Source: Phycisphaeraceae bacterium (lineage in GTDB: Bacteria; Planctomycetota; Phycisphaerae; Phycisphaerales; Zrk34). From it: DNA of 40,439 bases. The stretch spans positions 1 to 40,439 of the forward strand of contig JANQHD010000026.1 of assembly GCA_028282805.1 (NCBI GenBank). The letters are read 5' to 3'. The translations under genes were made by a program, and so were the position numbers. This document shows, piece by piece, positions 1 through 40,439 of this stretch (position 1 is its first letter; each line of letters begins with the position of its first letter). The notes beneath the pieces were generated by a model. The model saw nothing but the letters and a program-made list of their open reading frames with translations. It made no database searches and was not told where the DNA came from.

Positions 1-19
1 CGAGGGCGGGGCGTTTGCC

Positions 20-133
20 GTAATAGCGGACCGATCGGGGCTTCAAAAACCGGCGTGGTGACTTGAAAATGCCGACGACACGCCGATGCGCACCGACCAC
101 CGGTGCGCACGCCAGCGATCGGTCCGCTATTAC
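20..133. repeat. Structured inverted-repeat element with nested hairpins
   Basis: A perfect 17-bp inverted repeat forms the outer arms: GTAATAGCGGACCGATC at 20-36 and its exact reverse complement at 117-133. Two further perfect stems lie inside, CGGCGTG/CACGCCG (51-57 with 79-85) and TGCGCACCG/CGGTGCGCA (87-95 with 101-109, loop ACCAC). Together they would fold as a three-way junction on either strand. There is no reading frame. It could be a miniature mobile element, a structured RNA or a regulatory site. The sequence does not decide between these, and I see no clear target-site duplication. Confidence 0.6.
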
Positions 134-223
134 GCGTTGTGAGCGGGTATAAAACGTCATTTCACCCCCATTTAAAGCGCCTCAAGGCGGTTTGGGATTA
201 AGTGTTTATTCCGGGAAAATGCT

Positions 224-252
224 TTGACAAGGACCCGATAACGGGGTACTTT
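224..252 (+). promoter_or_regulatory. Probable sigma-70 type promoter
   Basis: TTGACA at 224-229 is a perfect -35 box. After a 17-base spacer comes TACTTT at 247-252 as the -10 box. Transcription would start near 259-260. The transcript would meet an intrinsic terminator within about 45 bases, so this promoter drives either a very short RNA or an attenuated leader of the PEP-CTERM gene at 498. Confidence 0.55.
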
Positions 253-279
253 TCGGTAGCAATGCAGGGGAAGCGACAG

Positions 280-304
280 AGAGCCGGAGTGTCGGCTCTT
301 TTTT
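280..304 (+). terminator. Rho-independent terminator
   Basis: AGAGCCG (280-286), a 6-base loop and CGGCTCT (293-299) form a perfect 7-bp stem that runs directly into six T residues (299-304). It is oriented on the + strand, just downstream of the promoter at 224-252 and about 190 bases before the first PEP-CTERM gene. Confidence 0.75.
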
Positions 305-497
305 CTTAGGCGCAATCATTTCTCGCGCCACACTCCACCACACGGGAAACAGAGGGCGAACAAGGGAAGTGGCGAGGGACCGTCCTCGGACGGTTGTTCG
401 TGGGTTTTGGTCAAGTCGTTTTTGCCGACCTGCGGGAAACTTGAGCGTCACAGCGGCGGTGGCCGCGTAAGTAAAACCTGTTTAAAGGGGTATTAAG
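305..497. other. Non-coding leader before the first PEP-CTERM gene
   Basis: No convincing gene is present. A small hairpin ACCGTC-CTCG-GACGGT (379-394) is followed by a T/G-rich stretch. The ribosome binding site AAAGGGG at 484-490 sits 7 bases before the GTG start at 498. The reading frames seen here on the minus strand have no codon signature or recognisable domain. Confidence 0.5.
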
Positions 498-1109
498 GTG
501 ACTGGGAGAATGACACGAATCGTAACGTTTGGCCTTGTGATGGCGGTGACCGCCACGGTGCAGGCGGGGGTCCTCGACGGTCACCCCGCGGCATCGATGT
601 CCGGCTCGGTGCCGTTCAGTTCCGGCACCCTCACCGGTTTCGTGGAGTACGCGGTGTTCAACCCCGGCGATTACCCGTTCGCGGGCCACAGCCAGACCGC
701 CGGTCAGGCCGTCTACGCCTACCAGACGGTCTCGACGGGCGCGGCGGACATCTCCAGCCACCAGATCTTCCCCACGAACGATGCGTCGTCGCCGTTCGTC
801 GACAGCACCGTCGCGGGCAACGCGACGTCGATCCTCAGCTTCAGCGCGCCGCCCGCCGGTTCGGCGCACTACAACTTCGATATCTGGCTCGACGCCGACC
901 TCGCCGGCTCGGGTGGAGACACCAGCAAGGTGTACGGTTACGAATCGAGCAAGTTGCCGGAGTTGACAGGCCTGAGCATCGAGTTCAACGGCGGCCTGAT
1001 CGCGTTGGCGACGCCGATCCCCGTGCCCAGCACGACCGACATCCCCGAGCCGACCTCGATGGCCCTGCTGGCGGTCGGTGGCTTGGTGATGCTTCGTCGC
1101 CGTCGCTGA
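498..1109 (+). CDS. PEP-CTERM sorting domain protein (paralogue A)
   Basis: A 203-aa exported protein of unknown function. It starts with a short hydrophobic signal peptide ending near QAG-VLDG. The C-terminus carries a canonical PEP-CTERM tail: PEP at about residue 183, a hydrophobic stretch, then RRRR. Such tails are known to be recognised by exosortase, which places the protein at the cell envelope or in an exopolymer matrix. GTG at 498 is chosen because AAAGGGG lies 7 bases upstream; ATG at 510 has only a badly spaced GGGAG. The mature N-terminus (LDGHPAASMSGSVPF) and the EYAV.NP and AVYAY motifs recur in the next gene, so the two are tandem paralogues. The central region matches no family I recognise. 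Confidence 0.85.
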   Translation: MTGRMTRIVTFGLVMAVTATVQAGVLDGHPAASMSGSVPFSSGTLTGFVEYAVFNPGDYPFAGHSQTAGQAVYAYQTVSTGAADISSHQIFPTNDASSPFVDSTVAGNATSILSFSAPPAGSAHYNFDIWLDADLAGSGGDTSKVYGYESSKLPELTGLSIEFNGGLIALATPIPVPSTTDIPEPTSMALLAVGGLVMLRRRR

Positions 1110-1152
1110 ATGAAAACCGCCGTGGCTCGTACATCGCACGGTTTAAGCTTTT

Positions 1153-1187
1153 GGCCGGCCCGCTCTGACAAGGAGTGGGCGGCCTTT
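1153..1187 (+). terminator. Probable terminator of the first PEP-CTERM gene
   Basis: The stem GGCC/GGCC plus GCCCGCTC/GAGTGGGC (1158-1165 with 1173-1180, one G-T pair) has the 7-base loop TGACAAG and is followed by only three T residues. It lies 44 bases after the stop codon. The short T-tract makes it weaker than the other terminators reported here. Confidence 0.45.
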
Positions 1188-1354
1188 CGGGAAGAGTTGA
1201 AAGATGGGCAATCTCGGAAGAAGGGGCAGGGTTTTGTGAGAGTACGCGGCGAACTCAAGCATTGCCGCCGCGTGGAACGCAAAGATTAATCGGGTAGGAA
1301 TCATCAGGGGATTCGCGCACCAAGGTGCGTTGCGAAGACAAGGGGCGAGTCAGA

Positions 1355-2050
1355 ATGAGTATTTCCAAGTTCAACGGCGCACTCATCGCCGCGATCACCG
1401 TCACCCTCGGCCTAGGTTCGATCGGCCAGGCCGCGATGCTCGACGGCGACCCTCAGGCGATGGTCTCGGGCACGGCGCAATTCGACCAAGTCGCACTGGC
1501 CTCACTGCTCGGCTTGCCCGCCGGGGTGAAGGCGGACTTGGAGTACGCCGTCTACGAACCCGACACCGACTGGGCGGCCAGCGCCCTGGGCGCCGACCCG
1601 CGCACCGGCGCGAGCCCGGCCAACGCCCTGGTCTACGCCTACAAGATCGTCAACACCGGCACGACCAACGCCTTCCAGAGCATCAAGCTCGTGTCGGTGG
1701 GGTTCACCGACGCGATCGACCTCGACAATGACACCGAAGACCTGTTCGAGATCGGCTCGATCGCCAGCAGCGGGCACGTCGCGCCGACCGCAGCGCAGTT
1801 CGAAGGCGCCCCGGCGACCACACAGGCCCGCTGGAAGTTCGAAGTCGGCCTCGGCATCGGCCTCGGTCAGAGCAGCGACATTTTGTTCTACACCGCGCTG
1901 GGGCCGCCGGAGGACGACGCGTCGAACCTCGCGATCTTCGCGGGCCTCGGCCAGGGCGGCGTGGCCGTGCCGACCCCGACGCCCGAGCCGGCTTCGCTGG
2001 CGCTGGTGGCGCTGGGCGGGTTGATCATCGGCCGACGCCATCGACGCTGA
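1355..2050 (+). CDS. PEP-CTERM sorting domain protein (paralogue B)
   Basis: A 231-aa exported protein. ATG at 1355 is preferred over the in-frame GTG at 1325 because AGGGG (1341-1345) lies upstream and a good signal peptide (SKFNGALIAAITVTLGLG, cut near QAA-MLDG) follows directly. The mature start LDGDPQAMVSGTAQF, then EYAVYEP and ALVYAYKIVNTG, align with paralogue A. This copy adds a segment with acidic residues (DAIDLDNDTED). The tail reads PEPASLALVALGG then RRHRR, a standard PEP-CTERM sorting signal. Its 5' leader holds an 8-bp stem (ACGCGGCG 1244-1251 with CGCCGCGT 1266-1273). Function unknown; probably a secreted envelope or matrix protein. Confidence 0.85.
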   Translation: MSISKFNGALIAAITVTLGLGSIGQAAMLDGDPQAMVSGTAQFDQVALASLLGLPAGVKADLEYAVYEPDTDWAASALGADPRTGASPANALVYAYKIVNTGTTNAFQSIKLVSVGFTDAIDLDNDTEDLFEIGSIASSGHVAPTAAQFEGAPATTQARWKFEVGLGIGLGQSSDILFYTALGPPEDDASNLAIFAGLGQGGVAVPTPTPEPASLALVALGGLIIGRRHRR

Positions 2051-2101
2051 GCGCGGCTTGGGTTACAAAGGCTAGGTAGAGGGTTTGACAAGCTGACCGA
2101 T

Positions 2102-2135
2102 CGGGCGGAGGGAAACTCCCGGCCCGGTTTGTTTT
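2102..2135 (+). terminator. Terminator of the second PEP-CTERM gene
   Basis: CGGGC (2102-2106) pairs with GCCCG (2122-2126), and GGGA (2110-2113) pairs with TCCC (2117-2120) around an AAC loop. GTTTGTTTT follows. It lies 52 bases after the stop codon of paralogue B. Confidence 0.6.
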
Positions 2136-2300
2136 GGAGTGTTCTCTCGCTTTGCCCGAAGCCCCAGGGAACGTGGTTCGACATGTTGAGGTTGCGAGCG
2201 GACGCTGCGGTGATGTGTGCGGCCGGGCGCCGGAGGGAGGAGGAGAACGGTCGTCACCAACGGGCACGACCGTATCCGCTCGCGTGGAGAAGCCGAGCCG

Positions 2301-3803
2301 ATGGCTTGGACCAGATCAACGCTTGGTTGTATCGCGATCGCGATCGCCGTGATCGTGTTTTGTCACGGCCGCGCTGGTGCGTTGCAAGAGTCGAACGTGC
2401 TGGTGGTTTATAACGTCGACGACGCCGACAGCGTCGAGATCGCCAACTACTACCAGAGCAAGCGGCCGGGGGTGAGCCTGCTGGGCCTGACGGGGGTGAG
2501 CAACCAGGAGCAGGTCACCGCCGAGCATTACCTCAACGTGATCCGCCCGCAGGTGCTCGCGGGGCTTGACGATGAGGTCGACGCGATCGTGACCACCAAG
2601 GGCCTGCCGCTGCGGATCGAGGTCCAGCAAACCAACCCCGGCACGTACGACGGGTGGCGCGGCAACCACGGGCTGCTCAACCAGCCGATCTTCGAACACC
2701 AGTGGTTCACGACCTCGTCGCTCGAGAGCGAGCTGATGCGGATCGACCGCATCGACTCCGTGGAGATGATGGGCGATCAGGCGTACCTCTACGGCCCCGG
2801 CTTCATCGGCCCGCCGTTCGGCCCGCTGTGGCCCAGCGAGCACCAGGCGCGCAACCCGTATTACGACGCGCACCAGCTGATCGGCCAGCACCGGGCGACG
2901 GCGCACCCGGAGGACGCGATCCGCCTGTCGACGCGGCTGGACGGGTTCGACGTGGCCGACGTCAAGGCCATGATCGACCGCGCCCAGCCGGTGCAGGCGG
3001 TCTGGCAGAACGACAACCAGACGCTCGTGCTCGACGGCGACCCGGTCGGCATCACCACGCGGATCGCGCAGGCCGGCGTGCTGCTCGACACCTGGGCGAT
3101 CGACCACGAACACAACGACACCGCCGCGGCGATCACCGACACCACCGACGACGTGCTGTTCTACGCCGGGCTGGGCACGAACGACTCGGGCGCGCTGCAG
3201 CCGGGCTACATCGCCAACCAGCTGGGCTTCAACATCTCCGACGGCGCGGTGTTCCACACCTACGAGAGCTACAACGCGCGCAGCTTCGACCCGGACTTCG
3301 ACCAGAACCAGGCGCTGGTCGCCGAGTGGATCGAAGCGGGCGGCACCGCGGCGCTGGGTCATGTGTGGGAAGGCGGCGACGGGCCGGCGAACGTGTCCAA
3401 CGAGGACGTGTTCCTCGAGCACATGCTGCACGGCTACACGTTCGCCGAGGCGTTCGCCGCGTCGACCTTCCAGCTGTCGTACATCAACACCGCCATCGGA
3501 GACCCGCTCATGCGCTGGACGCCGCAACTCGTCGGCGACGCCAACCTCGACGGCAAGGTCTCCGTCGGAGACCTCGACGCGCTGGGCATCCACTTCGGCC
3601 AGGCGGGCGTCTGGGCCCAAGGCGACTTCACGGGCGACAACATGGTCACGCTGGCGGACCTCAACGCGCTGGGCGCGAACTTCATGGCCAACGCCGGCGG
3701 CGCACCCGCCGCCGTGCCCGAGCCGGACGCGTTCGTGCTGGTGATGCTCGCCGCGGGGTTCTTGATGCTGATGCGACGCGATCACCACCCGGCCAAGGGG
3801 TGA
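2301..3803 (+). CDS. TIGR03790-type protein with dockerin-like repeat and PEP-CTERM tail
   Basis: A 500-aa exported protein. ATG at 2301 follows GGAGA (2286-2290) and begins a signal peptide (IAIAIAVIVFCHG). The N-terminal domain has the features I associate with TIGR03790: NVLVVYNVDDADSVEIANYY, a VDAIVTTKGLPLRI segment and a late GTAALGHVWEG segment. That family is often found with PEP-CTERM tails and its function is unknown. Near residues 412-465 are two calcium-loop-like repeats, DANLDGKVSVGDLD and DFTGDNMVTLADLN, as in type I dockerins. The tail is PEPDAFVLV then MRRD. It is the third PEP-CTERM gene in a row, but a terminator separates it from the second. A fold resembling caspase or gingipain peptidases is possible but I cannot show it. 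Confidence 0.8.
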   Translation: MAWTRSTLGCIAIAIAVIVFCHGRAGALQESNVLVVYNVDDADSVEIANYYQSKRPGVSLLGLTGVSNQEQVTAEHYLNVIRPQVLAGLDDEVDAIVTTKGLPLRIEVQQTNPGTYDGWRGNHGLLNQPIFEHQWFTTSSLESELMRIDRIDSVEMMGDQAYLYGPGFIGPPFGPLWPSEHQARNPYYDAHQLIGQHRATAHPEDAIRLSTRLDGFDVADVKAMIDRAQPVQAVWQNDNQTLVLDGDPVGITTRIAQAGVLLDTWAIDHEHNDTAAAITDTTDDVLFYAGLGTNDSGALQPGYIANQLGFNISDGAVFHTYESYNARSFDPDFDQNQALVAEWIEAGGTAALGHVWEGGDGPANVSNEDVFLEHMLHGYTFAEAFAASTFQLSYINTAIGDPLMRWTPQLVGDANLDGKVSVGDLDALGIHFGQAGVWAQGDFTGDNMVTLADLNALGANFMANAGGAPAAVPEPDAFVLVMLAAGFLMLMRRDHHPAKG

Positions 3804-3840
3804 GGCTTGAGGCTTGAGGCTTGAGGGGGTGAGGGGTTAG
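3801..3840 (+). repeat. TGAGGCT heptamer repeat starting at a stop codon
   Basis: Three perfect copies of TGAGGCT (3801-3821) are followed by degenerate TGAGGGG units. The first TGA is the stop codon of the TIGR03790-type gene. The degenerate end (GAGGGG, 3831-3836) probably serves as the ribosome binding site of the ankyrin gene. Confidence 0.7.
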
Positions 3841-3844
3841 AGTT

Positions 3845-4747
3845 GTGGGCATGCCGGGCGGCATCGCGAAATCGCGTTACTTCTGGCCCAGCGCCGGGCT
3901 CGGCGCGCTGCTGTTGATCGGGCTGGCGGCGCTGGCCCACGACCACTACTTCGTGCCGCGGCACCCGGACCTCGTGATCGCGATCGCGAAAGGCGACCTG
4001 GCCGACGTCAAACGCTTCGTGCGCCGCGACCCGCGGGTCGTGCATCAAACGCTTGATGGTGGCGGCCTGGTGTCCGGGCCACCCTTGTTCCAAGCGTGCT
4101 ACTGGGGTGATGCCGCGATCGCGGCCTACCTGTTGTCGGAAGGGGCCGACGCCAACCAACCCGGCGAACGCGGCGACACCGCGCTGCACGCGGCCGGCTT
4201 CATGGGCCGAGGGGACATCGCGGAGCTGCTGCTGGCGCACGGCGCAAAGGTCGATGCGACAAACAACAACGGCGGGCAACCGCTCCACGAATGCGCCTCG
4301 GCCGAAGGGCCCCTCGGAGGCCCGATCGTCATGCTCGGCAATGAGCAGTCACGGATCGCCGAGGCGTTGCTCGCCCGGGGCGCCGACCCCGATGCGCGGG
4401 ACCACCGCGACCGCACCCCGCTGCACATCGCGGCGGACAACGGGGATGCGGGAATCGCCGCGATACTGCTGAACCGGGGCGCGACCGTGGACCTGCGCGA
4501 CGGGCAGGGACTCACCGCGCTGCACGGCGCGGCGCGGCGGGGCCACGTCGAGTTAACAAGGTTGTTGATCGCCGAGGGCTTCGACGTGAACGCGCCACAC
4601 TCATCGGACGGCCGCACCCAAACGCCGCTGGACATGGTGTTGGCCGTGCAGAAGAAATCGGTTTCGCCCGAGTATTACGAACCGGTCATCGCCCTGCTGC
4701 GTGCGCACGGGGGCAAGGCGTGGGAGGAATTGCAAACGGGTCAATGA
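3845..4747 (+). CDS. Membrane-anchored ankyrin-repeat protein
   Basis: A 300-aa protein. Residues about 12-35 form one transmembrane segment or uncleaved signal (AGLGALLLIGLAALAHD). The rest consists of about five ankyrin repeats, recognisable from G-x-TALHxAA-xxGxxxIAxLLLxxGAxxxxxD patterns such as GDTALHAAGFMGRGDIAELL, RTPLHIAADNGDAGI and GLTALHGAARRGHVELTRLL. Ankyrin repeats bind partner proteins; no catalytic domain is seen. GTG at 3845 is 8 bases after GAGGGG; ATG at 3851 is the alternative. It may be cotranscribed with the preceding gene, whose stop lies 41 bases upstream. Partner unknown. Confidence 0.8.
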   Translation: MGMPGGIAKSRYFWPSAGLGALLLIGLAALAHDHYFVPRHPDLVIAIAKGDLADVKRFVRRDPRVVHQTLDGGGLVSGPPLFQACYWGDAAIAAYLLSEGADANQPGERGDTALHAAGFMGRGDIAELLLAHGAKVDATNNNGGQPLHECASAEGPLGGPIVMLGNEQSRIAEALLARGADPDARDHRDRTPLHIAADNGDAGIAAILLNRGATVDLRDGQGLTALHGAARRGHVELTRLLIAEGFDVNAPHSSDGRTQTPLDMVLAVQKKSVSPEYYEPVIALLRAHGGKAWEELQTGQ

Positions 4748-4798
4748 CCAGCGAGCCCGGCCCTGCGGGCCGTCGCTAAACGCGTTTGTGTGCGCATG

Positions 4799-4827
4799 AA
4801 AAAAGCCCACCCGCGAGGGGTGGGCTT
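4799..4827 (-). terminator. Terminator of the SSS symporter gene
   Basis: The perfect 10-bp stem AAGCCCACCC (4803-4812) with GGGTGGGCTT (4818-4827) has the loop GCGAG. Read on the minus strand it ends in a run of six T (4804 to 4799). It starts 23 bases after the symporter stop codon. The arms equal the outer arms of the RAYT-associated palindromes near 24.2-24.9 kb. Confidence 0.8.
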
Positions 4828-4849
4828 GGTGGTTGGCGAAAAGGCTTAC

Positions 4850-6757
4850 TTACCAGAAGACCACGTAGAGGGCCACGGTCGCGATGCAGACGATCACGCC
4901 CACAACCAGCGCGCCCTTGGACGAGTGCATGGGGATCTTGGTCTGCTCGGGCAGCTTGATCGGCTCCTTGAGCGGCTTGATCAGGGTCACGATCAGCAGG
5001 ATCGCCGCGATCGCACCGACGGTGATCGCCATGCGGTTGAGGAACGCGATGTCGGGCGCGCCGAAGAACAGGGCGCCGTAGATGATCGGGCTGAGGATCA
5101 GGCCCAGCACACCACAGATGCGCGGCGCCCAGGGCACGAACAGGCCGAACAGGAAGATCGTGAGGATGCCCGGGGAGACGAAGCCCTGGAACTCCTGGAT
5201 GTAGGCGAACGCGCCGGCGAACTTCGGATCGGCCAGCTTCGGTGCGATCACACACCCGATGACCACACAGATCGGCACGCAGATCCGCCCCACCCAGATC
5301 AGCCGCTTCTGGCTGGCGTTCTTGTGGAACCACTCGCGGTAGATATCCATGGTGAAGATGGTCGAGGCGGCGTTGAGCATGGAGGCCAGCGAGCTGATGA
5401 CCGCGCCCATGAGCGCGGCGACGACGAAGCCCCGCAGGCCCTGCGGGGTCAGGTATCGGATCAGCAGCGGGAAGGCGTTGTCGTAGTCATAGCCGATGAG
5501 GGTCTGGGTCTTGACCTTGCCCAGCTCCTTGTTCTCATCGACCGCGGCCTTGATCACCGCGTCGTTGACGTCCACGACGGTCTGGCCTTCCTCGGCGGCG
5601 GGCACGGCCACGTCGCCGACCGCGGCGTTGAACTTCGTGATGTCCAGCGCGAGCTGCGGGTGCAGCTCGACGAAGTCGGCGTCGTAGGGGATGAGCATCG
5701 GGTCGGACGCGGGGTTGGCCTTGGTCGCCTCGAAGCGCTCCATGACCGGGCCGTTGAGCTGCGGCGAGTCCATCGCGCTCTCGGCCATTTTGTCGCTGTA
5801 GAGCGTGAACGCGATGATGCCCGGCACACACACGATGAACGGGATGATCAGCTTCATGCCCGCGGCGAACACGACGCCCTTCTGCCCGTCGGCCAGGCCC
5901 TTGGCGCCCAGCGTACGCTGCATGATGTACTGGTTGAGGCCCCAGTAGTAGAAGTTGGGGATCCAGATGCCCAGCAGCAGCGCCGTCCAGGGCAGGAACG
6001 TGCTGGTCCGCGGCAGGGCCATGTGCATCTTCTGCTCTTTGAGGCTGGCGAACTTCTCGCCTACCGTCGCGGTTTCCGAAACGTCCAGCGAGGTGTTGAT
6101 CGTCGCCACGGCGTTGGTGCCCTCGAAGTCGGCGGGCTTGTCGAGGGCCATGAACGACAGCACCATGATCACGGCGCCACCGGCGATCAGGGCCGTGCCC
6201 TGGATGAGGTCGGCCCAGGCGCAAGCCTTCAGGCCGCCGGCCGCAACGTAGACCGCGGCCGCGATGCCCACGATCCAGGACAGCTCCATGATGCCCAGGT
6301 CTTCGAACAGCGGGTTGAGCGCCTTGGCGCCCATGTAGATCACAGCCGTGATCGTCACGCCGGCGAGGATGATCACCATCAGCAGCGACATGACCGTGCG
6401 CGAGGCGTGGTCGAAGCGGTGTTCGAGGAACTGGGGGATGGTGAAGATGCCGCTGCGCAGGAACGTCGGCAGGAAGCAGAACGCGACCACCACCAACGTG
6501 ATCGCGGCACACCATTCGTAACTCGCCACCGCCAGGCCGATCGAGTCCTTGGCCGCCGCGCCGCTCATGCCCACGAACTGTTCGGCGGAGATGTTGGCGG
6601 CGATCAGCGAGAAACCGATCAGCCACCAGTTCAGGCCGCGGCCGGCGAGGAAGTAATCTTCACTGTCCGTCTCTCCGCGGCTCTTCCACAGGCCGATCGC
6701 GATGACCGCGACCAAGAAAACAACGAAGATTACAATGTCAATCGTAGCTAGTTCCAT
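4850..6757 (-). CDS. Sodium:solute symporter family protein (SSS, SGLT-like)
   Basis: A 635-aa polytopic inner-membrane transporter of the SSS family, which couples sodium entry to uptake of sugars or related solutes. The N-terminus (VIFVVFLVAVIAIGLW, then EDYFLAGRGLNWWLIG) and the ISAEQFVGMSGAA and AGGLKACAWADLIQG motifs are typical of vSGLT-like members. About 13-14 hydrophobic segments are visible. A non-membrane stretch around residues 310-420 is long for the family and probably forms an extracytoplasmic loop. The start is supported by AAGGAG six bases upstream on the minus strand. The gene is alone, divergent from the sulfotransferase-like gene, with its own terminator. A sugar is the likely substrate but this is inferred. 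Confidence 0.9.
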   Translation of the reverse strand: MELATIDIVIFVVFLVAVIAIGLWKSRGETDSEDYFLAGRGLNWWLIGFSLIAANISAEQFVGMSGAAAKDSIGLAVASYEWCAAITLVVVAFCFLPTFLRSGIFTIPQFLEHRFDHASRTVMSLLMVIILAGVTITAVIYMGAKALNPLFEDLGIMELSWIVGIAAAVYVAAGGLKACAWADLIQGTALIAGGAVIMVLSFMALDKPADFEGTNAVATINTSLDVSETATVGEKFASLKEQKMHMALPRTSTFLPWTALLLGIWIPNFYYWGLNQYIMQRTLGAKGLADGQKGVVFAAGMKLIIPFIVCVPGIIAFTLYSDKMAESAMDSPQLNGPVMERFEATKANPASDPMLIPYDADFVELHPQLALDITKFNAAVGDVAVPAAEEGQTVVDVNDAVIKAAVDENKELGKVKTQTLIGYDYDNAFPLLIRYLTPQGLRGFVVAALMGAVISSLASMLNAASTIFTMDIYREWFHKNASQKRLIWVGRICVPICVVIGCVIAPKLADPKFAGAFAYIQEFQGFVSPGILTIFLFGLFVPWAPRICGVLGLILSPIIYGALFFGAPDIAFLNRMAITVGAIAAILLIVTLIKPLKEPIKLPEQTKIPMHSSKGALVVGVIVCIATVALYVVFW

Positions 6758-6906
6758 AGGTGCTCCTTCCCTTGATCGCCCGGGCCGTGCGGTGTGGGAT
6801 GTGCGCCTCCGATGTCCCCTGTCGAGCCCGAACTCAAGAGTTCTACATGATTTGGCCCGAAAGCATAACCGATTCGTCCGGCTCTCGCATGCCCGCCCAC
6901 GGCTGA

Positions 6907-6935
6907 TTTTTGCTTTCCACCCGTTTTGCTATCAT
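6907..6935 (+). promoter_or_regulatory. Possible promoter of the sulfotransferase/aminotransferase pair
   Basis: TTTTTG (6907-6912), a 17-base spacer and TATCAT (6930-6935) lie 45 bases before the ATG at 6980, in the 222-base spacer between divergent genes. The -10 box is good but the -35 box is weak. I saw nothing else in this spacer that I can name. Confidence 0.3.
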
Positions 6936-6979
6936 CCCAAGCGCCAATCGTTCAACCATTTGCGCTGGAGGTCTTTGCC

Positions 6980-7723
6980 ATGCCCCCTACCCGGATCGCC
7001 ATGTGGTCGGGCCCGCGGAACATCTCCTCGGCCCTGATGCGCTCTTTCGACAGCAGGAACGACACCTACGTCTCTGACGAGCCGTTATACGCGTTTTACC
7101 TCGACCAGACCGGCCTCGACCACCCCGGGCGCGACGAGGTCATCGCCCACCACGAAGCCGACTGGCGCAAGGTCGTCGACTGGCTGACCGGCCCCGTGCC
7201 CGGGGATAAACCCATCTGGTACCAGAAGATGATGTCGCACCACATCCTCATGGACATCGACACCAGCTGGTTCAAGCAGTTGAAGCACGCGTTCCTCATC
7301 CGCGACCCGCAGGACATGCTCACCAGCCTCACCAAGGTGCTGCCCGAGGTCGACGTGGAGCAGACCGGCCTGCCCAGCCAAGTCGAGATCTTCGACCTGA
7401 TCACCGAACAGACCGGCCAGGAGCCGCCGGTGCTCGACGCCCGCGACGTCCGCCTCGACCCCGAGGGCGTGCTTAAGCAACTCTGCGAAGTCATGGACAT
7501 CCCTTGGGACCCGGCCATGCTGTCGTGGGAGCCGGGCGCCCGCCCCACCGACGGCATCTGGGCCAAGCACTGGTACGCCAACGTCGAGAAGTCGACCGCG
7601 TTTGCCCCGTGGGTGGAGAAGGGCGAGGCCGTGCCCGACGAGCTGCGGGGCGTGCTCGACGAGTGCCAGAAGCTGTACGACCACATGTCCGCCAAGCGCC
7701 TCACCACCCCCGCCTGTTTGTGA
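6980..7723 (+). CDS. Sulfotransferase-like P-loop protein
   Basis: A 247-aa protein. ATG at 6980 is fixed by GGAGG at 6967-6971 with an 8-base spacer. The N-terminus (RIAMWSGPRNISSALMRSF) matches the 5'-phosphosulfate loop of PAPS-dependent sulfotransferases, and FLIRDPQDMLTSL resembles their 3'-phosphate-binding segment. DARDVRLDPEGVLKQLCE is also typical of the fold. The usual reaction would be sulfate transfer from PAPS, but the acceptor is unknown and nucleotide binding may have another use. It lies 7 bases before, and is surely cotranslated with, an aminotransferase-like gene. From memory, plants encode this same domain order as one fused protein, the branched-chain-aminotransferase-like proteins. 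Confidence 0.75.
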   Translation: MPPTRIAMWSGPRNISSALMRSFDSRNDTYVSDEPLYAFYLDQTGLDHPGRDEVIAHHEADWRKVVDWLTGPVPGDKPIWYQKMMSHHILMDIDTSWFKQLKHAFLIRDPQDMLTSLTKVLPEVDVEQTGLPSQVEIFDLITEQTGQEPPVLDARDVRLDPEGVLKQLCEVMDIPWDPAMLSWEPGARPTDGIWAKHWYANVEKSTAFAPWVEKGEAVPDELRGVLDECQKLYDHMSAKRLTTPACL

Positions 7724-7730
7724 GCCCGCC

Positions 7731-8636
7731 ATGCGCCAGAAGTACAACGAGCTAAACCGTGACCTGATCGTCAACATCAACGGCGAGCTGGCCCACCGCG
7801 ACAAAGCGGGCGTCAGCCCGTTCGACTCGGCCGTGCAGAACGGCGACGCGGTGTGGGAGGGGTTGCGGCTGTATGAGGGCCGTGTTTTCAAGCTGCGCGA
7901 ACACCTCGACCGGCTGCGCAAGTCGGCCGAGCTGTTGCAGTACGAGGGCCTGCCCGACGACGACTACATCGTCGAGCAGCTGACGCGCACGCTCGAAGCC
8001 AACGGCATGTACGACGGGGTGCACGTGCGGCTGACGGTGTCGCGCGGGCTTAAATATACCTCGGGGCTCGACCCGCGCGTGAACCTGGGGCGGTGTTCGC
8101 TGTTCGTGTTAGCCGAGCACAAGCCACCGGTTTATGACAAGACCGGCATCACGCTGATCACCGCCCAGCACCGCCGGCCCCCGGCCAACGTGCTCAACCA
8201 GGTGATCCACTCGTGCAACCAGTTGACGAGCATACTGGCCAAGCTCGAGGCGAACGCCGCGGGCGCCGACGATGCGCTGTTGTTGGATTTGAACGGCAAC
8301 CTCGCCGAGACGAACGCGACGCACGTGTTCATCGCCAAGGCGGGCAAGCTGCTGACGTCGACGACCGACGCGTGCCCCACGGGCATCACGCGGGCGACGC
8401 TGCTGGGCTTGTGCCAACAACACGGCATCGACCACGCGGTGCGCGACATCCCTCACGCGGAGCTTTTCGAGGCCGAGGAGATGTTCGTCACCGGCACGAT
8501 GGGCGAGCTGGTGCCGGTGGTGGAGTTGGATGGGCACGCGTACGCCATCGGGCCGATGTACGAACGGCTGAGCGAGCTGTTCGCGGCAGAAGTCGCCCGG
8601 TGCGACGACCCGCCGTTGGTTAGCCAACCGCGGTGA
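7731..8636 (+). CDS. Class IV aminotransferase-like protein lacking the PLP lysine
   Basis: A 301-aa protein with the full fold of class IV PLP enzymes (branched-chain and D-amino-acid aminotransferases): VWEGLRLYEGRVFKLREHLD near the N-terminus, VSRGLKYTSG, NLAETNATHVFIAK, PTGITRATLLGL and VTGTMGELVPV. The position of the Schiff-base lysine, normally I-K-S-x-N, reads IHSCNQL with His160. No lysine lies next to it, so ordinary transamination is doubtful. ATG at 7731 is 7 bases after the stop of the sulfotransferase-like gene, so the two are translationally coupled and probably work together. An automatic label of branched-chain aminotransferase would be misleading here. Confidence 0.8.
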   Translation: MRQKYNELNRDLIVNINGELAHRDKAGVSPFDSAVQNGDAVWEGLRLYEGRVFKLREHLDRLRKSAELLQYEGLPDDDYIVEQLTRTLEANGMYDGVHVRLTVSRGLKYTSGLDPRVNLGRCSLFVLAEHKPPVYDKTGITLITAQHRRPPANVLNQVIHSCNQLTSILAKLEANAAGADDALLLDLNGNLAETNATHVFIAKAGKLLTSTTDACPTGITRATLLGLCQQHGIDHAVRDIPHAELFEAEEMFVTGTMGELVPVVELDGHAYAIGPMYERLSELFAAEVARCDDPPLVSQPR

Positions 8637-8648
8637 CCCGCGGGCCCG

Positions 8649-8668
8649 ACCGGTCGGCCGGTTCTTTT
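8649..8668 (+). terminator. Terminator of the sulfotransferase/aminotransferase pair
   Basis: ACCGG (8649-8653), loop TCGG, CCGGT (8658-8662), then TCTTTT. It lies 12 bases after the aminotransferase-like stop codon. The stem is short but GC-rich. Confidence 0.5.
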
Positions 8669-8695
8669 GATATCTGTACTTAAATGGCTTAGATT
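8667..8695 (+). promoter_or_regulatory. Probable promoter of the autotransporter gene
   Basis: TTGATA (8667-8672), a 17-base spacer and TAGATT (8690-8695) lie in a locally AT-rich stretch. The predicted transcription start, near 8702, is about 68 bases before the ATG at 8770. It overlaps the T-tract of the preceding terminator. Confidence 0.45.
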
Positions 8696-8769
8696 GCCGA
8701 TCTGAAGCGGTAGCTCTCAGGGGGATGTCGCGGTCAGCTTACTCAAAATCCGAGGGTAGGAATCGAAAC

Positions 8770-11349
8770 ATGATGGACACGGCAACGCAGCGTAGGACCA
8801 CGGTCGCCGGCGGCGTTATCGCGGCGCTGTGGGTCGCACTCACCAGCTCGAACGCCTATGGGCAGTCCGTCGGCTGGGACGGTGAAGGCGCAGACAACAA
8901 CTGGAGCACCGCGGCCAACTGGGTCTTTGACACGCCCCCCGGCAACCCGGCCACGCCCGGCGCGGACTCGATCATCGGGTTTCTCGGCTCGGCCCGCTTG
9001 ACCCCCAACGTCGACCAGGCGTGGTCGGGCATCACCGAGGTCCGCTTCGACAGCAGCGCCGACCCCTTCGTGCTCGGGGGGATGTCGATCAGCTTTCTCA
9101 ACAACGCCTCGATCGTCAACAACAGCACGAACCTGCAGACCTTCGACAACGACCTGATCGCCAACGGCACGACGCTCTTCCTCACCGCCACGGCCGGCGA
9201 CCTGCTGTTCAACGGCGGGTTCGACCTCAGCGACGCGGCGGGCTCGGCCGACGGCGTGGACCTGGTGGTCAACGCCAGCAACGACACCGACATCGCCGGG
9301 GTGATCAGCGGCGCCGACGGGCGGGTGTTCAACACCGGCAACGGCACCCTCACGCTCGGTGGCGCCAACACCTACACCGGCGCCACGATCGCCAGCAACG
9401 GCACCATCATCATCAACGGCGGGGTCGCGGGGGACGTGCAGAGCCTCAACTCGGCCACGGTGGAGATCAACGCCGGCGTCGGCGGCGACCTGAGCGTGGA
9501 CGGGGCGAGCAACACGGTGATCAAGAACGGCGGCACCGTCGTCTCCGACGTGAGCGTCAACCGCGGCACGCTCACGGTGGAAGTCGGCGGCAGCATCAAC
9601 GGCACCACCGGCGTCAACGGCACCATGGTGCTGGACGGCGACACCCTGGGCGACGTCAACGTGCAGGCGACCACGGTGTTCACGCGCCTGTCCGGCACCG
9701 GCACCGTGGGCGGCAACCTGACCGTCACCAACTTCGGCAGCACGGTCGCGCCCGGCAACGGCATCGGGACGATGGACGTCGGCGGGGACTACACGCAGAA
9801 CGTGAACGCGGAACTCGAGATCGAGATCAACCAAAACACGAACAGCGCCGACCTGCTGAACGTGACGGGCAGCGCCACGCTCGCCGCGAACAGCCGGGTC
9901 ACGATCATCCAGGACGACTCGGACACCATCGCGGATGGCAAACAGTTCACCATCGTCCAGACGGGCTCGGGCGTCATCGACGAGGGCGCGACGACCTTTT
10001 TCAGTTCGGCCTCCAACCCCTTGATCGGCTTCGCGCTGCAGGTCGTGGGCAACAACCTGCTCATCACGGCCGAGCGGGGCGGCAACTTCTTCGAGGGCAA
10101 CGCGGGCGGCGCGAACAACCTCGCGATCGGCAAGGGCCTCGACACGCTCAACGCGACCAACCCCACGGGCGACCCGGACACGCTGCTCAACACGCTCGCG
10201 GGGCTGATCGACCCGATGGACCCGACCGACACCGCGGCGCTGAACTCGGCCATCAGCCAGCTGAGCCCGCAGACCTACAACGTGCCGGCGGAGACGAACA
10301 TCGAGATCGCGCGGTCGAGCAACCAGCGGACGGGCGACTACCTGGCGGCGCGGCGGCGCGGCATCCCCACGCGCCACACGCTGACCCGATCCGGGCCGAT
10401 GGGGCCCATGCTCGCCAGCGCCGCGCCCGACCCGCAGCTGCTGGCCTACGCGATGAACGCCCCGGCGCGACCGCCCTACCAGGGCTACCGCTCGCTCGAA
10501 GACGGGCCCGGCGCCCCCGGCCGCTGGGGCGGCTTCGCCCAGGGCTTCGGCCTGTTCGAGGAAAAAGACACGCAGTCCGGCCTGACCGGCTTCGACGCCG
10601 ACGCCTACGGCGTGCAGGTCGGGTTGGATTACGCGCCGTTCCGCAACGTGATCGTCGGCCTGAGCTTCTCGTACATCAACACCGACGTGGACCTCAACGA
10701 CGGGCGGGGCGACAGCGACATCGACACCTACCGCGTGGGCCCGTACCTGTCGTACGAAGCGCACCCCTGGCACTTCGCCTACGCGCTGACGTTCGGCGTG
10801 CACGAGGCGGACAACACCCGCGTCATGCCCGCGATCCCGGCCACCGCGACCAGCGACACCGACTCGTGGGACGTGGCGTTCTACGCCGAGGGCGGCGTCG
10901 ACTTCCAGGTCGGCGAACACACCTACGTGACGCCGATGGGCTCGCTCCAGTTCCTGCACTTCGAGCAGGACGACTTCGTCGAGTCCGGCGGCGGCGGCGC
11001 GGCGCTGTCGGTCGACTCGCGCGACACCAACTCGCTGCGCACCCGGCTGGGCGCCGGCGTCACCCACACGATCAAGAACGCCAGGTCCGACGTGGTGCTC
11101 GAGGGGTACTTCGGGTGGGAGCACGAGTACATGGCCGACGACGGCGACGAGATGGTCGCGCGCTTCACCGCGGGCGGCAGCCCGTTCGCGATCAACGTCG
11201 GCAGCGCCAACGAGGACTCGCTGTTCATCGGCGGCGGCGTCAGCGTGCTGATGGACGAGAACGTCTCGCTGTACATGCTCTACGACGGCAACTTCTTTTC
11301 CGACGGCGAGACGCACGCGATCGGCGGCGGCGTGACGCTGCGGTTCTGA
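8770..11349 (+). CDS. Autotransporter with outer-membrane beta-barrel domain
   Basis: An 859-aa type V secretion protein. ATG at 8770 is preferred; the upstream in-frame ATG at 8725 has its purine run directly against it. A signal peptide (GGVIAALWVALTSSNAYG) leads into a passenger rich in Gly, Asn and Thr with beta-helix character. This includes the autotransporter-associated strand repeat GTLTLGGANTYTGAT near residue 190 and repeated GGDVQ/GGDLS/GTVGGNLTV turns. From about residue 587 the chain changes to a 270-aa barrel of alternating strands (GFAQGFGLFEEKD onward) ending HAIGGGVTLRF, with the terminal Phe used for barrel assembly. It is therefore an outer-membrane surface protein. No protease or lipase motif is seen in the passenger, so adhesion is a guess. 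Confidence 0.88.
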   Translation: MMDTATQRRTTVAGGVIAALWVALTSSNAYGQSVGWDGEGADNNWSTAANWVFDTPPGNPATPGADSIIGFLGSARLTPNVDQAWSGITEVRFDSSADPFVLGGMSISFLNNASIVNNSTNLQTFDNDLIANGTTLFLTATAGDLLFNGGFDLSDAAGSADGVDLVVNASNDTDIAGVISGADGRVFNTGNGTLTLGGANTYTGATIASNGTIIINGGVAGDVQSLNSATVEINAGVGGDLSVDGASNTVIKNGGTVVSDVSVNRGTLTVEVGGSINGTTGVNGTMVLDGDTLGDVNVQATTVFTRLSGTGTVGGNLTVTNFGSTVAPGNGIGTMDVGGDYTQNVNAELEIEINQNTNSADLLNVTGSATLAANSRVTIIQDDSDTIADGKQFTIVQTGSGVIDEGATTFFSSASNPLIGFALQVVGNNLLITAERGGNFFEGNAGGANNLAIGKGLDTLNATNPTGDPDTLLNTLAGLIDPMDPTDTAALNSAISQLSPQTYNVPAETNIEIARSSNQRTGDYLAARRRGIPTRHTLTRSGPMGPMLASAAPDPQLLAYAMNAPARPPYQGYRSLEDGPGAPGRWGGFAQGFGLFEEKDTQSGLTGFDADAYGVQVGLDYAPFRNVIVGLSFSYINTDVDLNDGRGDSDIDTYRVGPYLSYEAHPWHFAYALTFGVHEADNTRVMPAIPATATSDTDSWDVAFYAEGGVDFQVGEHTYVTPMGSLQFLHFEQDDFVESGGGGAALSVDSRDTNSLRTRLGAGVTHTIKNARSDVVLEGYFGWEHEYMADDGDEMVARFTAGGSPFAINVGSANEDSLFIGGGVSVLMDENVSLYMLYDGNFFSDGETHAIGGGVTLRF

Positions 11350-11380
11350 CACACACGCTCGGTTTGCCAAGACCCGACGT

Positions 11381-11440
11381 TTAGCCCGGTCGCTTGCGAC
11401 CGGGAGGCCGTCGGCGCGCCGGCCGCGGGCGGCCGGGCTT
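11381..11440. repeat. GC-rich compound palindrome between convergent genes
   Basis: CCCGGTCGC (11385-11393) and GCGACCGGG (11396-11404) form a perfect 9-bp stem. An outer pair, AGCCCGG (11383-11389) with CCGGGCT (11433-11439), could enclose it and the GC-rich palindromic stretch beyond. It lies between the 3' ends of the autotransporter and the ion channel genes. It probably helps to end transcription in both directions, although there is no T-run. Confidence 0.5.
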
Positions 11441-11458
11441 AACGCGCGGCGGGCGGGG

Positions 11459-12172
11459 TTACGCGTCGTCGGAGAACTGGTTGATCAGGTGCAGGCCGAC
11501 GAGGCGGGCGACGACGATGGCGATGAACAGCTGACCGACCACGGCCTGCATGGCCGAGACCATGCGCGCCGGGCCGGTGGCGGGGGTGATGTCGCCGTAG
11601 CCGAGCGTGGTGAGCGTGACCAGCGAGTAGTACATCGGGGTGGCGGCGAAGCCGTCGCGGCCCTGGAAGATGCTGAAGCCGGTCGCGTCGCCGTCGGGCA
11701 GGTTGAAGGCCCGCGGGTCGGCGTAGGCGATGAGGGTGTAGGCCATGGCCCACGCGATCGCCATCATCAGGTACGTGCTGACCGCGGAGAAGAGGGTGTT
11801 CTGTGTGACCCGGGGGGTGTGGAAGAAGAAGATCGTGGCGAAGGCGATGACGTAGGCGAGGAAGCCGATGCCCACCACGTACTGCGTGACGGCGACCGCG
11901 GGGTGGGCGAGCCACATCTCCAGCAGGTAGAACGCCGTGAACAGGCTAAACAGCGCGGCGCAGGTGAAGCGGACGGCGCGTTTGTCGCTGACGGCGAAGA
12001 CGGCGACGAGGCTGGCGATGCCGAACAGCATCAGCGAGATCAGCTCGCCCAGCGCGTGGCGTCCGACGCCGTCGGGCAGGGCCTGGTGGAAGCCGAGCGA
12101 GACGATGTAGACGAACTGCATCGCGGTGAGCACGCCGAAGCGATGGGTTGTCCACCAGTGCCGCTGGGCCAT
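11459..12172 (-). CDS. Potassium-type ion channel family protein
   Basis: A 237-aa inner-membrane protein. The C-terminal part has the two-helix ion channel fold (PF07885 type) with the selectivity filter LTTLGYGDITPA, between a pore-helix segment (MYYSLVTL) and a last membrane helix (AVVGQLFIAIVVARLVGL). Upstream are about four more hydrophobic segments, so the subunit may have six helices, but no charged S4-type voltage sensor is visible. Such channels form tetramers that pass potassium. Start ATG at 12172 gives MAQRHWW; longer frames upstream lack coding character. There is no cytoplasmic RCK domain in the gene. It is divergent from the glycosyltransferase gene. Confidence 0.85.
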   Translation of the reverse strand: MAQRHWWTTHRFGVLTAMQFVYIVSLGFHQALPDGVGRHALGELISLMLFGIASLVAVFAVSDKRAVRFTCAALFSLFTAFYLLEMWLAHPAVAVTQYVVGIGFLAYVIAFATIFFFHTPRVTQNTLFSAVSTYLMMAIAWAMAYTLIAYADPRAFNLPDGDATGFSIFQGRDGFAATPMYYSLVTLTTLGYGDITPATGPARMVSAMQAVVGQLFIAIVVARLVGLHLINQFSDDA

Positions 12173-12332
12173 GGGCGTTGGGTGTCCTGCGGGGCGTTGA
12201 AAACGCGTTAAGCGTCGCGGGGGGACCATGATACCGCGATCGGTTAAGAAATCCGAACAAACCGCACGGTTTCGGGTAAAATGCCCCAGCAGGGTTCGGG
12301 GGCGCACGAGGTGGCGCACATCTGGAGATCGC

Positions 12333-14696
12333 ATGAGCCTGGTTCGATCTGACGTTTCGAGGATACGCTCGCTGGCGCTGCTGGGGTCGTACGTGCCGCG
12401 TAAGTGCGGCATCGCGACGTTCACGCACGACCTGCGCAACGCGCTGGCCTCGCAGGTCGGCGCGGAGCACACGTCGGTGCTGGCGATGGACGACCAGCCC
12501 GAGTCGTACCCGTACGGGCCGGACGTGCGGTTCCAGATCCGCGCCCAGGAGCTGCGCGACTACCGCACCGCGGCGGACGTGCTGAACATCAACCAGATCG
12601 ACCTGACCGTCGTGCAGCACGAGTACGGCATCTACGGCGGGCAAGACGGGGCGTACGTGCTGGACCTGATGCGTCGGTTGCGGATGCCGATCATCACCAC
12701 GCTGCACACGGTGCTGACCGAGCCGAACCGCGGCCAGCGGCGGGTGATGCTGGAGCTGTCGCGGCTGAGCGACCGGCTGGTGGTGATGTCGCACCTGGCG
12801 TACGACATCCTGCACAAGACGTACGGCATCCCGCACGAGAAGATCGCGCTGATCCCGCACGGGATCCACGACGTGCCGTTCACGGATTCGAGCTTCTACA
12901 AGGACCAGTTCGGCTTCGAGGGCCGGAAGGTGCTGCTGACGTTCGGGCTGCTGTCGCCGGGCAAGGGCATCGAGTACGCGATCCGCGCGATGCCGAAGAT
13001 CGTGGCGCGCCACCCGGACGTGGTGTACGTGGTGCTGGGGGCGACGCACCCGCACATCCTGCGCCACGAGGGCGACGCGTACCGCCACTCGCTCGAACGG
13101 CTGGTGGACAAGCTGGGCGTGCGCGAGCACGTGGAGTTCCACAACCGCTTCGCGGAGCTGGACGAGCTGGTGCGCTACATCGGCGCCGCCGACCTGTACA
13201 TCACGCCCTACCTCAACGAGGCGCAGATCACCTCGGGCACGCTGGCCTACAGCGTGGGCGCGGGCAAGGCGGTGGTGAGCACGCCCTACTGGCACGCGAC
13301 GGAGCTGCTGGACGAGGGGCGCGGGCGGCTGGTGCCGTTCCACGACTCGGACGCGATCGCCGAGGCGGTCAACGCGCTGATCGGCGAAGAGGTCGAGTGC
13401 GCCGCGATGCGCAAGCGCGCTTACCTGCACTGCCGGCCGATGGTGTGGGAGGAAGTGGCCAAGTCGTACCTTCAGACGGCCAACGAGATCAACCGGGAGC
13501 GGGCGAGCAAGCCGCGCGTCGACAAGCACCCGGCGGTGGGCCCGGAAGACCCCGAGACGCTGCCGGGCATCAAGCTCGGCCAGCTCGAGACGCTCACCGA
13601 CCAGACGGGCCTGTTGCAGCACGCGATCTACTCGGTGCCGGACCGCAGCCACGGCTACGCGACCGACGACAACGCCCGGGCGCTGATCGCGCTGGCGAAG
13701 TACCAGGCGATGCGCCACGACGCGACGGTCACGCCGTTGGTCATGCGGTACCTGGCGTTCTTGTACGACGCGTTCGACCGCGAGGCGCACCGCTTCCGCG
13801 CGTTCATGAGCTACGACCGCCAGTGGCAGCCGCAGGGCAACGAGGACACGCACGGCCGGGCGCTGTGGGCGCTGGGGCAGGTCACCGCGTCGACCGAGAG
13901 CGACGGCGTGCTCGGGTTCGCCACGCGCCTGTTCGGCGATGCGCTGGGCGCGGCGGAGTCGTTCCAGTCGCCGCGGGCGATCGCGCACGCGCTGGTCGGC
14001 ATCCACGCCTACCTCTCGCGCTTCGGCGGCGACACCCACGCGCGGCGCATCCGCAAGGAGCTGGCCGACCGGCTGTACGACCGCTTCCACCTCAACGCCA
14101 AGGCGGACTGGCCTTGGCACGAGCCGGCGCTGAGCCACGAGGCGGCCCGCATGCCCCACGCGCTGATCCTCGCCGGCCAGTGGCTGCCCGACGGCCGGCT
14201 CGCCGAGCAGGGGTTGCGCACGCTCCAGTGGCTGGTCGACATGCAGCTGGGCGACGACGGCACGGTGAGCCTGCTGGGCAACGCCGGCTGGCTCGACTCG
14301 ATGGGCCACCGCGCCCACTTCGACCAGATGCCGACCGAGGCGATGCACCTGATCCTCGCGTGCACCGAGGCCTACCACTGCACCCGCGACCGGGCCTGGG
14401 CGCGGCGGGCGCGGCAACTGCTCAACTGGTTCGTCGGCGACAACGACACCCAGTCCGTGCTCTACGACAACAAGACCGGCGGCTGCCGCGACGCCCTGCA
14501 CGCCGACGGGCCCAACCTCAACCAGGGCGCCGCCGCGACGACCAGCTGGCTGGTGAGCCTCACCACCGTGCACGACCTGCTCACCGAGCTGGGGGTCTCC
14601 GACCAGGAAGAGGACGGCGCGGCGGCGGAGGTGGAGATCAAGGCCGCCACGGTGGGCGAAGAAACCGGCGAATCGACTAAGCCCGTGTCCACCTAA
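12333..14696 (+). CDS. GT4-family glycosyltransferase with extra C-terminal helical domain
   Basis: A 787-aa, probably cytoplasmic protein. ATG at 12333 follows GGAG (12324-12327); a possible -10 box TAAAAT is at 12277. Residues about 10-400 form a GT-B fold of family GT4: GSYVPRKCGIATFTHDL at the N-terminus, LLSPGKGIEYAIRAMP at the second domain, and the donor-site region EAQITSGTLAYSVGAGKAVV. From about residue 420 a second, alpha-helical domain begins (GYATDDNARALIALAKY, NEDTHGRALWALG, EPALSHEAARMPHALI). It looks like an (alpha/alpha) toroid of the glycoside hydrolase/lyase kind, though I cannot name its family. The next gene, 99 bases on, is a GH130 protein. Donor and acceptor sugars are not deducible; mannose is suggested only by GH130. 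Confidence 0.82.
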   Translation: MSLVRSDVSRIRSLALLGSYVPRKCGIATFTHDLRNALASQVGAEHTSVLAMDDQPESYPYGPDVRFQIRAQELRDYRTAADVLNINQIDLTVVQHEYGIYGGQDGAYVLDLMRRLRMPIITTLHTVLTEPNRGQRRVMLELSRLSDRLVVMSHLAYDILHKTYGIPHEKIALIPHGIHDVPFTDSSFYKDQFGFEGRKVLLTFGLLSPGKGIEYAIRAMPKIVARHPDVVYVVLGATHPHILRHEGDAYRHSLERLVDKLGVREHVEFHNRFAELDELVRYIGAADLYITPYLNEAQITSGTLAYSVGAGKAVVSTPYWHATELLDEGRGRLVPFHDSDAIAEAVNALIGEEVECAAMRKRAYLHCRPMVWEEVAKSYLQTANEINRERASKPRVDKHPAVGPEDPETLPGIKLGQLETLTDQTGLLQHAIYSVPDRSHGYATDDNARALIALAKYQAMRHDATVTPLVMRYLAFLYDAFDREAHRFRAFMSYDRQWQPQGNEDTHGRALWALGQVTASTESDGVLGFATRLFGDALGAAESFQSPRAIAHALVGIHAYLSRFGGDTHARRIRKELADRLYDRFHLNAKADWPWHEPALSHEAARMPHALILAGQWLPDGRLAEQGLRTLQWLVDMQLGDDGTVSLLGNAGWLDSMGHRAHFDQMPTEAMHLILACTEAYHCTRDRAWARRARQLLNWFVGDNDTQSVLYDNKTGGCRDALHADGPNLNQGAAATTSWLVSLTTVHDLLTELGVSDQEEDGAAAEVEIKAATVGEETGESTKPVST

Positions 14697-14795
14697 CGCC
14701 GAAATAATCTGACATGCCCCGCGTGAATGGATGGGCGCGACCCGCTGCGCCGATATGATGTGGCAAACGGCTTGTTTGCAGGAGGGACCCGAGCC

Positions 14796-16277
14796 TTGCC
14801 CCCTTACAAATCCGCGACAGACCGCCCGCCGCTGGAGATCGAACGCCTGCCGCTGCGGTTCGACAACGACGACGCCCGCGTGATCACCCGCCTGTTCACC
14901 CCCGGCGGCGAGATGCGCATCCGCAAGGTCATCAAGCGCATCACCAAGCTCGACGAGAGCGACGTCGACCGCCTGCTCGCCGACGTGATGCGCAGCTTCC
15001 GCAACCGCCACGCCGACCTCGAAAAATCCTTCGAGCACCACTACGAGGTCATCGTCCGCATGGTCGGCCGGCCCGTGGGCCTCAGCCAGAACCGCAAGCT
15101 GCTGATCGGCTCGTACTTCACGATGGAGTACTCGTTCGAGTCGGCGGCGCTGTTCAACCCGTCGATCGTGCCCCGCCCCGACCAGTGCGCCACCGACCCC
15201 CGCGCGGTGCGGTTCCTCATGTCGCTGCGGGCCACGGGCGAGGGGCACGTCTCGTCGCTGGCCTTCCGCACCGGCACCATCAAGGCCAACGGCGTGGTCG
15301 AGGTCGACCCGCCCAGCAAGATCTCCCGCACCGCCAAGGTCGCCCACGACCGCGTGTACTACCGCGAGATCTTCCGCAACAAGCTCTACCAGATGTCGGT
15401 CAACAACGAAGTGGTCGACACCATCCTCGGCGCCCTGGGCGAAGAGTTCACCATGGCCCAGCTCGAGAGCGCCGTCGGCGAGGCCCGCGCGATCGACGCC
15501 AACCTCGTGCAGGCGCAGGACACCGTCGACTCGATGTTCTGGCTCGCACGCTCCAACTACAAGCTCAAGCTCAACCCCGGCGGCGACCCGTCGGAGCTGG
15601 TCATCTTCCCGCAGTCCGAGAACGACGCGAAGGGCATCGAGGACCTGCGCCTCGTGCGCTTCGTCGACGAGGACGACTCGGTGCAGTACGTCGGCACCTA
15701 CACCGCGTACAACGGGTTCTCCGCCCTGCCGCAGCTGATGGAGACGCGCAACTTCAACAACCTGCGCATCCACACCCTCAACGGCAAGTGCGCCGTGAAC
15801 AAGGGCATGGCCCTGTTCCCCCGCAAGATCGACGGCCACTACGTCATGTGCTCACGCATCGACGGCGAGAACCTGTACGTCAGCTACTCCGACATGCTGC
15901 ACTTCTGGGAATCGGCCGAGCTGCTGGTCACGCCCAAGGCGCCGTGGGAGCTGATGCAGATCGGCAACTGCGGCTCGCCCATCGAGACGCCCGCCGGGTG
16001 GGTCATGCTCACCCACGGCGTGGGCCCCATGCGCCAATACTGCATCGGCGCGATGCTGCTGGACCTGCACGACCCGACCAAGGTCATCGGCCAATTGGAC
16101 AAGCCGCTGATCACGCCCAACGAGGCCGAGCGCGACGGGTACGTGCCCAACGTCGTGTACACCTGCGGGGCGATGGCGCACAACGGCCGGTTGATCATCC
16201 CTTACGCCGCCTCCGACCAGTTCACGAGCTTCGGTTCCGTCGAGATCGAGGCCCTGCTGGACTGGCTTTTGAACTGA
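14796..16277 (+). CDS. GH130 family glycoside phosphorylase-like protein
   Basis: A 493-aa protein. The C-terminal two thirds is a five-bladed GH130 propeller. It has the catalytic Asp motif GIEDLRL (Asp283) followed by VGTYTAYNG, the ALFPRKIDGHYVMCSRID blade, and LTHGVG with His407 at the usual phosphate-binding position. Known members break or make beta-mannosides using phosphate. The first 190 residues are an extension seen in longer GH130 proteins. I choose TTG at 14796 because GGAGGG (14781-14786) sits 9 bases upstream; ATG at 14727 would add 23 residues without a good ribosome site. It is cotranscribed with the GT4 gene, suggesting paired synthesis and phosphorolysis of one glycan. Substrate is inferred, not shown. 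Confidence 0.85.
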   Translation: MPPYKSATDRPPLEIERLPLRFDNDDARVITRLFTPGGEMRIRKVIKRITKLDESDVDRLLADVMRSFRNRHADLEKSFEHHYEVIVRMVGRPVGLSQNRKLLIGSYFTMEYSFESAALFNPSIVPRPDQCATDPRAVRFLMSLRATGEGHVSSLAFRTGTIKANGVVEVDPPSKISRTAKVAHDRVYYREIFRNKLYQMSVNNEVVDTILGALGEEFTMAQLESAVGEARAIDANLVQAQDTVDSMFWLARSNYKLKLNPGGDPSELVIFPQSENDAKGIEDLRLVRFVDEDDSVQYVGTYTAYNGFSALPQLMETRNFNNLRIHTLNGKCAVNKGMALFPRKIDGHYVMCSRIDGENLYVSYSDMLHFWESAELLVTPKAPWELMQIGNCGSPIETPAGWVMLTHGVGPMRQYCIGAMLLDLHDPTKVIGQLDKPLITPNEAERDGYVPNVVYTCGAMAHNGRLIIPYAASDQFTSFGSVEIEALLDWLLN

Positions 16278-16356
16278 CGCGTAACCACGGCCGAGCCGGG
16301 GGCATCGCACCCTTTGGTCAGGGTGAGCACGTGTCACTGCGCAAAAAGGGCCGGCG

Positions 16357-18030
16357 ATGAAAGCGACAGACCTGTTTGTCCGTTGCCTGGAGCACGAGCG
16401 GATCGAGTTCATCTTCGGCGTGCCGGGCGAAGAGAACGCCGACTTCATGATGTCGCTGCGCGGCTCGTCGGTGCGCTTCGTGCTGACGCGCCACGAGCAG
16501 GGCGCGGCGTTCATGGCCGAGGTGTACGGGCGGCTGACCGGCAACCCCGCCGGCTGCCTGGGCACGTTGGGGCCCGGCGCGACGAACCTGATCACGGGGG
16601 TGGCGGACGCGAACATGGACCGCGCCCCGATGCTCGTGCTCACCGGGCAGGGCGCCACGACCCGCCAGCACAAGGAGTCGCACCAGGTGATGAGCGTGGT
16701 GGACATGTACGAGCCGGTCACCAAGTGGGCCCACGCGATCAAGCACCCGGACAACATCCCCGAGGTGGTGCGCAAGGCGGTGCGGCTGTCGCGCGTGGAA
16801 AAACCCGGCGCGGTGCTGATCGAGCTGGCCGAGGATTTGGCGAAGCTGGACGCCAAGACGCAACCGCTGGACGTGCGGCGTGTGCGCCGGGCGGTGCCGG
16901 CGGACAAGATCGTCGACCGCGCGTTCGAGAAGCTGCGCAGCGCCAAGCGCCCGGTGATCGTGGCCGGCAACGGCGCGGTGCGCAAGCGGGCGAGCAAGCA
17001 GCTGCGGCTGCTGTGCGAGAAGACGGGCATCGGCGTGATCAGCACGTTCATGGCCAAGGGGTGCGTGGACATGGACGCCGAGTACTGCCTGTTCACGATC
17101 GGGCTGGGGGCGAAGGACCTGCCGGCGTGCGCGATCGACGCGGCGGACCTGGTGGTCACGCTGGGCTACGACATGGTCGAGTACCACCCGCGCCTGTGGA
17201 ACCACGCCGGCGACAAGGACATCGTGCACATCGACTTTCTGCCGGCGGAGGTCGACGCGAACTACCACCCCGCGACCGAGGTGGTCGGCGACCTGGCGCA
17301 CACGCTGTGGATGCTCAACGAGCGGTTCGACAAGTTCGGCGTGCCCGATTACGACCTGAACCAGCAGGCGTCGATGCGGCGGGCGATGCTCGACGACTTC
17401 GCGGAGCACGCGGGCGACGAAACCGAGGGCATCGTGCGGCCGCAGAAGGCGCTGGCGGACGTGCGGCGGGCGCTTGGGCCGCGCGACGTTTTGCTGTCGG
17501 ACGTGGGGGCGCACAAGATGTGGATCGCGCGGTACTACCAGTGCCACGAGCCGAACACGTGCCTGATACCGAACGGGTTTTGCTCGATGGGTTTTGCGCT
17601 GCCGGGCGCGATCGCGGCGGACCTGGTGGTGAAAAACGGGTCGGACGGCGGGCCGCGTGATCGCAAGGTGCTGGCGATCTGCGGCGACGGCGGTTTTTTG
17701 ATGAACGTGCAGGAGATGGAGACCGCCCGCCGGCTGGACAGCGACATCACGGTGCTGGTGTGGGAGGACGGCGGGTACGGGCTGATCGCGTGGAAGCAGG
17801 ACAACGAGTTCGGCGCGCACACCGACCTGGCGTTCGGCAACCCCGACTGGATGAAGCTGGCCGAGTCGTTCGGCTGGCACGGGCGGCGGGTGGAGGACGC
17901 GGCGGATTTGTCGGGGGCGCTGGGCGAGGCGCTGGCGTACGACGGGCCGGCGCTGGTGGTGGTGCCGATCGATTACGGCGAGAACCCGAAGCTGACGGAG
18001 AAGCTGGGGCAGATCGTGTGCCCGATCTGA
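16357..18030 (+). CDS. Acetolactate synthase large-subunit-like ThDP enzyme
   Basis: A 557-aa ThDP-dependent enzyme of the acetohydroxyacid synthase group. The N-terminal domain has the FGVPGEEN start and catalytic Glu47 in RHEQGAAF, then GTLGPGATNL. The C-terminal ThDP/Mg site is CGDGGFLMNVQEME (Gly443 onward) ending in WEDGGYG, where many relatives have an NN or ND pair. ATG at 16357 follows AAAGGG. No regulatory small subunit is nearby. The gene is 18 bases upstream of an aldehyde dehydrogenase, an arrangement I associate with stand-alone relatives of the PRK08322 type rather than with the branched-chain amino acid operon. The true substrate may therefore differ from pyruvate. A hairpin CACCCT/AGGGTG (16308-16325) precedes the gene. 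Confidence 0.8.
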   Translation: MKATDLFVRCLEHERIEFIFGVPGEENADFMMSLRGSSVRFVLTRHEQGAAFMAEVYGRLTGNPAGCLGTLGPGATNLITGVADANMDRAPMLVLTGQGATTRQHKESHQVMSVVDMYEPVTKWAHAIKHPDNIPEVVRKAVRLSRVEKPGAVLIELAEDLAKLDAKTQPLDVRRVRRAVPADKIVDRAFEKLRSAKRPVIVAGNGAVRKRASKQLRLLCEKTGIGVISTFMAKGCVDMDAEYCLFTIGLGAKDLPACAIDAADLVVTLGYDMVEYHPRLWNHAGDKDIVHIDFLPAEVDANYHPATEVVGDLAHTLWMLNERFDKFGVPDYDLNQQASMRRAMLDDFAEHAGDETEGIVRPQKALADVRRALGPRDVLLSDVGAHKMWIARYYQCHEPNTCLIPNGFCSMGFALPGAIAADLVVKNGSDGGPRDRKVLAICGDGGFLMNVQEMETARRLDSDITVLVWEDGGYGLIAWKQDNEFGAHTDLAFGNPDWMKLAESFGWHGRRVEDAADLSGALGEALAYDGPALVVVPIDYGENPKLTEKLGQIVCPI

Positions 18031-18048
18031 CGAGACGAAAGGCCGACC

Positions 18049-19482
18049 ATGCCGTTGAACGAACAGTACCCGTACTACCTGGCGAACGAGCCGCGGCAGC
18101 CGAACGCGGATTTAGCGGTGGAGGACAAGTACACCGGCGCGGTGGCGACGCGCGTGGCGATGGCGGACGCGGGGGCGATCGACCGCGCGATCGGGGCGGC
18201 GGTCGAGGCGGCCGAGCCGATGGCGGCGATGAAGGGTTACGAGCGGCAGGCGGTGCTCAACCACTGCGTGGCTCGGTTCACGCAGCGGGCGGAGGAGCTG
18301 GCCGAGGCGTTGTGTATCGAGGCGGGCAAGCCGATCAACGACAGCCGGGGCGAGGTGGGCCGGCTGATCGACACGTTCCGCATCGCGGCGGAGGAGTCGG
18401 TGCGGATCTACGGCGAGGTGCTGCCGATGGACATCAGCGCCCGCGCGGCGAACTACCGGGGGTACTGGAAGCGGGTGCCGATCGGGCCTTGTTCTTTCAT
18501 CAGCCCGTTCAACTTCCCGCTGAACCTCGCGGCGCACAAGGTGGCGCCGGCGCTGGCGGTGGGCTGCCCGTTCGTGCTCAAGCCGGCGTCGCTGACACCG
18601 GTCGGGGCGCTGATCATCGGCGAGACGCTGGCGGAGACGGACTTGCCGAGGGGCGCGTTCAGCATACTGCCGTGCCAGCGCGCGGGCGCGGCGCTGTTCA
18701 CGGAAGACGACCGGCTGAAGCTGTTGAGCTTCACGGGCAGCGACGCGGTGGGCTGGGCGCTGAAGGCGAAGGCCGGGCGCAAGCCGGTGGTGATGGAGCT
18801 CGGCGGCAACGCGGCGTGCGTGCTCGACGAGACGTGGGACGATATCGACGACGCGGTCGAGCGCATCGTGCACGGCGGGTTTTACCAGTCGGGCCAGAGC
18901 TGCATCAGCGTGCAGCGGCTGTACGTGCACGGGTCGGTGTACGACGCGTTCAAGGAGAAGTTTGTCAAACGCACCGCGGCGTTGAAGGCGGGCGACCCGA
19001 AAGACGAGGCGACGTTCATCGGGCCGATCATCTCGGAGAAGGAGGCGGAGCGGATCGAGTCGTGGGTGGCGCAGGCGGTCGAGCGCGGCGCGAAGCTGCT
19101 GTGCGGCGGCGGGCGCGAGGGGCGCGTGGTCGAGGCGACGGTGTTGGAAGGCGTGCCGGCCGACACGGACGCGGCGTGCGGGGAGGTGTTCGGGCCGGTG
19201 GTGAACCTGCAGCGTTTTGACGATTACGAGGCGGTGCTCGACGAGGTCAACCGTTCGCGCTACGGGTTGCAGGCGGGCGTGTTCACGCGCGACCTGTACC
19301 GGGCGCAGCGGGCGTGGGACAGGCTGGACGTGGGCGGGGTGGTGGTCGGCGACGCGCCGAGCTGGCGCGTGGACCACATGCCCTACGGCGGGGTGAAGGA
19401 CTCGGGGCTGGGTCGCGAGGGCATCCGCTGGGCGATCGAGGACATGACAGAGGTGCGGCTGATGGTCGTTCGCGAGCCTTGA
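18049..19482 (+). CDS. NAD(P)-dependent aldehyde dehydrogenase
   Basis: A 477-aa cytosolic enzyme oxidising an aldehyde to an acid. All hallmark motifs are visible: SPFNFPLNL, KPASLTPV, LSFTGSDAVGW for the cofactor, ELGGNA with general base Glu250, and YQSGQSCISVQR with nucleophile Cys285, then GEVFGPVV. Length is normal. ATG at 18049 is preceded by GAAAGG (spacing about 7). It follows the ThDP enzyme by 18 bases and is surely in the same operon, so the two may act in sequence: the ThDP enzyme makes a carbonyl product and this enzyme oxidises it. The specific aldehyde cannot be told from sequence. No terminator is evident after it. Confidence 0.88.
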   Translation: MPLNEQYPYYLANEPRQPNADLAVEDKYTGAVATRVAMADAGAIDRAIGAAVEAAEPMAAMKGYERQAVLNHCVARFTQRAEELAEALCIEAGKPINDSRGEVGRLIDTFRIAAEESVRIYGEVLPMDISARAANYRGYWKRVPIGPCSFISPFNFPLNLAAHKVAPALAVGCPFVLKPASLTPVGALIIGETLAETDLPRGAFSILPCQRAGAALFTEDDRLKLLSFTGSDAVGWALKAKAGRKPVVMELGGNAACVLDETWDDIDDAVERIVHGGFYQSGQSCISVQRLYVHGSVYDAFKEKFVKRTAALKAGDPKDEATFIGPIISEKEAERIESWVAQAVERGAKLLCGGGREGRVVEATVLEGVPADTDAACGEVFGPVVNLQRFDDYEAVLDEVNRSRYGLQAGVFTRDLYRAQRAWDRLDVGGVVVGDAPSWRVDHMPYGGVKDSGLGREGIRWAIEDMTEVRLMVVREP

Positions 19483-19549
19483 GCGGCCGGATGCAGCGTG
19501 GCCGGGCGTTCGGCCGATAGTGGTTAAGCGACACCCCCGGAGATCGGTC

Positions 19550-20179
19550 ATGGCCCGCATCATCACCGCCACCGCGATTGTGTTGTTCGTCGGCGTCGCC
19601 GGCGTCGTGAGTTACCGCCTGGCCCAGCAGCGGGTGACCAACGACATCTACCGCCAACGGCTCGAACGGATCGCCGGCGAGTACGAGCAGCTGCGCGGCC
19701 TGTACAACGAGGCGGTGCGGAAGACGGCGGTGACGGAGTTGATCGTCGCCGAGGGCCAGCTGAGTGTGGAGATATGCACGGCCGACGGCCGGCGGCAGTC
19801 GATCGCCACGCCCTTCGACCCCAACGACGAGATTTATTGCGACTACATCGTGGCGAACGGGCGGTTGTGGGTCCGCCGGCTGTACGACCAGCACACGCCG
19901 CCGCGCGAGGGGTTGCTCATCGATTCGGCGTTGGCCGACGTGGACTGGACCGACCCGGCGTACAAGTACGGCAACGCGGTCTACCGCTCGCTGAGCGAGG
20001 GGCGGTGGGTGGTGACGGTCACGGGGGACGGCTCGCTGGGTTTGGCCAAGCGGGAAGACGACGCGCCGACACCGCTCGAGCCGGCGCCGCCGGTCGGAGA
20101 CTACGCGCAGATCGAAGCGCAGATCGCCTCGGAACTCGAGCAGATCAGAATGACGGAAGTGATCCGTCACCTGTGGTAG
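19550..20179 (+). CDS. Hypothetical single-pass membrane protein
   Basis: A 209-aa protein that I do not recognise. ATG at 19550 has GGAG (19539-19542) seven bases upstream. Residues 4-22 are one transmembrane segment (TATAIVLFVGVAGVVSYRL), followed by a short helical, probably coiled-coil stretch (YRQRLERIAGEYEQLRGLY). Next is a soluble domain with beta character (LIVAEGQLSVEICTADG, IYCDYIVANGRLWVRRLYD). It probably faces the periplasm. It may belong to the ThDP/aldehyde dehydrogenase transcript, 67 bases upstream. Its last 35 bases overlap the convergent zinc-ribbon gene. Confidence 0.7.
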   Translation: MARIITATAIVLFVGVAGVVSYRLAQQRVTNDIYRQRLERIAGEYEQLRGLYNEAVRKTAVTELIVAEGQLSVEICTADGRRQSIATPFDPNDEIYCDYIVANGRLWVRRLYDQHTPPREGLLIDSALADVDWTDPAYKYGNAVYRSLSEGRWVVTVTGDGSLGLAKREDDAPTPLEPAPPVGDYAQIEAQIASELEQIRMTEVIRHLW

Positions 20180-20579
20180 GCGCGGGCGGGTCGGGGTGGG
20201 GTTCGCCGCCGTCGCCCGGGGGCCAGACCAGCGCCAGCGCGGTGACCAACGCCGCGAACACCAACACGTTGACCGCGACGAGCAACCACCAGATGCGCCG
20301 GCTCTTGCGCTGCGCATCGGCCTCGGCGCGTTGGGCGGCGCGCCGGCGTGCGTCGACGGCCTCGGCCTGCAGCTCGTCGTGGTAGCGGGCGTGCGAGGTG
20401 CGCGGCGGCAGCTTGAGCGAGCCGTCGTCGACGTCGACCTCTTCGTGGTGCTTGCGGCCGGGCGACGGCACGCGGTTGGGCGCACCGCACTCCGGGCAGG
20501 CCACCATCTTCCCCACGTGCTGGATGGGCACGCGCAGCGTGGACTTGCACTTGATGCACTCGAACCGAAGCTTGGTCAT
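20145..20579 (-). CDS. Zinc-ribbon membrane protein
   Basis: A 144-aa protein. An N-terminal zinc ribbon with two CxxC pairs (CIKCKSTLRVP and ACPECGAP) is followed by a charged linker rich in Arg, Glu and Ala. One transmembrane segment (IWWLLVAVNVLVFAALVTALAL) and a proline-rich tail complete it. Proteins of this layout are common in planctomycetes; their role is unknown, with a metal-dependent protein contact most likely. ATG at 20579 is chosen because the zinc ribbon begins five codons later; the frame upstream is not protein-like. Its 3' end overlaps the preceding + strand gene by 35 bases. Confidence 0.75.
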   Translation of the reverse strand: MTKLRFECIKCKSTLRVPIQHVGKMVACPECGAPNRVPSPGRKHHEEVDVDDGSLKLPPRTSHARYHDELQAEAVDARRRAAQRAEADAQRKSRRIWWLLVAVNVLVFAALVTALALVWPPGDGGEPHPDPPAPTTGDGSLPSF

Positions 20580-20650
20580 GAGAAAGCGCCTGGGCTGTCG
20601 GCGTGCATTGTAACGGTCGACCCGCGGGCGGCTAGCGCCCAACGCAAATC

Positions 20651-20673
20651 ATAGTTTTTAGACTATAAACGAT
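20651..20673. repeat. AT-rich palindrome, copy 1
   Basis: ATAGTTTTTAGACTATAAAC then GAT. The core GTTT(A/T)TAG(A/T)CTA(A/T)AAAC is a palindrome around one central base. It lies 72 bases upstream of the zinc-ribbon start codon on the minus strand, a position where it could also act as an operator. Confidence 0.65.
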
Positions 20674-20755
20674 AAAACGGTTCGGGCTTGGGGGTACGAA
20701 CATTGGTGACGCAAGGCGCGCTAGCCGGCGGGATACCTGCCGCCGGTCTGGGATT

Positions 20756-20837
20756 GGCGCCAGGTATGGTGCCGGCCGTCGTTTGAGCCGCGGGCATGGC
20801 GCCCACAAATGTTGATCGTTTTTAGACTAAAAACAAT
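20756..20837. repeat. Direct repeat unit 1 with AT-rich palindrome
   Basis: This unit begins GGCGCCAGGTATGGTGCCGG and contains GCGGGCATG and CACAAATGTTGAT. It ends with the palindrome GTTTTTAGACTAAAAAC at 20818-20834. It is repeated, with a few substitutions, exactly 150 bases downstream. Confidence 0.7.
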
Positions 20838-20905
20838 CATGATCCTGGGCGCTTTGCGGTTTTATTCCGCACCCGTCTCCAAGTAACCGCGGGGTGCACC
20901 GGACC

Positions 20906-20987
20906 GGCGCCAGGTATGGTGCCGGCTGTCGTTTGAACCGCGGGCATGAAGCTCACAAATGTTGATTGTTTTTAGACTAAAAACGAT
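20906..20987. repeat. Direct repeat unit 2 with AT-rich palindrome
   Basis: The second copy of the unit at 20756. The palindrome is at 20968-20984 and is identical in its 17-base core to the copy in unit 1, while the flanks differ at scattered positions. Confidence 0.7.
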
Positions 20988-21078
20988 CAATGGGCCGGGC
21001 GCGACGCGTCGATTCATGCCGGGTCGATCGCGCCGAAAACGCGGCCACGAAACATCGTGTCGCGTGTCGCAAGGCGCG

Positions 21079-22383
21079 CTAACCGAGGAACCCGAAGGCC
21101 GTCGGCAGCCAGAGGCTCAGCTGCGGGATGTACGTGATGAGCATCAGCGCCACGATCATCGCCAGCAGGAACGGGATCATCGATCGGCTGACCGCCGGGA
21201 TCGTCGACTTGCCCACCGAGCAGCCGATGAACAGGCACGTGCCGACCGGCGGCGTGCACAGGCCGATGCACAGGTTCACGATCAGCAGGATGCCGAAGTG
21301 CGTGGGGTCCATGCCGATCGCCGGGCCGGTGACCACGGGCAGGAACACGGGCGTGAAGATCAAAACCGCGGGCGTGCAGTCCATGAACGTGCCCACGGCC
21401 AGCAGCGTGAAGTTGATCGCCAGCAGCAGCAGGAGCTTGTTGTCCGTCATGGCGAGCATCGCCTCGCTGATCTGCTGGGGGATCAGCTCGTAGGCCAGCA
21501 GCCAGCTCATGGCCTGGCTGGTCGCGATCAACAGGAACACGATCGCGGTGGTCTTGGCGCTTTTGAGCAGGATCGCCGGCAGCCTGGTGAGGCGGATCTC
21601 GCGGTACAGCAGCACGCCGAGCAGGAACGCGTAAGCGACGGCGACGGCCGAGGCCTCGGTGGCCGAGAACACGCCGCCGAAGATGCCGCCGAGCACGATC
21701 ACCACCAGCAACAAACTGGGCACCGCTTGCAGGCCGGCCTTGCAGATCGCGCCGAACGCCTGCCAGCGCTCGCCCGCTTCCATCTTTTTGCCGCCGACGA
21801 TGAAGCACATCGACATGATGATCAGGCCGGTGAGGATGCCGGGGACGACACCGGCGAGGAACAGCGCGGCGATGGAGACGTTCTGCGCCACCACGGCGTA
21901 AACGATCATCACGTTGCTGGGTGGGATGACCAGGCCGGTCGTGGCGCTGGTGGTGGTCAGGGCGATGGCGAAGTCCTTGCCGTAGCCCTTGCGTTGCATC
22001 TCGGGGATCATCACGCCGCCGATCGACGAGACGGCCGCGGCCGCGGAACCGGAGATCGCGCCGAACAGCATGCACGTGATCGTCGTGACGTAGCTCAACC
22101 CCCCGCGGATCGGCCCGACGAGGGCGCTGGCGAAGTCGATCAGCCGGCGCGCCATACCGCCCGCGCCCATCATCTCCCCGGCCAACACGAAGAACGGGAT
22201 CGCCAGCAGCGGGAAGCTCTCGATGCCGCCGGCCATGCGCATCGCCACCACGTCGGTCGACGGCAGCGTGCCCACCGAGAAGATCGCCACGAGCGTCGCG
22301 AGGCCGATGCTGAACGCGATCGGCACCCCCAGCGCCAGCAGCGCCACGAAGCTGAACAGCAGGATCAGCGCTTGCGGGTCCAT
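21079..22383 (-). CDS. dctM: TRAP transporter large permease subunit
   Basis: A 434-aa polytopic membrane protein, the ion-coupled transport subunit of a TRAP system. About 12 membrane segments are visible. DctM signatures are GVPIAFSIGLATLVAIF at the N-terminus, IPFFVLAGEMM, GAISGSAAAAVSSIGGVMIPEM, TTTSATTGLVIPPSN and, near the end, LCIGLCTPPVGTCLF. The ATG shares its A with the TGA stop of dctQ (TGATG, one-base overlap), and AAGGGGGG lies upstream, so translation is coupled. The TAG stop codon is the first triplet of a TAGCGCGCC repeat element. No clear terminator follows. Confidence 0.93.
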   Translation of the reverse strand: MDPQALILLFSFVALLALGVPIAFSIGLATLVAIFSVGTLPSTDVVAMRMAGGIESFPLLAIPFFVLAGEMMGAGGMARRLIDFASALVGPIRGGLSYVTTITCMLFGAISGSAAAAVSSIGGVMIPEMQRKGYGKDFAIALTTTSATTGLVIPPSNVMIVYAVVAQNVSIAALFLAGVVPGILTGLIIMSMCFIVGGKKMEAGERWQAFGAICKAGLQAVPSLLLVVIVLGGIFGGVFSATEASAVAVAYAFLLGVLLYREIRLTRLPAILLKSAKTTAIVFLLIATSQAMSWLLAYELIPQQISEAMLAMTDNKLLLLLAINFTLLAVGTFMDCTPAVLIFTPVFLPVVTGPAIGMDPTHFGILLIVNLCIGLCTPPVGTCLFIGCSVGKSTIPAVSRSMIPFLLAMIVALMLITYIPQLSLWLPTAFGFLG

Positions 22384-23003
22384 CAGCCCGCCCCCCCTTC
22401 GCGGAGCTGTTCGACGGTCTCGGCGGGCAGCGGGTCGTGCCGCTTGGTGATGTCGAAGCACATCATCAATACCGCGTAAAACACGAACAGCACCCCGCTG
22501 ACCGGCACCGCCAGGTACACGTAAGCCTTGGGCCAACCCATGCCGGGCAGCACCTGGCCCGCGTCGAAGCGCGCCTCGACCAACCGCCAGCCGCCGTAGA
22601 TCATCACCACGCCCGCGAAGAAGATCACCAACAAGTGCACCAGCGCATCGGTCAGGCGTTGGAGGCCCGGGCTCAGCCGCGCCACCAGCACGTTCACCCC
22701 CAGGTGGGCGCGCTCGGCGTACACGATCGGCGCCGCCAACATCACCGTCCAGACCAGCAGCGACGTGGCCATCTCGTCCGTGCTGCGGTTGAGGCGGGAC
22801 ATGAACGACACCACCGCCTCGTGCGAGACCGACGCCAGCTTCTCGGCGCACCACCGGTAGAAGGCGAAGTTGCCGAAGAACCGCACCACGATCCCCCACA
22901 GCACGTCGAGCGTCAGCAGCGCCATCGCCGCCACCGTCACGCACTCGAGCAGGCGCGTGAACAGGCGGATCAACGGGTTGGACATCACGCCGTCGGCTGG
23001 CAC
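22383..23003 (-). CDS. dctQ: TRAP transporter small permease subunit
   Basis: A 206-aa membrane protein with four hydrophobic segments typical of DctQ: VTVAAMALLTLDVLWGIVVR, TSLLVWTVMLAAPIVYAE, LLVIFFAGVVMIYGGWR and YLAVPVSGVLFVFYAVLMM. AHLGVNVL is the usual conserved patch. It has an insertion of about 25 residues after the first segment (FGNFAFYRWCAEKLASVSHE region), which makes it longer than many DctQ proteins. GTG at 23003 is chosen because AAGGAG, lying inside the end of dctP, is 6 bases upstream; ATG at 22985 would discard that site. The gap to the dctP stop is three bases. Confidence 0.88.
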   Translation of the reverse strand: MPADGVMSNPLIRLFTRLLECVTVAAMALLTLDVLWGIVVRFFGNFAFYRWCAEKLASVSHEAVVSFMSRLNRSTDEMATSLLVWTVMLAAPIVYAERAHLGVNVLVARLSPGLQRLTDALVHLLVIFFAGVVMIYGGWRLVEARFDAGQVLPGMGWPKAYVYLAVPVSGVLFVFYAVLMMCFDITKRHDPLPAETVEQLREGGAG

Positions 23004-23006
23004 CGC

Positions 23007-24044
23007 TTACTCCTTGCTGCCCGCTTCGGCGCGGATCCGCTTGACCAGCGCGCCGACCTCGGGCGCGAGCCGGTCGTACATGGGTTGGACCTTGTCCTGG
23101 AACGGCTTCTTGTCGGGGTCGCGCACGACGTTGACGCCCTTTTCCTCGGCCAGCTTCAGCTTCGCCTCGCTGTCGACGGCCCAGAGCTTGCGCTGGTACA
23201 CGCTCGACTCGGCCGCGGCTTCGAGGATGAGCTGCCGCGTCTTTTCGTCGAGCGTCCGCCAGCGCTTCTCGCTGACCAGCAGGATGTCGGGGATGCGCGT
23301 GTGCTCGTCGAGCACGTAGTGCTTGCAGACCTCCATGTGGCCGGAGGTGGCGAAGCTGGGCGGGTTGTTCTCCGCGCCGTCGACCATGCGCTGCTGCAAC
23401 GCCGTGTACAGCTCGCCCCACGGCACGGGCGTGGGCTGCCCGCCCATGGTGTCGATCATGTTCATCGCCATCTCGCTCTTCATCACCCGGATCTTCATGC
23501 CCGCCAAATCGTCCGGCGAGAGGATCGGCTTGTCGATGGAGTAGAAGCTTCGGCTGCCCGCGTCGTAGTAGCACAAGCCGCGCAACCCCTTGTCGGCGCC
23601 CGCCTCGAGCAGCTGCTTGCCGATCGGGCCGTTGAGCACCTTCCAGAAGTGCTGATCGTCGTCGAACACGTAGGGCACGCCCAGCGCCGCGATCGACGGG
23701 ATGAACGCCTCCATCGGCGCGGTCGACACCTTGGTCATGTCCAGGATGCCCGACTGCAACTGCTCGATGCACTGCGTCTCGTTGCCGAGCTGGCCGCTGG
23801 AGTGGATGATCAGTTCGACCTGGCCGTCGGACCGCTCGGCCAGCAGTTCTTTCATGCGCACCATGCCCAGGTGCACGGGGTGCTTCTCGTTGAGGCTGTG
23901 GGCGAGGTGCAACTCGATCCGACCGGCCTTGTCGGTCATGCGCACGTACTGCGCGTAACCGGCGGCACCCACCAACAGCGCGATCATCACGACGACGACG
24001 TACTTGGCGATGCCACGCGACGATCGGTCGGGGGTTGTGGTCAC
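23007..24044 (-). CDS. dctP: TRAP transporter substrate-binding protein
   Basis: A 345-aa periplasmic or membrane-tethered solute receptor, the first gene of a dctPQM operon. GTG at 24044 has GGAGG 7 bases upstream. Residues about 10-30 are a signal/anchor (YVVVVMIALLVGAAGYAQYV). The body has DctP features: LAHSLNEKHPVHLGM, SSGQLGNETQCIEQLQSG, the ligand-binding Arg in LAGMKIRVMKS, and VPWGELYTALQQRMVDGAENNP. These receptors bind organic acids, often uronic or other sugar acids, through that Arg. The nearby SMP-30-like lactonase would fit a sugar-acid substrate, but this is inference. Confidence 0.92.
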   Translation of the reverse strand: MTTTPDRSSRGIAKYVVVVMIALLVGAAGYAQYVRMTDKAGRIELHLAHSLNEKHPVHLGMVRMKELLAERSDGQVELIIHSSGQLGNETQCIEQLQSGILDMTKVSTAPMEAFIPSIAALGVPYVFDDDQHFWKVLNGPIGKQLLEAGADKGLRGLCYYDAGSRSFYSIDKPILSPDDLAGMKIRVMKSEMAMNMIDTMGGQPTPVPWGELYTALQQRMVDGAENNPPSFATSGHMEVCKHYVLDEHTRIPDILLVSEKRWRTLDEKTRQLILEAAAESSVYQRKLWAVDSEAKLKLAEEKGVNVVRDPDKKPFQDKVQPMYDRLAPEVGALVKRIRAEAGSKE

Positions 24045-24191
24045 GGTCGTGCCTCCGTGGGCGTACCTTAGCAACGTGATCGCGGGCTGTTAAGGCCGAA
24101 ATCCCGCATTTCACCTGTGAAACAAGGGGCTTGCCGCACGCGTAGAGAAACCACGTGGCTGAAGAAGGCGTTTAGAATACGGGCCGCTTCG

Positions 24192-24260
24192 CAAAGCCCG
24201 CCCATGGCAAAGCCCACCCATGGCCATGGGTGGGCTTTGAGGTGCGGCGGGTGGGCTTTG
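24192..24260. repeat. REP-like palindrome cluster upstream of the RAYT gene
   Basis: A perfect palindrome made of AAAGCCCACCCATGG and its reverse complement occupies 24209-24238, extended to 32 bp by a flanking C and G. A left half-copy CAAAGCCCGCCCATGG (24192-24207) and a right half-copy CGGGTGGGCTTTG (24248-24260) surround it and can pair with each other, giving a nested cruciform. Confidence 0.85.
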
Positions 24261-24287
24261 AGGCGAGGCGAATGAAAGGGGGTTTAC

Positions 24288-24884
24288 ATGTCGAGTTCTT
24301 GGCACGGTTGGTATCACGCGGTCGCCAACACGTACGGCACGTGGCTGCCGGGCGATCTGCGGGGGTGGCGCAGCCGGGGGCATCGCGTCCACGTGGACGG
24401 GGATTACAAGCGACCGCCGCCGGAGGGGGCTTACGATGCGCTGCACGCGCGATCGAAACGGCTGATGAAAACGGGCGCGGTCGTGTTGACGCAAGAGATG
24501 CGCGAGACCGTCTGCGATGCGCTCGTGGAGAAGCTGCGGGCGATGGGCGTCGAGGTGGCGCGGCTGAGCGTTGGGGGGTGTCACTGCCATTGCCTGATGC
24601 GCATCCAAAGCCCACGCATGGCCATGCGTGGGCTTTGTGAGGGTAACATGCTGACCGACGGGCGGAACCCGTTGCCGAGGCACGTGCTGGGGGTGGCGCG
24701 GAAGCACGCGTCGCACGTGTTGCGCCAGCGCGGGCTCAAAGCGCCGGGGGCTTTGTGGGCGAAGCGGCCGAAGGTGGTGGTGGTCGAAAGCGAAGGGCAC
24801 TTCGAGTACCTGCGAGACATTTACATACCGAATCATGCGCGCGAAGGCGCGGTGGTTTGGCCGAGCACGGTCGATGCGCATTGA
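24288..24884 (+). CDS. REP-associated tyrosine transposase (RAYT, IS200-like)
   Basis: A 198-aa Y1 HUH-endonuclease-like protein. WHGWYHAVANTYGTWLPGD and HVDGDYKRPPPEGAYDAL resemble transposase-like proteins common in planctomycetes. The metal-binding HUH motif is His99-Cys100-His101 (GGCHCHCL), and Tyr174 or Tyr179 in HFEYLRDIY is the candidate nucleophile. Residues 107-117 (QSPRMAMRGLC) are encoded entirely by a 32-bp palindrome between the HUH motif and the LPRHVLGVARKHASHVLR helix. Relatives I recall lack this segment, so it appears to be an in-frame palindrome insertion. ATG at 24288 has GGGGG at 24278-24282. Whether the protein is active is unknown. Confidence 0.78.
   Translation: MSSSWHGWYHAVANTYGTWLPGDLRGWRSRGHRVHVDGDYKRPPPEGAYDALHARSKRLMKTGAVVLTQEMRETVCDALVEKLRAMGVEVARLSVGGCHCHCLMRIQSPRMAMRGLCEGNMLTDGRNPLPRHVLGVARKHASHVLRQRGLKAPGALWAKRPKVVVVESEGHFEYLRDIYIPNHAREGAVVWPSTVDAH
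24606..24637. repeat. REP-like palindrome inside the RAYT coding sequence
   Basis: A perfect 32-bp palindrome, arms CAAAGCCCACGCATGG and reverse complement. It differs from the flanking copies by a C to G change in one arm matched by G to C in the other, so the palindrome is preserved. It introduces no stop codon in the transposase frame. Confidence 0.85.
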
Positions 24885-24885
24885 T

Positions 24886-24915
24886 AAAGCCCACCCATGG
24901 CCATGGGTGGGCTTT
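24886..24915. repeat. REP-like palindrome downstream of the RAYT gene
   Basis: A perfect 30-bp palindrome identical to 24209-24238, beginning two bases after the RAYT stop codon (24882-24884). It lies between the convergent RAYT and atpD genes and could serve as a terminator for both, although the T-tracts are only three bases long. Confidence 0.85.
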
Positions 24916-24936
24916 GTGCTTCGTGTGGTGGTGCGC

Positions 24937-26879
<1,943 letters not shown>

Positions 26880-27563
26880 ATGCAAGCTTTGAGACGGATG
26901 GGCGGCCTGCCCGCGCTGGTGGTGGTGGTGGTGGTGCTCGCGTTCGCCGGGCGGGGCTCGGCGTTTGTGCCGGATGACACGATCTCGATCGGCCTGGAGT
27001 CGAACCCGATCGAAGTGGCGCTCGACCCCCACGCCCCGCCGTGGCAGAAGGTCATCGACGACCCGCATGGCCTGCCGTGGGCGGACGACGCGTACGACCT
27101 TGGGCCCGGCAGCGACCCGGGGCTGTTGACGGTGATCAACCTCGACGAGTGGCTGGTGATCGGCGGCACGGTGCCGTGGACCGACTGGCACGAAGAGATC
27201 GTCAACGCGCCGGGGTCGGGTTGGGTGTTCGATCGGCCGGGCCTCGGGTTGGGCCTGCCGGGTGCGAGCGGGCCGGCGCTGGAGGTCAAGCTGCCGGGCG
27301 GCAGCGGCTTCGGCCTGCCGGCGGGTTACTCGGTCGATGCGCAGGACCAGTCGATCGACTTCTTCTTCGACCCGCTGCCGGTGGGCACGCAGGTGCACAT
27401 CGTCAAGCGGCTGGTCTACCTCGGCCCCGACTACCAGTTCAACACCCAGCCCCCGGACCAATGGCTCGGCCCGCTGATCATCGAAGAATGGCCCACGCCC
27501 GAGCCGAGCTCGCTGGCGCTGCTGGCGCTCGGCGGGCTGGCGCTGATCAGGCGGCGCGGTTGA
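26880..27563 (+). CDS. PEP-CTERM sorting domain protein
   Basis: A 227-aa exported protein. ATG at 26880 has AAAGGA (26867-26872) seven bases upstream. The signal peptide contains a run of valines (LPALVVVVVVLAFAG). The middle is beta-rich, with segments GLLTVINLDEWLVIGG, GFGLPAGYSVDAQDQSIDFFF and GTQVHIVKRLVYLG. The tail PEPSSLALLALGGLAL then RRRG is a PEP-CTERM signal. It does not resemble the three PEP-CTERM proteins at the start of the window outside that tail. Some planctomycete PEP-CTERM proteins of this layout bind or coat the cell surface, but I cannot assign a function. Confidence 0.82.
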   Translation: MQALRRMGGLPALVVVVVVLAFAGRGSAFVPDDTISIGLESNPIEVALDPHAPPWQKVIDDPHGLPWADDAYDLGPGSDPGLLTVINLDEWLVIGGTVPWTDWHEEIVNAPGSGWVFDRPGLGLGLPGASGPALEVKLPGGSGFGLPAGYSVDAQDQSIDFFFDPLPVGTQVHIVKRLVYLGPDYQFNTQPPDQWLGPLIIEEWPTPEPSSLALLALGGLALIRRRG

Positions 27564-27668
27564 GCGGAGGGATCGGGGCGGGTTGGCTTGGGGAGGCGGA
27601 TGTGCGGCGCGGCGGACCCCACACGCCGCGCCGATTTTTCGCTTGTTTCTGCGTGATGCGACGCGCGC

Positions 27669-27696
27669 TTGCGCCGCCGGCGCTTTTCGCTACAAT
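27669..27696 (+). promoter_or_regulatory. Probable promoter of the methyltransferase gene, near-leaderless
   Basis: TTGCGC (27669-27674), a 16-base spacer and TACAAT (27691-27696). The ATG at 27705 begins 8 bases after the -10 box and no ribosome binding site precedes it, so the transcript would start at or next to the initiation codon. Confidence 0.45.
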
Positions 27697-27704
27697 CGGC
27701 CGCC

Positions 27705-28682
27705 ATGCCACGACCGCGCACCTTCAAGACAGACAAGGTCCACGTCGGTGACTGCATCGACCTGATGAACGCCTGGCCCGAAGACCGGGTCGACCTCGTG
27801 TTCGCCGACCCGCCGTACAACATCGGCTTCCACTACGACGAGTACGACGACAACCGCCCCGGCGACGAGTACGTGCAGTGGACCGAGGACTGGATCAACG
27901 GCTGCGTGCGCCTGCTCAAACCGACCGGCTCGCTGTACGTGCTCATCGGCGACGAGTACGCCGCCGAGACGCGCATGCACCTCAAGAGGCTCGAACAAGA
28001 GCAGAAGCTGGTGTTCCGCAACTGGATCGTCTGGCACTACACGTTCGGGCAGAACTGCAAGTCGAAGTTCAACCGTTCGCACGCGCACCTTTTTTATTGC
28101 GTGGGGTCGGCGGCGACGGGCAAGTGGAAGGCGAGCGACCCGCCGTTCGCGTTCAACCGGCAGGACATCGCCGTGCCCTCGGCCCGGCAGACGACCTACG
28201 CCGACCGCCGCGCCAACCCCAAGGGCAAGCTGCCCGACGACACCTGGTACCTCCGCCCGCAGGAGGTCGCCGACGACGGCGAGGTGAGTTATTTCGGGCC
28301 CGACGAGGACACGTGGTACCTGTCGCGCCTGTGCGGCACGTTCAAGGAACGCCAGGGCTGGCACCCCTGTCAGCTGCCCGAGGCGTTGCTCGAGCGCATC
28401 GTCAAGCTCAGCTCGCACGAGGGCGACGTGGTGTTCGACCCGTTTACCGGCAGCGGCACGACGCTCGCCGTCGCCGCGCGGCTCGGGCGGCACTGGGCCG
28501 GCACCGAACTCAGCGCCGACTACGCCAAGCGCGCCACCCAACGCATCAAGCACGTGCAGAAGACCGGCCAGACCCACACCACCACGCTGTCCGACAAGGG
28601 CATCGAGCGCGGCAAGCCGAAGAAGAAGGCCGAGCCCCACCGCTCGACCAAGGACCAGGTGGGCCCCGCCGTGTTCAAGTAA
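27705..28682 (+). CDS. Orphan beta-class adenine DNA methyltransferase
   Basis: A 325-aa S-adenosylmethionine-dependent DNA methyltransferase. Motif IV comes first (FADPPYNIG, Asp35-Pro-Pro-Tyr38) and motif I late (VFDPFTGSGTTLAVA, from Phe244), the order of the beta class to which CcrM- and HinfI-type N6-adenine enzymes belong. DPPY points to N6-adenine, though N4-cytosine cannot be excluded. The target-recognition region lies between (about residues 90-230). No restriction endonuclease or specificity subunit is next to it, so it is an orphan, more likely regulatory or epigenetic than part of a restriction system. ATG at 27705 lacks a ribosome site; see the promoter at 27669. Confidence 0.88.
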   Translation: MPRPRTFKTDKVHVGDCIDLMNAWPEDRVDLVFADPPYNIGFHYDEYDDNRPGDEYVQWTEDWINGCVRLLKPTGSLYVLIGDEYAAETRMHLKRLEQEQKLVFRNWIVWHYTFGQNCKSKFNRSHAHLFYCVGSAATGKWKASDPPFAFNRQDIAVPSARQTTYADRRANPKGKLPDDTWYLRPQEVADDGEVSYFGPDEDTWYLSRLCGTFKERQGWHPCQLPEALLERIVKLSSHEGDVVFDPFTGSGTTLAVAARLGRHWAGTELSADYAKRATQRIKHVQKTGQTHTTTLSDKGIERGKPKKKAEPHRSTKDQVGPAVFK

Positions 28683-28706
28683 ACCACGAAGCGAGGTTGC
28701 ACGAAC

Positions 28707-29564
28707 ATGACCGGCTATAAGGTCGAACCCATCGCGCAGCACAAGTGCCGCACCGGCGAGAACCCGCTGTGGGACGCCGAGCGTAAGCGGCTGTACTGGA
28801 CCGACATCCCCACCGGGCGCTTGTTCGTGTTCGACCACGCCACCGGCGAGCACGAGCAGATATACGAGGGCGAGCCGGTCGGCGGGTTCACGTTGCAGGA
28901 GGACGGCCGGCTGCTGCTGTTCCGCGTCAAGGACATCGCCATCCGCCACGACGACGGCAAGGTCGATCCGCTGCTGCCGTTCAAGGCCGAGGGCGTGCCG
29001 CGCTTCAACGACGTGATCGCCGCGCCCGACGGCAGCGTGCTCGCCGGCACCATGGGCAAGAAGATGAAGGGCGGCGTGTTCCACCTCACCGCCGACCGCA
29101 ACATCAAAAACCTCTGGCAAGGCACCAATTGCTCCAACGGCATGGCGTTCACCGCAGACCGGCGGCGGTTTTTTTGGACCAACACCACGACGCGCGCCAT
29201 CTATTTGCACGACTACGACGAAGAGACGGGCGCGATCACCAACCGCAAGCCGCTTGTCCAAGTGCCCGAAGGCGTGGGCGCGCCCGACGGCATGACGCTC
29301 GACACCGAAGGCCACCTCTATTCGGCGCGCTGGGGCGGACGCGGCGTGTTCGTCTACTCCGCCGACGGCTCGCAGGTCAGCAAGATCGACATCCCCGTCG
29401 ACGCGGTGTCCAGCTGCGCCTTCGGCGGGCCGGACATGGACGAGCTGTACGTCACCACCGCGATGTACGACGAGCAACGGCCCGACGCCGGCACGCTCTA
29501 CCGCGTGAGGGGTTTGGGCGTGAAGGGTTTACCGGAATACCGGTCGGAGATCGGGGTGGATTAA
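28707..29564 (+). CDS. SMP-30/gluconolactonase/LRE family protein
   Basis: A 285-aa six-bladed propeller enzyme of the SMP-30 family, most of which hydrolyse sugar lactones with a bound divalent metal. The metal ligands are recognisable: Glu18 in GENPLWD, Asn101 in RFNDV, Asn in NGMAF and Asp in APDGMTLD. Substrate is unknown; a sugar-acid lactone would suit the TRAP transporter nearby. It follows the methyltransferase by 24 bases and may share its transcript. No signal peptide is present, so it is cytosolic. Its TAA stop is the start of a CACAGAG-type repeat. Confidence 0.87.
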   Translation: MTGYKVEPIAQHKCRTGENPLWDAERKRLYWTDIPTGRLFVFDHATGEHEQIYEGEPVGGFTLQEDGRLLLFRVKDIAIRHDDGKVDPLLPFKAEGVPRFNDVIAAPDGSVLAGTMGKKMKGGVFHLTADRNIKNLWQGTNCSNGMAFTADRRRFFWTNTTTRAIYLHDYDEETGAITNRKPLVQVPEGVGAPDGMTLDTEGHLYSARWGGRGVFVYSADGSQVSKIDIPVDAVSSCAFGGPDMDELYVTTAMYDEQRPDAGTLYRVRGLGVKGLPEYRSEIGVD

Positions 29565-29589
29565 CCACAGAGGCACAGAGACACAGAGG
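29563..29589. repeat. CACAGAGN repeat, left arm of a 27-bp inverted repeat
   Basis: Three octamer-like units (CACAGAGG, CACAGAGA, CACAGAGG) follow AAC. The first two bases belong to the TAA stop of the SMP-30-like gene. The whole 27 bases are the perfect reverse complement of 29907-29933. Confidence 0.85.
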
Positions 29590-29602
29590 GTGTTTCTTTG
29601 TG

Positions 29603-29670
29603 TAGCGCGCCTCGCGTCATCACGTTCATACCCACACGCTCGGATCGCTCATAGTTTATAGTCTATAAAC
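29603..29670. repeat. Composite repeat unit with AT-rich palindrome, copy 4
   Basis: This unit begins TAGCGCGCCTCGCGTCA, continues through CCCACACGCTCGGATCG and ends in the palindrome GTTTATAGTCTATAAAC (29654-29670). The same 68-70 base design recurs at 29772-29841 in direct orientation and at 20654-20723 in inverted orientation. Confidence 0.75.
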
Positions 29671-29719
29671 GATAAGCGATCGTGGGAATCGACCGCATCC
29701 GTACCCACTCGAACGATAG

Positions 29720-29770
29720 CCGGCACCATACTTGGTGCCGGTCCCAGACCGGCGGCAGGTATGCCGCCGG
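29720..29770. repeat. Paired hairpins CCGGCACC and CCGGCGGCA
   Basis: Two perfect stems lie side by side: CCGGCACC/GGTGCCGG (29720-29727 with 29734-29741) and CCGGCGGCA/TGCCGCCGG (29749-29757 with 29762-29770). Both loops contain a TA step. The same pair, inverted and slightly diverged, is at about 20724-20776. Confidence 0.75.
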
Positions 29771-29771
29771 C

Positions 29772-29841
29772 TAGCGCGCCTCGCATCACAGATGTCCATG
29801 CCCGCACGCCCGGATCGATTTATAGTTTATAGTCTATAAAC
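29772..29841. repeat. Composite repeat unit with AT-rich palindrome, copy 5
   Basis: This unit begins TAGCGCGCCTCGCATCA and ends in GTTTATAGTCTATAAAC (29825-29841). The palindrome here extends outwards to TATAGTTTATAGTC and its complement (29821-29845), the longest of the five copies. Confidence 0.75.
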
Positions 29842-29906
29842 TATAAACTGGGTGGCTGTTTTTAGCGATCCTTATCGGGTCGCGGCTAAACGTAAACCCA
29901 ATCACA

Positions 29907-29933
29907 CCTCTGTGTCTCTGTGCCTCTGTGGTT
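29907..29933. repeat. CACAGAGN repeat, right arm of a 27-bp inverted repeat
   Basis: The perfect reverse complement of 29563-29589. It ends three bases before the stop codon of the convergent glycosyltransferase-like gene, so the two arms cap the whole 370-base spacer between the converging genes. Confidence 0.85.
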
Positions 29934-29936
29934 CAA

Positions 29937-30836
29937 CTACCCGTGAAACCCGTGCCGCAGCACCTCGGCGTAGAACCGCGGGTTGAGCCAGCGGTTGCGC
30001 TTGGGCTGGTACGGCTCGTGCTGCGCGAGGCGCTCGGCCATCACCGCGGGGTGTGAGCCCGAATATTGCTTGAGGATCGGGTAGCGGTCGATGAACCGGC
30101 CGAACTTGTTGTCTTCGCGGCGTTTTTTTTCCTCGGCGTCGAGCGTGCCCCACCAAAGCTGCCGCACCATGTCGAACTTCGTCTCCAACTGTTCGCGGGT
30201 TTTGACCCAGCCGTAGTGGAAGATGCGCGCCTTCTTACCGCCCTGCTCGGCCCACCGCACGTGCGAGCCGAGGAAGTTCTTGTCGAGGTAGCCGTCGCCG
30301 TTGCCGACGCGGCCGGCGTACCCGCGCACCGCCGGGCCGCACGCGTCGCCGATGATGTCGCACGAGCCGTCCAGCCGGTTGATGCGCGACGCCTTGTGGT
30401 ACATCCACGGGTCGATCGTCTGGTAGTCCAGCACGAAGTGCAGGTACTTGAACAGCAGCGCCTTGACCTCCGCCACCTCGGCCCACCGCTCGCACGCCCC
30501 GGCGATCAACGGCAGGTCGTCTTCGTGCACGACCTCGTCGGCCTGGATGTAGTGGCCCCACGCGCAGCCCGTCGCCTCGGCGGCGCGCAGCGCCTTGTTC
30601 GCCTCTTCGCTGAGCACCGTGCCGTCGACTTGGTTGCTCGACCACTCGGTGTCGACGATCTCGACCTTCGGGTCGATCGACTCGACCAGCTCGCGCGTGC
30701 CGTCTTCGCTGCGGCCCACGGCAAACACGAACCGGTCGCAGATCGGCAACACCGACCGCACCGCCTCAACCACGGGGTAGTTGAGCTTGATCAGGTCCTT
30801 GCCGAAGCTGAAGCCGCAGATCGATGTGGTAGCCAT
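29937..30836 (-). CDS. GT-A type glycosyltransferase-like protein
   Basis: A 299-aa protein. The first 120 residues resemble family 2-like nucleotide-sugar transferases: YPVVEAVRSVLPICDRFVFA, a DGTRELVES stretch, VEIVDTEW, and HYIQADEVV, in which Asp100 takes the place of the metal-binding DxD motif. The remainder (WMYHKASRINRLDG, HVRWAEQGGKKARIFHYGWV) is typical of related envelope glycosyltransferases. Substrate unknown. No signal peptide, so it is cytoplasmic. The ATG at 30836 lies in an ATGGCT repeat and has no ribosome binding site, so the start is uncertain. It may be cotranscribed with secA, which ends 97 bases upstream. Confidence 0.65.
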   Translation of the reverse strand: MATTSICGFSFGKDLIKLNYPVVEAVRSVLPICDRFVFAVGRSEDGTRELVESIDPKVEIVDTEWSSNQVDGTVLSEEANKALRAAEATGCAWGHYIQADEVVHEDDLPLIAGACERWAEVAEVKALLFKYLHFVLDYQTIDPWMYHKASRINRLDGSCDIIGDACGPAVRGYAGRVGNGDGYLDKNFLGSHVRWAEQGGKKARIFHYGWVKTREQLETKFDMVRQLWWGTLDAEEKKRREDNKFGRFIDRYPILKQYSGSHPAVMAERLAQHEPYQPKRNRWLNPRFYAEVLRHGFHG

Positions 30837-30915
30837 CTAGCCATCGAGCCATCGAGCCACCGAGGTCAACGAAAGGTCACCCGAACTTCCTGGGTGGCTC
30901 GTTGGCTCGATGGCT
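30829..30915. repeat. ATGGCTCG octamer repeat and 23-bp inverted repeat
   Basis: Read on the minus strand, four GATGGCTM-type octamers run into the start codon and second codon of the glycosyltransferase gene. AGCCATCGAGCCATCGAGCCACC-type sequence at 30839-30861 is repeated in inverted form at 30893-30915 with one mismatch, giving a long hairpin between the secA stop and that gene. Confidence 0.75.
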
Positions 30916-30933
30916 TGGTGGCTGTTCCCTTCT

Positions 30934-34758
<3,825 letters not shown>

Positions 34759-34891
34759 CGGGTTCCCTTGATGTCGGTTGGGTAACGGGTGACTGCTGGA
34801 CGCACGGGTTCGGGATGAACGGCATCGGCGGCGGCGCCGGCGGTCGAACGGCGGATCGGCAGAACGGCCGGGCGCGTCCGACGGGCGGCGG

Positions 34892-35230
34892 TCAGCGGTC
34901 GGCGGGCGGGGGCAGGTCGATGAGGGTCGGCAGGTGCGCCGCGGTCGCGGGGCGCTGGGCGGCGGCGAGGGGGGCGGGCGTGGCGATCGGTTCGAGCGCA
35001 GCGACGAACGCCTCACGCCGAAGCTGGGCGGCGGGCGCCACCGAATCGGCGCGGCAGAGCTCGCGGGCGGTCTGGGTCAGCTGCGCGCTGAACGACTCGG
35101 CCCGGCGCACGGTGTGGTCGACCACGTGGCCCGCGGTCGCCGGCGCGAGCGGCATCGCCGCCGCGAAGCCGACCACGGCCAACGGCACGAGCACGCATCG
35201 CACTGTTCTCGCAGTATCATTCACAGCCAC
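34892..35230 (-). CDS. Possible small exported protein
   Basis: A 112-aa frame upstream of secA that I do not recognise. It starts at GTG 35230 (35224 or 35203 are alternatives), none with a clear ribosome binding site. A plausible signal peptide (CVLVPLAVVGFAAAMPLAPA) is followed by an alanine-rich helical stretch (RRAESFSAQLTQTARELC) and a proline-rich end. The signal peptide and its fit with the planctomycete habit of small exported proteins support it. The weak start and the open-frame bias of GC-rich DNA speak against it. Confidence 0.4.
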   Translation of the reverse strand: MAVNDTARTVRCVLVPLAVVGFAAAMPLAPATAGHVVDHTVRRAESFSAQLTQTARELCRADSVAPAAQLRREAFVAALEPIATPAPLAAAQRPATAAHLPTLIDLPPPADR

Positions 35231-35382
35231 GTCAGTATCGGCCGAATCGGCCGACGGGGTCAAGTCGGGGGTCCGGATAACCGACCAAACACGCGAGCAG
35301 ACGCCCAAAACACGAAAGATGCGCAAACATTTAGATTTAATTCGCAAACCCCGGGCGTATTGCGTTCCTCAAGCCCGTCTAA

Positions 35383-35397
35383 GGGGTACCTTTCGGT
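35383..35397 (+). promoter_or_regulatory. Motif shared with the 5' promoter region
   Basis: GGGGTACCTTTCGGT here matches GGGGTACTTTTCGGT at 243-257 in 14 of 15 bases. The latter contains the -10 box of the promoter at 224. Here it lies 28 bases upstream of the GH42 start codon. It may mark a shared promoter or operator; a good -35 box is not visible at this copy. Confidence 0.3.
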
Positions 35398-35424
35398 GTA
35401 CGGCCGGCTACCTGGGAGTGACCG

Positions 35425-37560
35425 ATGAGCAGACGTTACCCGCCGATCAACCCAAAGTTCCCGCACCTGTTGCACGGCGGTGACTACAACCCCGACCAAT
35501 GGCTGCACGCGCCCGAGGTGCTCGAGAAAGACATGCGCCTCGCGAAGCTGGCGAAAGTCAACACGATGACCGTGGGCGTGTTCGCGTGGGCGGCGCTCGA
35601 GCCGGAAGAGGGCCGGTTCGAGTTCGGCTGGCTCGACCAGACGCTCGACCGCCTGGCCGACAGCGGCTTATACGCCGTGCTCGCCACGCCCAGCGGTGCG
35701 CGGCCGGCGTGGATGAGCCAAAAGTACCCCGAGGTGTTGCGCGTGCGGCCCGACCGCGGCCGAAACCTGCACGGCATGCGCCACAACCACTGCATCACCT
35801 CGCCGGTGTACCGCGAGAAGACCGCGCTGATCAACGACAAGCTCGCCGAGCGCTACAAGGACCACCCCGCCCTGCTGGTGTGGCACGTGTCCAACGAGTA
35901 CGGCGGCGAGTGCCACTGTGAGCTCTGCCAACAGGCGTTCCGCGCGTGGCTCAAGGAACGCTACAACAACGACCTCGACGCGCTCAACCGCGCGTGGTGG
36001 GCGTCGTTCTGGGCGCATACGTTCAGCGACTGGTCGCAGATCGAATCGCCCTCGCCCGTCGGCGAAGACCGGTTGCACGGCCTGACCATCGACTGGATGC
36101 GCTTCGTCACCGACCAGACCGTCGACTTCATGCTCAACGAAACCAAGCCGCTGCGCACGCACACGCCGACCACGCCGATCACGACCAACCTGATGGGCAC
36201 GTACCCGGGCCTGAACTACTGGAAGTTCGCCGAGCACCTCGACGCGATCTCGTGGGACAGCTACCCGTCGTGGCACAAGGGCAAGAGCCACATGGCGATC
36301 AGCGCCGCGACGAGTTTTCACCACGACCTGAACCGCGCGCTGGGCGGCGGCAAGCCGTTCATGCTGATGGAGATGACGCCGAGCCTGGTGAACTGGCAGC
36401 CGGTGTGCAAGCTCAAGCGCCCGGGCATGCACCAGCTTTCGGCGGTGCAGGCGGTCGCGCACGGGTCGGACACGGTGCAGTACTTTCAGTTCCGCAAGAG
36501 CCGGGGCTCGAGCGAGAAGTTTCACGGCGCGGTGGTCGACCACCTCGGCACCGAGCACAACCGCGTGTTCGGCGAGGTGGCGGAGGTCGGCCGGACGCTG
36601 GAGAAGCTCGACGGCGTGGTCGGCGCGTCGACCGACGCCGAGGTGGCGATCGTGTACGACTGGGAAAACCGTTGGGCGATCGATGCGCTGGAGGGCTTGA
36701 AGAAGGGCGACCGCAAGTACCTGTCGACCGTGCTGCACCACCACCGCCCGCTGTGGGAGATGAGCGTCGCGACGGACGTGATCGACCAGAGCGTCGACCT
36801 GTCAAAGTACAAGCTGGTCGTCGCGCCGATGCTGTACATGCTGCGGCCGGGCATGGCCGAGCGCCTGCGCCGCTTCGTCGAAGCCGGCGGCACGGCCGTG
36901 GCCACGTACTGGACGGGCATCGTCAACGAGACCGACCTGTGCTACCTCGGCGGCTGGCCCGGCGACGGGCTGCGTGAGGTGTTCGGCGTGTGGGACGAGG
37001 AGACCGACACGCTCTACCCCGAAGAGCACAACACGGTCGTCGCGCGCGAGGGCAACGAGCTCGACCTGCACGGCGAGTACGTGGCGCGCGACTACTGCGC
37101 GCTGATTCACGCCGAGGGCGCCGACGTGCTGGCGACCTACCGCGACGACTTCTACGCGGATCGGCCCGCGGTGACCGCCAACGCGTTCGGCAAGGGCAAG
37201 GCGTACTACGTCGCCTCGCGCAACGACGAGCGCTTTCTCGCCGACCTTTACCAGGCGATCGCCCGCAAGGTCGGCCTGAAGCGCGCCCTCGGCGCCACCC
37301 TGCCCAAGGGCGTGACCGCCACCCGGCGCAGCGACGGTGAAAACGACTTCGTGTTCGTCATGAACTTCAACGACGCCCCCGCGCAAGTCGACCGCGGCGA
37401 CACCGCCTACCGCGACGCGCTGACCGGCGAACCGGCCGCCGGCACGCTGCAACTCAAGCCGTTCGGTTTCACGGTGCTCAAAACCACCGCCGACAAGCCC
37501 GCCGCGTCCGAGCTGACGATCGAAACGTTCGATACCCCCGCGACGCGCACCGTCAAGTAA
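35425..37560 (+). CDS. Beta-galactosidase, glycoside hydrolase family 42
   Basis: A 711-aa, apparently cytosolic GH42 enzyme that cleaves terminal beta-galactosides. The N-terminal TIM barrel starts HGGDYNPDQW and has acid/base Glu158 in WHVSNEYGG and nucleophile Glu316 in LMEMTPSLVNW. Cys123, Cys163, Cys165 and Cys168 match the zinc cluster of the family. A trimerisation domain (KLVVAPMLYMLRPGM, VEAGGTAVATYWTG) and a small C-terminal beta domain (FVMNFNDAP) follow. ATG at 35425 has GGAG seven bases upstream. No signal peptide, so the sugar must be imported as an oligosaccharide. Its last eight bases overlap the convergent photolyase gene. Confidence 0.92.
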   Translation: MSRRYPPINPKFPHLLHGGDYNPDQWLHAPEVLEKDMRLAKLAKVNTMTVGVFAWAALEPEEGRFEFGWLDQTLDRLADSGLYAVLATPSGARPAWMSQKYPEVLRVRPDRGRNLHGMRHNHCITSPVYREKTALINDKLAERYKDHPALLVWHVSNEYGGECHCELCQQAFRAWLKERYNNDLDALNRAWWASFWAHTFSDWSQIESPSPVGEDRLHGLTIDWMRFVTDQTVDFMLNETKPLRTHTPTTPITTNLMGTYPGLNYWKFAEHLDAISWDSYPSWHKGKSHMAISAATSFHHDLNRALGGGKPFMLMEMTPSLVNWQPVCKLKRPGMHQLSAVQAVAHGSDTVQYFQFRKSRGSSEKFHGAVVDHLGTEHNRVFGEVAEVGRTLEKLDGVVGASTDAEVAIVYDWENRWAIDALEGLKKGDRKYLSTVLHHHRPLWEMSVATDVIDQSVDLSKYKLVVAPMLYMLRPGMAERLRRFVEAGGTAVATYWTGIVNETDLCYLGGWPGDGLREVFGVWDEETDTLYPEEHNTVVAREGNELDLHGEYVARDYCALIHAEGADVLATYRDDFYADRPAVTANAFGKGKAYYVASRNDERFLADLYQAIARKVGLKRALGATLPKGVTATRRSDGENDFVFVMNFNDAPAQVDRGDTAYRDALTGEPAAGTLQLKPFGFTVLKTTADKPAASELTIETFDTPATRTVK

Positions 37561-38992
37561 GCGCGCTCGCCGCCTTACACTTTTCGTAAGCCGCCAACGC
37601 CTCGGCACGCGCTGCGCCGTGCTCGACGATCGGCCCGGGGTAACCGCCCGGCCGGCCGAGCGGCGGCGGGTCGTGAATCGTTTTGGCATCGAGCGAACGC
37701 AGCTCGGGCACCCACGCCTTGACGTACGCGCCGTCGGGGTCGAACCGCTGGCCCTGCGTGGTCGGGTTGAAGATGCGGAAGTACGGCTGCGCATCGGCGC
37801 CGCAGCCCGCCGCCCACTGCCAGCCGAGCGTGTTGTTCGCCAGGTCCGCGTCGACCAGCGTGTCCCAGAACCACCGCGCACCGTGCGACCAGTGCAGCAA
37901 TAAGTCTTTGACCAAAAATGACGCGACCACCATGCGTACGCGGTTGTGCATCCAACCCGTCGCCCACAGCTGCCGCATGCCCGCATCGACGATCGGGTAA
38001 CCCGTGCGCCCGGCCCGCCACCGCTCGAGCGCCGCCCGGTCGTCGCGCCAGGGGAACCGGTCGAGCGTGCCGCGCAGCGGCTCGGTCGGCGTCTGTGGGT
38101 AGTGGTAGAGCAGGTGGTAAGCGAACTCGCGCCAGATCAGTTGGCGCAGGTACGCGTCGGCGCCCTGCCGTTTCGCGTTCGAGCGGGTGGCGCTGCGGGC
38201 CTGCGCCACCGCCGACCACACCTGCCGCGGGCTGAGCAGGCCGAACCGCAGGTACGGAGACAGGCGCGAGGTGCCGTCGCGGTCGGGCCGATCGCGCACG
38301 GACTCGTAATCACCAACCAGTTCGTCGCACAACTTGCTCAACCGGCGCTTCGCGCCCGGCTCGCTGATCGGCCAGTGCGACGCAACCGCATCACCCCAAG
38401 GCAGGCCCGGTGTGAGCGTGAGCTTGTCGATCGTTAGGCTGCGCGGCCAACGCTCGGGCGCACGCAGCCGCCCTTTGCGCGGCGCACCGTGCGGCCCGCC
38501 GAGCGGCGGCGTTTTCATGCACGTTTTGTAGTACGGCGTGAACACGGTGTACGGCCGGCCCTGCTGCGTCGCGACCTCGTGCGGCTCGTACAACAGCGAG
38601 CCGTTGAACCGGCGTACCTCGACGCCGTCGGCGGTCAGCGCGGTTTGCACGGCGTCGTCACGCGCGATCGCCGCCGGCTCGTAGCGCTTGCACCAGTACA
38701 CGCCCGCCGCACCGGTCTCGGCGATCAACCGCCGCAGCTCGGCCAACGCGCTGTCGCCCGCCCGCACGACCAGTTGCGAACCCTTGCGTTTCAAGCTGTC
38801 GTCGAGCGTGTGCAACGCGTGGTGCAAAAACACACGCGCCGCGCCGCCGAGCGGCCAATCGCCCTCGCCGTCATCGCTGTCAACGTAAACAGGCACGATC
38901 GGCCGACGCGTTTCGCAAGCCGCACGCAACGCCGGCTGATCGCCCAGCCGCAGGTCCGACCGAAACCAGACGATGATCGGTGCCTCGTTCAT
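37553..38992 (-). CDS. phrB: Deoxyribodipyrimidine photo-lyase
   Basis: A 479-aa flavoprotein that repairs cyclobutane pyrimidine dimers with blue light. The N-terminal antenna domain begins IIVWFRSDLRLGDQPAL. The FAD domain has GTSRLSPYLRFGLLSP, LIWREFAYHLLYHYP, GYPIVDAGMRQLWATGWMHNR and DADLANNTLGWQWAAGCG, all hallmarks of class I CPD photolyases. Length is typical. ATG at 38992 is chosen because the frame upstream is not conserved in type. TAACAT on the minus strand lies seven bases before it, suggesting a nearly leaderless transcript. It is convergent with GH42 and divergent from the dus gene. Confidence 0.92.
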   Translation of the reverse strand: MNEAPIIVWFRSDLRLGDQPALRAACETRRPIVPVYVDSDDGEGDWPLGGAARVFLHHALHTLDDSLKRKGSQLVVRAGDSALAELRRLIAETGAAGVYWCKRYEPAAIARDDAVQTALTADGVEVRRFNGSLLYEPHEVATQQGRPYTVFTPYYKTCMKTPPLGGPHGAPRKGRLRAPERWPRSLTIDKLTLTPGLPWGDAVASHWPISEPGAKRRLSKLCDELVGDYESVRDRPDRDGTSRLSPYLRFGLLSPRQVWSAVAQARSATRSNAKRQGADAYLRQLIWREFAYHLLYHYPQTPTEPLRGTLDRFPWRDDRAALERWRAGRTGYPIVDAGMRQLWATGWMHNRVRMVVASFLVKDLLLHWSHGARWFWDTLVDADLANNTLGWQWAAGCGADAQPYFRIFNPTTQGQRFDPDGAYVKAWVPELRSLDAKTIHDPPPLGRPGGYPGPIVEHGAARAEALAAYEKCKAASALT

Positions 38993-39000
38993 CGCTTTTA

Positions 39001-39006
39001 TGTTAA
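39001..39006 (-). promoter_or_regulatory. Possible -10 box of photolyase
   Basis: TAACAT on the minus strand, seven bases before the ATG at 38992. If used, transcription would begin at about the start codon. No clear -35 box was identified. Confidence 0.3.
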
Positions 39007-39058
39007 CCGCTGCCCGCAACGAGCGGGGGTTCATATGCGATCAAACGGCCGAACGCAC

Positions 39059-39064
39059 TACAAT
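39059..39064 (+). promoter_or_regulatory. Possible -10 box of the dihydrouridine synthase gene
   Basis: TACAAT, six bases before the ATG at 39071, with no ribosome binding site between. This is the same arrangement as at the methyltransferase gene (TACAAT 8 bases before ATG). Confidence 0.4.
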
Positions 39065-39070
39065 GTGGGC

Positions 39071-40159
39071 ATGCTGCGGATCGGCCCGCTCCAACTCGAC
39101 TCGAACGTGATGCTCGCGCCCGTGGCGGGGCACTGCGACCTGCCGTTCCGGCTGGTGGTACGCGCGTGCGGTTTCGACGGCCTGGCGTTCACCGACCTGC
39201 TCTGCCCCCACGGCGTGCTCAAGCAAAACCGGCAGACGCGCTACCTCATGGCCACGTGCGACGCCGACCGGCCGCTGGGCATGCAGCTTTACGGCCGCGA
39301 GCCCGAGCTGATGTGCGACGCGGCAAGGTGGGCGGTCGACCGGGGCGCGAGCACGATCGACGTGAACATGGGCTGCCCCGTCGACAAGGTGACCAAAACG
39401 TTCGCCGGCTCGATGATGTTGTGCATACCCGATGAGACGGTGGCGATGTTCGAGCGGCTGGTCGGCGCGGTGGGCGACCGCGTGCCCGTCACCGCCAAGC
39501 TGCGCCTCGGCTACGAGCGCGACGAACTGACCGCCCCACGATTGGCCGCCCGGCTGGTTCGAGCCGGCGCGCGTTGCATCACCATTCACGGCCGGACCGC
39601 GGCGCTTCGGTTCAAGGGCACGGTCGACCTCGACGGCATCGGACGCGTGGTCGAAGCGGTGCACGAAGCGGGCGGCGGCGACGTGCCGTGCATCGGCAAC
39701 GGCGACGTGCGCACGCCGTTCGATGCGCAACGCATGATCGACGCGACGGGTTGCGACGGTGTGATGATCGCCCGCGCGGCGCTCGGTGCGCCGTGGCTGC
39801 TGGGCGACACCGCCCATTACCTCGAGCACGGCGAGCTGCCCGCCGAGCTGACGTTGCGCCGACGCGTCGAGTGCGTGCGCCAGCACTTCGCGCACCTGTT
39901 GACCTACCGCGAACGGCGCTACGCGATCAACCGCATCAAGCAAAAGATCGGCATCTATTCGAAGCACCTGGGCCCGTGCAAGCCGCTCAAGGCCGCGATC
40001 GCCGCGATGAGCGAGCCTAGCGAGATGAACGACATCGTCGACGGCTTCATCGATGCGGCGGGCGACGCGGCCGATCGTGTGCCGGTGACCTGGGCCCAGC
40101 GCGACGCGATTTTTACCCACGAACGCCTCGCCCACGCCACGGCTACGACTCGCGCGTAG
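39071..40159 (+). CDS. tRNA-dihydrouridine synthase (Dus family)
   Basis: A 362-aa FMN enzyme that reduces uridine to dihydrouridine in tRNA loops using NADPH. The N-terminal barrel has MLAPVAGHCDLPFR, TDLLCPHGVL, MGMQLYGRE-type strand segments, and the catalytic Cys motif VNMGCPVDKV. ITIHGRT and CIGNGDVRTPFDA bind FMN phosphate, and DGVMIARAALGAPWL follows. The C-terminal helical domain contacts tRNA. The motifs are closest to DusB, the ancestral bacterial form, but the family member is not certain. ATG at 39071 is chosen for its place after TACAAT and the start of similarity; ATG at 39035 is an alternative. Confidence 0.9.
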   Translation: MLRIGPLQLDSNVMLAPVAGHCDLPFRLVVRACGFDGLAFTDLLCPHGVLKQNRQTRYLMATCDADRPLGMQLYGREPELMCDAARWAVDRGASTIDVNMGCPVDKVTKTFAGSMMLCIPDETVAMFERLVGAVGDRVPVTAKLRLGYERDELTAPRLAARLVRAGARCITIHGRTAALRFKGTVDLDGIGRVVEAVHEAGGGDVPCIGNGDVRTPFDAQRMIDATGCDGVMIARAALGAPWLLGDTAHYLEHGELPAELTLRRRVECVRQHFAHLLTYRERRYAINRIKQKIGIYSKHLGPCKPLKAAIAAMSEPSEMNDIVDGFIDAAGDAADRVPVTWAQRDAIFTHERLAHATATTRA

Positions 40160-40345
40160 CAAACGGCTACCGCCACGATCGCAGACAGACACAAAGCGAT
40201 GTCGACGCCCCAACCCTTCGAGCACAAGCTCAACCCAAAACTCACAAGCATGTGGGCTGAGTAAATGAGCAAACGCCTGCTTCGCCAGCAGGCCCATGCG
40301 ATGAACTGACGCAAAGCCGCGTTGCCTGCGGCGGCGAGCCGGTTC
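40160..40345. other. Spacer after the dus gene
   Basis: No supported gene. A stem CCTGCT/AGCAGG (40276-40281 with 40287-40292, loop TCGCC) is present but has no T-run. A minus-strand frame starting at 40314 encodes hydrophobic residues but overlaps the dus gene and is not annotated. Confidence 0.4.
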
Positions 40346-40439
40346 GGCGCAGGGCGCAGGGCGCAGGGCGCAGGGCGCAGGGCGCAGGGCGCAGGGCGCA
40401 GGGCGCAGGGCGCAGGGCGCAGGGCGCAGGGCGCAGGGC
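40346..40439 (+). repeat. GGCGCAG heptamer array, running off the window
   Basis: Thirteen perfect tandem heptamers GGCGCAG and part of a fourteenth, with no interruption, continue to the last base of the window. The true length is unknown. Confidence 0.95.

Follow-up and report, generated by a model that had tools for sequence, protein, structure and literature searches.

The gene at positions 7731–8636 on the forward strand of the window, by which we mean the whole 40,439-nucleotide stretch of DNA analysed here, encodes a 301-residue protein of the class IV aminotransferase fold in which the Schiff-base lysine is replaced by a histidine, His160. The absence of the catalytic lysine extends over an entire clade, whose members keep the phosphate cup of the pocket, have a remodelled aldehyde side and share an evolutionary bond to one family of PAPS-type sulfotransferases. 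A lysine-less class IV protein is already known as a deposited structure. The main result is how far this clade reaches and how nearly exclusively it is tied to a single family of sulfotransferases.

The class IV fold of the window protein is indicated both by its profile match and by its predicted structure. The Aminotran_4 profile (PF01063) scores 150.5 bits against a cut-off of 28.5, and the AlphaFold2 (AF2) model, which was built from 48 sequences, has a pLDDT of 91.7 and a pTM of 0.88. The top fold matches of this model are PDB entries 9j32 and 7z79 (Foldseek E 4e-33, TM 0.91), for which a VIA fold comparison gives a Z of 36.7 and an rmsd of 1.9 over 297 aligned residues. Archaeal BCATs score below them in the same comparison (Z 34–35). 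Class IV enzymes account for 50 of the 50 matches listed, in agreement with fold type IV.

The translation of 7731–8636 contains NQVIHSCNQLTSILAK, and residue 160 is His (codon CAC, positions 8208–8210, forward strand). In the PDB alignments, His160 stands opposite Asn174 of 7z79, the depositors' N174K mutant of which is entry 9j32, and opposite the lysine that 5mqz, 5cm0 and 5e25 carry in their IKSLN motif. The paralogs and relatives that carry an IKSxNYL motif, canonically IKSLNYL, place their Lys in this column too. The initial annotation had proposed that His160 replaces the Schiff-base lysine and had suggested an alignment with characterised class IV enzymes as a check. The translation, the PDB alignments and the paralog alignments all agree with that proposal, and the absence of the lysine stands. 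The lysine that class IV PLP transaminases require for the Schiff base is lacking from the window protein and from the whole of its group, which has His in 136 of 136 members. A shifted or misaligned lysine was rejected at the level of sequence: His160, Asn and Lys share a single column in all the alignments, and the conserved lysine of the His group nearest to position 160 is K171. Decay of the gene, against which the annotation had also argued, is ruled out by the invariance of His160 across phyla.

A scan of a genome collection produced at least 580 confirmed relatives, so that the protein is carried by at least hundreds of genomes, and residue 160 was read in the best 80 of them. It is His in all 80, which come from six phyla or groups (Planctomycetota, Verrucomicrobiota, Chloroflexota, Gemmatimonadota, Acidobacteriota and Gammaproteobacteria), and chance or a sequencing error can hence be rejected. 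Within the same order as the window, His occupies this position in 21 of 21 aligned relatives. In a set of 220 different proteins (245 sequences minus duplicates and three short fragments, L025, L032 and L033), 136 have His at residue 160, 40 have Asn and 43 have Lys, and one protein (L004) is misaligned. The Asn proteins constitute a second lysine-less group, uniform at this position (40 of 40) and sister to the His group. A maximum-likelihood tree of 68 proteins, from which the motif columns had been removed and which omits L003, L004 and L027 because of their long branches as well as one duplicate, joins the two groups at 100/100 and recovers each of them at 100/99; a quick earlier tree of 72 rows showed the same union. 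In these trees 7z79 is placed inside the Asn group, so the window protein shares the lysine-less clade of 7z79, but not its group. The initial annotation did not mention that a whole clade, including a solved Asn-type member, shows this trait. The simplest reading of the trees is that the lysine was lost once and then replaced by His or Asn, a direction that depends on the Lys-type outgroup. Both types coexist within one group, since Asn-type proteins were assigned at L181 and L183 in the sampled Chloroflexota class (L183 ends at a contig edge and its residue is not readable). A diverged His-type homolog of 36–38 percent identity is found at L027 (1255–2121) in genome G003, from which PF19798, the sulfotransferase family described below, is absent. 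It has Gln for K108, Lys for R61 and Ser for E43, and it looks relaxed or repurposed.

The pocket around the lost lysine has been altered unevenly. R61, T220 and T256, which we take to form the phosphate cup by carrying over the roles known for E. coli BCAT, are retained in both lysine-less groups (in 135, 136 and 136 of the 136 His proteins, respectively). Glu193 (positions 8307–8309, forward strand), presumably the contact of the pyridine N1 of PLP by the same transfer, is invariant in the His group (136 of 136) and in the Lys type (43 of 43), whereas all 40 proteins of the Asn type have Thr or Ser instead. Position 164 is Tyr in the Lys type, where we assume that it contacts O3'. In the His group it is Leu, Gln, Met or Ile (mostly Leu or Gln) and never Lys; in the Asn group it is Lys in 37 of 40 proteins and Arg in 3 of 40, and it is Arg in 7z79 too. 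Along with the lysine, the tyrosine located four residues beyond it, a usual cofactor contact, has thus been lost, a point that the initial annotation did not contain. Residue 98 (codon CAC, positions 8022–8024, forward strand) is a signature of the lysine-less proteins, being His in 176 of 176 of them and Tyr in 34 of 43 of the Lys type. The alignment further shows a sole conserved lysine common to the His and Asn groups, Lys108 (codon AAA, positions 8052–8054, forward strand), which is present in 135 of 136 and 39 of 40 proteins, or 174 of 176 altogether; 31 of the 43 proteins of the Lys type have Gly there. The His group also conserves K131 (135 of 136) and K171 (134 of 136), and position 131 is Ser in 24 of the 40 Asn proteins. 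In all, eleven residues (N9, S33, W42, M93, H98, K108, E129, L142, D186, N195 and C215) are common to both lysine-less groups, each occurring in less than 15 percent of the Lys-type proteins. As R61, T220 and T256 are retained and the residues on the aldehyde side are changed, the phosphate end of the pocket has been kept and its aldehyde end rebuilt.

The gene upstream (positions 6980–7723, forward strand), which ends 7 bp before the aminotransferase-fold gene, encodes a Sulfotransfer_5 sulfotransferase of 247 residues counted from its ATG. The PF19798 profile of this family scores 164.7 bits against a cut-off of 23.2, and the AF2 model of the protein has a pLDDT of 94.6. The protein carries a conserved SGPRNxS loop and an R108...S116 spacing, which we take as the arrangement typical of PAPS enzymes. 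In a profile search of the PDB, clear sequence relatives were limited to two domains, that of CurM (E 5e-9) and that of an olefin synthase (E 5e-8); by fold, tyrosylprotein sulfotransferases are level with CurM/OLS (Z 14.9 versus 15.1). All 30 His-type genomes tested contain APS kinase, but so do 18 of 20 genomes without the module (48 of 50 overall), and the enzyme is not discriminating.

The coupling of the two genes is far stronger than a single window could reveal. A survey by phylum covered 392 genomes, of which 67 gave a match at the His level (at least 408 bits, the next matches being at most 274 bits, with the residue read directly only in the fetched loci), and PF19798 was present in all 67. 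Two Asn-type genomes of this survey have PF19798 as well, and G003 is without it. The family occurs in 0 of 80 chosen genomes that contain no lysine-less protein, that is, only a Lys-type or no close relative. Among the best 80 of the at least 580 relatives mentioned above, 64 have a sulfotransferase gene within their locus. Fourteen genomes from the other 16 loci were searched whole, and the sulfotransferase was located elsewhere in 11 and was absent from 3. These exceptions (L035, L037 and L043) are three Verrucomicrobiia genomes in which the His protein occurs and PF19798 is wholly absent. In its place, an M24 peptidase gene of the Xaa-Pro dipeptidase/creatinase-like kind immediately precedes the gene of the lysine-less protein (L043, 4855–5988; L037, 4877–5989; L035, 4843–5994), and at L265 an M24 peptidase gene (5705–6883) stands upstream of an Asn-type pair.

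Sampling from the sulfotransferase side gave the same picture, with no lysine in 38 of 38 readable aminotransferase-fold neighbours (28 Asn and 10 His). A sulfotransferase match was found in 13 of 274 genomes of Gammaproteobacteria, where 9 of 10 strong loci adjoin an aminotransferase-fold gene (6 Asn and 3 His). In the Chloroflexota class, 10 of 150 genomes matched, and the neighbour was His in 7, Asn in 1, cut at the contig end in 1 and missing in 1, the last of these genomes having its His protein elsewhere. Among Pseudomonadota, 37 of 398 genomes matched; 30 loci were fetched and the neighbour, present in 21, was Asn in all. The 9 neighbour-less loci of Pseudomonadota and the tenth gammaproteobacterial genome have an Asn protein elsewhere in the genome. 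Four weak sulfotransferase matches (52–76 bits, in three genomes) had no adjoining aminotransferase-fold gene, and the aminotransferase-fold proteins fetched from those three genomes are of the Lys type.

The arrangement of the pair differs between the two groups. The sulfotransferase gene comes first in 107 of the 108 adjacent His pairs, and the aminotransferase fold comes first in 29 of the 30 adjacent Asn pairs, so the pair must have been assembled or rearranged more than once. In a tree of sulfotransferases sampled at random from the 138 pairs (35 His and 25 Asn), the His-linked and Asn-linked partners do not fall into two clean clades, and 3 changes are counted. At L145 and L146 a fused single ORF encodes both proteins. 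Furthermore, the divergence of the partners is correlated in a mirror analysis (r 0.74 and 0.65, with 0 of 500 permutations as high), a correlation to which shared ancestry contributes. The link to a sulfotransferase-like protein that the initial annotation had suggested is thus seen in the operon, in the gene fusion, in the genome-wide co-occurrence and in the correlated divergence. An all-against-all clustering of ORFs from 80 His loci and 31 loci of Asn genomes found no third gene shared across phyla, and the other recurrent neighbours look as if they stem mostly from close relatives. In the window, a gene for a sodium:solute symporter (SSF; positions 4850–6757, reverse strand) diverges from the sulfotransferase gene and matches PRK10484.1 with 390.6 bits, just below the cut-off of 401. 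Directly downstream of the aminotransferase-fold gene lies that of an 874-residue autotransporter (positions 8725–11349, forward strand) with a PF03797 beta-domain (186 bits).

The initial annotation had offered three readings of the missing lysine (PLP bound with no Schiff base, a changed catalysis, or a role as binding or structural partner), and its interpretation is supported in part. Our preferred explanation, which we advance tentatively, is that the two genes form a two-enzyme module. The window protein would bind its cofactor, PMP or PLP, with no Schiff-base link to itself, and His160 would act as an acid-base on C4', by parallel with the His of E1, ColD and SpnQ, which belong to fold type I. 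The sulfotransferase may sulfate a hydroxyl of the same substrate. The sulfate might then, rather speculatively, depart as a leaving group when the aminotransferase fold carries out an elimination, or else a sulfated product might be formed after preparation of the substrate by that fold. A coupling of sulfation to elimination is suggested by the partner's PDB sequence relatives, which include a hydroxyl-activating olefin-synthase sulfotransferase, but the hint is weak because tyrosylprotein sulfotransferases tie with CurM/OLS by fold. In favour of the module and its mechanism speak the invariance of His160, the precedent of E1, ColD and SpnQ and the tight coupling to the sulfotransferase. The retention of R61, T220 and T256 in both groups, together with that of Glu193 throughout the His group, would be awkward without a bound pyridine cofactor and seems hard to explain otherwise. 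The loss of Tyr164 in both groups and the three Verrucomicrobiia His proteins without PF19798 count against this mechanism. As the Asn group keeps the same partner with no base at 160 and with Thr or Ser for Glu193, the PMP chemistry cannot simply be identical in both groups. An even more specific version is that the pair is the first example within fold type IV of what the PMP dehydratases with His for Lys represent elsewhere, in which the partner sulfates a common bacterial metabolite and the PMP-His enzyme expels the sulfate or rearranges the product. We regard this version as unlikely.

The same features of the Asn group bring a non-catalytic or other-ligand role close in probability to the PMP-His mechanism. 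The protein would then possess no B6 cofactor, its phosphate cup would bind another phosphate-bearing or anionic ligand, and it would serve the sulfotransferase as a subunit that holds the substrate, acts allosterically or has a structural role. This is a serious possibility, as the lysine, Tyr164 and (in the Asn group) Glu193 have been lost while the partner stayed constant, other residues (N9, W42, H98, K108, E129, D186, N195 and C215) are shared by both groups instead, and the gene fusion and near-perfect co-occurrence point to the sulfotransferase. However, Glu193 is invariant in the His group, residue 160 looks catalytic in being strictly His or strictly Asn, and three Verrucomicrobiia genomes retain the His protein without the sulfotransferase. 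It is quite unlikely, on the conservation pattern, that another lysine makes the Schiff base and the enzyme is still of the covalent PLP type. Lys108 would be the best candidate, being nearly invariant in the lysine-less proteins and mostly Gly in the Lys type, and most Asn proteins have a Lys at 164, four residues past the lost one; but the remaining Asn proteins and 7z79 have Arg at 164, no protein of the His group has Lys there, and K131 is often replaced by Ser in the Asn group. An ordinary branched-chain or D-amino-acid transaminase, as a database-style label would have it, is hardly credible. The leading NCBIfam matches are indeed branched-chain aminotransferase models, and by profile the protein would receive that name. 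However, all of them are under their cut-offs (205.9 versus 363 bits for PRK08320.1 and 155.9 versus 245.55 bits for TIGR01122), the lysine is missing throughout, and the protein's own genome has a separate Lys-type relative (L002, IKSMNYL). The real activity very likely differs from the name.

With the lysine lost and a sulfotransferase as a near-constant companion, the reaction of the pair probably lies outside the label "branched-chain aminotransferase". The strict tie to the sulfotransferase provides a testable handle on the chemistry of the module and raises the question whether lysine-free B6 catalysis arose in fold type IV as it did in fold type I. If the more specific version given above, which we regard as unlikely, is true, a sulfation-driven B6 elimination module is present in many phyla under the branched-chain aminotransferase label.

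Several known systems resemble one or the other half of this pair. The plant branched-chain-aminotransferase-like proteins 1 and 2 are long and may fuse sulfotransferase-like and aminotransferase-like halves; we found nothing relevant on them in the open-access literature. The class IV BCATs such as 5mqz are like the window protein in fold, phosphate cup, Glu193 and Arg100, and unlike it in that they retain the lysine and have a Tyr at both 98 and 164. The closest counterpart by fold is the Variovorax paradoxus "aminotransferase-like protein" 7z79 with its N174K mutant 9j32, which we know by their entry titles. It is 36 percent identical to the window protein and likewise without a Schiff-base lysine, but it has Asn for His, its group has Thr or Ser at Glu193, and the gene order of that group is mostly the reverse. 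No paper on 7z79, on N174K or on a lysine-less class IV protein was found in the open-access literature, and one may exist elsewhere. As to the partner, the CurM/olefin-synthase domains (4gbm and 4gox) differ from it in being polyketide synthase domains and in sharing merely 15–18 percent identity with it. In the olefin-synthase sulfotransferase domain, according to the published account, a beta-hydroxyl is activated by sulfation and the group is then lost (PMC4090904). For the PMP-dependent sugar 3-dehydratases E1, ColD and SpnQ, another account describes a replacement of the lysine by His, the use of PMP with this His as both base and acid, and a non-catalytic transamination by E1 H220K (PMC8987622). 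Like the window protein, these enzymes are aminotransferase relatives with His for lysine. They are relatives of sugar aminotransferases, whereas the window protein is of fold type IV and has a sulfotransferase partner, and the His group looks like a fold-type-IV parallel of E1, ColD and SpnQ.

Follow-up and report, generated by a model that had tools for sequence, protein, structure and literature searches.

In-frame copies of a dispersed palindrome in RAYT-like transposase genes of Phycisphaerales

The gene and its three palindromes

The window analysed here is the whole 40,439-nt stretch at positions 1 to 40,439 of contig JANQHD010000026.1 from a Phycisphaeraceae bacterium (GCA_028282805.1). 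Its forward strand carries, at 24288..24884, an open reading frame encoding 198 amino acids plus stop, whose product was assigned through an AlphaFold model and matches to solved structures as a RAYT-like transposase of the HUH/Y1 type. The model (pLDDT 87.6) displays the Y1 HUH nuclease fold; its best solved matches are IS200/IS605 TnpA chains (Z about 12), and E. coli TnpA_REP (4er8) is matched with a Z of 10.8. The HUH motif H99-C100-H101 (24582..24590, forward strand) and the catalytic motif Y179---H183 (24822..24836, forward strand) are both present in the protein, as is W157. H101 is found in 100/100 homologues and H99 in 99/100, and the tyrosine followed by a histidine four residues on (Y---H) occurs in all 100. 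The window protein itself matched no family model at E 0.1, Y1_Tnp scoring weakly (E 0.2); among 49 relatives, 31 matched the NCBIfam model REP_Tyr_transpos ('REP-associated tyrosine transposase', best 1.4e-10) and 15 matched Pfam Y1_Tnp. There is one close copy of the gene in its own genome, the next best being 40% identical. In the broad sense of the term, the locus has the features of a RAYT (TnpA_REP): the Y1 fold of its product carries a single catalytic Tyr as well as the HUH motif, and the gene, itself in low copy, is bordered by a palindrome with dispersed copies elsewhere in the genome. It encodes a RAYT-like HUH/Y1 nuclease of the TnpA_REP type, and the initial annotation, which had named it as such, is supported by the fold, the motifs and the flanking dispersed palindrome.

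As Y---H is absent among the signatures of Quentin et al. 2018 (Y---Q, Y---NP and Y----Q), the family is regarded, on its sequence motifs, as a putative separate RAYT-like class outside the signatures of that classification. Members were found mainly in the Phycisphaerales (Planctomycetota), where 83/400 genomes of the order matched at E 1e-12; a stricter search (E 1e-40) of 392 genomes taken from the phylum gave matches in 11, 10 of them Phycisphaerales. When genome contigs were searched for homologues, the alignment as query gave matches and a single-protein query gave none.

Three perfect palindromes lie at the locus, and they are the only ones in the whole window with arms of at least 8 bp; the chance expectation for the window is 1.8e-4 perfect palindromes with arms of at least 15 bp. 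The upstream copy (32 bp, 24208-24239) ends 48 bp before the start codon, the downstream copy (30 bp, 24886-24915) starts 1 bp after the stop codon, and the third, CAAAGCCCACGCATGGCCATGCGTGGGCTTTG (32 bp, 24606-24637, forward strand), lies inside the gene. The first base of the internal copy opens codon 107, five codons past H99-C-H101, and the copy is read without a stop as codons 107-117, contributing QSPRMAMRGLC. A single symmetrical difference, ACGC/GCGT in place of ACCC/GGGT, sets it apart from the flanking copies and is compensated on both arms. One arm, with one mismatch, is repeated directly before the upstream palindrome (24193-24207, forward strand), and a degenerate half copy with three mismatches lies at 24245-24259 on the opposite strand. 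The initial annotation had reported palindromes before, after and inside the gene with half copies upstream, an internal copy that is stop-free and set on a codon boundary, and a difference that keeps the palindrome; each of these observations was confirmed. In the structural model the residues encoded by the internal palindrome lie in a surface loop, of lower model confidence, that joins the HUH strand (β3, 99-106) to helix C (129-147).

Duplication of one arm directly upstream of a full copy is seen at four sites (24193-24207 in the window, L186, L192 and L194), and these duplicated arms are perhaps a trace of the copying mechanism.

The palindrome family in its own and other genomes

The in-gene palindrome belongs, as had been supposed, to a family dispersed in the genome (about 30 related copies). 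It is neither rare nor unrelated elsewhere: 35 strict palindromes of the form AAGCCCAS...STGGGCTT are present in the genome, and the 30 sites that were read fall into the core sub-types ACCC, ACGC, ACGG and AGGC, with matching arms in each. As further perfect or near-perfect ACGC copies exist in the genome (C46:70317 and C41:61710), the internal copy is a member of a REP sub-family, and mutation in place is not needed to explain its core. A home-made coding model, applied to stretches of the genome, placed one of the 30 examined sites inside a predicted gene, this being the RAYT copy, and the remainder in intergenic DNA. At loci L001-L007 and L184-L203 of the same genome, most of the dispersed palindromes lie 10-60 bp past a stop codon, and many are centred between two convergent genes; they resemble bidirectional terminators that share a core.

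Between genomes, the median number of strict palindromes was 23 in 15 RAYT-positive genomes versus 0 in 18 RAYT-negative ones (Mann-Whitney p = 2e-5, uncorrected for kinship), the genome sets being hand-picked and the counts using one strict pattern that misses other types; G017, for example, with flanks AAAGCGG..., scores 0. An example of the type found in a relative is GCCCAGGGATTGCAATCCCTGGGC. In G008, whose assembly is fragmented and 88% complete, there are 19 palindromes of the CATGGCCATG type and no detected RAYT. The GT[AG]G foot tetranucleotide was not found in the flanks of the 30 own-genome copies, which display only a weak outward G then T (38/60 and 31/60). As there is no conserved GTAG foot, recognition of the palindrome by the window protein is assumed from their association.

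The genomic positions invite the view that the palindromes are bidirectional transcription terminators, the in-gene copy being a terminator that attenuates or silences its gene. Their placement past stop codons and between convergent genes, and the AAAGCC...GGCTTT shape, fit such a role, and RAYT-free G001 contains a few hairpins of the same shape with unrelated cores. This explanation is nevertheless improbable. Exact cores are common to many copies per genome and abundance tracks the RAYT; the internal copy is followed only by TTT and lies within translated sequence; and the genes with internal copies are under purifying selection. Indeed, the dN/dS ratios of three palindrome-bearing species pairs are 0.20, 0.23 and 0.20, similar to those of pairs lacking the palindrome (0.14-0.30). 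With catalytic residues and reading frame intact, and dN/dS about 0.2 in palindrome-bearing relatives, silencing of the gene by its own palindrome, which the initial annotation had offered as one outcome, is unlikely. The purifying selection in relatives suggests that the protein stays functional.

Internal and flanking copies change together

In most homologues the loop between the HUH strand and helix C is short (HFHLLARFPDHNPRKWIGLAK), and the alignment reveals an enlarged loop in others. An intact gene with a palindrome in the same loop is found in 17 of the 100 homologues in the tree (L009, which is the window gene, L015, L016, L024, L025, L029, L040, L043, L062, L068, L076, L079, L080, L081, L085, L149 and L164). 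The window segment has about 18 residues more than the short-loop majority and no extra length versus its nearest long-loop homologues; in L017, L018, L019, L021, L022, L023, L041 and L061 the stretch before DGRDP.PRH is just as long and is not palindromic. The proposal that residues 107-119 are a unique insertion does not survive this comparison, as the loop is palindrome-filled in at least 17 homologues and equally long without a palindrome in the nearest. The internal copies start 8-18 codons past the first His of HxH and use two reading frames, AGC CCA and AAG CCC. A site-specific target is ruled out by this spread of starts over about 10 codons and by the use of two frames. The alignment and the model together show that the loop between the HUH strand and helix C is tolerant of many kinds of insertion.

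Several loci depart from this pattern. Three further RAYT genes, L144 (L144/L178), L153 and L174, have a loop palindrome and a frame broken soon after it. Either several arm fragments or a palindrome interrupted by about 90 nt expand the loop to 60-90 residues at L028, L183 and L119; these three, with L096 and L097, were left out of the loop counts as expanded or odd. At L124, L121, L043 and L068 the coding sequence runs into the downstream palindrome, from which part of the C-terminal tail is translated. Upstream copies in the family are typically no more than about 65 bp from the start codon.

On the tree, presence of the internal palindrome is scattered; parsimony requires 9 changes, and well-supported (starred) branches make at least 2 of them unavoidable. 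It is missing from 83/100 homologues, including many that are well flanked (L017, L027, L061 and L069-L072), and at L042 an internal copy was gained or lost between close relatives. No empty-site near relative was found for the window's own gene; the region beside atpD was compared in related genomes for an empty cassette site, and gene order beyond atpD is not conserved.

Where flanking copies exist, each internal palindrome resembles those of its own locus. Mean identity to own-locus flanks is 0.90, an average in which L081 and L144 are kept although neither has a flanking copy, compared with 0.65 to the flanks of other loci, and none of 20,000 random pairings reached the observed sum. Within the clade formed by L024, L025, L029, L040, L043, L062 and L068, none of the 5,040 possible pairings other than the true one does so. 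The internal and a flanking copy are identical over 27-30 nt at L040, L043, L068, L085 and L164, and at L025 the same imperfection is present in all three copies. L043 has the CGCCGT type, the commonest among the copies listed for that genome, inside the gene and downstream of it, but the GGATT type upstream. The internal and flanking copies therefore turn over together, and the own-flank matching, including that at L025 and L043, argues that replacement of the REP population extends to the internal copies. Over the history of the Phycisphaerales, internal copies have repeatedly come and gone and, chiefly, been exchanged for others in concert with the flanks of their own locus.

These data bear on two further explanations. 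If the encoded residues (SPxMAxxGL or KPTxxxRGL) were kept for their own sake, for example in DNA recognition, the position of the loop beside the HUH strand and the KPT...RGL pattern in most main-clade members would be readily understood. It is very unlikely, however, that the loop is such a protein feature, as equally good homologues lack these residues, two reading frames are in use, any change in the residues is matched in the flanking non-coding palindromes, and the loop is a low-confidence part of the model. Chance or an assembly artefact would be an extremely improbable source of the pattern. Several of the source genomes are metagenome assemblies, but the arrangement recurs in independent assemblies, among them CP050848 (L040/L104), which is a complete chromosome, and G060 (L164), a genome of 4.6 Mb in one contig, and only about 7e-7 perfect 32-bp palindromes are expected in a gene of such length.

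Origin of the internal copy and comparison with known systems

The explanation that we consider probable is that cognate REPs are captured in a permissive loop and kept in step with their flanks by REP-for-REP replacement. Most likely, the RAYT, or replication past its hairpins, would copy REPs on single-stranded DNA, strongly favouring nearby sites, and this bias would cause the RAYT's own gene to be hit and re-hit. Copies that break the frame would be lost and in-frame copies in the loop tolerated, so that no benefit of the internal copy would be required. Ordinary RecA-dependent conversion would probably need longer matches than arms of 9-15 bp, and an exchange driven by the enzyme or by replication is therefore favoured. 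The replacement of one REP by another is itself deduced from the pattern of sequences at these loci.

It is also conceivable, though rather unlikely, that the internal palindrome is maintained for regulation: by binding this hairpin, in its gene or in the mRNA, the RAYT would limit its own synthesis or activity, and the internal copy would have to follow every change of REP specificity. The self-targeting or self-regulating transposase that the initial annotation had offered as the alternative to silencing is likewise conceivable. The co-variation of internal with cognate flanking copies, the pairing kept within coding sequence and the typical placement of upstream copies close to the start codon are all in keeping with regulation, as is the greater conservation of the palindrome between species than of the surrounding gene. 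In L029 and L164 the palindrome is 27/27 identical while the gene is 73% identical (p = 2e-4), which shows that it is either homogenised or selected. The many homologues without an internal copy, often with good flanking palindromes, the variation in position and frame, and gain or loss between close relatives (L042) are, however, evidence against regulation. A related and similarly doubtful possibility is that the RAYT gene carries a copy of the palindrome that it currently recognises, rewritten at each change of family, as a self-recognition element. On the same tentative footing, this element would serve autoregulation or the matching of enzyme to repeat, in the same loop of at least two distant RAYT classes.

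The probable explanation, capture and replacement of cognate REPs, can be set against known systems. The gene is not that of an IS200/IS605 insertion sequence, with which it shares the Y1 HUH fold and hairpin borders: those elements are multi-copy, near identical and Y---Q, whereas the window gene is single-copy and Y---H. Membership of TnpA_Y1 class 3 (Planctomycetes and others; Y----Q, CnGA foot) is ruled out by the Y---H signature and the lack of such a foot, and the palindromes are not canonical REPs of the GTAG super-family as they have no GT[AG]G at the hairpin foot. The E. coli TnpA_REP/REPtron (4er8) is alike in its Y1 fold, its single-copy gene bordered by palindromes and its dispersed cognate repeats, but has a GTAG foot, an imperfect hairpin and Asn at Y+4, with no internal copy reported. 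Intragenic REPs in other genes and the Rickettsia palindromic elements (De Nocera et al. 2013, PMC3733652) are likewise small palindromic repeats in frame in protein genes, where flexible parts tolerate them; they occur in many unrelated genes, in contrast to the restriction to the cognate transposase gene among the sites examined here.

The closest parallel is TnpA_REP subclass 2.4 (Bertels group 4), for which the text of Quentin et al. 2018 (PMC6006769) describes in-frame REPs at the homologous site of the transposase's own gene. The initial annotation knew of no such case, and in this respect it is corrected: on the report of Quentin et al. 2018, an in-frame REP in its own transposase gene is of a kind already known, reported once before in other bacteria. 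Subclass 2.4, described there as having a Y---NP (YIxNNP) signature, long REPs and GT[AG]G feet and as hosted mainly by Cyanobacteria and Bacteroidetes, resembles the window gene in the location of the internal palindrome, which here lies between the strand at 99-106 and the helix at 129-147. The present family differs in its Y---H signature, its footless near-perfect palindromes and its Phycisphaerales hosts. Joint change of internal and flanking copies is not reported in the text of that paper. The additions made here are that another class of RAYT captures REPs in the homologous loop, together with a quantitative match of internal to flanking copies, and evidence for recurrent replacement. 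Both the spread of REPs and the function of RAYTs are open questions, and on these a REP in coding sequence, overwritten time and again by the cognate type then current, provides an in-frame record of REP replacement; the internal REP also makes sensing by the RAYT of its own gene cheaply testable by synonymous recoding.
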